DNA of 36,796 nucleotides from contig NZ_BONE01000077.1 of the NCBI RefSeq assembly GCF_016862555.1, forward strand, positions 1 to 36,796, in the 5' to 3' direction. This document shows, in pieces, positions 1 through 36,796 of the stretch. The notes beneath the pieces are model-generated. The model worked only from the letters and a program-made list of their open reading frames with translations, searched no databases and was not told where the DNA came from. The stretch comes from Asanoa siamensis (GTDB taxonomy: Bacteria; Actinomycetota; Actinomycetes; Mycobacteriales; Micromonosporaceae). The stretch's first letter is position 1; the number at the start of each line of letters is the position of its first letter. Both the position numbers and the translations under genes were made by a program.

Positions 1-2
1 TG

Positions 3-224
3 TGGGACTCGCGGGGGGAGTGCCAGGCCGACGCGCCGAGCCTGGACCGGACCGCGGCCGACTGCCGGACGATCACCGACACCCGGCCCACGCCCGCGCA
101 GAACTGGCTCACCTCCGAGCCCAGCCCCGACGACCTGATGAACAACAGCCAACGACCACCACGGGCAGCCGATATCCGGCGGATGGACTGGTTCTTCGGC
201 AACTGCACCGTCGGAAAGTGCTGA
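3..224 (+). CDS. C-terminal end of an unknown, probably exported protein (5' truncated by window edge)
   Basis: An open frame runs from the first bases to a TGA at 222-224 and encodes about 73 residues. The fragment contains four cysteines (fragment positions 7, 21, 68 and 73) and Trp residues near its start, in the middle and in the C-terminal WFFGNC stretch. Paired cysteines suggest a disulfide-bonded extracytoplasmic protein, but that is inference. I recognise no family. The stop lies 11 nt before the ATG of the next gene, an exported protein, so the two are probably cotranscribed. Another frame is also open over this stretch, but it has no good start and would read into the next gene's upstream region. 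Confidence 0.5.
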   Translation, partial: WDSRGECQADAPSLDRTAADCRTITDTRPTPAQNWLTSEPSPDDLMNNSQRPPRAADIRRMDWFFGNCTVGKC

Positions 225-235
225 GGGGGCCGACG

Positions 236-1330
236 ATGAGGCGCAACCGACGCACCCTCGCGGTGATCGCCGTCCTGGCCGCCGTGCTCGCGGCGGTGAC
301 CGTCGAAGTCACCGGCACCCTGGCCTCGGCCGGCGACCCGACGAACCCGGCGACGGCTCCCCAGCCGCAGTACGACTACGACGACCCGGCGAAGGCCTTC
401 GTGGTGGAGCTCGACTTCGGGTCGACCTCGGCCGCGCTCGTGCGCGCCTCGGTGGTGCGGGCGCGCTCGTACTCCCATCTGGGCGACCCCCCGCTGCTGC
501 GGCTGTCCCTCGTCGACGAGGACGGCGCGGCGGGTGACTCCGTCAACGCCTGGGATCCGCGATGGTACTTCGAGCAGAAGCCGGGCGGCGGCGAGCGGAT
601 GGTCCGGCGCGACGGCCCGGGCACCCTCGTCGTGCCCTTCGACGCCGACACGGCCACGATGACGGTCCGCGACCTGCGGGCCGCCATCGATCTCGCGACC
701 GTGGACCTGCGCCCCGCGGTGCGGGAGTTCTGCCTGGCACACCCGATCGACACCGAGTGCGTCGAGGCCGACCTCGCGGTCACCTCGACGACCGCGTCCG
801 GCGACACCCTCGGCGTCGTCGGCACGCCGGTCACGGTCCAGGTGGCCGCTACGGTGGCGAACCTCGGACCCGACGGTCCGCTCGACGCCGACGTGGTGCA
901 GACCGTCGCCGCCGCGCCTGGCCTGACGGTCATCCCGGCCGGCCGGACGTTCGACGCCGACAAGCTGGGGGTGGGCACGCCGGCCAAGGTCGGCGGCGAC
1001 TACACCGTCGTCTGCACGAGCCCCGGCACCCGGACCGTCACGGTGACGACGTCCGTCGCCCCCGAGCGGGCCAAGGTCGCGGACGTGAAGCCGGCCAACG
1101 ACGCGAGAACGGTGTCGTACGCGATCGACTGCGCCGTCCCGGTGGCCGTCAACGCCGAAGCCATCCAGCCGTCGACCGTGCGCCCGGGCGTGCGGGCCCC
1201 GCTGGTCGCGACCGGCACCTGCGGCGCGGAGGCCCACGGCACCGTGCACGCCAGCCTCACCGACCTCGGCATCCAGAACGGCACCACGGAGATCTGCGTC
1301 CGTGGCCGTGCGGGCCCCGGCGCGGGCTGA
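236..1330 (+). CDS. Exported protein with Ig-like (CARDB/DUF11-type) C-terminal region
   Basis: Start chosen at ATG 236: an AGGGGGC ribosome site lies 5-6 nt upstream, and residues 1-33 form a classical signal peptide (MRRNRR, hydrophobic Ala/Val/Leu core, cleavage near LASA-GDP). The 364-residue product has an acidic, Tyr-rich linker (about 38-50), a region rich in beta-type sequence (about 50-165), and from about 180 a segment resembling CARDB/DUF11 Ig-like folds, with 'VANLGPDGP' and alternating Val/Thr strands. The last 60 residues resemble the tail of secreted Ig-like repeat proteins but end abruptly, so a frameshift near 1310-1330 is possible. The function is unknown; a surface or secreted structural role is the most that can be inferred. 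It follows another probably exported protein by 11 nt. Confidence 0.75.
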
Positions 1331-1433
1331 TCGCGATCACGGCGATTTTCTCGGGAATCCCGGGACCAAAACAAGGCACCCCGATGTTGTTGCAGGTGAC
1401 GCCGCAGCCAGCGGCGGCAGAAGGGGAGACAAC

Positions 1434-1922
1434 GTGTCACAGGACTACCGCAAGACACCGGACGCGCTCAGCCGCCTCAATGACACCCAGTTCCACGTCA
1501 CCCAGCGGGACGGGACCGAGCCTGCCTTCCGGAACGAGTACTGGGACAACCACGAGCCCGGGATCTACGTCGACGTGGTCTCCGGCCAGCCACTGTTCTC
1601 GTCGACCGACAAGTACGACAGCGGCACCGGATGGCCCAGCTTCACCAAGCCGATCGACGGCGACGTCGTGCGTACGAAGACCGACAGGTCGCTCTGGATG
1701 ACCCGCGTCGAGGTCCGGTCCGCCGGCGCCGACAGCCATCTCGGGCATCTCTTCGACGACGGCCCCGCCGACGCGGGAGGCATGCGGTACTGCATGAACT
1801 CGGCCGCGTTGCGGTTCATCCCGGTCTCCGAGCTCGAGGCGCAGGGGTACGGCGAGTACCGTTCCCTGTTCGAGCCGGACGTAACGAACGGCACGAACGG
1901 CACGAAGGAGCACGCATCATGA
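1434..1922 (+). CDS. msrB: Peptide-methionine (R)-S-oxide reductase MsrB
   Basis: This enzyme reduces methionine-R-sulfoxide in oxidised proteins in the cytoplasm, using thioredoxin. The 162-residue product shows the MsrB hallmarks in order: [12 protein letters not shown] (about 59-70), [10 protein letters not shown] (about 102-111) and the catalytic [11 protein letters not shown] with Cys120. The paired CxxC zinc motifs of zinc-type MsrB are absent; the place of the first pair reads VSGQPLF, so this is a zinc-free form. GTG 1434 is chosen because an AAGGGGAG site lies about 6 nt upstream; nothing N-terminal of it is conserved. The C-terminus carries a short TNGTNGTKE tail. The stop overlaps the msrA start in an ATGA junction, indicating translational coupling. 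Confidence 0.93.
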
Positions 1923-2473
1923 CCAGCGGAGTTCACGACACGGGGCAGGTCACCCGCGAGCCCGGCACCGAGACGGCCGTCCTGGCCGGCGGGTGTTTCT
2001 GGGGCATGGAGGATCTCATCCGCCGCCAGACCGGCGTGTTGGACACGCGCGTCGGATACACCGGCGGCGACAACGACCACGCCACCTACCGCAACCACCC
2101 TGGCCACGCCGAAGCGGTCGAGATCGTCTTCGACCCGACGCAGACGACGTACCGTGACATCCTGGCGTTCTTCTTCCAGATTCACGACCCGTCGACGCTG
2201 AACCGCCAGGGCAACGACATGGGCTCGAGCTACCGCTCGGCGATCTTCCCGCAGACCGACGAGCAGGAGCGCGTCGCCCGCGACACGATCGCCGACGTCG
2301 ACGCCTCCGGGTTGTGGCCAGGCAAGGCGGTCACGACGATCGAGCCGGCCGGCCCGTTCTGGGAGGCGGAGCCCGAGCACCAGGACTACCTGGTCAACTA
2401 TCCGAACGGCTACACCTGCCACTTCCCACGGCCTGACTGGGTGCTGCCGAGGCGCAGCGCCGCGTCAGCCTGA
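1919..2473 (+). CDS. msrA: Peptide-methionine (S)-S-oxide reductase MsrA
   Basis: This enzyme reduces the S epimer of methionine sulfoxide, complementing MsrB. The 184-residue product has the catalytic GGCFWGMED motif with Cys26, then [39 protein letters not shown] and YRSAIF, all standard MsrA blocks, and ends in the [15 protein letters not shown] motif common in longer MsrA proteins, with a Cys that could act as a resolving residue. The ATG overlaps the msrB stop by 4 nt. A strong inverted repeat directly downstream ends the two-gene unit. Together the pair repairs both epimers of oxidised methionine. I see no dedicated regulator. Confidence 0.95.
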
Positions 2474-2480
2474 CGGCAGG

Positions 2481-2509
2481 GGGCGCGTCCACCGTCGGTG
2501 GACGCGCCC
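2481..2509. terminator. Bidirectional hairpin terminator between msrA and the convergent methyltransferase gene
   Basis: A perfect 13-bp inverted repeat (GGGCGCGTCCACC, 3-nt loop, GGTGGACGCGCCC) sits 7 nt after the msrA stop and 8 nt from the end of the minus-strand gene. It lies exactly between two convergent genes and has no marked T-run, as is usual for actinobacterial terminators. Confidence 0.8.
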
Positions 2510-2517
2510 ACCCCGAT

Positions 2518-3315
2518 TCAGCCCGCGCGGCGTCCCCACGCCGAGATCAGTGGCGCGAGAGTGAGTTCGAGCGCGCCGGCGTCGACGGCGGCCAGGTGCG
2601 CCTCGATCTCGGCCTCGTCGGCCAGTCCCGCGGCGAGCAACTCCGCACGGACCATGCGTACCGTCGCGGCTTCCAGCCGGTCGCAGGCGACCCCGCCCAC
2701 CGGGAAGCAGCCGGACGCCGCGACATCCACCAGCCCCGCCGCCCGCAACGCCCGCGGCAGCGTACGGCCGTAGCGCGGATCGGCGCCCCGCCGGGTCATC
2801 AGCTCCCGCACCGCCCGCCGCAGCCGGTTGGCCCGTCGCTGCGCCTCGCCGACCTCGTCGAGGCAGGCCAACGGTTGCAGCTCGGTGTCGGCATCCTCGA
2901 CCAGCAGCCACCCGCCGGGCCGCAGCGCAGAGACCATCGCCGCCAACGCCCGGGCCCGGTCGGGCACATGGACGAGCACGAGCCGCGCGTGTACGAGGTC
3001 GAACGTGCCCGGCTGCGGCGGCGGGTCCGCGACGACGTCGTGCTGCCGCACCTCGTACCCGGCGTGCGGGTCCAACCAGACCGGATTGACGTCGGTGGCC
3101 AGCACGTACCCCGTCGGTCCGACGGCGGTGGCGAGTGCTTCCGGGATGCTGGGGCCGCCGGCACCGACCTCCCAGCAGCGCCAGCCCGCCCGTGCGCCGA
3201 GCCGGTCGACGTGCCCGCGGGTGACGCCGTCGAACAGCTCGGCCAGCGAGGTGAACCGCTCGCCGGCCTCGACCCGGGCGTTGTCGAGCAGATAGCGGTG
3301 ATCCGGCGCACTCAT
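2518..3315 (-). CDS. Class I SAM-dependent methyltransferase
   Basis: The 265-residue product has a Rossmann-type methyltransferase core. Motif I is CWEVGAGGPSIPEAL (about 47-61), followed by an acidic strand end LATDVNP (motif II), QHDVVADPP (motif III), FDLVHARLVLVHVPD (motif IV) and ALRPGGWLLVED (motif V). Motif I is EVGAGGPS rather than the common DLGCGTG, but the fold is clear. The C-terminal half is helical and gives no substrate clue; a small-molecule substrate is likely from resemblance to the ubiE/methyltransferase type 11-25 families. The ATG is the start supported by frame and distance. It is transcribed toward msrA and divergently from the small hypothetical gene at 3359, with only 43 nt between them. 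Confidence 0.85.
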   Translation of the reverse strand: MSAPDHRYLLDNARVEAGERFTSLAELFDGVTRGHVDRLGARAGWRCWEVGAGGPSIPEALATAVGPTGYVLATDVNPVWLDPHAGYEVRQHDVVADPPPQPGTFDLVHARLVLVHVPDRARALAAMVSALRPGGWLLVEDADTELQPLACLDEVGEAQRRANRLRRAVRELMTRRGADPRYGRTLPRALRAAGLVDVAASGCFPVGGVACDRLEAATVRMVRAELLAAGLADEAEIEAHLAAVDAGALELTLAPLISAWGRRAG

Positions 3316-3358
3316 GCCCCCATCCTGACGCGCGCGATCCGTGCGGTAGACCTAGGGC

Positions 3359-3649
3359 GTGGAAAGCAGAGGTGGGCGCCCGAGTTTCACGGCGACCCTG
3401 GAACCTCGCCCGCGCGCCGACGGCGGGCTGACACTGAGCAGCCGCGGCCAGGGCGACCAGCCGGGCCATTATCTGACCTATGTGGACGCCCAGACGCGAC
3501 GCTTGACGGCCTTGAGCGTGCACGGTTTCGCGGAACGCCTCGACGTCTATGTCACCACGGAGGACGACCTGGTCGCGGAGCACGCCTTCAGCGTCTTCGG
3601 GCTGCCCTTCCTGGTCCTCCACTACCGCATGCACCGCAGACCAGCCTGA
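3359..3649 (+). CDS. Small hypothetical protein
   Basis: A GTG-started frame of 96 residues lies divergent to the methyltransferase. The sequence has balanced composition and probable beta strands ([40 protein letters not shown]), unlike the Arg/Pro/Ala-rich shadow frames around it. I recognise no domain. There is no Shine-Dalgarno sequence before the GTG; a TAGACC/TAGGGC stretch 1-12 nt upstream could be the -10 of a leaderless transcript. No signal peptide or membrane helix is seen. The next gene, a sigma factor, begins 66 nt downstream. It could instead be a non-coding open frame, though codon use argues for a real gene. Confidence 0.55.
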
Positions 3650-3715
3650 CAGAACGTTCTCCGCCGCATGTCGGAGGGGTGCAACCGATCCAGTCGGTTG
3701 TGCGCCTGTAAGAGT

Positions 3716-4194
3716 GTGACATTGGTTTCCGTGCCGGCCGTGCGGGGCGACTTCGAGGCAATTTACGCCGAGCATTTCGCCCCGATGGTTCGGCTTGCCT
3801 ATGTGACCACAGGCAGTGTTCCGGCAGCGGAGGATGTGGTCCAGGAGGTGTTCATCGCCTTGCTGGCTCGCGCTGACGTGCGTGAGCCCGGCGCGTGGCT
3901 GCGTAAGGCGGTTATCTCCCGGTGCACGTCATGGCTGCGGCGGCGGCGGCTCGAACGCCGTCACGCGGTCCAGGGACCCCTGGCGCAGACCGTACCGATA
4001 GGTCCAGAAGGGGTCGCGGTCCGCGACGGGTTGGCCAAACTTCGGCCTCGACACCGGGCTGCGATTTTTCTCCGCTACTACCTCGACCTGTCCGAGGCCG
4101 AGATCGCCGAGGCGCTGGCTGTCGGCCGGGCACGGTCAAGTCCCTCCTGCACCGCGCGCACGCCACGTTGAGGGAGCACTTGAATGAGCACTGA
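3716..4194 (+). CDS. SigE-family ECF RNA polymerase sigma factor, frameshifted near 4127
   Basis: The product carries sigma region 2 (EAIYAEHFAPMVRLAYVTTG, then AAEDVVQEVFIALL) and region 4 (LAKLRPRHRAAIFLRYYLDLSEAEIAEAL). The frame then breaks: continuing in frame gives a nonsense tail ending at 4171, while the +1-numbered frame gives GTVKSLLHRAHATLREHL, the expected end of the region 4 helix-turn-helix, with a TGA at 4192-4194. One missing base within GGCCGGG at about 4124-4130 explains this. The true end overlaps the next gene's ATG by 11 nt, as in the second sigma module. Start candidates are GTG 3716, TTG 3722 and GTG 3731; none has a good ribosome site. Either a sequencing indel or a real inactivation; as given, the DNA-binding helix would be lost. 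Confidence 0.8.
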
Positions 4195-5590
4195 CCGGAT
4201 GCCGTGCCCCGCGCCCGGCAGCGACGAGTGGTGGGTTGGTAGCCCAAGCCACAACGAGCACGACGCGCGGCTACGGCGAGGAGTGCGGGACCTGGCCAAC
4301 GCTGTTCCAGTGCCGGAGATCGGGCCGGCTGGCCTGCGCGCCGCAGCTGCGCGGCGGCGCGTCCGACCGCGTGCGCGTGGCCGATGGCTGCCGGCACTTG
4401 CCGCTGCCACTACCGCGCTCGCCATCGTCGCGGTCGGTCTGTTGCCAGGCATGCCGACGGACCTCGGGGCGACGCCACTCAGGGATGCTGACGTCGCGGT
4501 GTTGCCGAAGACCTTCGCCGTAAACTCGTACCTCACCGCGCACGTCTCCGCCGACCCGCCCGGGCCGGTTATCGGTCTCTACAGCTACAGCCAAGGGGTC
4601 TTTCCGGCGCCGGGCGTACTCGTGGTCGGAGTGAACGGCCGGAGCTTTCGCGAGCTCGACGCGGCTTCCCGACCCAGTAGGGGATATCCTGGCTCGCACA
4701 GATCGGCTCTGACGTTGTTGTCGCCGGACGGCACCAAGGTCGCGGTAGGGGACTCGCCGAGCAGCATCGCAGTGGTCGACCTGGTCAATGGAAAGGCACG
4801 CCGCTATCAGGTCCACGGCGTCGCCCGACAGTTCCTCGCCTGGTCACCGGACTCTCGCCGGCTGCTCTACCTGGCTTTGCCACGGGTACCGGCGATGTTC
4901 GAGGAGCCTCGAGAAGGCGAGCCCGTTGTGCTGGACCTAGGCAGCGGGTCGTCGGCCGTCATCCCCGGGCAACGAGGCACGGTCGATGCCGCCTACGCCT
5001 CGGACGGCTCGCGGCTGGCGCTCCAACGGCAGGGAGAGCTGCGGATCGTCCGGCTGGATGGCGCGGTCGAGCGGACGTTGTCGCTGCCCGACCGGCACCG
5101 GTTGGCTGGCGCCGCCGCCTGGTCGCCGGACGGCAGCCGGCTCGCGCTGTACCGGATGGGAGAAGTGACCGGTCAGGGCACCCCCGACTCTGTCTATGGA
5201 CTACGCGGCGAGGGGTCTCCGGATGGGCTGGCGGTCCTTGACCTCGACAGCGGTGACACCTTCGCCCTCGGCCCACTCAGCGACCTGCGGACACTGCTCG
5301 GTTGGCGCGGTGATCGGCTGGTCGTGGACCGCTGGGAGACCATCGCACAGCTACCAGTCGCCGGAGGCCCGGCCGAGCAGCTGGCCATGCTGGAACCTGG
5401 CCACGGCAACTTCACCGACCTGCAGCTGGCTACGGCGCTGCTGCCCACGGTCGAGGTCCGCGACGCGGGTAGGGACCAGGGGCCATGGCCAGTTTGGCTG
5501 ATGCTGGTGGTGGCTTCAAGCGGGCTCGTCGCCGCCGGGCTCGGCATCCTCGTGACCCGAGCGCTGCGCCGACGAGGCCCGCTACCGTAG
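4184..5590 (+). CDS. Membrane-anchored beta-propeller protein, partner of the upstream sigma factor
   Basis: The 468-residue protein has a cytoplasmic N-terminus (about 1-67, ending in an Arg-rich RRRVRPRARGR stretch), a membrane helix (about 69-88, LPALAAATTALAIVAVGLLP), a large region with WD40/PD40-like propeller motifs (LLSPDGTKVAVGD, LAWSPDSRRLLYLAL, YASDGSRLALQ, WSPDGSRLALYRM), and a second membrane helix (about 436-458) before a short basic tail. The propeller should lie outside the cell. The N-terminal segment LRRGVRDLANAVPVPEIGPAGL resembles the start of the second module's protein at 6221. The gene overlaps the sigma gene by 11 nt. A role as membrane sensor or anti-sigma factor is inferred from this coupling; no zinc anti-sigma (HxxxCxxC) motif is present. 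Confidence 0.8.
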   Translation: MSTDRMPCPAPGSDEWWVGSPSHNEHDARLRRGVRDLANAVPVPEIGPAGLRAAAARRRVRPRARGRWLPALAAATTALAIVAVGLLPGMPTDLGATPLRDADVAVLPKTFAVNSYLTAHVSADPPGPVIGLYSYSQGVFPAPGVLVVGVNGRSFRELDAASRPSRGYPGSHRSALTLLSPDGTKVAVGDSPSSIAVVDLVNGKARRYQVHGVARQFLAWSPDSRRLLYLALPRVPAMFEEPREGEPVVLDLGSGSSAVIPGQRGTVDAAYASDGSRLALQRQGELRIVRLDGAVERTLSLPDRHRLAGAAAWSPDGSRLALYRMGEVTGQGTPDSVYGLRGEGSPDGLAVLDLDSGDTFALGPLSDLRTLLGWRGDRLVVDRWETIAQLPVAGGPAEQLAMLEPGHGNFTDLQLATALLPTVEVRDAGRDQGPWPVWLMLVVASSGLVAAGLGILVTRALRRRGPLP

Positions 5591-5714
5591 CAGCCCCTCT
5601 TGGCCCTACCTCGGATGCCGTCGATCCGCATGCACGCATCCCGCCGAGGCGGTGCGTTAAAGGTTCCCTCCGAGCCTCGGTCGGCAGGCGTCAGGTTAGG
5701 TGAGGAGGCATAGC

Positions 5715-6224
5715 TTGACGGAACATACGAACGGCGCGCGCGGCGACTTCGCCGACTTCGTGCGTGTGGAGGTGCCAACCCTGACCCGAGCGGCGTACCT
5801 CATGACCGGTGATCGTCACCACGCCGAGGATCTCGTCCAGACGACGCTGGCGCGGGTGGCCGTGCGATGGGACCACGTCGACGAGCCGGCGGCCTACGCG
5901 CGACGCGTCCTGTACACGCAGTCGGTCAGCTGGTGGCGTCGAAGAGCGGCACGCGTCTCGGAGACCTTGACCGCCCGGGTGCCCGACCAGCCCCGACTCG
6001 ACACCGACGTTGATGTCGCGGTGGTCCTGGAGCGGGCCCTTCACCGACTTACCCCACGCCAACGCGCAGTGCTGGTGCTTCGCTTCTTTGAAGATCGCAC
6101 TGAGTCCGAAACTGCCGAGCTTTTGAACTGCCGGATCGGAACGGTGAAGAGTCAGACCCGACACGCGCTTCGACGGCTGCGGGAATTGTCTCCCGACCTC
6201 GCGCAACTGGAGATGGACCGATGA
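5715..6224 (+). CDS. SigE-family ECF RNA polymerase sigma factor (second module)
   Basis: The roughly 169-residue protein has region 2 (FADFVRVEVPTLTRAAYLMTG, HHAEDLVQTTLARVAVRW), a WWRRR basic segment, and region 4 (LHRLTPRQRAVLVLRFFEDRTESETAELLNCRIGTVKSQTRHALRRLRE). The order and motifs match the SigE-type actinobacterial group, which lacks the extra C-terminal domains of longer ECF factors. Start TTG 5715 is preferred because GAGGAGG lies 6 nt upstream; an in-frame GTG at 5700 would have that site inside the gene. The stop overlaps the next ATG in an ATGA junction, so partner and sigma factor are made together. Unlike the first module, this sigma gene is intact. It probably controls its own operon and cell-envelope or stress genes, by family analogy. 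Confidence 0.9.
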   Translation: MTEHTNGARGDFADFVRVEVPTLTRAAYLMTGDRHHAEDLVQTTLARVAVRWDHVDEPAAYARRVLYTQSVSWWRRRAARVSETLTARVPDQPRLDTDVDVAVVLERALHRLTPRQRAVLVLRFFEDRTESETAELLNCRIGTVKSQTRHALRRLRELSPDLAQLEMDR

Positions 6225-7579
6225 ATGAATGGCTGACCCGGGGCCTCCACGCCATCGCCGACCGTGTTCCCCCCGCCGCCGTACCAGAGGACCTGTTCAA
6301 CCAGGCCAGGTCCCGCCACCGACGACGCACCGTCCGAGGCGGCATCGCGCTGACGGGGGTTCTGCTCGTCATCGCTGTCTCGCTGGTGCGACCGATATGG
6401 CAACAGCCATCTGTCTTCGGGGCTGGCGGGCCGCAGGCGGGCATCCCGACCGAGGTGGTCGTGCCGCCGCATTGGTGTGCCACGGTCGGCCAGTCGTCGC
6501 CTGGACCAGCCGCCGCGATCTTCGGGGGTGAAGCGACCAGGGACGACTGGTTCGAGGGCCGCTTCGCCGCGGTCTCCGCGACGGGCGACCGATATCGCGT
6601 CATCGACGAGATGCCATATCGGCCGCCGGGCTTCGAGGCGCTGCTGTCCCCGGACGGCCGTTACGTCGCGCACGGACGCGCGGTCACCGCGCTGACCAAG
6701 GACGGCAAGGACATCTCCTACCTGCCCGGCGACGTCATCGCGTTCTCGCCCCGGAGCGACCGGCTGGTGTTCGCCACGGAAGCGGAGTTAACGCATCCGA
6801 ACACATACACCACGCCGATAGTAGGTATCTACGACCTCGCCAGCCGGTCGACGGTGACTCAGGTCGACGTCGGATCCGCCTGGATCAGTCCAGGCTGGAC
6901 CGCCGCGATGTCCGCTGACGGCAGGCGCCTGGCACTTCAGGTACGCGACGAAATCTGGATCACAAGACTGGAAGGTACGGTCGGCACCCCGTACCTGAAG
7001 ATCCGTGTACCGGGCGGTCGTCTCGCCGGTCCGGGATCCTGGCTTCCGGACGGCCGCTCGCTGATGGTTGCCGAACCGGCGTCCGACGGTGGCTGGAGGC
7101 TCTCGGAACGGGACACGCAAACAGGCGAACCTGTCGAACGGCCCGCACTGCCCGTACCGCCCGCGGCCACCTTTCTGCGGGTGATCGCCTGGCACTCAGC
7201 GGATTCAGCCGTCGTCCTTGCCGGGTTCTCCCACGGCGACGTCAAGCCGGCGAGCGATAACTACGATGTGTCGTTGGGCCCGTTCCGAAGCTCGACGACA
7301 GATCAGGTGCGGTTGGTCGTGCTGACCCGCGGCGCCGCGAGCGCGCGTACGGTACTCGAGACCCCGGAGGGAGTCGACGACTTGGACGTGGCGGCCGACC
7401 TCGCCACCGCCGAGGCGTTCCGATCGCCAGGCGAGCCGACATTCGGACCGCCACATACCCTGTATCTCATCGGAGGCTCGCTCATCCTCGCCGCGGTGAC
7501 CATCGCGATCTTCGTTGCGGTGCGTGCGGTCCGCAATCGAGGACGGCGCAAGGCGGCCGCAGCGTCGAACCGCGGTTGA
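6221..7579 (+). CDS. Membrane-anchored beta-propeller protein, partner of the second sigma factor
   Basis: The 452-residue protein has the same architecture as the protein at 4184: a cytoplasmic N-terminus (1-40, LTRGLHAIADRVPPAAVPEDL then RSRHRRR), a membrane helix (about 41-58, GGIALTGVLLVIAVSLV), a propeller-like external region (LLSPDGRYVAHGRA, FSPRSDRLVFATE, MSADGRRLALQVRDEIW, WLPDGRSLMVAEP) and a C-terminal helix (about 413-436) with a basic tail RNRGRRKAAA. Sequence identity to the first module's protein is low, so the duplication, if it is one, is old. The ATGA overlap with the sigma gene supports a functional pair. Anti-sigma or sensory function is inferred, not shown. A weak GGCGCC hairpin follows the stop. 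Confidence 0.8.
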   Translation: MNEWLTRGLHAIADRVPPAAVPEDLFNQARSRHRRRTVRGGIALTGVLLVIAVSLVRPIWQQPSVFGAGGPQAGIPTEVVVPPHWCATVGQSSPGPAAAIFGGEATRDDWFEGRFAAVSATGDRYRVIDEMPYRPPGFEALLSPDGRYVAHGRAVTALTKDGKDISYLPGDVIAFSPRSDRLVFATEAELTHPNTYTTPIVGIYDLASRSTVTQVDVGSAWISPGWTAAMSADGRRLALQVRDEIWITRLEGTVGTPYLKIRVPGGRLAGPGSWLPDGRSLMVAEPASDGGWRLSERDTQTGEPVERPALPVPPAATFLRVIAWHSADSAVVLAGFSHGDVKPASDNYDVSLGPFRSSTTDQVRLVVLTRGAASARTVLETPEGVDDLDVAADLATAEAFRSPGEPTFGPPHTLYLIGGSLILAAVTIAIFVAVRAVRNRGRRKAAAASNRG

Positions 7580-7592
7580 CCGACCTCGACCT

Positions 7593-7611
7593 GGCGCCGA
7601 CTGGGGGCGCC
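7593..7611 (+). terminator. Possible weak terminator hairpin
   Basis: GGCGCC, a 7-nt loop and GGCGCC lie 14 nt after the stop of the propeller gene. The stem is only 6 bp and has no T-run, so this is tentative. The rest of the gap to 7803 shows no gene; a GGAGG site at 7793-7797 belongs to the next gene. Confidence 0.3.
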
Positions 7612-7802
7612 GTCACCGCCGCCGGCCGGAAGGCTCAGTAGCGGATGCGGCGGCGCCCACAAGGGATCTTCGTTCCCGTGTACGGATTCTCAAGGTCGGA
7701 GTTGTCCGCTCGTACGAACACAGCCGGGTGGAGGTCACCCTAGGGTGGCCGCATGTCGGTACGTGGTGACGTCCATCACTGGCTGTGCGAGCGGAGGCAT
7801 CC

Positions 7803-9398
7803 ATGAGATCTGTCCGGACCACCGCCGCGGTGGGATGTCTCGCGCTTGCCCTCGGCGCGTGTGGGGGCAATGCCGGAGACGACGGCGCGGTCGCTGAGCA
7901 GCAGTTCGTCGACGGCAAGACGTTCACCATGGCGCTCGGCGCCGATCCCGGCTCGCTCGACCCCCACTTCACGTCGCTGTCGGCCGCGGCGCTGGTGGAC
8001 CGGTTCATGTACGACTCGTTGCTCTACAGCGACCCGAACGGCAACTCGGTGGCGGGTCTGGCGGAGACCTGGGAGGGCACCACGACCTCCGCCAAGTACG
8101 TGCTGCGCAAGGGCGTCACCTGCGCCAACGGCACTCCGCTGACCGCGACGTTGGTGGCCGACAACATCAACTTCGTCGGCAACCCGGAGAACGCGTCGAC
8201 CCGCATCGGGGTGTGGGTGCCGCCGGGCGCGACCGCGAAGGGTGACGACGCGACCGGGACCGTCACGGTCACCGCCGCGGCGCCCGCGGCGTTCCTCGTC
8301 CGTACCGTCGGCGGGCTGCCGATCGTGTGCGACCGCGGCATGAAGGACCGCAACTCCCTCAAGCAGGCCGGCGACGGCACCGGGATGTTCACGCTGACGG
8401 AAGCGGTCGCGAACGACCACTACACCTTCACCCGGCGCAAGGAGTACGCGTGGGGCCCGGGTGACTTCAAGGCGAACCAGCCCGGCCTGCCCGACACCGT
8501 GATCCTCAAGGTGGTCACGAACGAGTCGACCGCGGCCAACCTGCTGATGTCGAAGCAGGCGAACGCGGCACAGATCATCGGGCCCGACCGGCAGCGGCTG
8601 CAGGCCGCGAAGCTGTTCGAGCGCCAGGTGGAGGCGCCGCTCGGCGAGCTGTGGCTCAACCACAAGAGTGGGCTGCCCGGTTCCGACGAACAGGTGCGCC
8701 GCGCGCTCGTGCAGGCGCTGGATCTCGGTGAGCTCGGCAAGGTGGTCAGCAGCGGCAACGGCAAACCGGCGACCGGTCTGGTGGCGCCGGGCATCGGGCC
8801 GTGCAAGCAGAACACGGTCGAGGGCAACCTGCCCGGGCACGACGTGGCGGCGGCCAAGGCCGCGCTGGACGCGGCCGGCTGGACCGCCGGCGCCGGCGGC
8901 GCGCGCACGAAGGACGGCAGGAAGCTCGCGATCGTGATAGCCCTACCGTCCAGCCTCGGTTCCGGCATGCAGGCGGGCGTCGAGTTGGCGCAGAAGGCCT
9001 GGACGGAGGTCGGCGCGGAGGTCACGGTCAAGCCCGTGACCGATGCCGAGGTCGGCACCGCCATCGTCGGCGGTCAGCTCGCCTGGGACGCGGCCTTCCT
9101 GCCGCTCGGCCTGCCGCTGCCCAGCGGCCTGGTGCCGTACCTGTCGGGGCCGTCCGCGCCGCAGGGCGTCAACTTCTCCGGCATCGACAACGCCGAATAC
9201 AATGCGGCGGTCGCGGAGGCCTCGGCGATCGCCGGCACCGACGGTTGCGAGAAGTGGGCGGCCGCGGAGAAGGCCATCTTCGCGCGCGTCGACCTGGTGC
9301 CCTTCGTCAACTCGACGGTGCCGACCTTCGGCCAGGGCGCGCAGTTCGAGTTCGGTGACGGCGCGCTGGTCCCACAGTCGATCCGGATGCTCGCCTGA
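7803..9398 (+). CDS. Family-5 peptide ABC transporter substrate-binding lipoprotein
   Basis: The 531-residue protein begins with a lipoprotein signal peptide: MRSVRTTAAVGCLALALGAC, with lipobox LGAC and Cys20 as the lipidated residue. Family-5 solute-binding features follow: FTMALGADPGSLDPHF near the mature N-terminus, YDSLLYSDPNGN, GLAETWE, YVLRKGVTCANGTPL, and the mid-protein QVRRALVQALDL block. It captures oligopeptides outside the membrane for the ABC transporter encoded by the next three genes. ATG 7803 has GGAGG 5 nt upstream; an in-frame GTG at 7785 would place extra residues before the signal and is unlikely. The gene opens an operon running to about 20059. D-containing peptides as substrate are inferred only from the downstream enzymes. 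Confidence 0.92.
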   Translation: MRSVRTTAAVGCLALALGACGGNAGDDGAVAEQQFVDGKTFTMALGADPGSLDPHFTSLSAAALVDRFMYDSLLYSDPNGNSVAGLAETWEGTTTSAKYVLRKGVTCANGTPLTATLVADNINFVGNPENASTRIGVWVPPGATAKGDDATGTVTVTAAAPAAFLVRTVGGLPIVCDRGMKDRNSLKQAGDGTGMFTLTEAVANDHYTFTRRKEYAWGPGDFKANQPGLPDTVILKVVTNESTAANLLMSKQANAAQIIGPDRQRLQAAKLFERQVEAPLGELWLNHKSGLPGSDEQVRRALVQALDLGELGKVVSSGNGKPATGLVAPGIGPCKQNTVEGNLPGHDVAAAKAALDAAGWTAGAGGARTKDGRKLAIVIALPSSLGSGMQAGVELAQKAWTEVGAEVTVKPVTDAEVGTAIVGGQLAWDAAFLPLGLPLPSGLVPYLSGPSAPQGVNFSGIDNAEYNAAVAEASAIAGTDGCEKWAAAEKAIFARVDLVPFVNSTVPTFGQGAQFEFGDGALVPQSIRMLA

Positions 9399-9399
9399 C

Positions 9400-10374
9400 G
9401 TGGCGACCGCCGTGCGGGCGATGACGGACAACGCGTGGGCACGCTTCGCCGCGCGCCGGCTCCTGCGCCTGTTGCTCTCGATCTGGGTGCTGCTGACCGC
9501 GGCGTTCCTGATGATCCACCTGATCCCCGGCGACCCGGTGCGGGCGGCGCTCGGCGTCACCGCACCGGCGGAGCTGGTGAACGCCCGCCGCGAACAGCTC
9601 GGCCTCAACGACCCGCTCTGGACGCAGTACGGGCACTACCTGGCTGACCTGTTCTCCGGCAGGCTGGGCGTCTCGACCATCTCCGGCCTGCCGGTCTCGC
9701 AGGTCATCGCGGACCGCTACCCGGCGACCCTGGAGCTGGCCGTGTACGCGTTCCTCGTCGCGGTCGCCCTCTCGGTGCCGCTGGGCCTGACGATGGCGGT
9801 GCTGACGCGGACCGGCCGCCGGCGGCGGTTGGAGCTGGGCTTCACCTCGACCAGCGTCTTCCTCGGCACGGTCCCGGAGTTCCTGGTCGGAGCCTTCCTC
9901 GTGTACGTGTTCGGCGTGCGCCTCGGCCTGGCCCCGATCGCCGGGTGGGCGGGCCCGGACTCGTACGTGCTGCCGGTCCTCGCCCTGGCGATCGGACCGG
10001 CCGCCGTGCTCGCCCGGATCACGCGGGTGGAAACGCTCGCCGTGCTGGAGGCCGACTTCATCCGCACGGCCCGGGCCAAGCGGCTGCCGGACCGGCGGCT
10101 CTACCTGCGGCACGCGCTGCCCAACTCGCTGACCGCCACGGTCACCGTCGCGGGCCTGCTGCTCGGCGGGCTGGTCGCGGCGACCGTGCTGGTGGAGAAC
10201 GTGTTCGCCTGGCCGGGCCTGGGCAGCACCATCGTCTCGTCGATCCTCGCCAAGGACTACCCGGTGGTGCAGGCCATCGTGCTGGTCTACGGCCTGGGCG
10301 TGCTGCTGGTCAACCTGGTGGTCGACGTGGGCCTGGCCCTGCTCGATCCGCGCTCGACGATCCGGGAGAGCTGA
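9400..10374 (+). CDS. Peptide ABC transporter permease, DppB type
   Basis: The product of up to 324 residues is a DppB/OppB-like inner-membrane permease: an N-terminal helix (LLRLLLSIWVLLTAAFLMIHL) followed by the hallmark IPGDPVRAALG, a region ending RREQLGLNDPLWTQYGHYLADLFSGRLGVS, and four to five further helices. The ATPase-docking EAA loop is visible as ADFIRTARAKRLPDRRLYLRHALPNSL. Start GTG 9400 lies 1 nt after the binding-protein stop; ATG 9421 is an in-frame alternative and neither has a strong ribosome site. The gene is separated by 3 nt from the next. It forms the channel with the permease half of the downstream fusion protein. Confidence 0.92.
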   Translation: MATAVRAMTDNAWARFAARRLLRLLLSIWVLLTAAFLMIHLIPGDPVRAALGVTAPAELVNARREQLGLNDPLWTQYGHYLADLFSGRLGVSTISGLPVSQVIADRYPATLELAVYAFLVAVALSVPLGLTMAVLTRTGRRRRLELGFTSTSVFLGTVPEFLVGAFLVYVFGVRLGLAPIAGWAGPDSYVLPVLALAIGPAAVLARITRVETLAVLEADFIRTARAKRLPDRRLYLRHALPNSLTATVTVAGLLLGGLVAATVLVENVFAWPGLGSTIVSSILAKDYPVVQAIVLVYGLGVLLVNLVVDVGLALLDPRSTIRES

Positions 10375-10377
10375 ACC

Positions 10378-12219
10378 GTGCCGAGGTTGCGTACCCCGCT
10401 CGGCGGCACGGCCGCGGTGCTCCTCGTCGCCGTGCTGGCGACGGCCGTGCTGGCGCCGCCGCTGTGGGGGGAGAAGGCCGCCGCCGCCGCCGACACCGCG
10501 AACATCCTGCAGGGCGCGTCCGCGGCGCACTGGGCCGGCACCGACGGGCTTGGCCGGGACATCTTCTTCCGGGTGCTGGTGGCGACCCGCCTCTCCGTGC
10601 TGCTGGCGTTGCTGGCCACCGGGCTCGGCGTGCTCACCGGTCTGCTCCTCGGCGCCGCTCCGCTGCTGGTCGGCGCCCGTGTCGGCCGACTGGTGACCGC
10701 CGCGGTGAACATCGCGGTCGCGTTCCCCGGTCTCCTGCTCGCGCTCAGCTTCGCGGTGGTCTTCGGCGTGGGCGGCACCGGCGCCGTCCTCGCGATCGGC
10801 TTCGCGATCGCGCCCGCCTTCGCCCGGCTGACCGGTACCCTGGTCGCCACGGTCGCGGAGCGTGACTACATCGCCGCCGCCCGGATCGCCGGCGTCGGGC
10901 GGTTGCGGATCCTCGTCCGGCACGTCCTGCCGAACATCGGCGAGCCGTTGGTGGTCAACGCGACCGTGGCAGCCGGCGGCTCGCTGCTCGCGTTCGCCGG
11001 CCTGTCGTACCTCGGACTCGGCGTGCAGGCGCCCGCGTACGACTGGGGACGGCTGCTCGGCGAAGGGCTCAACAGCCTCTACATGCACCCGCTCGCGGCC
11101 CTCGTGCCGGGCGGCGCGGTCGTGCTGGCGGGGCTGGCGCTCAACCTGACCGGCGAGGCCGTCGCGCGGGGGATCGGGCAGACCACACCGCTGTTCACCG
11201 CGGTCCGCCGCCGGCGTCCCGAGGCGCCGCTTCCGTCCAACCAGGACAGCGCGGACGTGGTGCTCGCCGTGGAGGGGCTCCACGTCAGCTTTCCGGGCGT
11301 CACCCCGGTACGCGGGGTGAGCTTCACCGTGCGCCGCGGCGAGGCCGTCGGCGTGGTGGGGGAGTCCGGCTCAGGCAAGAGCCTCACCGCGCTGGCGATC
11401 GCCCAGTTGATCGAGGAGCCCGGACAGGTACGCGCCGAGCGGCTGGAGTTCGCCGGCGAGGACCTGCGGCACGGCCCGAGCCGGGCCCAGCGGCGCCTGC
11501 TCGGCACGTCCCTGGCGATGGTCTTCCAGGATCCGATGACGTCGTTCAACCCGACCCAGCGCATCGGCCGGCAGCTCGCCGAGCCGGCCCGGGCGCACCA
11601 GGGACTGTCGCGGCGGCGGGCGTTCGACCGGGCGGTGGACCGGCTGCGGGCCGTGCGGCTGCCCGCGCCGGAACGGCGTGCCCACCAGTTCCCGCACGAG
11701 TTCTCCGGCGGCATGCGGCAGCGGGCGATGATCGGCATGGGCCTGATGGGCACCCCGATGCTGATCCTCGCGGACGAGCCGACCACCGCCCTCGACGTGA
11801 CCGTGCAGCGGCAGGTGCTGGCGCTTCTGGAGGACGTCCGGGCCACCACCGCCGCGGCGCTGGTGCTGATCAGCCACGACATCACCGTCGTGGGGCAGGT
11901 CTGCGAGCGGGTGCTCGTCATGTACGCCGGCCGCATCGTCGAGGACGTGGCCACCGCCGAGCTGTCCACGGCGGCCCGGCACCCGTACACCCAGGCACTG
12001 CTGGCCGCGGTGCCGCACCTGGGCACCGACCGGGACCGGCCGCTGACTGTCATCCCGGGCCGGCCGGCCGACCCCGGCGACACACCGGTCGGCTGCGCGT
12101 TCGCCCCGCGCTGCGCGTACGCCGACGACCTGTGCCGGCGGGCGGACCCGCCGCTGGAAGGGGGAGTGGCCTGCTGGCACGCCGACCGGACGGTCGCGCC
12201 CCCCGGCCCGGGTGGGTGA
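10378..12219 (+). CDS. Fused peptide ABC transporter permease (DppC type) and ATP-binding protein (DppD type)
   Basis: A single 613-residue frame joins two transporter subunits. Residues 1 to about 280 are a DppC-like permease (N-terminal helix, HWAGTDGLGRDIFFRVLVATR, membrane helices, EAA loop ERDYIAAARIAGVGRLRILVRHVLPN). After a charged linker, about 295-600 is an ATPase: Walker A GESGSGKS (about 328-335), FQDPMTSFNP, signature FSGGMRQR (about 441), Walker B LILADEPTTALDV, switch HD, and the oligopeptide-transporter C-terminal motif with clustered cysteines (CAFAPRCAYADDLC) that in relatives can hold an iron-sulfur site. Such fusions occur in actinobacteria. GTG 10378 follows the upstream stop by 3 nt; the stop overlaps the next GTG. 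Confidence 0.92.
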   Translation: MPRLRTPLGGTAAVLLVAVLATAVLAPPLWGEKAAAAADTANILQGASAAHWAGTDGLGRDIFFRVLVATRLSVLLALLATGLGVLTGLLLGAAPLLVGARVGRLVTAAVNIAVAFPGLLLALSFAVVFGVGGTGAVLAIGFAIAPAFARLTGTLVATVAERDYIAAARIAGVGRLRILVRHVLPNIGEPLVVNATVAAGGSLLAFAGLSYLGLGVQAPAYDWGRLLGEGLNSLYMHPLAALVPGGAVVLAGLALNLTGEAVARGIGQTTPLFTAVRRRRPEAPLPSNQDSADVVLAVEGLHVSFPGVTPVRGVSFTVRRGEAVGVVGESGSGKSLTALAIAQLIEEPGQVRAERLEFAGEDLRHGPSRAQRRLLGTSLAMVFQDPMTSFNPTQRIGRQLAEPARAHQGLSRRRAFDRAVDRLRAVRLPAPERRAHQFPHEFSGGMRQRAMIGMGLMGTPMLILADEPTTALDVTVQRQVLALLEDVRATTAAALVLISHDITVVGQVCERVLVMYAGRIVEDVATAELSTAARHPYTQALLAAVPHLGTDRDRPLTVIPGRPADPGDTPVGCAFAPRCAYADDLCRRADPPLEGGVACWHADRTVAPPGPGG

Positions 12220-13193
12220 GCCCGTTGAATGAGCTGCGCTTCCGGGACGTGTCGGTCCGGTTCGGGGGCCGCCGCCGCGGCGTCACCGCCGTGGACCGGG
12301 TGGACCTCACCGTCCCCGCGGGGGCGGTGGTGGGCCTGGTCGGCGAGTCCGGCTCCGGCAAGTCGACCCTCGCCCGGGCCGCGGTGGGGCTGGCGCCCCT
12401 CGCGGGCGGCGCGGTGCTGCTCGACGGCCGGCCGCTGCCCCGTACGCCCGGGCGGCACGGGGTCCAGATGGTGTTCCAGGACCCCTACTCCTCACTCGAC
12501 CCGCGGATGACCGTGGGCGCCTCCATCGCCGAGGCTGCCCCACGGGGTGGGAACACGACGGCCGAGGTGGCCCGGCTGCTCGACCTGGTCGAGTTGGCGC
12601 CCGAGCGGGCCGCCCAGTATCCGGCGCAACTCTCCGGCGGGCAGCGGCAGCGTGTGGCGCTGGCCCGGGCCTTGGCCGCCCGCCCCGACGTGATCATCGC
12701 CGACGAGATCACCTCGGCGCTGGACGTCTCCATCCAGGGCACCGTGCTGAACCTCGTGCGGGACCTGCAGCGGCGGCTGAGCCTGTCGATGCTGTTCATC
12801 TCGCACAACCTCGCGGTCGTCCGCTACGTCAGTGACCTCCTCGCCGTCATGTACCTCGGTCGCATCGTCGAGTGTGGACCCGTCGACGACGTGCTCGGTG
12901 ACCCACAGCATCCGTACACCCGGCAGTTGCTGGCCTCGGCGCCGCGACCCGGCGGCATCCCCACGGCGCTGACCGGCGCGGAGGCCACGCTGGACAGCGC
13001 CGAGCCGGGCGACCCGCACCACCCGCCGCCCGGCTGCCGCTTCCACCCCCGCTGCCCGGTCGGCCCGCTCGTCCTCCCCGGCCGGGACGACTGCCGCGAC
13101 ACCGAACCAGACGGTGCGCAGCGCCGTCATCAGGCCGCCTGCCACTACGCCGCCCACGCGTCCGAACAGCACAACACGAGGAGTACGCCGTGA
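12216..13193 (+). CDS. Peptide ABC transporter ATP-binding protein, DppF type
   Basis: The 325-residue cytoplasmic ATPase pairs with the ATPase half of the preceding fusion. Visible are Walker A GESGSGKSTLAR (about 43-54), the Q-loop FQDPYSSLDPRM, signature LSGGQRQRVALARAL (about 139), Walker B VIIADEITSALDVS, switch SHNLAVVRYVSD, and the C-terminal oligopeptide-transporter extension PPGCRFHPRCP. GTG 12216 overlaps the upstream stop in a GTGA junction; a longer in-frame start would extend far into the previous gene. Its own stop overlaps the GTG of the giant hydrolase gene, so transporter and hydrolase are translationally coupled. Confidence 0.93.
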   Translation: MSPLNELRFRDVSVRFGGRRRGVTAVDRVDLTVPAGAVVGLVGESGSGKSTLARAAVGLAPLAGGAVLLDGRPLPRTPGRHGVQMVFQDPYSSLDPRMTVGASIAEAAPRGGNTTAEVARLLDLVELAPERAAQYPAQLSGGQRQRVALARALAARPDVIIADEITSALDVSIQGTVLNLVRDLQRRLSLSMLFISHNLAVVRYVSDLLAVMYLGRIVECGPVDDVLGDPQHPYTRQLLASAPRPGGIPTALTGAEATLDSAEPGDPHHPPPGCRFHPRCPVGPLVLPGRDDCRDTEPDGAQRRHQAACHYAAHASEQHNTRSTP

Positions 13194-16100
13194 CCCGACG
13201 CCAGCGCATTGACGATCTGCTGACCCTCGCGGTGCCGGAACAGCCGGCGATCGCACCGGACCGCAGCCACGCCGTGTACGTGCTGCGCACGGTGGATCCC
13301 GACGCCGACCGCACCGTACGCGACCTCTGGCGGGTCGGCGTCCGGGACGGCGAGCCGGAGCAGCTCACCCGCGGTGGCACCGACTCGGCGCCGGCGTTCT
13401 CGCCGGACGGCACCCGGATCGCGTTCCTGCGGGGCGCGGGCGGCGCGGCGCAACTGTGGCTGCTGCCGGCCGGCGGCGGGGAGCCCGAGCAGCTCACCAC
13501 GCTGCCGTTGGGCGCCGGCCGGCCGGTGTGGAGCCCGGACGGCACGGCCATCGCGTTCGCCGCGCCGGTCGACCTGCACGCCGCCGCCGGCGAGGACGAC
13601 GCGGCGCGGACCAGGCGCGGCACGGCACCGATCGTCGCCGACCGGCTGGACTACCTCGCCGACGGCGCCGGCTACCTGCGCACCGTGCGCAGCCACGTCC
13701 ACGTCCTGGACGTGGCCACCAGGGCGGTCCGCCGGATGACCGACGGCGACTGGCACGCCGGCGACCCGGCGTGGTCACCGGACGGGACGCGACTCGCGTA
13801 CGCGGCGGCCACCGCGGCGGACGCCGACCGCACGATGCACTGCCCGGTCCATGTCCGCTCCGCCACCGACGCGGCCGCGGCGCCGCGCGTCGTCGGCCTT
13901 GCCGACGGCCACGCCGGCCCGCTCACCTGGACCGCCGACGGCGCCGCGCTGCTGGTCGCCGGCTACCCAGGACGGGTGACCGGTCACGCGCACCTGTTGC
14001 GCGTGCCGCTCGACGGCGGCCCGGTCACCAGCCTGTCGGCCCCGCTGGACCGCAACGTGATGCCGGGCGGTCCGGGCTACCCGGGCGCGCTGCCGGTGCT
14101 CGTCGACGATGGACGGTCGGTGCTGTTCTGCGTCCGCGACGGCGGCGACACGCACCTCTACACGGTGCCGGTCGAGGGCGGCGAGCCGCGGCCGGTGCTG
14201 GCCGGCGCCGGGCGCACCGTCGCCGGCCTGTCGGTCGCCGGCGACACGGCCGTCGCGCTGCTGCTGACCCCGACCTCGCTCGGCGAGATCGTCACCGTCG
14301 ACCTCGGCACCGCCGGTGAGTCCGTGCGCACCGCGCACGGCGCCGACGTCGACCTGTACCGCCGCGAGGACCGCACGTTCACCATCTCGGACGGCACCGT
14401 GGTGCACGGCTGGGTGGTCCGCGACCCGGCCACCACCGGCGCCGGACCGTTGCTGCTGGACGTCCATGGTGGACCGCACAACGCCTGGAACGGCGCCGCC
14501 GACGACGTCCACCTCTACCACCAGGAGCTCGCCGCGCGGGGCTGGACCGTGCTGCTGCTCAACCAACGCGGCAGCGACGGCTACGGGGAGGCTTTCTACA
14601 CCGCCGCGCTCGGCGCCTGGGGTGTCGCCGACGCCAAGGACCTCCTGGAACCGATCGACGCGCTGGTCGCCGAGGGCCTCGCCGACCCCGCCCGGCTCGC
14701 CGTCACCGGATACAGCTACGGCGGCTACATGACCTGCTACCTGACCGGCATCGACGACCGGTTCGCCGCGGCCGTGGCCGGCGGCGTGGTCAGCGACCTG
14801 GCCAGCAGCTCCGGCACCTCCGACGCCGGGCACCTCATCGGCGCGTTCGAGCTCGACGGCGGCTCGTTGCCGGCGATGTCGCCGATCACGCGGGTCGACG
14901 ACGTCCACACGCCGACGCTGATCCTGCACGGCGCCGACGACGTGCGGTGCCCGGTCGGTCAGGCACAGCAGTGGCACACCGCGCTGCGCGAGCGCGACGT
15001 GCCCACCCGCCTCGTCCTCTACCCGGGCGCCTCGCACCTGTTCATCCTGCAGGGCAAGCCGTCGCACCGGATCGACTACAACCGCCGGATCGTGGACTGG
15101 GTTGAGCAGTACGTCGGTGACGGTCGCCCGGCCCTGGACGCCGCCCACTGGCAACGCCGGCTGACCACCCTCGCGCAGCGGCACCGGGTGCCCGGCGCCA
15201 CGCTCGGCATCCTGCGCCTGCGCCCCGGTCGCGACGACGAGCTCGTCGAGGCGGCGCACGGCGTCGTCAACAAGGACACCGGCGTGGCCACCACGACCGA
15301 CACGGTGTTCCAGATCGGCTCGATCACCAAGGTGTGGACCGCCACCGTCGTCATGCAACTCGTCGACGAGGGCCTGCTCGACCTCGACGCCCCGATCGTC
15401 GACGTGCTGCCGGAGTTCCGGCTCGCCGACCCGGACGTCACCAAGCAGGTCACCATGCGGCACCTGCTCACCCACACCAGCGGTATCGACGGCGACGTGT
15501 TCACCGACACCGGCCGCGGTGACGACTGCCTCGAGAAGTACGTCGCGGTCCTCGCCGGCCAGAGCCAGAACCATCCGCTCGGCGCCACCTGGTCGTACTG
15601 CAACGCGGGACTCTCCGTGGCCGGCCGGGTGATCGAGAAGCTGACCGGTGGCACCTGGGACGCCGCCGTCCGCGCCCGGCTGTTCGGCCCGCTCGGGCTG
15701 CGCCGCACCGGCACGCTGCCGGAGGAGGCGCTGTCCCACCGGACCGCGATCGGCCACGTCGGCGAGGACCTCGACGACCTCAAGGTGGCGCCGGTGTGGG
15801 GGCTGCAGCGCTCGGCCGGGCCGGCCGGCCTGATCAACTCCACCGCGGCCGAGGTGCTCGCGTTCGCCGGCCTGCACCTGCGCGGCGGCCTGGCCCCGGA
15901 CGGCACCCGGGTGCTCGGCGAGGCGAGCGTCGCCGCGATGGCGGCCAAGCACGCCGACCTGCCCGACGTGCACTCCCTCGGCAACTCGTGGGGCCTCGGC
16001 TGGATCCGGTTCGGTTGGGACGGGCACCGGCTCGTCGGGCACGACGGCAACACGATCGGCCAGTCGGCGTTCCTGAAGCTGCTGCCGGCCCAGAACCTGG

Positions 16101-16519
16101 CGATCACGCTGCTCACCAACGGTGGCAACGCACGCGACCTCTACGACGAGCTGTTCCGGGAGATCTTCGCCGAGGTGGCCGGCATCGCGATGCCGCACCC
16201 GATCGGGCCGCCCGCCGAGCCGGTGCACGTCGAGTTCCGGGAGCACGTGGGCACCTACGAGCGGGCCAGCGTCCGCATCGACGTGCTGGAACGCGACGGC
16301 GGGCCGGTCATGCGCACGACCATCACCGGGCCGCTGGCGGAGCTGCTGGACGAGCCGGTGCAGGAATACCCGATGGTCGCGTACGAGGAGAACCTGTTCC
16401 TGGTCAAGGACCCGTCCGCGCAGAACTGGGTGCCGGTGACCTTCTACGCGCTGCCGACCGGCGAGCGGTACCTGCACTTCGGGGCCCGCGCCACGCCCAA
16501 GGTCCTTGATGGACAGTGA
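13190..16519 (+). CDS. Bifunctional hydrolase: S9 (acylaminoacyl-peptidase/prolyl oligopeptidase) fused to S12 (beta-lactamase/D-peptidase fold)
   Basis: The 1109-residue protein has no signal peptide, so it should act in the cytoplasm after import. Residues 1 to about 390 form a propeller (AFSPDGTRIAFLRG, WSPDGTAIAFAAP, WSPDGTRLAYAAA). About 400-640 is an S9 alpha/beta hydrolase with nucleophile Ser509 in GYSYGGYM, Asp583/584 in HGADDVRCP and His616 in GASHLF. About 655-1010 is a serine beta-lactamase-fold domain with Ser711 and Lys714 in GSITK, Tyr803 in YCN and His951 in HDGNT (equivalent of KTG). The last 100 residues resemble the beta-barrel tail of S12 enzymes. Both active sites look complete. 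An ACGAGGAG site precedes GTG 13190. S12 relatives include D-aminopeptidases, which suits the racemase downstream, but substrate is inferred. Confidence 0.9.
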   Translation: MTRRQRIDDLLTLAVPEQPAIAPDRSHAVYVLRTVDPDADRTVRDLWRVGVRDGEPEQLTRGGTDSAPAFSPDGTRIAFLRGAGGAAQLWLLPAGGGEPEQLTTLPLGAGRPVWSPDGTAIAFAAPVDLHAAAGEDDAARTRRGTAPIVADRLDYLADGAGYLRTVRSHVHVLDVATRAVRRMTDGDWHAGDPAWSPDGTRLAYAAATAADADRTMHCPVHVRSATDAAAAPRVVGLADGHAGPLTWTADGAALLVAGYPGRVTGHAHLLRVPLDGGPVTSLSAPLDRNVMPGGPGYPGALPVLVDDGRSVLFCVRDGGDTHLYTVPVEGGEPRPVLAGAGRTVAGLSVAGDTAVALLLTPTSLGEIVTVDLGTAGESVRTAHGADVDLYRREDRTFTISDGTVVHGWVVRDPATTGAGPLLLDVHGGPHNAWNGAADDVHLYHQELAARGWTVLLLNQRGSDGYGEAFYTAALGAWGVADAKDLLEPIDALVAEGLADPARLAVTGYSYGGYMTCYLTGIDDRFAAAVAGGVVSDLASSSGTSDAGHLIGAFELDGGSLPAMSPITRVDDVHTPTLILHGADDVRCPVGQAQQWHTALRERDVPTRLVLYPGASHLFILQGKPSHRIDYNRRIVDWVEQYVGDGRPALDAAHWQRRLTTLAQRHRVPGATLGILRLRPGRDDELVEAAHGVVNKDTGVATTTDTVFQIGSITKVWTATVVMQLVDEGLLDLDAPIVDVLPEFRLADPDVTKQVTMRHLLTHTSGIDGDVFTDTGRGDDCLEKYVAVLAGQSQNHPLGATWSYCNAGLSVAGRVIEKLTGGTWDAAVRARLFGPLGLRRTGTLPEEALSHRTAIGHVGEDLDDLKVAPVWGLQRSAGPAGLINSTAAEVLAFAGLHLRGGLAPDGTRVLGEASVAAMAAKHADLPDVHSLGNSWGLGWIRFGWDGHRLVGHDGNTIGQSAFLKLLPAQNLAITLLTNGGNARDLYDELFREIFAEVAGIAMPHPIGPPAEPVHVEFREHVGTYERASVRIDVLERDGGPVMRTTITGPLAELLDEPVQEYPMVAYEENLFLVKDPSAQNWVPVTFYALPTGERYLHFGARATPKVLDGQ

Positions 16520-17330
16520 CACGGCCGCGCTCGCGGCGGCCGCCGCGGCCGGGGTGACGGTCCGCGAGGTCGCCGACCCCGGCGGGATCCGCGCGATGTA
16601 CGCGTTGTTCGACCGCATCTGGCGGCCCGACCCGCACAACCAACCGGTCTCCGCCGCGCTGATGCGGGCGCTCAGCAAGGCGGACAACTACGTCGTCGGC
16701 GCGTACGCCGGGGGCGTGTTGGTCGGCGCGTGCGTCGCGTTCTTCGGGCCGCCGGCGCGGGCCACCATGCACAGCCACATCACCGGGTCCGTCCGTTCCG
16801 GAGTCGGCTTCGCGCTCAAGACCCACCAGCGTGACTGGGCCATGCGCAACGGCCTGAAAACCATCTCGTGGACGTACGACCCGCTCGTGCGCCGCAACGC
16901 GTACTTCAACCTCGGGAAGCTGGCCGCGACCGCGGACGAGTACCTGACCGACTTCTACGGCGGGATGAACGACGGCCGCAACGGCGCCGACGACAGCGAC
17001 CGGGTGCTGGTGAGCTGGGACCTGACCGCGCCCGCCGTGGACGCGGCGTGCGCGGGCCGTCCGGCGATCCGCGAGCCCGACGACGCGGCGGTCGTCGTGC
17101 TCGACCGGACGGCCGACGGCCGGCCCGCCGCCGGGGATGGCAGGGGGCGCACGGTGCTGGTGGCCGTGCCTCCCGACATCGAGGCGCTCCGCCGGGTCGA
17201 GCCGGGCGTCGCGTACGCCTGGCGGATCGCGGTCCGCGAGACGCTCGCCACGCTGATGACCGGCGGGTGGCGGGTGGTCGGCTTCGACAAGGCCGGCCGG
17301 TACGTGCTCACCAGGGACGGAGACTCATGA
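16509..17330 (+). CDS. GNAT-superfamily acyltransferase, COG3375 type (probable amino acid N-succinyltransferase)
   Basis: The 273-residue protein resembles the COG3375 GNAT group: VREVADPGGIRAMYALFDRIWRP near the N-terminus, YVVGAYAGGVLVGACVAFFGP, HSHITGSVRSGVGFALKTHQR (acyl-CoA region, GVG..LK.HQR) and ISWTYDPLVRRNAYFNLGKLAA. This combination, directly before an N-acylamino acid racemase, matches the Geobacillus kaustophilus arrangement in which a GNAT enzyme N-succinylates D-amino acids for the racemase. That role is therefore inferred from family plus context. ATG 16509 overlaps the end of the hydrolase gene by 11 nt; the stop overlaps the racemase ATG (ATGA). The roughly 100 C-terminal residues beyond the GNAT core are typical of this family. 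Confidence 0.82.
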   Translation: MDSDTAALAAAAAAGVTVREVADPGGIRAMYALFDRIWRPDPHNQPVSAALMRALSKADNYVVGAYAGGVLVGACVAFFGPPARATMHSHITGSVRSGVGFALKTHQRDWAMRNGLKTISWTYDPLVRRNAYFNLGKLAATADEYLTDFYGGMNDGRNGADDSDRVLVSWDLTAPAVDAACAGRPAIREPDDAAVVVLDRTADGRPAAGDGRGRTVLVAVPPDIEALRRVEPGVAYAWRIAVRETLATLMTGGWRVVGFDKAGRYVLTRDGDS

Positions 17331-18432
17331 AACTCACCGGTGTCGAGTTGCGGCACGTCCGGATGCCGCTGGTGGCGCCGTTCCGGACCTCGTTCGGCAC
17401 CAGCACGTCCCGCGACGTGCTGCTGCTGCGCGCGGTCACCGCCGAGGCCGAGGGCTGGGGAGAGTGCGTGGCCATGGCCGACCCGCTGTACTCCTCGGAG
17501 TACATCGGCGCGGCCACCGACGTGCTCACCCGGTTTCTCGTGCCGGCCCTGGGCGCGGTGGAGCATCTCGACGCGAACGCGGTCGGGCCGGCCCTGTCCG
17601 GCTACAAGGGACACCGGATGGCCAAGGCGGCGCTGGAGCTGGCGATCCTGGACGCCGAGCTGCGGGCCGCCGGCCGACCGCTCGCCCGCGAGCTGGGCGC
17701 GGTCCGCGACCGGGTGCCGTGCGGGGTCTCCGTCGGCATCATGGGCTCGATCGGCGAGCTGCTCGACGCGGTCGCCGGCTACGTCGCCGCCGGGTACGTG
17801 CGGATCAAGCTGAAGATCGAGCCCGGCTGGGACGTGGAACCGGTCCGGGCCGTCCGCGAGCGGTTCGGCGACGGGCTGCTCCTGCAGGTCGACGCGAACA
17901 CGGCGTACGCCCTGGCGGACGCGCGGCACCTGAGCCGGCTCGACCCGTTCGACCTGCTGCTGATCGAACAACCGCTGGACGAGGACGACCTGCTCGGCCA
18001 CGCCGCCCTCGCCAGGCTGATCCGTACGCCGATCTGCCTCGACGAGTCGATCACGTCGGCCCGCACCGCCGTCGCGGCGATCACCCTCGGGGCCTGCGAG
18101 ATCGTCAACATCAAGGCCGGCCGCGTCGGCGGCTACCTCGAGGCACGCCGGATCCACGACGCCTGCATGGCGCACGGGGTGCCGGTCTGGTGCGGCGGGA
18201 TGCTGGAGACCGGCATCGGCCGGGCCGCGAACGTGGCGCTCGCCGCGCTGCCCGGCTTCACCCTGCCCGGCGACACGTCCGCGTCGGACCGGTTCTACCG
18301 CACCGACCTCACGGCGCCGTTCGTCCTCGCGGACGGCCACCTCGCCGTGCCGACCGGCCCTGGGCTGGGCGTCGAGCCGTTGCCGGACGTATCGCCGAGA
18401 TCACCACCGAAACTGCCTGGATACCGCTCTAG
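17327..18432 (+). CDS. N-acylamino acid (N-succinylamino acid) racemase / o-succinylbenzoate synthase family, frameshifted near 18388
   Basis: This enolase-superfamily enzyme moves the alpha proton of N-acylamino acids (or dehydrates the menaquinone precursor in OSBS relatives). The catalytic set is complete: KLK at 161-163 (Lys163), metal ligands Asp189 (VDAN), Glu214 (IEQPL), Asp239 (LDES), and Lys263 (NIKAGR). This numbering matches the Amycolatopsis N-acylamino acid racemase as I recall it. The C-terminus has GMLETGIGRAANVALAALPG and VPTGPGLGVEPLPD. Then one base is missing (GGACGTATC instead of GGACCGTATC): the correct frame reads RIAEITTETAWIPL and stops at TAG 18430-18432, restoring 368 residues. 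In the frame as given it reads on into the regulator. The ATGA overlap with the acyltransferase shows coupling. Confidence 0.88.
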
Positions 18433-18442
18433 GCTGTGTGCC

Positions 18443-20059
18443 GTGCGACCGAACGCGAGCCTCGGGCGCGTCCTCGACGACCTGGGCGCCACCCTCCTCG
18501 AGCTGGTCCACGGCGACCCGGACCAGACGGCCGCCATCGGCGGCGTGGTCATCCACGACCCGTTCGACGAGCCGGTCCTGCCGGCGCACGCGCTCGTCCT
18601 CGGCGTGGGCGTCGGCGATGCCGAGGCGACCGCCCGGTTGCTCCGGACGCTCGGTCAGCAGGAGGCCGCCGGGCTGGTCGTCCGGTCGCCGGTGCCGACC
18701 GGCGACGAGGTGGCCGCCGCGGCCACGGAGTCCGGGGTGGCGCTGCTCGGGCTGACCCGGGGCGCCTCGTGGGCGCAGCTCGCCGCGCTCCTGCGATCCC
18801 TGCTCGCCGAAGGCGACGTGGGCGACGCGGAGCCGCAGACGCTGGGCGGGGTGCCGGCGGGTGACCTGTTCGCGCTCGCCAACGCGATCGCGGCACTGCT
18901 CGACGCGCCGGTCACCATCGAGGACCGCAGCTCGCGGGTCCTCGCCTACTCGGGCCGGCAGGACGAGGCCGACCCGTCCCGCATCGAGACGATCCTCGGC
19001 CGGCAGGTGCCCGCCCGGTACGCACGGCAGCTCACCGACCGCGGCGTCTTCGGCGACCTGTACCGCAGCGACCAGCCGGTGTTCGTCGAACCCAGCGGCG
19101 ATGACTTCCTGGTGCCGCGGGTGGCGGTCGCCGTCCGCGCCGGCGACGAGGTCCTCGGCTCGATCTGGGCGGCCGTCCGGCAGCCGCTCAACCTGGACCG
19201 CCGGCAGGCCTTCCGGGACGCGGCCCGCGTCGTCGCGCTGCACATGCTGCGCATCCGGGCCGGCGCCGACGTCGAGCGGCGGCTGCGCACCGACCTGCTC
19301 AGCACCGCGCTGGAGGGCGGGCCGGCGGCACGGGACGCACTGACCCGGCTCGGGCTCGCCGACCGCCCGGTCGCGGTGCTGGGGGTGGCCCTGCGCGGCA
19401 CCGAGGGCACGGCGGACGCCGACGCGGGCCTCGCCACCGACCTGCAACGCCTGGCGGACGCCCTCGCCATGCACGTCGGCGCGGTGCACCCGAGGTCGGC
19501 GACGGCCCTGGTCGGTGACGTCGTCTACGGTCTCGTGCCGATCAGCCGGGGAAGCTCCGACGGCGCTGTTCGTATCGCCACCGACTTCCTCGACCGGGTG
19601 GGCGAGCGGATCCCCGCGGTGGCCGGCATAGGCGCGGTCGCACAGGACGTGGCCGGGTTGGCGCGGGCGCGGGCGGAGGCGGACCGGGCGCTGCGGGTGC
19701 TGCGCACCCGCAGCCGCGCCGGGCGCCGGGTCGCGCGGCTGGCCGACGTACACGTCGAAGCGTTGTTGCTTGATCTCGCCGACGTGGTCTCGGCCCGCGG
19801 CGACCAGCCGAGCGGTGCGGTCGCGAACCTGCTCGTCTACGACGCCCGGCACAACACCAACCTGGTCGCCACGCTCCGCGCGTGGCTGGACGCCTTCGGC
19901 GACGCGGTCGCGGCGGCGGCCGCGATGTACGTGCACCCGAACACGTTCCGATACCGCTTACGGCGGGTGGCGGAGATCGGCCCGATCGACCTGCGGGACC
20001 CGGACGCCCGCTTCGCCGCGATGCTGGAGCTACGCCTCTCACCCCGCCGCTCCGACTGA
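18443..20059 (+). CDS. PucR/CdaR-type transcriptional regulator
   Basis: The 538-residue protein has an N-terminal domain of the PucR purine-catabolism-regulator type (LGRVLDDLGATLLELVHGDP, VVIHDPFDEP), a middle GAF/GGDEF-like region (DLFALANAIAALLDAPVTIEDRSSRVLAYS), and a C-terminal PucR helix-turn-helix (NLVATLRAWLDAFGD, AAAMYVHPNTFRYRLRRVAEIGPIDL). GTG 18443 begins homology and lies 10 nt after the restored racemase stop. No ribosome site is evident; TAGGCT at 18431-18435 region, 7 nt before the GTG, could be the -10 of a leaderless transcript, so the gene may also have its own promoter. As last gene of the operon it probably regulates it in response to an amino acid or peptide-derived ligand (inference). 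Confidence 0.85.
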   Translation: MRPNASLGRVLDDLGATLLELVHGDPDQTAAIGGVVIHDPFDEPVLPAHALVLGVGVGDAEATARLLRTLGQQEAAGLVVRSPVPTGDEVAAAATESGVALLGLTRGASWAQLAALLRSLLAEGDVGDAEPQTLGGVPAGDLFALANAIAALLDAPVTIEDRSSRVLAYSGRQDEADPSRIETILGRQVPARYARQLTDRGVFGDLYRSDQPVFVEPSGDDFLVPRVAVAVRAGDEVLGSIWAAVRQPLNLDRRQAFRDAARVVALHMLRIRAGADVERRLRTDLLSTALEGGPAARDALTRLGLADRPVAVLGVALRGTEGTADADAGLATDLQRLADALAMHVGAVHPRSATALVGDVVYGLVPISRGSSDGAVRIATDFLDRVGERIPAVAGIGAVAQDVAGLARARAEADRALRVLRTRSRAGRRVARLADVHVEALLLDLADVVSARGDQPSGAVANLLVYDARHNTNLVATLRAWLDAFGDAVAAAAAMYVHPNTFRYRLRRVAEIGPIDLRDPDARFAAMLELRLSPRRSD

Positions 20060-21370
20060 CGATCCCCTCGGCTGGGGCCGGCGCACGCAACGTCAGCCTC
20101 GTGATCGACAGCAGACAGCAACTATCATCCGGGAGACGCGCTGTTCGTCCCGGACATGCCGGTCGCGCGATGAAGTCGGTACGCCGGCACCGTTGGGCGG
20201 CCGTAGCGCAAGCCGCCGGGGTTGCTGGTGGCGGTGGAAGGTCGCCCTCGGCCCCTGGCTGCGGGCCGCGCGGTGACCCGCTCCGCTACCGCATGGCGGT
20301 GCCAGCGAGGTCGGGATCGGGAGGGCCACCAAAGGCCGCCTCAAGCGCAACACTGCGTCGCCACCCGCCACAGCGAACTTGCCGTCCGCTTTCAAACAAA
20401 TGTCCTGACCCTCACCATCCCGGGGACGAGGCTTCGAGATCATCTGTGCCGGAAACTCCTAGGACGCGCGTTTCAGATCTCAGCGGCGGATAGTCCGTTC
20501 AACCGCTCAGGTCATCGCGCGCCCAACGTTGACCCCGATCGGGTGCACTCATCTGCCGCCGACCGTGCGCTACGCCGGATATCGACCTGTCAGGACGGCA
20601 GGACTCATCGCCGTTGGAGTGACTTGTCGCCGGCCGCGGCGAGGAGTTGATCGGCGTGGCGGCGGGCGCGGCGTTGAACGTACCGCATGCCGGTGCCTCC
20701 CACGATCGAGTGACCGCGCCGGATCAAGAGATTATTGAACCCGTCGCGGTTCCCGATGTCGACGCTGCCGCGGACCGGACGGGACCGCCGCGACGATATG
20801 CGCAAACTCGCCGACGAGCATCGGCTCGTCGCCATCGAGGACGACCACCGGTTCGGTGCATTCGAGCGCGTAGCAGAGCCCACGACTCAGCCGTACACGG
20901 CGCGCCGAACCCGTTAAGGGGACCGCCGCTCGCGATTCAGCCACGCGGGCAGCGTAGTACTCGACTTTGCGGCACCCCGTTCGCAACGGAGGGTCACTTG
21001 CTGAACTCGTCCGCCCAAATGCGAGGCAGCGCCTGGTGTGCAGCTACCTCAGCGCTGCAGGCGTGCGGCCGATGTAGGTCGCGATGTAGACGGGCCATGC
21101 CTGCCGGCACGCGTAGCCGGGCGCCGACGGAACGTCCGGTCCGGCGCCGCCGCTCGCGCAACTAGGACTTCCTGGAGCTGGCCCAGGATGTCCACATCGT
21201 CTCCGTCGGATCCTCGACCGACGGGGCTGCTCGTCCCGGTCCCTCCTGGTCCGTGTCGCGCGACATTCAGCGGATGCTCAACCTCCGGCGAGTGAGCGTG
21301 CGCGTCTCGCGGACTTGCAGCTCGAGCGCGGGCCCGGCGAAGGTTTGTGGATGGCATCGCCGAGGCCCGC
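20060..21370. other. Stretch without a convincing intact gene; degraded coding remnants
   Basis: About 1.3 kb with no credible intact gene. On the minus strand, 20986 down to 20605 holds two pieces in different frames that join into one plausible peptide (…VVVLDGDEPMLVGEF, then GSVDIGNRDGFNNLLI and MRYVQRRARRHADQLLAA), with a missing base near 20775-20785; I do not recognise it. On the plus strand, about 21168-21380 has peptide pieces (DFLELAQDV; SERARLADLQLERGPGEG in another frame) reminiscent of a GAF-domain regulator, too weak to name. The rest shows only Arg/Pro-rich shadow frames. It directly follows the peptide operon and begins the degraded region. Confidence 0.5.
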
Positions 21371-21447
21371 ACGATCAGTATGAGAAGGCGGTCGGGGGCC
21401 GGGCGAGCCGGGTCTCCCCGCTCCCATCCGGCGCGTCCGACAGTGGG

Positions 21448-21892
21448 TCAGGCGGGCGTCGCAGGCAGGATGGCGGCGGCCAGGAATGCGCGGGCGGTTC
21501 CTGTGACGGTGTCAGTCGCCGATTCGCGGGAGTAGCCCGCGATGTCCACCAGCTGCCACATGAGGGTTTCGATGCCCGTCGCGGAGCGGATGGCCGTGGC
21601 CAGTCCGGCGTTGTCGACGTGTGGGTGGCTGTCGCGGAGCGGTGCCAGGGCCTCGGCGATCCAGGCGATCGCTCGGCCCTGGCGGAGCACCGGCTGCTCG
21701 CCGGCCGGCTCGAGCGAGAGCCGCAGCGCCGCGCGCAGTTGGGCTCCCATGTGAAGTTGTATCGGGCGAACCCCGCCATCACCGCTTCGAGGCGGGTGGC
21801 GACGTCAAGTGGCGCGTCCGCCGGCATCAGGCTGTCGGGGCGATCTGGGTGCGGGACTTCTGCGCTGTTCGCCCGATCGACTCATACTGCAT
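21448..21892 (-). pseudogene. TetR-family regulator remnant lacking its DNA-binding domain
   Basis: From ATG (complement of 21890-21892) the frame gives a typical TetR leader, MQYESIGRTAQKSRTQIA, then jumps in another frame to PDSLMPADAPLDVATRLEAV, part of the ligand-binding region. About 45-70 residues between them, exactly the helix-turn-helix, are gone. A second break follows: FTWEPN continues in a third frame as QLRAALRLSLEPAGEQPVLRQGRAIAWI and IRSATGIETLMWQLVDIAGYSRE, ending at 21448. Restoring one C in GAGCCCAACTG gives WEPQLRAALRLS. An internal deletion plus a frameshift make this non-functional. It lies divergently from the cupin remnant at 21967, which may have been its target gene. 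Confidence 0.75.
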
Positions 21893-21966
21893 CGCCACTC
21901 CATCGTGATGCCGTAGTCGCATCATGGGATTGGAGTCCCATGAGTCCGCACCGCGAGGAGACCGCG

Positions 21967-22120
21967 ATGGGCGCTCACGACGACCCGACCGTCACCGATC
22001 CCCACCTCTACAAGCTGATTTTCGAAAACGGGAGTGTACGGATCCTGGAGTATCGCGACGGGCCTGCCGACCGCACCCACGTGCACCGGCATCCAGACAG
22101 CGACGCGCCGCGGCGTCAGC
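21967..22120 (+). pseudogene. Truncated cupin-like protein
   Basis: ATG 21967, with GAGGAG about 9 nt upstream, starts MGAHDDPTVTDPHLYKLIFE, then NGSVRILEYRDGPADRTHVHRHPDS. This is the first cupin motif of a small cytoplasmic cupin family (GD..H.H.HP.S). After HRHPDS the expected strand-rich second half is absent in all frames and the sequence turns into Arg-rich shadow. About 50 of the normal 100 or so residues remain. It may have been regulated by the divergent TetR protein, itself broken. Confidence 0.6.
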
Positions 22121-22341
22121 ACTGCCGGCTCCCAGCGACGCTGTTGGAGGGACCGATTGGAGATCCGAGCCGGTGTAAACGGTGTCCGAGCCATGCCGTC
22201 AAACCATCGTGATCCCCAGACGCAGAACGTCTCACTGCGCCGAGTCGCCGTGCCGACCAAGCCAGAGTTGCTGGTCCCATGGGGTGACCCACCTACCGAC
22301 CAGTTCGCGGTGGGGGCGCAGCCGCAGCCAGCATCTGTTGT

Positions 22342-22662
22342 CTACGCGAGGTCATACAGCGGCAACAGATGAATTACCGGCTCTTCGTACGGATGCACCG
22401 CGCGAACCGCGTCGACCACTCCGCGCACTTGATCGACGTCGCAAATAGATTCGATCTTAGTCTCCGATCCGTGCATAACTGCGCCGATCTGGCCCAGGTA
22501 AGGCGAAGATCCGGGTAGGGGCCTCCATCGACCGTCCACCCGCCACGAACTCACACAGTGGTCGTAGGAGCCGATCGCGCCGGCTCCGGCGGCATGCAGA
22601 GCTGCCAGCACAGCTTCAACATGGGTGTCGGGAACCAAGACCTCGACCTTTAGCCGTTCCAC
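22342..22662 (-). CDS. NIF3/YqfO C-terminal-like (PII-fold) small protein
   Basis: The 106-residue product, started at GTG (complement of 22660-22662), reads VERLKVEVLVPDTHVEAVLAALHAAGAGAIGSYDHCVSS, with a later PYLGQIGAVMHGSETKIESICD and the closing HPYEEPVIHLLPL. These are the marks of the small PII-like domain found as the insert/C-terminus of YqfO/NIF3 proteins and as stand-alone proteins (COG3323). The family's biochemical role is not established; metal binding is suspected. The frame is intact and full-length for a stand-alone member, so it appears to be a surviving gene within a decayed region. Its start overlaps by 13 nt the end of a 66-residue frame upstream. Confidence 0.75.
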   Translation of the reverse strand: MERLKVEVLVPDTHVEAVLAALHAAGAGAIGSYDHCVSSWRVDGRWRPLPGSSPYLGQIGAVMHGSETKIESICDVDQVRGVVDAVRAVHPYEEPVIHLLPLYDLA

Positions 22663-22850
22663 GTGGGCAAGCCTAGCGGGGTTGTCACCCGGCGCGCCGA
22701 CCACGTTGCGCGCCATCCATCGGGTCCCTCCAGCCGCTGCCAGGCGAGCACGAACTTGTCCGGAGCCGGCTCGGGCAGCTCGCCGTGGGTCTCGATCCGT
22801 CGCGTCCACGTGACCTCGCGGGCGCGGAAGTCGCGTACCCAGCCGAGCAC
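22650..22850 (-). CDS. Small hypothetical protein upstream of the NIF3-like gene
   Basis: A GTG-started 66-residue frame on the minus strand, preceded by an AGGTGAG site. It is rich in Trp (VLGWVRDFRAREVTWTRRIE; FVLAWQRLEGPDGWRATW) and ends with its TAA overlapping the start of the NIF3-like gene by 13 nt, which suggests coupling. No family is recognised. It could be the surviving end of a longer decayed gene, since a truncated glyoxalase-like remnant begins just beyond its start on the other strand. Confidence 0.4.
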   Translation of the reverse strand: MLGWVRDFRAREVTWTRRIETHGELPEPAPDKFVLAWQRLEGPDGWRATWSARRVTTPLGLPTWNG

Positions 22851-22858
22851 CTCACCTA

Positions 22859-23131
22859 CTCGCCGAGTTTTGGTGCGGCATGCTCGAAGTCGAAGTCACG
22901 CGCCGGGAGAGCCACTGGATCAGCCTCGGCCCCCACCTCGCCCTACAGTTGGTTCCCGAGCGGAAGACCACCAAGAACCGCATCCATTTCGATCTGGTTG
23001 CTGACGACTTCGCCGCCGCGGTCGCCCGCGCCCGCCAACTTGGCGCGACCCCGATCGACGAGATGCAGGAGGACCTCTGGCAGGTCTGGCAGGACCCGGA
23101 GGGCAACGAGTTCTGCCTCTGCGTGTCGTGA
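22859..23131 (+). pseudogene. VOC/glyoxalase-like protein, N-terminally truncated
   Basis: The frame gives LAEFWCGMLEVEVTRRESHW, the second half of the usual VOC start (…DP..LAEFW..xL), then LALQLVPERKTTKNRIHFDL and DDFAAAVARARQLGATPIDE, and QVWQDPEGNEFCLC with stop at 23131. This is a glyoxalase_6-type domain of which the first strand and its start codon are missing. Upstream in the same frame there is no signal for a start; ATG 22880 would give an 83-residue protein lacking the first beta strand. Either a decayed gene or a very short internal start; I favour decay given the neighbourhood. Confidence 0.65.
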
Positions 23132-23495
23132 CTGTATCGGCCAGGCTTCGGGTGAGGCGCAGGTCGGGACTGATGCCATCGCTCCCGTCCGCGGTGCCCA
23201 TCGCCTTCGCTCGTCGAACTGGCGCGCGAACCACCGGACGCCACCCGCACGTCAGCGACGAATCAGGGCACGACGTCGGCGTCGATCGCGCCGGCGAGGT
23301 CATGTCCGTGCTCGCGTCGTACGTCTGAGCACAGCCGGCTTGACAACCATTCCTTAGGGTCGGCCGGTCATGCCCTTAACGGCTCGGCGGGCATCGTGAT
23401 CGCCACGGCAACCAGCCATACAGGACGGTCGTCGCGATGGTTTCGGACTCGATCATGGGGAGGATCACGGGTATGAGGGTAAGGACGTTCTGACC
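23132..23495. other. Non-coding gap before the secreted propeller gene
   Basis: No credible coding frame. A TTGACA at 23340-23345 is followed by TAGGGT at 23355-23360, but the 9-bp spacing is too short for a normal promoter. A GGTAAGGA ribosome-type site at about 23478-23485 serves the next gene. Confidence 0.4.
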
Positions 23496-24624
23496 ATGAG
23501 TCGGCGGCTGGTGGCCGTCGCGGTGGCGGTGCCCATGGTGGTCGGTGCGCTCGCTGGGCCCGCTGCCGCCACCGCGCGCGAAACCACCCGTGTGAGCGTG
23601 TCCAGCACACAGGAGCAGGCCGACGGGTCGGGCGAGGACGCCGCGGTCAGCACCGACGGGCGGGTCGTAGCGTTCAGTTCCAGCGCCTCCAACCTCGTGG
23701 CGGGCGATACGAACTACGCCCGCGACATCTTCGTCCGCGACCGCGGCGTCACGCAACGGGTCAGTGTCTCCTCGGCGGGCGAACAGGGAGATTCGGGAAC
23801 CTCGACCTCCACGCCCGCGGTCAGCGCCGACGGCAGGTTCGTCGTGTTCACCTCGAACGCCATGGATATCGTGAGGCGAGACACGAACGGCTTCGTCGAC
23901 GTGTTCGTCCACGACCGCCTGGTGGGTCGCACCACACGGGTGTCGGAACATCGCGGGCGGCAGGGTGACGGCCACAGTTACACGAGACCCGCGATCAGCG
24001 GCGACGGTCGGTTCGTCGCCTTCACCTCGTTCGCGAGCAACCTGGCACCCCACGACACCAACGGCGCCTCCGACATCTTCCTGTACGACCGGCGAAACGG
24101 CGCCCTCGAGCGGGTCAGCGTTTCCAGCGGCGGCCGCCAGGCGGACACCGCGAGCGGCGAGCCGAGCCTGAATGCCGATGGCCGCTTCGTCGCCTTCACC
24201 TCGTTCGCCACCCAGCTCGTCCCGGGCTACACCAACAACAGCGACGACGTCTTCGTGTACGACCGGCGGACCCGTACGACCGAGCGGGTGAGCGTGACCG
24301 GCGCGAACGTGGAGGCGGACAGCGGAAGCACCAGGCCGTCGATCAACGCGGACGGACGGCTGGTCGCCTTCCAAGTCGTTCGCCAGCAACCTGACCTCGG
24401 AGGACACCAACGGCCGCACGGACGTGTTCGTGCGGGACAGGTCGGCCGGCGTGACCGAACGGGCGAGCGTGTCTGGCACGGGTACACCGGGAGACGCCAG
24501 CAGCGAGGAACCCGCGATGAGCGCGGACGGGACGGTGGTGGCCTTCCACTCCTTCGCGAACACCCTGGCCGAGGGCGACACCAACGACTCCAGCGACATT
24601 TTTGCGCACGATTCAAACAGGTAG
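23496..24624 (+). CDS. Exported PD40/TolB-type beta-propeller protein, frameshifted near 24373
   Basis: A signal peptide (MSRRLVAVAVAVPMVVGALA, cleavage near AAATA) leads into tandem repeats of about 43-48 residues, each following the pattern RVSVSS..G.QADSGS..PA(V/I)SADGRFVAFTSFASNLV.GDTN...DVFVYDRR. Six to seven repeats are visible, enough for a closed propeller. After LVAFQ one extra A in CCAAGTCG (24373-24374) shifts the frame; dropping it gives SFASNLTSEDTNGRTDVF and then two more repeats to TAG 24622-24624. In the frame as given the protein runs into nonsense to 25355. Total length would be about 375 residues. Function is unknown; secreted propellers of this kind bind proteins or glycans. 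The reading beyond 24624 is non-coding. Confidence 0.8.
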
Positions 24625-24960
24625 GCGGCCGTTGCACCACGGGCGTGGGGGAAAACCTCTCCACCGCCGACGACGTTTCTTCGTCCACGTTAGGAGCTTG
24701 TATCGCACGGCCTCCGCTGCCGGATGACCAATGGCGGTCAGGATGTCCCGCGCGTTGCCCCATGCCGCACCTGCCTGTTCGCGCTCTCCGGTCGTCTGCC
24801 GGAGATCGCCCAGATGGTCCATCGCTTCCACTTACCGAATTGATGCAGGAGTTGACGGCTCAGCCGGATGGCCCGATCGAACACGCGGCGGCCTGGAAGT
24901 GGTCGCCGAGTCGGTGGTTGAGCCATTGCCATCGTGACGGTGCTGGCCACGGCCATGCTG
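24613..24960 (-). pseudogene. C-terminal TPR remnant of an AfsR/SARP-like regulator
   Basis: Minus-strand pieces in three frames make up the end of a tetratricopeptide domain: LNHRLGDHFQAAAC, then AIRLSRQLLHQFG, then MDHLGDLRQTTGEREQAGAAW followed by ILTAIGHPAAEAVRYKL. The last matches the usual closing motif of AfsR/SARP TPR tails (AW..AL.IL..LGHP.A..VRAKL). The other part of what seems to be the same domain lies at 26830-26150, with about 1.2 kb of foreign sequence between. Frameshifts and this split make it non-functional. Confidence 0.6.
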
Positions 24961-24988
24961 AGAAGGGTATCGGTGGAGACAACGCCTC

Positions 24989-25047
24989 CGGTAAGACAGC
25001 AACGACAAAATCAGGTGCCCATCGGAGTCTCGCTGTGGTTGTCTTAC
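24989..25047 (-). repeat. Inverted-repeat module related to the IS5-type element end at 26061-26132
   Basis: GGTAAGACAGC at 24990-25000 and GTTGTCTTACC at 25038-25048 face each other. On the minus strand the spacer contains CGAGACTCCGATG, close to CGAGATCCGATG inside the second module, and the block ends TGCTGTCTTACC as the transposase start region does there. It therefore looks like the 5' end of a second, related insertion element whose body is lost. Confidence 0.45.
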
Positions 25048-25182
25048 CTGCAGCGATTCTGTTGTTCAGCTGGGAGCCCAAACCACTCTGCGGGCCTCAA
25101 TCGCTGCCATCGCGAGGGCTGAACAATCCAGTCACCAGCCCGCCAAAGCTCAAACCCTGGCGTGGCTGGGGTCAACTTTTGG

Positions 25183-25737
25183 TCAGCCTGCGGTGTAGAC
25201 CGCGAGCGCCCACGAAGCCGGCGCGTCCGATGGGGTGTCAGCACTGGTGTCCAACTCGTGCCAGATTAGCTGGCGCTGGCCGTCTTTGCGAGGCAACCAG
25301 CTCGGGTCGATGGTCTGCGTCAGCCGATGATTACCCCAGTTGGGATGGCACATAAGGTGATCATTGCCTTCGGTATCCGGGAGATCGGCCTCACTTCCAC
25401 CAGCATCCATCCACCAGGTCTCCACCATGAGGGCCGACATCGCGCTGCCGGTGTGGAGAATTGGGAGCCGGCACGCGGCCCGCACCATGATCGGTCGCGA
25501 GGTCGCAGGCATCAGCACCGAAACGCTCTTCCTGCCGGGGTACGTCGTGAAGGTGAGCAGATGGATCCGCTCATAGTCGGCGCCGTCCACGGTGATCGAC
25601 TGCGGCAGTTCGTTGGTACTCGCAGCCGGCGAGGTCAAGAATCCGGCAGCCACGCTTGCGGTCGCCACGATGACGAACACCATCGCGACTCCGATCAGCC
25701 GTCGTGCACTCGACCTCTTGATCATTACCGCTGTCAT
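25183..25737 (-). CDS. Hypothetical exported or membrane-anchored protein
   Basis: An intact 184-residue frame on the minus strand. Residues 1-40 form an N-terminal hydrophobic segment (KRSSARRLIGVAMVFVIVAT, then ASVAAGFLTSPAAS), a signal anchor or signal peptide. The rest is soluble with two cysteines and several Trp (VDGADYERIHLLTFTTYPGR; VETWWMDAGGSE; CHPNWGNHRLTQTIDPSWLP). The composition is that of a real protein, unlike surrounding frames. Start may be the first Met or MIKRSS five codons later. I recognise no family. It lies between two insertion-element remnants inside a split TPR gene, so it was probably carried in or was a neighbour before rearrangement. Confidence 0.6.
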   Translation of the reverse strand: MTAVMIKRSSARRLIGVAMVFVIVATASVAAGFLTSPAASTNELPQSITVDGADYERIHLLTFTTYPGRKSVSVLMPATSRPIMVRAACRLPILHTGSAMSALMVETWWMDAGGSEADLPDTEGNDHLMCHPNWGNHRLTQTIDPSWLPRKDGQRQLIWHELDTSADTPSDAPASWALAVYTAG

Positions 25738-25739
25738 AA

Positions 25740-26132
25740 AGACCCTTTGATCCTCCGTAGGTCGGGTGCTCGACGTGGTAGGACGAGGATGGCCTGCACG
25801 ATCGCGGCGGCGCGGCGGGGGTAGCAGCGTAGCTTGACCAGGATTTTCCAGGTCTTGAGGGTAGCGTTGGCGCGTTCACCGATCTGGGATCCGAGGGGCC
25901 ATGCGGGTCAGGGTGTCGCCGTTGCGCAGGTGTGCCAGGGCGAGCAGTGCCTGTCGTCCGCGGTCGAGTCGTCGCCATCGGGAGCGCCGCTGGGTGCGGT
26001 GGGCTCGGATCAGGTTGGCGAGGTGGTTCAGGCTGCGAGTGGACAGCGGAATCGCGGCAGGGTAAGACAGCACAGCGAGGCTCCCGGTGGGGCATCGGAT
26101 CTCGGTCGACCGCTGTCTTACTGGGAGCCTCG
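25740..26132 (-). mobile_element. IS5-type insertion sequence remnant with internally deleted transposase
   Basis: On the minus strand GTG (complement 26071-26073) starts a transposase N-terminus: VLSYPAAIPLSTRSLNHLAN, then RWRRLDRGRQALLALAHLRN and GDTLTRM, the helix-turn-helix start of IS5-related transposases. At about 25885 it jumps, with a frame change, to IGERANATLKTWKILVKLRC and RAAAIVQAILVLP, the usual C-terminus. Roughly 160 central residues with the DDE catalytic core are missing, so it cannot transpose by itself. The right end near 26132 carries nested inverted repeats; the left end near 25740 is not sharply defined. Insertion splits the TPR remnant on either side. Confidence 0.75.
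26061..26132. repeat. Nested inverted repeats at the insertion-element end
   Basis: GTAAGACAGC (26062-26071) pairs with GCTGTCTTAC (26112-26121), and CGAGGCTCCC (26075-26084) pairs with GGGAGCCTCG (26123-26132). The two 10-bp pairs are interleaved, so only one stem can form at a time. They lie between the probable element end and the transposase start codon. Confidence 0.65.
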
Positions 26133-26149
26133 TCATATGTCCACATCAG

Positions 26150-26830
26150 ACTTTGGGCCGCCTGTGACCCGCGCCGTCACGATGAAATGGCTCGTTGATG
26201 AAGCCGAGACTGTCCCGGGTGCCGGCCTCCGCGATGGCGTGGCCGATCTCGGCCTGCAATGCCAGGGCCCTCTCGCAGAACCGCAGTGCCTGTGGTCGTT
26301 GCCGAGCAGCGCGTGGTGCCAACCCGCGTTGTTCAGCGCGTGCCTGTCCGCTTCGGTGTCCGTGTGTGCGGTAGATCTCGAGCTAGAGCAGGTCGTGTCA
26401 AAGCGTGTCACTGACGCGTCCCTGAGGTCGAAGATCATGCTCATGCCCAGGTGCGTGTAGGCCTGCCCGATCTGGTCACCCAGCCGCCTCTGCAGGTCGA
26501 ACGCCCGGCGCAGGTGCCCGTGCGCGTCGTCGTACCGGGCCAGGGACTGAGTGCCCTGGTCAGGTCGCGGTGGAGAGCGCCTGTGCGGCGAGGTCCCCGC
26601 TGTCGACCGCGGCCGCGAGCCCTGCCTCCTGCATCCGTGATCCGGTCGTGCCAATGGCCTTGGTGGTCGAGGTACGAGACGAGAGTCCCCGGCGAGTTGC
26701 CAGGTGTGGGCGTGCAGTCCGGCCCGCCGCCCGGAGCGCCGACAGCGGACGGGCCGGGGCGGAGGACAGGCCGGCCAGGCTTGCCGCTGCTACGAGTGAC
26801 AGGTTTGGTCCGGGATTCAGGCTCACCACC
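26150..26830 (-). pseudogene. TPR-domain remnant of an AfsR/SARP-like regulator (upstream part)
   Basis: Minus-strand peptide pieces in alternating frames give YLDHQGHWHDRI, QEAGLAAAVDSGDLAAQAL, RYDDAHGHLRRAFDLQRRLG, DQIGQAYTHLGMSMIFDL, ALNNAGWHHALLGN and FCERALALQAEIGHAIAEAG, which in this order match the tetratricopeptide tail of AfsR/SARP or NB-ARC-TPR regulators. At least three frame changes occur, the N-terminal activator and NTPase parts are absent, and homology stops near 26190, about 60 bp before the insertion element. The domain resumes near 24960. It is a dead gene. Confidence 0.7.
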
Positions 26831-26864
26831 TACGCCGGCGTCCGCCCACCACAACCGGAGGCAT

Positions 26865-27252
26865 GTGAAGCTACTGAGAAGCCTGCCCGTCATGGCGGTT
26901 GCCGTGGCGATTTCTGTTCGCGGCGGGCGCGGCCCACGCGGGTGAACACAGTCGGAACGCCTACTCCGGCGACCAGCCAGGCGTCATCGTCTACTTCATC
27001 CACAAGGGCGACAAGTTCACGGTTTGCGACACCGAGTACGACCTGATGGACGTCTACGGCGAGTACAAGTACGAGCGCATCGACGGCAGTCAGCAACAGG
27101 AGACGCACTACCTCGCCACCGGCGACGGCACCTGCTTCACCTTCGACCACAACTTCGGCGAGGATCGGACCGTCACCTTCCGCGCCTGCGTCGACCAACC
27201 CGTCGCCCTGTTACCGGACCTTTGCTACAACTGGGCGACGGGCATCGCATGA
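26865..27252 (+). CDS. Small exported protein, frameshifted in the signal peptide near 26912
   Basis: GTG 26865, preceded closely by GGAGG, starts VKLLRSLPVMAVAVAI; dropping one T from ATTTCTG at 26910-26913 continues LFAAGAAHA with a clean signal-peptidase site before GEHSRNAYSG. The mature part, about 100 residues, is acidic with four cysteines (KFTVCDTEYDLMDVYGEYKY; GDGTCFTFDH; FRACVDQP; LCYNWATG), suggesting two disulfides. As given, the leader and mature parts lie in different frames. I know no family; small secreted proteins of this type are common in Micromonosporaceae and Streptomyces. ATG 26899 in the mature frame would give a shorter product with a poor leader. Its TGA overlaps an ATG at 27249. 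Confidence 0.65.
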
Positions 27253-27593
27253 GAACGTGGAAGCGAGCGCAGGTCCTGCTCGAAGCGCACCGCATCGACC
27301 TGGAGGGCATCCACCTGGAGGCGGTAGCGGACCGAGTCGCGACAGAGGATCGCCGACCGCTCCCGGCGACGTCGATGGTCACCGAGATCCCGACGGAGCC
27401 GCATCACATGGGCCCGCACCATGTGATGCGGCAGGGCCAACAGTTGCCGACTCCTGGCCGACATGGCGGAGGTCCGCCCGATCGGCCAGGACGATCTCGA
27501 CACTACCCAGCAACACGAAGCCGGCCGCGGAGACGCTTTGCGGGGATGTGGTCATGGAAACATCTTGGCGCTCGTCCCCTGTGTGTACCTTGA
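27249..27593 (+). CDS. Doubtful small ORF coupled to the exported protein
   Basis: The ATG overlaps the upstream stop in an ATGA junction, and the first 60 residues (MRTWKRAQVLLEAHRIDLEG; HLEAVADRVATEDRRP) look protein-like, but the last 45 are Arg/Pro/Gly-rich and look like shadow sequence. A 14-bp inverted repeat lies inside. A minus-strand frame in the same place (start near 27555, SAAGFVLLGSVEIVLADRAD) is also open and the true coding strand is unclear. No family is recognised. Confidence 0.25.
   Translation: MRTWKRAQVLLEAHRIDLEGIHLEAVADRVATEDRRPLPATSMVTEIPTEPHHMGPHHVMRQGQQLPTPGRHGGGPPDRPGRSRHYPATRSRPRRRFAGMWSWKHLGARPLCVP
27398..27432. repeat. Perfect 14-bp inverted repeat with 7-nt loop
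   Basis: GCCGCATCACATGG (27398-27411), loop GCCCGCA, CCATGTGATGCGGC (27419-27432). All 14 pairs match. It could be a stable hairpin or a large operator-like dyad. No gene start is close to it; the 3' end of the glycosyltransferase operon lies about 285 bp away, at 27718. Confidence 0.75.
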
Positions 27594-27717
27594 CCGATCC
27601 ATGAATCCGCCGGTCTACCTGGTGACCGCCCACCTGGCGCGCGCAGCCGAAAAGATGTCCTCGGTGGCCGAGCCGGCGCGGCCGTCTACGTCGTCAGGGC
27701 GAGGTCGCCTCAGTCGG

Positions 27718-28632
27718 TCAACCCGGACCGTCGCTCTCTGCGGGGCACACGAGCTCAGGGATGACGGCGCTGTCGACGAGCCTGCCGGCCGTGAGGTTGT
27801 CATGCAGGTACGTGAGAACGAGGTCGAACGAGCCCGCTGGCACGATTCGGCCCCCGGCTATGTGTAGGTCGCAGTATGCGTCGAACCGGGTCATCCACTG
27901 CCGGTAGTGCGTGACGACGTCGTCTTTCACCGGCCAGCGTGCATAGATACGGCGCCGGGCAAGGGAGAACGGGCTCGGCGTCAAGGAGTGAGCACGGGTA
28001 ACCAGACCGGCCATGCCCGGTACCTGGTGATACGCGGTGGACAACTCGCCCACGTGCGCCACCCGGAAGTCGAGGTGGTGTCGGAGCGCCAACCACATGT
28101 CCCAGTCTTCGCAGCAGGTGAGCGACTCGTCGAAACGTATGGACGACGTGCGGAAGTTGCGCACCACGACTGATCCGGTGTGGATGAAGTTCGCCACGAG
28201 CAGGAAGTCGTCGTTGAACGGGTACGCTTTGACGCGCATTGACTGCCAGTCAGGTGGAAGGTCCCGGAGCCGGCGCGGGCTTACCACGGCACCGAGGTAG
28301 ACGAGATCGTGCATGTCGTGGATGAGCGCCTCGTGGGCTGTGGCGAGGTGGCCAGGAAAAAAGACGTCGTCGTCATCAAGGAAGGCCAGATAGTCCCCGC
28401 GGGCGGCCTGAATGCCGGCATTGCGGGCGGCTGACACGCCGCCCCGGCGATCCGACTCGATCAGAGTGAGCGGAAAACGGCGCCGCCAAGGCTCGACCAC
28501 GGATGCGACCGACTGTCCGCCGTCGTTGATCACGATGACTTCTAGGTCGGTGAACAACTGTGTCGCAAGGCTGTGCAGGGCGTCCTGGAGAAAAGCCGGA
28601 CGCTCGAAGGTGGGAATCACTACGCTGATCAT
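27718..28632 (-). CDS. Family 2 glycosyltransferase
   Basis: The 304-residue protein has the GT-A fold of family 2: N-terminal MISVVIPTFERPAFLQDALH, IVINDGG (about 33-39), RRGGVSAARNAGIQAARGDY and the metal/nucleotide-sugar DxD region FLDDDDVFFPGH with Asp86-89. A later CCEDWDMWLALR holds the ED motif typical of the acceptor and catalytic side. There is no membrane helix, so it should act in the cytoplasm. It is the last gene of a four-gene minus-strand operon, 7 nt after the methyltransferase. It presumably adds a sugar to a metabolite made by that operon; neither donor nor acceptor can be told from sequence. Confidence 0.9.
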   Translation of the reverse strand: MISVVIPTFERPAFLQDALHSLATQLFTDLEVIVINDGGQSVASVVEPWRRRFPLTLIESDRRGGVSAARNAGIQAARGDYLAFLDDDDVFFPGHLATAHEALIHDMHDLVYLGAVVSPRRLRDLPPDWQSMRVKAYPFNDDFLLVANFIHTGSVVVRNFRTSSIRFDESLTCCEDWDMWLALRHHLDFRVAHVGELSTAYHQVPGMAGLVTRAHSLTPSPFSLARRRIYARWPVKDDVVTHYRQWMTRFDAYCDLHIAGGRIVPAGSFDLVLTYLHDNLTAGRLVDSAVIPELVCPAESDGPG

Positions 28633-28639
28633 CGCCGAG

Positions 28640-29860
28640 CTATTTCGCGCCGGTGTCCGCTGGAACCGGTTTCATAGGCTTGGACAACTTGAAAACGCAG
28701 GCGGGGGCGATCCGATCGGCGTGGGCCGTCTGCCACGGTTCCAACACCGCCCGGCCGGTGTCATTGAGGCTTGGTTCGTCGAACTCGTCCACGTTGAACC
28801 CTGCCGACCTGAAGGCGCGCCAGTAGTCGCGCAGCGGCCGATGAAGATAAGGAACTGGCTCGAACCCGTCCCAGTCCATCACGTAGCTGTCGCGTGTGAA
28901 GTATCGGTCGACGCTGAAAGCGCGCAGGTCCTCCTGGCGAGGTGAGTCCGCAGCGGTGGGCTCCCAGCGCTTGGGGCCGCAGGAAAAGCATGGGTGTGCA
29001 ATCACCATGACGAACCGCCCGCCCGGACGCAGCACCCGGTACGCCTCGCGAATGGCCTGCTCATAATCGGTCAAGTCGTGGAAGACGTAGTTGCTTACCG
29101 CCGCGTCGAAGGAATCCGTGTCGAGCGCATGCATGTCGGCGATGGAGGCGTTCAGGAAGCGAATTGCACGCAGGTCAGCGGACTCGTCACGCCGCGCGAT
29201 CGACAACATCGCGTCACTTTGGTCAACGCCGGTCACGCGTGCACCCATGTCAGCGAGCTTCCGCGACAGGTAACCGGTGCCGCAGCCCAGATCCACCAGA
29301 TCCTGGTCTCGCACGTCACCGAGAAGTCCGAAGAGAGAGTCGTCGCTGAAGAACCGTCGCGTCTCGTCCCCGTCGGCGCCACAGACGGTGGACCATTGGG
29401 CGGCGATGAGCTCGTACATGCTGTTGATGTCGAGCGTGTCGGCGACGAGCCGTTGCGCTGGCCGCTCAGGGTAACGCGGATAGAACAACTCCGGAGCGAC
29501 CGCGGTTACCGGCCTGCCGGCAGAGTCGGCCTGGCCTGGATGGCGACCTTCGAACTCTAACCACTCCAGCGATGGCTGCCAGTCACCGGTCCATGGCGAG
29601 CGGTAGGCGAAGTGGTAGTCCCAACCGTAGAAGCGACCCGCGACGGTGTCGGCGCCCGTAGCGCAGGTGCGGCAAAAGTAGCGCTTTTGCTGGGGACAGA
29701 ATGCAGTCGCCATGAAATGCGCGGACCGGCCGCACGCACCGCAGAGGTAACGCCAGTGGAGGTCACATCGTGGTGCTGGAGATCCTAGGTCGCGGGTCGC
29801 GGGGCGCGACCTGTATCGAGGATGGTGCTTCGCTATTTGGTCGCAGTAATAACAGGGCAC
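28640..29860 (-). CDS. SAM-dependent methyltransferase with Cys-rich (zinc-finger-like) N-terminal domain
   Basis: The 406-residue protein starts at GTG (complement 29858-29860). Residues 1-70 contain Cys3, Cys6, Cys32, His35, Cys40, Cys43, Cys55, Cys63 and Cys66 in CxxC pairs, which looks like two or more structural zinc sites. About 185-300 is a class I methyltransferase: motif I DLVDLGCGTGYLSRKLADMG, then VTGVDQSDAML, FDAAVSNYVFHDLTDYEQAI and VLRPGGRFVMVIAHPCFSCG. A C-terminal part with DYWRAFRSAGFNVDEFDEPS follows. TATCAT lies 8 nt before the GTG, so the gene could also be transcribed separately as a leaderless message. It is 58 nt downstream of the phosphoribosyltransferase gene. Substrate is unknown; a product of the operon is likely. 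Confidence 0.88.
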   Translation of the reverse strand: MPCYYCDQIAKHHPRYRSRPATRDLGSPAPRCDLHWRYLCGACGRSAHFMATAFCPQQKRYFCRTCATGADTVAGRFYGWDYHFAYRSPWTGDWQPSLEWLEFEGRHPGQADSAGRPVTAVAPELFYPRYPERPAQRLVADTLDINSMYELIAAQWSTVCGADGDETRRFFSDDSLFGLLGDVRDQDLVDLGCGTGYLSRKLADMGARVTGVDQSDAMLSIARRDESADLRAIRFLNASIADMHALDTDSFDAAVSNYVFHDLTDYEQAIREAYRVLRPGGRFVMVIAHPCFSCGPKRWEPTAADSPRQEDLRAFSVDRYFTRDSYVMDWDGFEPVPYLHRPLRDYWRAFRSAGFNVDEFDEPSLNDTGRAVLEPWQTAHADRIAPACVFKLSKPMKPVPADTGAK

Positions 29861-29918
29861 GGCGCAAAATGATACCCGAATGGCCGTCGTTCTGCACGCG
29901 GGAAATGTTCCCGCCAGC

Positions 29919-30581
29919 TCAGCCTATGCGGAACGCTTCACCGCCCATCGCGTACTCGCCGGCGTCGAAGTCCACGCCCGCGATCCAACCGTTCTCGCGA
30001 ACCGGCAGGCGGTCGTAGACCGTGAACAGATCCATATCCGGGTAGGACCGTCGAATCTTGTTCTCGCCGCGCTCGCTGAGAAATATCGACACCACGGCCA
30101 GCCGGTGAGTGCTCAGGGAGGCGATCCGATTGGTCAGGTATTCGGTGGTAGCAACGATCGTCTGCCCGGAGTTGACTACCGGATCCATCAGGAGCAGCGG
30201 CCCGGTCGGCAGCGGAACATCACAGCAGCGAATGCGTGCCGGTTCGCCGCGAGACCGAGGGGCGGTGCTGACGAAACCCCACGGCCGGTCACCCAGTATG
30301 TGCTGGCAAGCCTCGCGCATGAGTAGGCCGCCGCGGAGGATCAGGACGGGGACGGCGTCGTCGAGCTGCCGACCTAGCGACGATCTGACCTCGCACAGCA
30401 GCGCCCGCGTCAGCTCGTCCACGCTCGCCCTCACCGCGGCGACGGCGACAGGCTCACGCCAGACGTCGGCATGTCTCCTCGCGTGCTCCTCGCCGAGGCG
30501 GACGACTCCGGGCCGGGGTGGGCTGCGGTGCTGAGGCCGGGTCCTGTGCACCGTGCGCCTCCACGGGACCGACAACTTCAT
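29919..30581 (-). CDS. Uracil phosphoribosyltransferase-like protein
   Basis: The 220-residue protein resembles the UPRTase branch of type I phosphoribosyltransferases: VPVLILRGGLLMREACQHIL (about 77-96; family PILRAGL), STAPRSRGEPARI, and the PRPP loop LLLMDPVVNSGQTIVATTEY (family MDPMLATGGS), followed by VVSIFLSERGENKI. The C-terminal uracil-binding motif of true Upp enzymes (GLGDAGDR-like) is replaced by ENGWIAGVDFDAGEYAMGGEA, which keeps only part of the pattern. The first 40 residues are basic and unlike Upp. A similar UPRTase-like gene, nikR, is known in the nikkomycin cluster, so a role in nucleoside-type metabolite formation is possible but inferred. It is 51 nt after the radical SAM gene. 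Confidence 0.8.
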   Translation of the reverse strand: MKLSVPWRRTVHRTRPQHRSPPRPGVVRLGEEHARRHADVWREPVAVAAVRASVDELTRALLCEVRSSLGRQLDDAVPVLILRGGLLMREACQHILGDRPWGFVSTAPRSRGEPARIRCCDVPLPTGPLLLMDPVVNSGQTIVATTEYLTNRIASLSTHRLAVVSIFLSERGENKIRRSYPDMDLFTVYDRLPVRENGWIAGVDFDAGEYAMGGEAFRIG

Positions 30582-30632
30582 GCGGTGATGATCTCAAGTG
30601 GCGCTTTCCGACCGCCTTCACCGGCGCTGTCC

Positions 30633-32540
30633 TCACGCGCTCCGGGTTGGACTGCGGACGGGGCATTGCTCCTCGATCTTCCCCATGTAGGCCAACGCCT
30701 CCTCGTGGTTGTCGATATGTTGCTCAATCCCCAGGCGCCATACGATCCGGAACAGGGTAGGGCGGTAGGCTTCTGGGGCATCCGGCAATCCCTGCCGCAG
30801 TCCGTCCGCGATAGCCGGCACATCAACGGAGAACTGCTCGCTCCGACGGACGAACCGAGCGCCCGCCTCGTCCGTGACCGTGCCTTCGATGGCTCCTGCC
30901 TCTCTGATCGGTAGGGTGGTCATATCGAATCGGAAGACTTCGTCGGCTAGCATGCGGTGATCGCCATCGACTCGTGGACGTATCTCAGCGGCCCACCATT
31001 CGAACAGCAGATCGTGAACTCGCCGATCGAGGAACAGTGCGCGAACAGCCTTGTTGACAATCAACGGTTCGACCATGGCGGCCGGGGTCTTGAGAGGCTC
31101 CGCCGCTGGGTCCGTGCAGCGGTCGAACCAATTGGACAAAGAGGTCAACACCTGAGATTGGGAAAGGCCCGCATAGTTATGGAGGACTGGCCAGATATGT
31201 CGGAAGAAGGAGTTCTCTGCCGCCGTCCGTGCCATCAGGAGAAACCCCTGCATCCCTAGGTTCTCCTGCAGTGTCATCGTATTCGTCGCTAGCACATACT
31301 CGAAGTCGTCCGACGCGCCTCTTGACGTGATCAGCCCGAGTTCTCGCCGCTTGGCGCTGTAGTCGGTGTTCGGCAGGATCATCAGGGGATAGACGGCGAT
31401 GCGCGGAATATTGAGGGCCAGCTCGTCGTAACCTCTGAGGAAGGACTCAACCGTTTCTCCCGGCGACCCCCAGACCAGTTCGGCGTAGCATTCCAGTCCT
31501 TCAGTGACAAGCCAATCGGTGAGGGCCTTCCAGTCGTTGAGCTTCATGTTGCGCCGGTTCATTGCCCTGAGCGCGGAGTCGTCCAGCGTCTGCAGGGCGA
31601 TCGTGAATGAGCTGTGCAGGTCGGCTGCGCGCATCTTGCGCACTATGCGATGAAATGTGGATGACTTGTTCTTGGCCCAGGACGCTTCGATGGCCCGCGG
31701 ATAGCCTGTCTTCTGGCGGATCTTGATGACATCGTCCAGAAACTCTTCGTCCGCCGCTTGCATGCCGAAGTTGGCGTCACAGAGGACAAGCGTGTCGACC
31801 TCGTAGTGTGCGAACACTTCGACCTCAGCGATCAGGCGCTCCCGCGGAAAACGCCTGATCTTCTGGCCTATCGCGCCGCCCCAGTAGCAGAACGCGCAGT
31901 GGTAAGGGCAACCACGGTTGGTTTCCATGATGGCGACATCGTATCGGAACTTCCCGTTTCCATCACTCATCGACATGGCGCCGGTAAGGAAAGGCGATAC
32001 GACCTGACCGAGGTCGCTGATTGGTGTTCTATTCGGCGTGGTTACTGCGGTGTCGTCATTTTCGCGAAAGGAGATGCCGTCGATCGTCCGGCCGTCCGGT
32101 TCTGGAAATCTTCCGGCGAGCCAGGCGGTCAACAGCTCGGGAAGTGCGAGCTCGCCTTCGCCGTTGACCACGACGTCGACGTCGTTACTGAGCCGAAAGA
32201 TGCGGGACGACTGATTTGCGACGTGCGTACCACCAAAAATGGCAATCCCGTCAGGATTGAGCTGCTTGAAGGTTTCGGCCAGCATCAGGGCGTCCCTCAG
32301 GTTCCAACCGAAGACGGACACCGCCAAGACGTCCGGAACTGTCGACAAGAATATTGCGGGGACCATTGTGCGAATGGTGTCGTCGCCGCGAAAGTTGAAG
32401 ATCGTGACCTGAAGTTCGTCGCGTAACATGTCATGGGACTCGATGGCAGCCTTCAAATATCCCGCGGCCAGCGGCATCGACTCCAACGGCATCGCCCATA
32501 CGCCCTGCTGAACTAGTGCGACATTTCGCCGAGCTTTCAA
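30633..32540 (-). CDS. B12-binding-domain radical SAM enzyme
   Basis: The 635-residue protein has an N-terminal B12-binding-like domain (about 5-150: ALVQQGVWAMPLESMPLAAGYL, VLAVSVFGWN, IAIFGGTHVANQSS, VVNGEGELALPEL) and a radical SAM core with Cys211, Cys215 and Cys218 in ETNRGCPYHCAFCYWGG, binding the 4Fe-4S cluster. The cobalamin DxHxxG motif is absent, as in many radical SAM-B12 enzymes with base-off binding. Such proteins catalyse methylation or rearrangement at unactivated carbon or phosphorus, or ring chemistry. The start is TTG (complement 32538-32540), with GAAGGGA 8-9 nt upstream. The C-terminal 200 residues have no domain I know. As first gene of the operon it probably performs the defining chemical step. 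Confidence 0.88.
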   Translation of the reverse strand: MKARRNVALVQQGVWAMPLESMPLAAGYLKAAIESHDMLRDELQVTIFNFRGDDTIRTMVPAIFLSTVPDVLAVSVFGWNLRDALMLAETFKQLNPDGIAIFGGTHVANQSSRIFRLSNDVDVVVNGEGELALPELLTAWLAGRFPEPDGRTIDGISFRENDDTAVTTPNRTPISDLGQVVSPFLTGAMSMSDGNGKFRYDVAIMETNRGCPYHCAFCYWGGAIGQKIRRFPRERLIAEVEVFAHYEVDTLVLCDANFGMQAADEEFLDDVIKIRQKTGYPRAIEASWAKNKSSTFHRIVRKMRAADLHSSFTIALQTLDDSALRAMNRRNMKLNDWKALTDWLVTEGLECYAELVWGSPGETVESFLRGYDELALNIPRIAVYPLMILPNTDYSAKRRELGLITSRGASDDFEYVLATNTMTLQENLGMQGFLLMARTAAENSFFRHIWPVLHNYAGLSQSQVLTSLSNWFDRCTDPAAEPLKTPAAMVEPLIVNKAVRALFLDRRVHDLLFEWWAAEIRPRVDGDHRMLADEVFRFDMTTLPIREAGAIEGTVTDEAGARFVRRSEQFSVDVPAIADGLRQGLPDAPEAYRPTLFRIVWRLGIEQHIDNHEEALAYMGKIEEQCPVRSPTRSA

Positions 32541-32617
32541 AAGTGCATCCCTTCGAATGCCACGCAGGCCTTCCGCCTGAAGGGCGGAGATCGTTGCTAC
32601 TCTTTCGCTTGCGCTAC

Positions 32618-32645
32618 ACCTTAGGCGGCGGCGATTTCACTACAA
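32618..32645 (-). promoter_or_regulatory. Candidate promoter of the radical SAM operon
   Basis: On the minus strand TTGTAG (complement 32640-32645) and TAAGGT (complement 32618-32623) are 16 bp apart, about 78 nt before the TTG start. Both hexamers fit sigma-70-type consensus moderately. The leader contains a three-codon ORF, ATG CAC TTT TGA, whose stop overlaps the TTG start. Confidence 0.4.
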
Positions 32646-33024
32646 TTTCTCCATCTCGGCAGCCACGTTGGCGCCCTGTCATATGCCCGCGACGGCCAGA
32701 GGCGTGCGCAGAGTTCTATCCACGGGTCCGTCTAGCAGTAAACGGCGAGGCCCGCCGCCGTCGCCCGACTCGACCGCGCTCATGTTCACGCTCGGCCAGA
32801 TTTCCGCGACCCGTTGGCGTCGGGCATCCTGCGCGCCTAGGTGATGAAGCCGCTAATCAGCTGGGTGGATGGGGTCCACCGTCAATCGTGTGTGAAGCAA
32901 AATGAGCTCGTCACCGTGGGGTGACGCAGGTGATAGCGGAGAGCGCAGATACGGATGGCTCAGCGTGCCACCGGGCCTGCTTCCCGGCAGCGCCGCCCTC
33001 GCGCCCGTTTATGGCTAGGGCGAG
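32646..33024. other. Gap between the radical SAM operon and the alcohol dehydrogenase gene
   Basis: No frame here has protein-like composition on either strand, and no clear terminator stem follows the dehydrogenase stop. I see nothing further in it. Confidence 0.4.
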
Positions 33025-34251
33025 TCAATGCGTTCGGACGCGTCGGGTCCGGTCCCCGGTCCAGGCCGCGTCGAGGATCGCGGTCAGGCTGGTGGTGTCG
33101 GTCGGGCCCGGATGGTTCTGGATCAGCCGGGTGACGCCGCCGGCCATCTCCGCGAAGCGCGGCAGGTCGGCGCGTGCCACGCCGATGTCCGCCAATGTGG
33201 CTGGGATGGCGATGTCGGCGAGGAGGCGGTCGAGCCAGGTGAGGAACGTATCGGCGGCCTCGACTTCCGAGGCGTCGGTCACGTCGAGCCCGCACACGCC
33301 GGCGAGGGTGGCCAACCGGTCGACGATGGCATCCCTGGCCGCGTCGAGCGCGTAGGGCAGGAGCAACCCGACGCCCAGGCCGTGCGGCGTGTGCGTGGCT
33401 GCGCCGATGGGGTACTGGAGGGCGTGCGGAGCCGCGCAGCCCGCGTGGGAGAACGCGATCCCGGCGAGCATGGATCCATAGGACATGTCCACGCGGGCGT
33501 CCGTGTCGTCTCCGTTTCTAACGGCACGGCGCAGACTGCGGGCGATCCGCTCCGCAGCCAGGAGCGCGTAGTGGTCGGTGACCGGGTTGCGGCCCAGGAA
33601 GACCTGCTCCACAGGGTCACGCGGTCCATGGGCCCGCGGACGCGCGGTGTAGCTCTCCACCGCGTGGCACAGCGCGTCGATGCCGGAGTAGGCGGTAACG
33701 GTCGCAGGGCAGCTGTAGGTGAGTTCCGGGTCGACGATGGCGAAGTCGGGCACGATGTGGACGCTGGAAACCCCCACCTTCAGCGCGCGGTCCGGGTCGG
33801 TCAACACCGACACGGGTGTGAGCTCGGAGCCCGTGCCTGACGTCGTCGGGACCGCGACGAGCGGAAATGTCGGCCCCGGCACCATCGACTCGCCGTAGTA
33901 GTCGCGCGGCGTCCCACCGTGGCGCCGGATGACACCGACGATCTTGGCGAGGTCGATCACCGTGCCACCGCCGATGGCGAGGATCACGTCGGCGTCGACC
34001 TCCGCGGCGACCGAGACGGCCAGGGCGACGTCGGCGACCGGCACGTCTGGGTTCGCGTCGGAGAACACCTCGACGACCTTGACCTTCTCCCGTACGGTGG
34101 CGATGATCTCGGCCACGCCCGGCTGCGCCAGAAGAATCTGGTCGGTCACGATGAGGACTCGCGAGCCACACTCCGCCACCACTCGTGGAATGTTCTGCGC
34201 GACCCCCTCGCCCACTATGAGCTGACGTGGTCCGCGGACGGTCTCAAGCAT
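33025..34251 (-). CDS. Iron-containing (group III) alcohol dehydrogenase
   Basis: The 408-residue cytoplasmic enzyme oxidises or reduces an alcohol/aldehyde pair with NAD(P). The nucleotide-binding motif is IGGGTVIDLAK, followed by VAVPTTSGTGSELTPVSV. The metal site is given by GIDALCHAVESY (Asp and His), SHAGCAAPHALQYPIGA (His) and THTPHGLGVGLLLPYAL (His), all as in Fe-ADH proteins. The ATG has AGAGAGG 8 nt upstream. It lies 30 nt after a broken aldehyde dehydrogenase of the succinate-semialdehyde type, suggesting that the pair once worked on the same intermediate, for example 4-hydroxybutyrate to succinate; that is inference. The gene itself looks intact. Confidence 0.9.
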   Translation of the reverse strand: MLETVRGPRQLIVGEGVAQNIPRVVAECGSRVLIVTDQILLAQPGVAEIIATVREKVKVVEVFSDANPDVPVADVALAVSVAAEVDADVILAIGGGTVIDLAKIVGVIRRHGGTPRDYYGESMVPGPTFPLVAVPTTSGTGSELTPVSVLTDPDRALKVGVSSVHIVPDFAIVDPELTYSCPATVTAYSGIDALCHAVESYTARPRAHGPRDPVEQVFLGRNPVTDHYALLAAERIARSLRRAVRNGDDTDARVDMSYGSMLAGIAFSHAGCAAPHALQYPIGAATHTPHGLGVGLLLPYALDAARDAIVDRLATLAGVCGLDVTDASEVEAADTFLTWLDRLLADIAIPATLADIGVARADLPRFAEMAGGVTRLIQNHPGPTDTTSLTAILDAAWTGDRTRRVRTH

Positions 34252-34281
34252 GTGGGTGCCTCTCTGGAAGCCGCGAGTCGG

Positions 34282-34950
34282 TCACGGTAGGTCGATCGCC
34301 GCGTAGGTGAGGTCGAGGTACTCGAGGATGCCCTCGTGCGACCCCTCCTTGCCAATCCCTGGCCGTTTCACGCCTCCGAACGGAGCTGAGGGATCCGATA
34401 TCAGACCGCGCCCGCTGGAGGTCACGGGTGAAGACGTATCCAACCAGGCCGTACTCGGCGTCGTGGGCCCTCGCCAACACCTCCTCGTCGCACGTTAACG
34501 AGATGATCGGCGCCACCGGGCCGAAGATCTCCGTCTGCAGCATCCGCGCGTCCTCGGGCACGTCGACGAGGACGGCGGGCGGGTAGAGTTGCCCGGGGCC
34601 GGCCGGACGCTCGCCGCCCACCAGGACCTGGGCACCGCGATCGGCCGCGTCGGCGACGGGTTAGTCGATCTTGTGATTGATGCCTCGTCGATCAACGCCG
34701 CATTGCCGCCCAGTTCCATGAAGGTACGCAGCACGTTGTCCGCAGCCTGTCGGAGCAGCATGCGCCCAGCCTCGGTCGACCCGATACCCACCAGCGGGAA
34801 CGGTGCTGTAACGCCCCTCGACACGCACCGCCTCCTCGGCACCACCGGAAGAACTCGCGCCGTAGGCCACCTCCCCGGCCTCGGCGAGGCGCTTGCTCCT
34901 CAGATCGCTCGGACAGTTCCCAGCACCATCGCGGAGTGGATCCGGGCCTA
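34282..34950 (-). pseudogene. Succinate-semialdehyde-type aldehyde dehydrogenase, multiply deleted
   Basis: Minus-strand fragments in several frames line up in the order of a GabD-like ALDH: EVAYGASSSGGAEEAVRVEG, then GSTEAGRMLLRQAADNVLRT and FMELGGNAALIDEA, then [51 protein letters not shown], and finally [20 protein letters not shown] with stop at 34282. About 220 of roughly 480 residues remain. The catalytic Cys region (normally after the ELGG block) and the Rossmann core are lost. It was 30 nt upstream of the alcohol dehydrogenase on the same strand and presumably formed an operon with it. Confidence 0.8.
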
Positions 34951-35103
34951 CGCCGACGTCTGCCGCATCACGAGCATCTCTTCGCGCGCAACATCATCGC
35001 GCTGGTGTGCCACGGCGCGCAGGTGCCCGCGGTGTATGGGCTGCTGAAGGGTCGAAAGACGGCGTGCTTGCCGCCCATCAGCCGCGATGCGAGCAGGGGC
35101 GGC
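34925..35103 (+). pseudogene. DJ-1/PfpI (type-1 glutamine amidotransferase-like) fragment
   Basis: Plus-strand pieces AEWIRAYADVCRI and, in another frame, ARNIIALVCHGAQVPAVYGL then LKGRKTACLPPISRDASRGG match the nucleophile region of PfpI proteins (VAAICHGPQVLAAAG.LKGR..T..P.I). The nucleophile Cys of CHG is present. Both ends are missing and there is a frame change, so this is a remnant. Confidence 0.6.
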
Positions 35104-35139
35104 GTCATTCGCCTTGCCGTTCCCTCCGCCTCGGGCACG

Positions 35140-35325
35140 ATGGTTCGACGACCTCACCCTCTCGCCGCGAGCGCGGGCAGCGGTACACGCGCCCATGTTG
35201 TTGTGCAAAGGCGACAAGGACGGAGTCACCCCGCTCGAGACGGCGGCCCTCCCGCTGCTCGCACACCCGCGGGATGTTCGTCTACACGTGCTCGGCCTAC
35301 GCGGGCACGTGCCGCCGACGAGCAC
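35140..35325 (+). pseudogene. Alpha/beta hydrolase C-terminal fragment
   Basis: RWFDDLTLSPRARAAVHAPM, then LLCKGDKDGVTPLETAALPL and HPRDVRLHVLGLRGHVP resemble the acid and histidine blocks of alpha/beta hydrolases (PVLLIHG.DD.VTP…GGCGHLP). The N-terminal lid and nucleophile parts are absent, and the frame continues into Arg-rich shadow. It follows the PfpI fragment almost directly. The next 240 bp to 35565 hold nothing recognisable except a ribosome site near 35553. Confidence 0.55.
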
Positions 35326-35564
35326 CCGCGGTGCCGTCGACGGCCGTCGGCGCAAACTCACCGCGAATGTCAACGTGAAGTCGAACTGCAACCGCTGTCC
35401 ACCACAATCCCTCGTGGCATGTGATGAGCCATCCGGCGTCGCCCGGGGACGCGGTCGAGCAGCGACCCGGTCCGGAGGCCACCTGACTGCGGCGTCACAC
35501 CGAGACGTGATGGCGCGGACATCGACCGTCGCCCGCATCGACGGCGGGCGTCTAGGAGAGATGA

Positions 35565-36472
35565 ATGGGTAGGCATCGGTCCCGACGCGCCGTGCTGGCC
35601 CTGTCGGTGCTCGCACTCAGCGGCGGCAGTGCCGCAGGGGTCGGCGCCCTGCGGCGAGTCTACGGCGGGCGCGACGCGTCATCCGTAGGTCAACGAGGCA
35701 AGCGGCCGCCTCACCGACGCGTAGTCCGGTCCCAGACCACCTAGCGATGGCTCGGGAAAAGGTCGTGGCTCACCTGAAGAAGGTGGGCAACGGCCATGTC
35801 GCAGTCGCGGTACGCGATCGAAGAAGTGGCGTCATGCTCGCTGTCGGCGCAACCCGCTTCCAGACCGCCAGCATCGTGAAGGTCGAGATCCTGGCCGCTC
35901 TCCTGCTTCGGGCGCGGCAGCGGGACCAACAAGTCAGCGACGCTGATCGGCGCCTGGCGAAGAAGATGATCGTCCTGAGCGATAACGCCGCGGCGACCGC
36001 CTTGTACCGCCGTATCGGTGGGAAGTCAGGGCTGCAATCGGCGAACGAGGCCTTCGGTCTCAGGGAGAGCACGCCCAATGCCTCCTGGGGACTGTCCACG
36101 ACCACAGCAGCCGACCAGGTTCGCCTGCTGGCGTCGCTCTTGGACGAAGACGGCCCGCTGGGAGATGAAGACCGCAGGTTCATCTTCGACGCCATGAGCC
36201 AGGTGGACCAGACGCAGGCATGGGGAGTCCGCGCCGCAGCTGACCCGCGAACCACGGGGGTGTACGTCAAGAACGGCTGGGACACGGTCGCCGACGACCA
36301 GGACCGCTGGCAGGTCAACACCATCGGCCGGCTAGTCGAGCCTGGTCACGACTGGCTCGTCGCAGTGCTGTCCAACCACCACCGGAACCAGGCGGCCGGC
36401 GTTCGTATCGTCGAGACCGTACTCAGGTACACGCTGCGCGAGCTACGCGCCCTACCCGTCGCGGCGACGTAG
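35565..36472 (+). CDS. Exported class A beta-lactamase-like serine hydrolase, frameshifted between the leader and the domain
   Basis: ATG 35565, with AGGAGAG about 6 nt upstream, starts a basic leader with hydrophobic core (MGRHRSRRAVLALSVLALSG). In that frame a TAG follows at about 35742. The catalytic part lies in another frame that is open from before 35660: SPVPDHLAMAREKVVAHLKK, then TASIVKVEILAAL with the SxxK motif, MIVLSDNAAATALYRRIGG with the SDN motif, and VKNGW in place of KTG. A missing base between about 35670 and 35730 explains the break. Without it ATG 35747 could start a 241-residue cytoplasmic form. The KNG change makes true beta-lactam hydrolysis uncertain. It is followed by a short gap and a PadR gene. 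Confidence 0.78.
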
Positions 36473-36690
36473 GACAGTCCGAACGGGACCATAGCCGCGT
36501 CGTCGTCTCGCGCTCAGACGTGCACCCGGGCCGCCCGTGCGGGCGCCGACAGCTCTTCGTATGGCCAGTCTGGGAAGCTCGTCACCATCCGAACTCGACA
36601 TACGCGCGACGGCACAGCTCGGAAGACACCTTCATGACTTCCGCCGCTACTTTTGTAGGCGATATATCCGCGGAATGGAGACACCGCTGG

Positions 36691-36796
36691 GTGAGCCAAA
36701 AATTTCTCATCTTGACGGCTTTGGCCGGTGGGAAGCTGCATGGCTATGCCTCGTCGCCGAGGTGGCCCGATTGTCGGAAAACCGGTTCTCGCTGAG
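36691..36796 (+). CDS. PadR-family regulator, 5' part only (window edge), frameshifted near 36750
   Basis: GTG 36691 starts VSQKFLILTALAGGKLHGYA, the PadR N-terminal helix (LILTALA.G..HGYA). After this one base is missing: the correct frame gives VVAEVARLSENRFSL, the expected winged-helix continuation, while the frame as given stops at TGA 36793-36795. GGAG lies about 13 nt upstream of the GTG. A GATATATC palindrome at 36661-36668 may be a promoter or operator element. The rest of the gene is beyond the window. The 36473-36690 gap shows no other gene. Confidence 0.7.

Follow-up and report, generated by a model that had tools for sequence, protein, structure and literature searches.

A widely conserved operon linking peptide import, an S9-S12 hydrolase and an NSAR-type racemase in Asanoa siamensis, with a putative role in the use of D-residue peptides

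Genes encoded at the locus

Eight genes on one strand were found in the window (the whole stretch of DNA analysed, 36,796 nucleotides from Asanoa siamensis), encoding a lipoprotein SBP, a permease, a permease-ATPase, an ATPase, an S9-S12 fusion hydrolase, a GNAT protein, a racemase and a PucR regulator (Table 1). The gaps between consecutive genes from the SBP to the racemase were 13, 3, -7, -4, -11 and -4 bases; the -7 assumes a left end at 12213 for ATPase 2, whose first start codon is the GTG at 12216, giving a gap of -4 to the preceding gene. The gene set and its close spacing (13 to -11 bases) were as described in the initial annotation.

Table 1. Features of the operon (positions in the window).
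Feature	Position	Strand	Evidence
Family-5 solute-binding lipoprotein (SBP_bac_5)	7803..9398	+	Pfam PF00496, 136 bits
Dpp/Opp-type permease 1	9412..10374 (start 9412 or 9421)	+	PF00528 and PF19300
Permease 2 fused to ATPase 1	10378..12219	+	PF00528, PF00005, oligo_HPY
ATPase 2	12216..13193	+	PF00005, oligo_HPY
S9-S12 fusion hydrolase, 1109 aa	13190..16519	+	Peptidase_S9 and Beta-lactamase (S12)
GNAT, candidate D-amino acid N-succinyltransferase	16509..17330	+	Model fold, alignment to Acetyltransf_1
NSAR/OSBS-subfamily racemase, residues 1-357	17327..18397	+	MR_MLE; TIGR01928; own stop lost
PucR-type regulator	18443..20059	+	HTH_30 (73 bits), GGDEF_2; racemase frame runs through here

The Dpp/Opp importer set was complete by Pfam: SBP_bac_5, two BPD permeases and two ATPases with oligo_HPY. 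The N-terminus of the SBP (...LALGAC) resembled a lipobox when judged by eye, and the top NCBIfam model for permease 1 was Opp2B, with a score below the cut-off. The PucR protein was 57-74% identical to same-strand PucR proteins in other loci with S9-S12 genes. A promoter scan found no site.

Hydrolase, GNAT and racemase

The S9 half of the fusion hydrolase combined a beta-propeller with an alpha/beta hydrolase domain and a Ser-Asp-His triad (S509 in GYSYGG, D584 and H616), and the penicillin-binding-protein-like S12 half contained the motifs SxxK (S711, K714), YxN (Y803, N805) and HxG (H951, G953). All these residues were invariant across a 34-row alignment; the S9-S12 alignments took 11 of 15 family proteins and 33 of 80 named proteins. 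In the predicted model (pLDDT 87.0, pTM 0.66), the best structural matches of the S9 half were S9 carboxypeptidases (8wt1: TM 0.90 by target, 32% identity), with S9 acylaminoacyl peptidases also among the matches. The S9 half resembled the Geobacillus (8wt1) and Deinococcus (5yzm) carboxypeptidases in fold and sequence, but in the window it is fused to an S12 domain. IS11 (7spn), SurE (6ksu), Ulm16 (8fek), the R61 DD-peptidase (1cef) and the S12 peptidase 3wwx were among the nearest relatives of the S12 half, which shared motifs and sequence similarity with them and with 4y7p, differing from all of them in being joined to S9. We take several members of this group to act on D-residue peptides. 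Alkaline D-peptidase, D-amino acid amidase and D-Ala-D-Ala carboxypeptidases also matched. The S12 half is probably a D-residue peptidase, although esterases and beta-lactamases were likewise among its relatives. No signal peptide was recognized by eye in the fusion protein.

The GNAT protein scored below the Pfam cut-off (15.3 vs. 20.7 bits) and no family was called, though 36 of 48 aligned GNATs, the window's included, matched Acetyltransf_1 at E<=0.05 (the alignment took 47 of the 55 GNATs listed). Its predicted model (pLDDT 92.7) matched GNAT structures from E 4e-7 with a TM of 0.45 by query, over about half of the model. It was 26-27% identical, over approximately 250 columns, to the GNATs beside Lysinibacillus and Deinococcus racemases; its likeness to the NSAR pathway is drawn from these loci and not from Geobacillus. 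By this analogy, we propose it as a D-amino acid N-succinyltransferase.

The catalytic residues of the racemase (K161, K163, D189, E214, D239 and K263) and R266 were identical in all 69 operon racemases, the window's included (these rows contain five pairs of identical sequences); we take R266 to be a mark of the NSAR/OSBS subfamily. Position 264 was A in the window and P in the other 68. The nearest solved structures were Amycolatopsis N-acylamino acid racemases/NSARs (1sja, 578 bits; 4a6g; 7s8w), to which residues 1-355 aligned without offset, and the numbering of the catalytic residues and R266 is presumably the same as in the crystallised enzyme. The gene has no stop of its own: the frame from 17327 to 20059 is open for 910 codons and runs into pucR. 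Compared with relatives, one base is missing near 18391, close to the 3' end, so that the racemase of this sequence loses its last residues; the alternative frame, which relatives use, ends in IAEITTETAWIPL-stop at 18432. Counted from the match start, the racemases of 80 family loci, among them the second copy in this genome, measured 362-394 aa; those of 52 named loci from the best 80 of 541 measured 365-372 aa, with relatives stopping at about 368 (a 53rd named racemase, from L198, was left out since its stretch ends within the gene). The frameshift is either a sequencing error or a real mutation. The complete active site claimed initially was present residue by residue (69/69), in a gene that lacks its own stop. 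A genuine racemase-PucR fusion was not favoured: none of the 80 family and 52 named racemases with a visible end entered pucR.

In a racemase tree built by a quick method, the window fell inside a supported 83-row set containing 66 of the 69 operon racemases, and families were intermixed. This tree excluded eight racemases less than 55% identical (L112-L119), its five identical pairs were overlaps between the family and named sets, the 80 family racemase places were hand-picked from the match listing, and under its label “GNATonly” stand some loci at contig ends as well, L050 for example. The genome also encoded a second GNAT-racemase pair, whose racemase was 72% identical to that of the window; such a pair was also present in five other genomes of the genus.

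Automatic annotation would make this racemase a menaquinone OSBS (MenC), as its TIGR01928 (menC) score (299.8 bits, cut-off 200.65) and the menC annotation of plasmid homologues suggest. The genome argues against this reading: MenB was not found over the cut-off (134.5 vs. 342.7 bits), two MqnA/MqnD-type (futalosine) genes were, and the second homologue is present. No protein in the genome passed the cut-off of the actinobacterial OSBS model (PRK02901; 288 bits), in which an MR_MLE protein on another contig (C13) scored higher than the window racemase (97.6 vs. 71.2 bits); MR_MLE proteins were encoded at 16 places. On the results for MenB, MqnA/MqnD and the OSBS model, and as far as these reach, the menaquinone OSBS role was set aside for this genome: the racemase is probably not a menaquinone enzyme, MenC is scarcely credible, and the possibility that it was the genome's only menaquinone OSBS, which would have undermined the initial annotation, was not borne out.

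Conserved gene order and the M20 hydrolase

The order S9-S12, M20, GNAT, racemase on one strand was found in 46 of 80 named S9-S12 loci, carrying 23 organism labels, and a complete transporter preceded it in 33 of the 80 (the best 80 of 541 from a scan seeded by two S9 motifs). Gene order here means same-strand matches to the mapped queries, between which unmapped genes may intervene (as in L198, with a gap before M20). Its recurrence in many genera rules out chance, and the proposed linkage of importer, S9-S12 hydrolase, GNAT and racemase, transporter and racemase included, proved to be real and widely conserved in related genomes. Neither GNAT nor racemase was seen on the same strand in 24 of these best 80 loci (several stretches being short), so the hydrolase-transporter part probably also works without the inversion part. 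A second S12 hydrolase was often present in the operons of relatives. Pairwise distances of operon proteins co-varied (Spearman 0.41 to 0.77), a pattern that either shared ancestry or joint transfer could produce. No description of the gene set as one system was found in the titles and abstract beginnings of open-licence literature, in line with the initial annotation.

Of the best 80 of 541 named loci, 47 had GNAT-racemase downstream of S9-S12, and in 46 of these an M20 gene lay between S9-S12 and GNAT; the same held for 14 of 15 family loci. No M20 gene was found in the window, between S9-S12 and GNAT or elsewhere; the window, L062 and L172 had S9-S12 followed by GNAT-racemase without it. 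The genome's only M20 matches to the operon enzyme were 49% (contig C38, the nearest) and 28% identical (contig C23). The operon M20 profile was nearest to carboxypeptidase G2, then to peptidase T-like and DapE entries, in an alignment that mixes operon M20s with others, that of C38 included. Its best model was PRK06133, below the cut-off, whereas the Lysinibacillus partner M20 was TIGR01891, over the cut-off; as the two fall in different M20 groups, they are not orthologues serving one step. Since relatives hold an M20 gene at this place, this candidate enzyme is most likely the desuccinylase of complete operons. The window, lacking it, was not counted as a member with the complete NSAR D-to-L pathway; the missing step may be provided in trans by the C38 enzyme, unless the window copy is partly disabled.

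Mean identity to operon relatives, ranked from the lowest, placed the window's SBP at 24/52, permease 1 at 20/55, ATPase 2 at 4/30, PucR at 33/52, S9 at 53/71, S12 at 47/71, racemase at 34/69 and GNAT at 8/69 (permease 2 and ATPase 1 were left out). With low ranks for GNAT and ATPase 2 but not for the others, decay of the whole window copy was not seen despite the absence of M20.

Proposed function and alternatives

The operon may scavenge D-residue peptides by import, hydrolysis and D-to-L inversion through N-succinyl intermediates, a reading to which we give a probability of about 0.6. The lipoprotein and ABC transporter would bring in short peptides, to be cut in the cytoplasm by the S9-S12 fusion. 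Its S9 half would probably have L-type peptidase or carboxypeptidase activity, and cleavage at D-residues would fall to its S12 half. Released D-amino acids would be N-succinylated by the GNAT and racemised by the NSAR, and the M20 amidohydrolase would irreversibly cleave the N-succinyl-L form to L-amino acids, all under the control of PucR. We infer from sequence the substrates (D-peptides included), stereospecificities, succinyl donor, cellular location and regulation. The reading of the operon in the initial annotation was partly supported.

An irreversible conversion of D- to L-amino acids by an N-succinylamino acid racemase pathway was reportedly described in Geobacillus kaustophilus by Sakai et al. 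in 2006. The window shares with that route an NSAR/OSBS-subfamily racemase adjoining a GNAT, and its relatives add an M20 hydrolase; the operon differs by the family-5 importer, the S9-S12 fusion, often a second S12 hydrolase, PucR, and a carboxypeptidase G2-like M20, unlike the TIGR01891-type amidohydrolase of Lysinibacillus. If true, this reading would give a clear role to a widespread racemase family usually annotated as menC, in genomes with futalosine genes instead of MenB, would hint at the purpose of the much-used Amycolatopsis-type racemases, and would offer a complete testable pathway that starts from D-residue peptides and ends in L-amino acids. Two enzymes of possible use in the production of pure amino acids also come into view: the S9-S12 double peptidase, as yet uncharacterised, and a carboxypeptidase G2-like candidate L-desuccinylase.

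Several other readings were weighed. Production of D- from L-amino acids is very unlikely: the racemase is bidirectional and the stereospecificity of GNAT and hydrolase sets the direction, but importer and peptidases indicate catabolism, and the operon M20 is related to carboxypeptidase G2 and DapE. These two enzymes act at L-configured centres, and D-succinylases are a separate kind of enzyme. An NSAR/D-succinylase pair is mentioned in PMC7431475. That the S9 half itself is the desuccinylase, the second option of the initial annotation besides a gene elsewhere, would fit its acylaminoacyl peptidase matches and the three loci without M20, and is highly improbable given its better match to carboxypeptidases (8wt1) and the M20 gene in nearly all named loci where GNAT-racemase follows S9-S12; the absence of a desuccinylase from the window stood, with the C38 gene as a candidate elsewhere.

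The operon could instead mainly destroy competitors' D-residue (nonribosomal) peptide antibiotics, the inversion enzymes merely disposing of the freed D-amino acids. This is unlikely: an importer ahead of the hydrolases would fit feeding better than defence, and the fusion appears to lack a signal peptide, although the Streptomyces plasmids carrying the operon, its patchy distribution, the mixing of families in the racemase tree and the reported hydrolysis of gramicidin A by a Bacillus D-stereospecific peptidase (PMC9541196) point towards it. If the imported peptides were peptidoglycan stem peptides, with D-Ala and D-Glu as the D-residues, the operon would recycle cell wall; the S12 half matches the R61 DD-peptidase and D-Ala-D-Ala carboxypeptidases, but the NSAR assays in the kinetic table of PMC8142540 used N-succinyl-phenylglycine or -phenylalanine, which is no proof of preference, and we consider this reading quite unlikely.

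A wider form of the scavenging reading, which we hold only tentatively, is that of a mobile catabolic island, in part carried on plasmids, for which D-residue peptide antibiotics and other D-peptides would be food. It would have come together on two or more occasions, in Actinomycetota and in Deinococcus, and its S9-S12 enzyme would have dual specificity, a single polypeptide that trims both L- and D-residues ahead of the inversion step. The operon was accessory in the genus (1 of 6 genomes examined), and its count in the phylum is a lower bound, two candidates having been scored per genome. Five Amycolatopsis records, other than that of the crystallised racemase, had GNAT-racemase upstream of S12-SBP-transporter-S9S12, unlike the window. 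In favour of the scavenging reading as a whole, two Deinococcus plasmids, among the hand-picked annotated plasmid regions, showed another order with a family-5 importer: NSAR-GNAT-permease-permease-SBP-S12-“D-aminoacylase”, the last by annotation.

Gene content of the operon and the genome's two GNAT-racemase pairs

The window, contig C77 (36,796 bases), came from an actinobacterial genome of 8.78 Mb in 219 contigs. The eight genes listed in the initial annotation, from the solute-binding protein through three transporter genes, the S9-S12 fusion hydrolase, GNAT and racemase to pucR, were all present on the + strand; from the solute-binding protein to the racemase gene, successive intergenic distances were 13, 3, -7, -4, -11 and -4 bases. 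Pfam backed the families of seven of them, the exception being the GNAT, which scored under cut-off and received no family. Its identity as a GNAT, claimed initially, was borne out because 36 of 48 aligned members matched Acetyltransf_1 (E≤0.05) and its AlphaFold model (mean pLDDT 92.7) had GNAT structures as top Foldseek matches (first: E 4e-7; TM by target 0.72, by query 0.45). These matches left an additional C-terminal segment uncovered. The solute-binding protein had a lipobox-like N-terminus, and no signal peptide was seen by eye in the S9-S12 protein (1109 aa). The S9 active-site residues (S509/D584/H616) and S12 motifs (S711-K714, Y803-N805, H951-G953) of the latter were invariant in a 34-row alignment.

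Residues 1-355 of the racemase aligned colinearly with PDB 1sja, an Amycolatopsis N-acylamino acid racemase (578 bits), and the active site described as complete was confirmed: K161, K163, D189, E214, D239, K263 and R266 were identical in 69/69 operon sequences, the window's included. Two features were additional to the initial annotation. Residue 264 was A, with P in the other 68/68 operon racemases, and a one-base shift removed the stop and the last ~11 residues, the frame opening into pucR. Racemases from 80 fetched family loci ended on their own at 362-394 aa, as did those of 52 named loci at 365-372 aa (a 53rd was cut by the end of its stretch).

Contig C39 carried another GNAT and racemase together (49% and 72% identical to the window's). 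This second pair had counterparts in 5/5 other genomes of the genus examined, and its racemase clustered with theirs. In a quick tree it lay apart from the 83-row set (SH-aLRT 98) that held the window racemase together with 66/69 operon racemases from several families. The S9-S12 gene was found in one of the six genus genomes examined and, with two candidates per genome scored at E≤1e-150, in at least 4/396 genomes of a phylum sample. Two of these four matches were full-length, one of them being the window's, and the other two covered the S12 part only. The simplest reading is an accessory unit spread in part by transfer.

Conservation of the unit and the M20 gene

Racemase homologues were detected in 159/200 family genomes (E≤1e-20), from which 80 loci were hand-picked and fetched (79 in relatives plus the C39 copy). 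In 78 of them a same-strand GNAT lay no more than 1.5 kb upstream of the racemase, and S9-S12 was also present in 15. Fourteen of these 15 carried, between S9-S12 and GNAT, an additional gene absent from the window, which read as an M20 hydrolase in the eight loci translated. The Kribbella copy matched Pfam Peptidase_M20 and M20_dimer; its top model was PRK06133 “glutamate carboxypeptidase”, under cut-off (225 vs. 349 bits). A profile of 11 M20 proteins, from operons and elsewhere, was closest to carboxypeptidase G2 (202 bits), followed by peptidase T-like and DapE entries. Elsewhere in the window's genome, the closest M20 (49%) lay on contig C38 and might act for the operon in trans. It had counterparts at 79-86% in 5/5 other genus genomes examined, two of which carried a further M20. 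The operon copy in the window is incomplete, its M20 gene having most likely been lost.

The proposed linkage of racemase and S9-S12 held in a scan with the S9-S12 alignment, in which window and M20 queries were mapped onto the best 80 of 541 relatives. S9-S12, M20, GNAT and racemase followed in order on one strand in 46 of these 80 (23 organism labels, including Streptomyces, Kribbella, Nocardioides, Microbacterium and Lentzea), preceded by a complete transporter in 33/80 and complete from solute-binding protein through PucR in 26/80. An extra S12 match stood directly before a solute-binding protein in 48/80. Neither GNAT nor racemase was found on the examined strand and stretch in 24/80, some stretches being short and one locus (L184) having both on the other strand. 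A GNAT-racemase pair after S9-S12 without M20 occurred in one locus of the 80 (L172, Kutzneria), the arrangement of the window and of fetched locus L062; five Amycolatopsis loci had the pair upstream of the transporter instead. The whole unit was present on a Streptomyces linear plasmid, independently annotated as “M20 family metallopeptidase”, “GNAT family N-acetyltransferase” and “menC”.

A variant on the Streptomyces sp. NBC_00376 plasmid (L232/L236) had the racemase block ahead of the transporter genes, transposase genes before the solute-binding protein and after S9-S12, and an additional PRK09061-type amidohydrolase before M20. In L232, a “serine hydrolase” was annotated at the place matching the Beta-lactamase2 protein of the Amycolatopsis operon L162, which lay between a stand-alone S12 and the solute-binding protein.

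Eleven annotated plasmid regions (two Streptomyces, one Arthrobacter, eight from other phyla) were hand-picked from 64 records with a racemase match, and all 11 had a GNAT gene nearby. The order was NSAR (N-succinylamino acid racemase)-GNAT-permease-permease-SBP (solute-binding protein)-S12-S12-“D-aminoacylase” in Deinococcus psychrotolerans and NSAR-GNAT-permease-permease-SBP-S12-“D-aminoacylase”-RpiR in Deinococcus sp. QL22, where SBP_bac_5, a BPD permease, S12 and Amidohydro_3 were confirmed. Lysinibacillus had a peptide transporter, a TIGR01891-kind M20, GNAT and NSAR, and Priestia M20, GNAT and NSAR. S12 genes were not beside the racemase in D. radiodurans, D. ficus (with M20) and a second QL22 plasmid, all with short binding proteins, or in Sulfitobacter, with an amino acid ABC transporter. 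The actinobacterial GNAT was related full-length to its Lysinibacillus and D. psychrotolerans counterparts. The pair thus appears to have been joined to importers and D-peptidase-type hydrolases more than once.

Menaquinone synthesis and the proposed route

The outcome named initially as refuting, a racemase that is the genome's only menaquinone OSBS, was not seen, because two matches to PF02621 (MqnA/MqnD, futalosine route) exceeded the cut-off, neither MenB (best 134.5 vs. 342.7 bits) nor PRK02901-type OSBS (best 97.6 vs. 288 bits, on contig C13) did so in the genome, and a second GNAT-racemase pair existed on C39. The window racemase scored 71.2 bits as PRK02901-type OSBS. A published survey table (PMC3914697) shows a like mismatch for Deinococcus-Thermus: of 12 proteomes, all 12 are listed with MenC and one with MenF, and MqnA, MqnC and MqnD are each recorded for 12. 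PLSDB plasmid records (e.g. NZ_CP045548.1, NC_000958.1) contained NSAR-type racemases with GNAT nearby labelled menC or menaquinone biosynthesis.

Peptides would be taken in via the family-5 importer and cut by the S9-S12 protein. Among the first 50 matches listed, its S9 half was closest to S9 carboxypeptidases (8wt1: TM 0.90 by target, 32% identity), followed by a Deinococcus S9 peptidase. The S12 half was close to IS11, SurE, Ulm16, R61, 3wwx and 4y7p, several of which act at D-residues. The D-amino acids released may then be N-succinylated, racemised and hydrolysed by the M20 enzyme, a series of steps known from the Geobacillus pathway. The genes, their order, motifs and folds, and futalosine genes in place of MenB, were observed and form the basis of this scheme; every substrate and stereospecificity in it is one that we infer. 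The core of GNAT, NSAR and N-acyl hydrolase is a known route. To it the operon adds import and a double peptidase, and its M20 is of a different type; no description of such an operon, which is broadly conserved and of putative function, was found in the open literature searched.

Other features of the window

Coordinates of features in the window (contig C77) and at two other loci
Feature	Location	Strand	Basis or remark
Two sigma-factor genes, a larger gene following each	C77, 3668-7579	+	directly upstream of the operon
One-base shift in the racemase gene	C77, near 18391		
Natural-product-like low-GC block (62-66%)	C77, 27718-34251	-	family matches
Beta-lactamase2-like ORF	C77, 35747-36472	+	
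Second GNAT-racemase pair (L049)	C39, 55412-57317		
Beta-lactamase2 (PF13354) protein, Amycolatopsis operon	L162, 3645-4544		

The larger gene after the first sigma factor was weakly PD40-like, and that after the second had no family. The low-GC block resembles a section of a natural-product cluster: it encoded a KedN5-family methylcobalamin-dependent radical SAM C-methyltransferase (834.6 bits, cut-off 700), a glycosyltransferase, a methyltransferase, a phosphoribosyltransferase-like protein and an iron-containing alcohol dehydrogenase. The Beta-lactamase2-like ORF of the window scored far under the class A beta-lactamase cut-off (34.3 vs. 200 bits).
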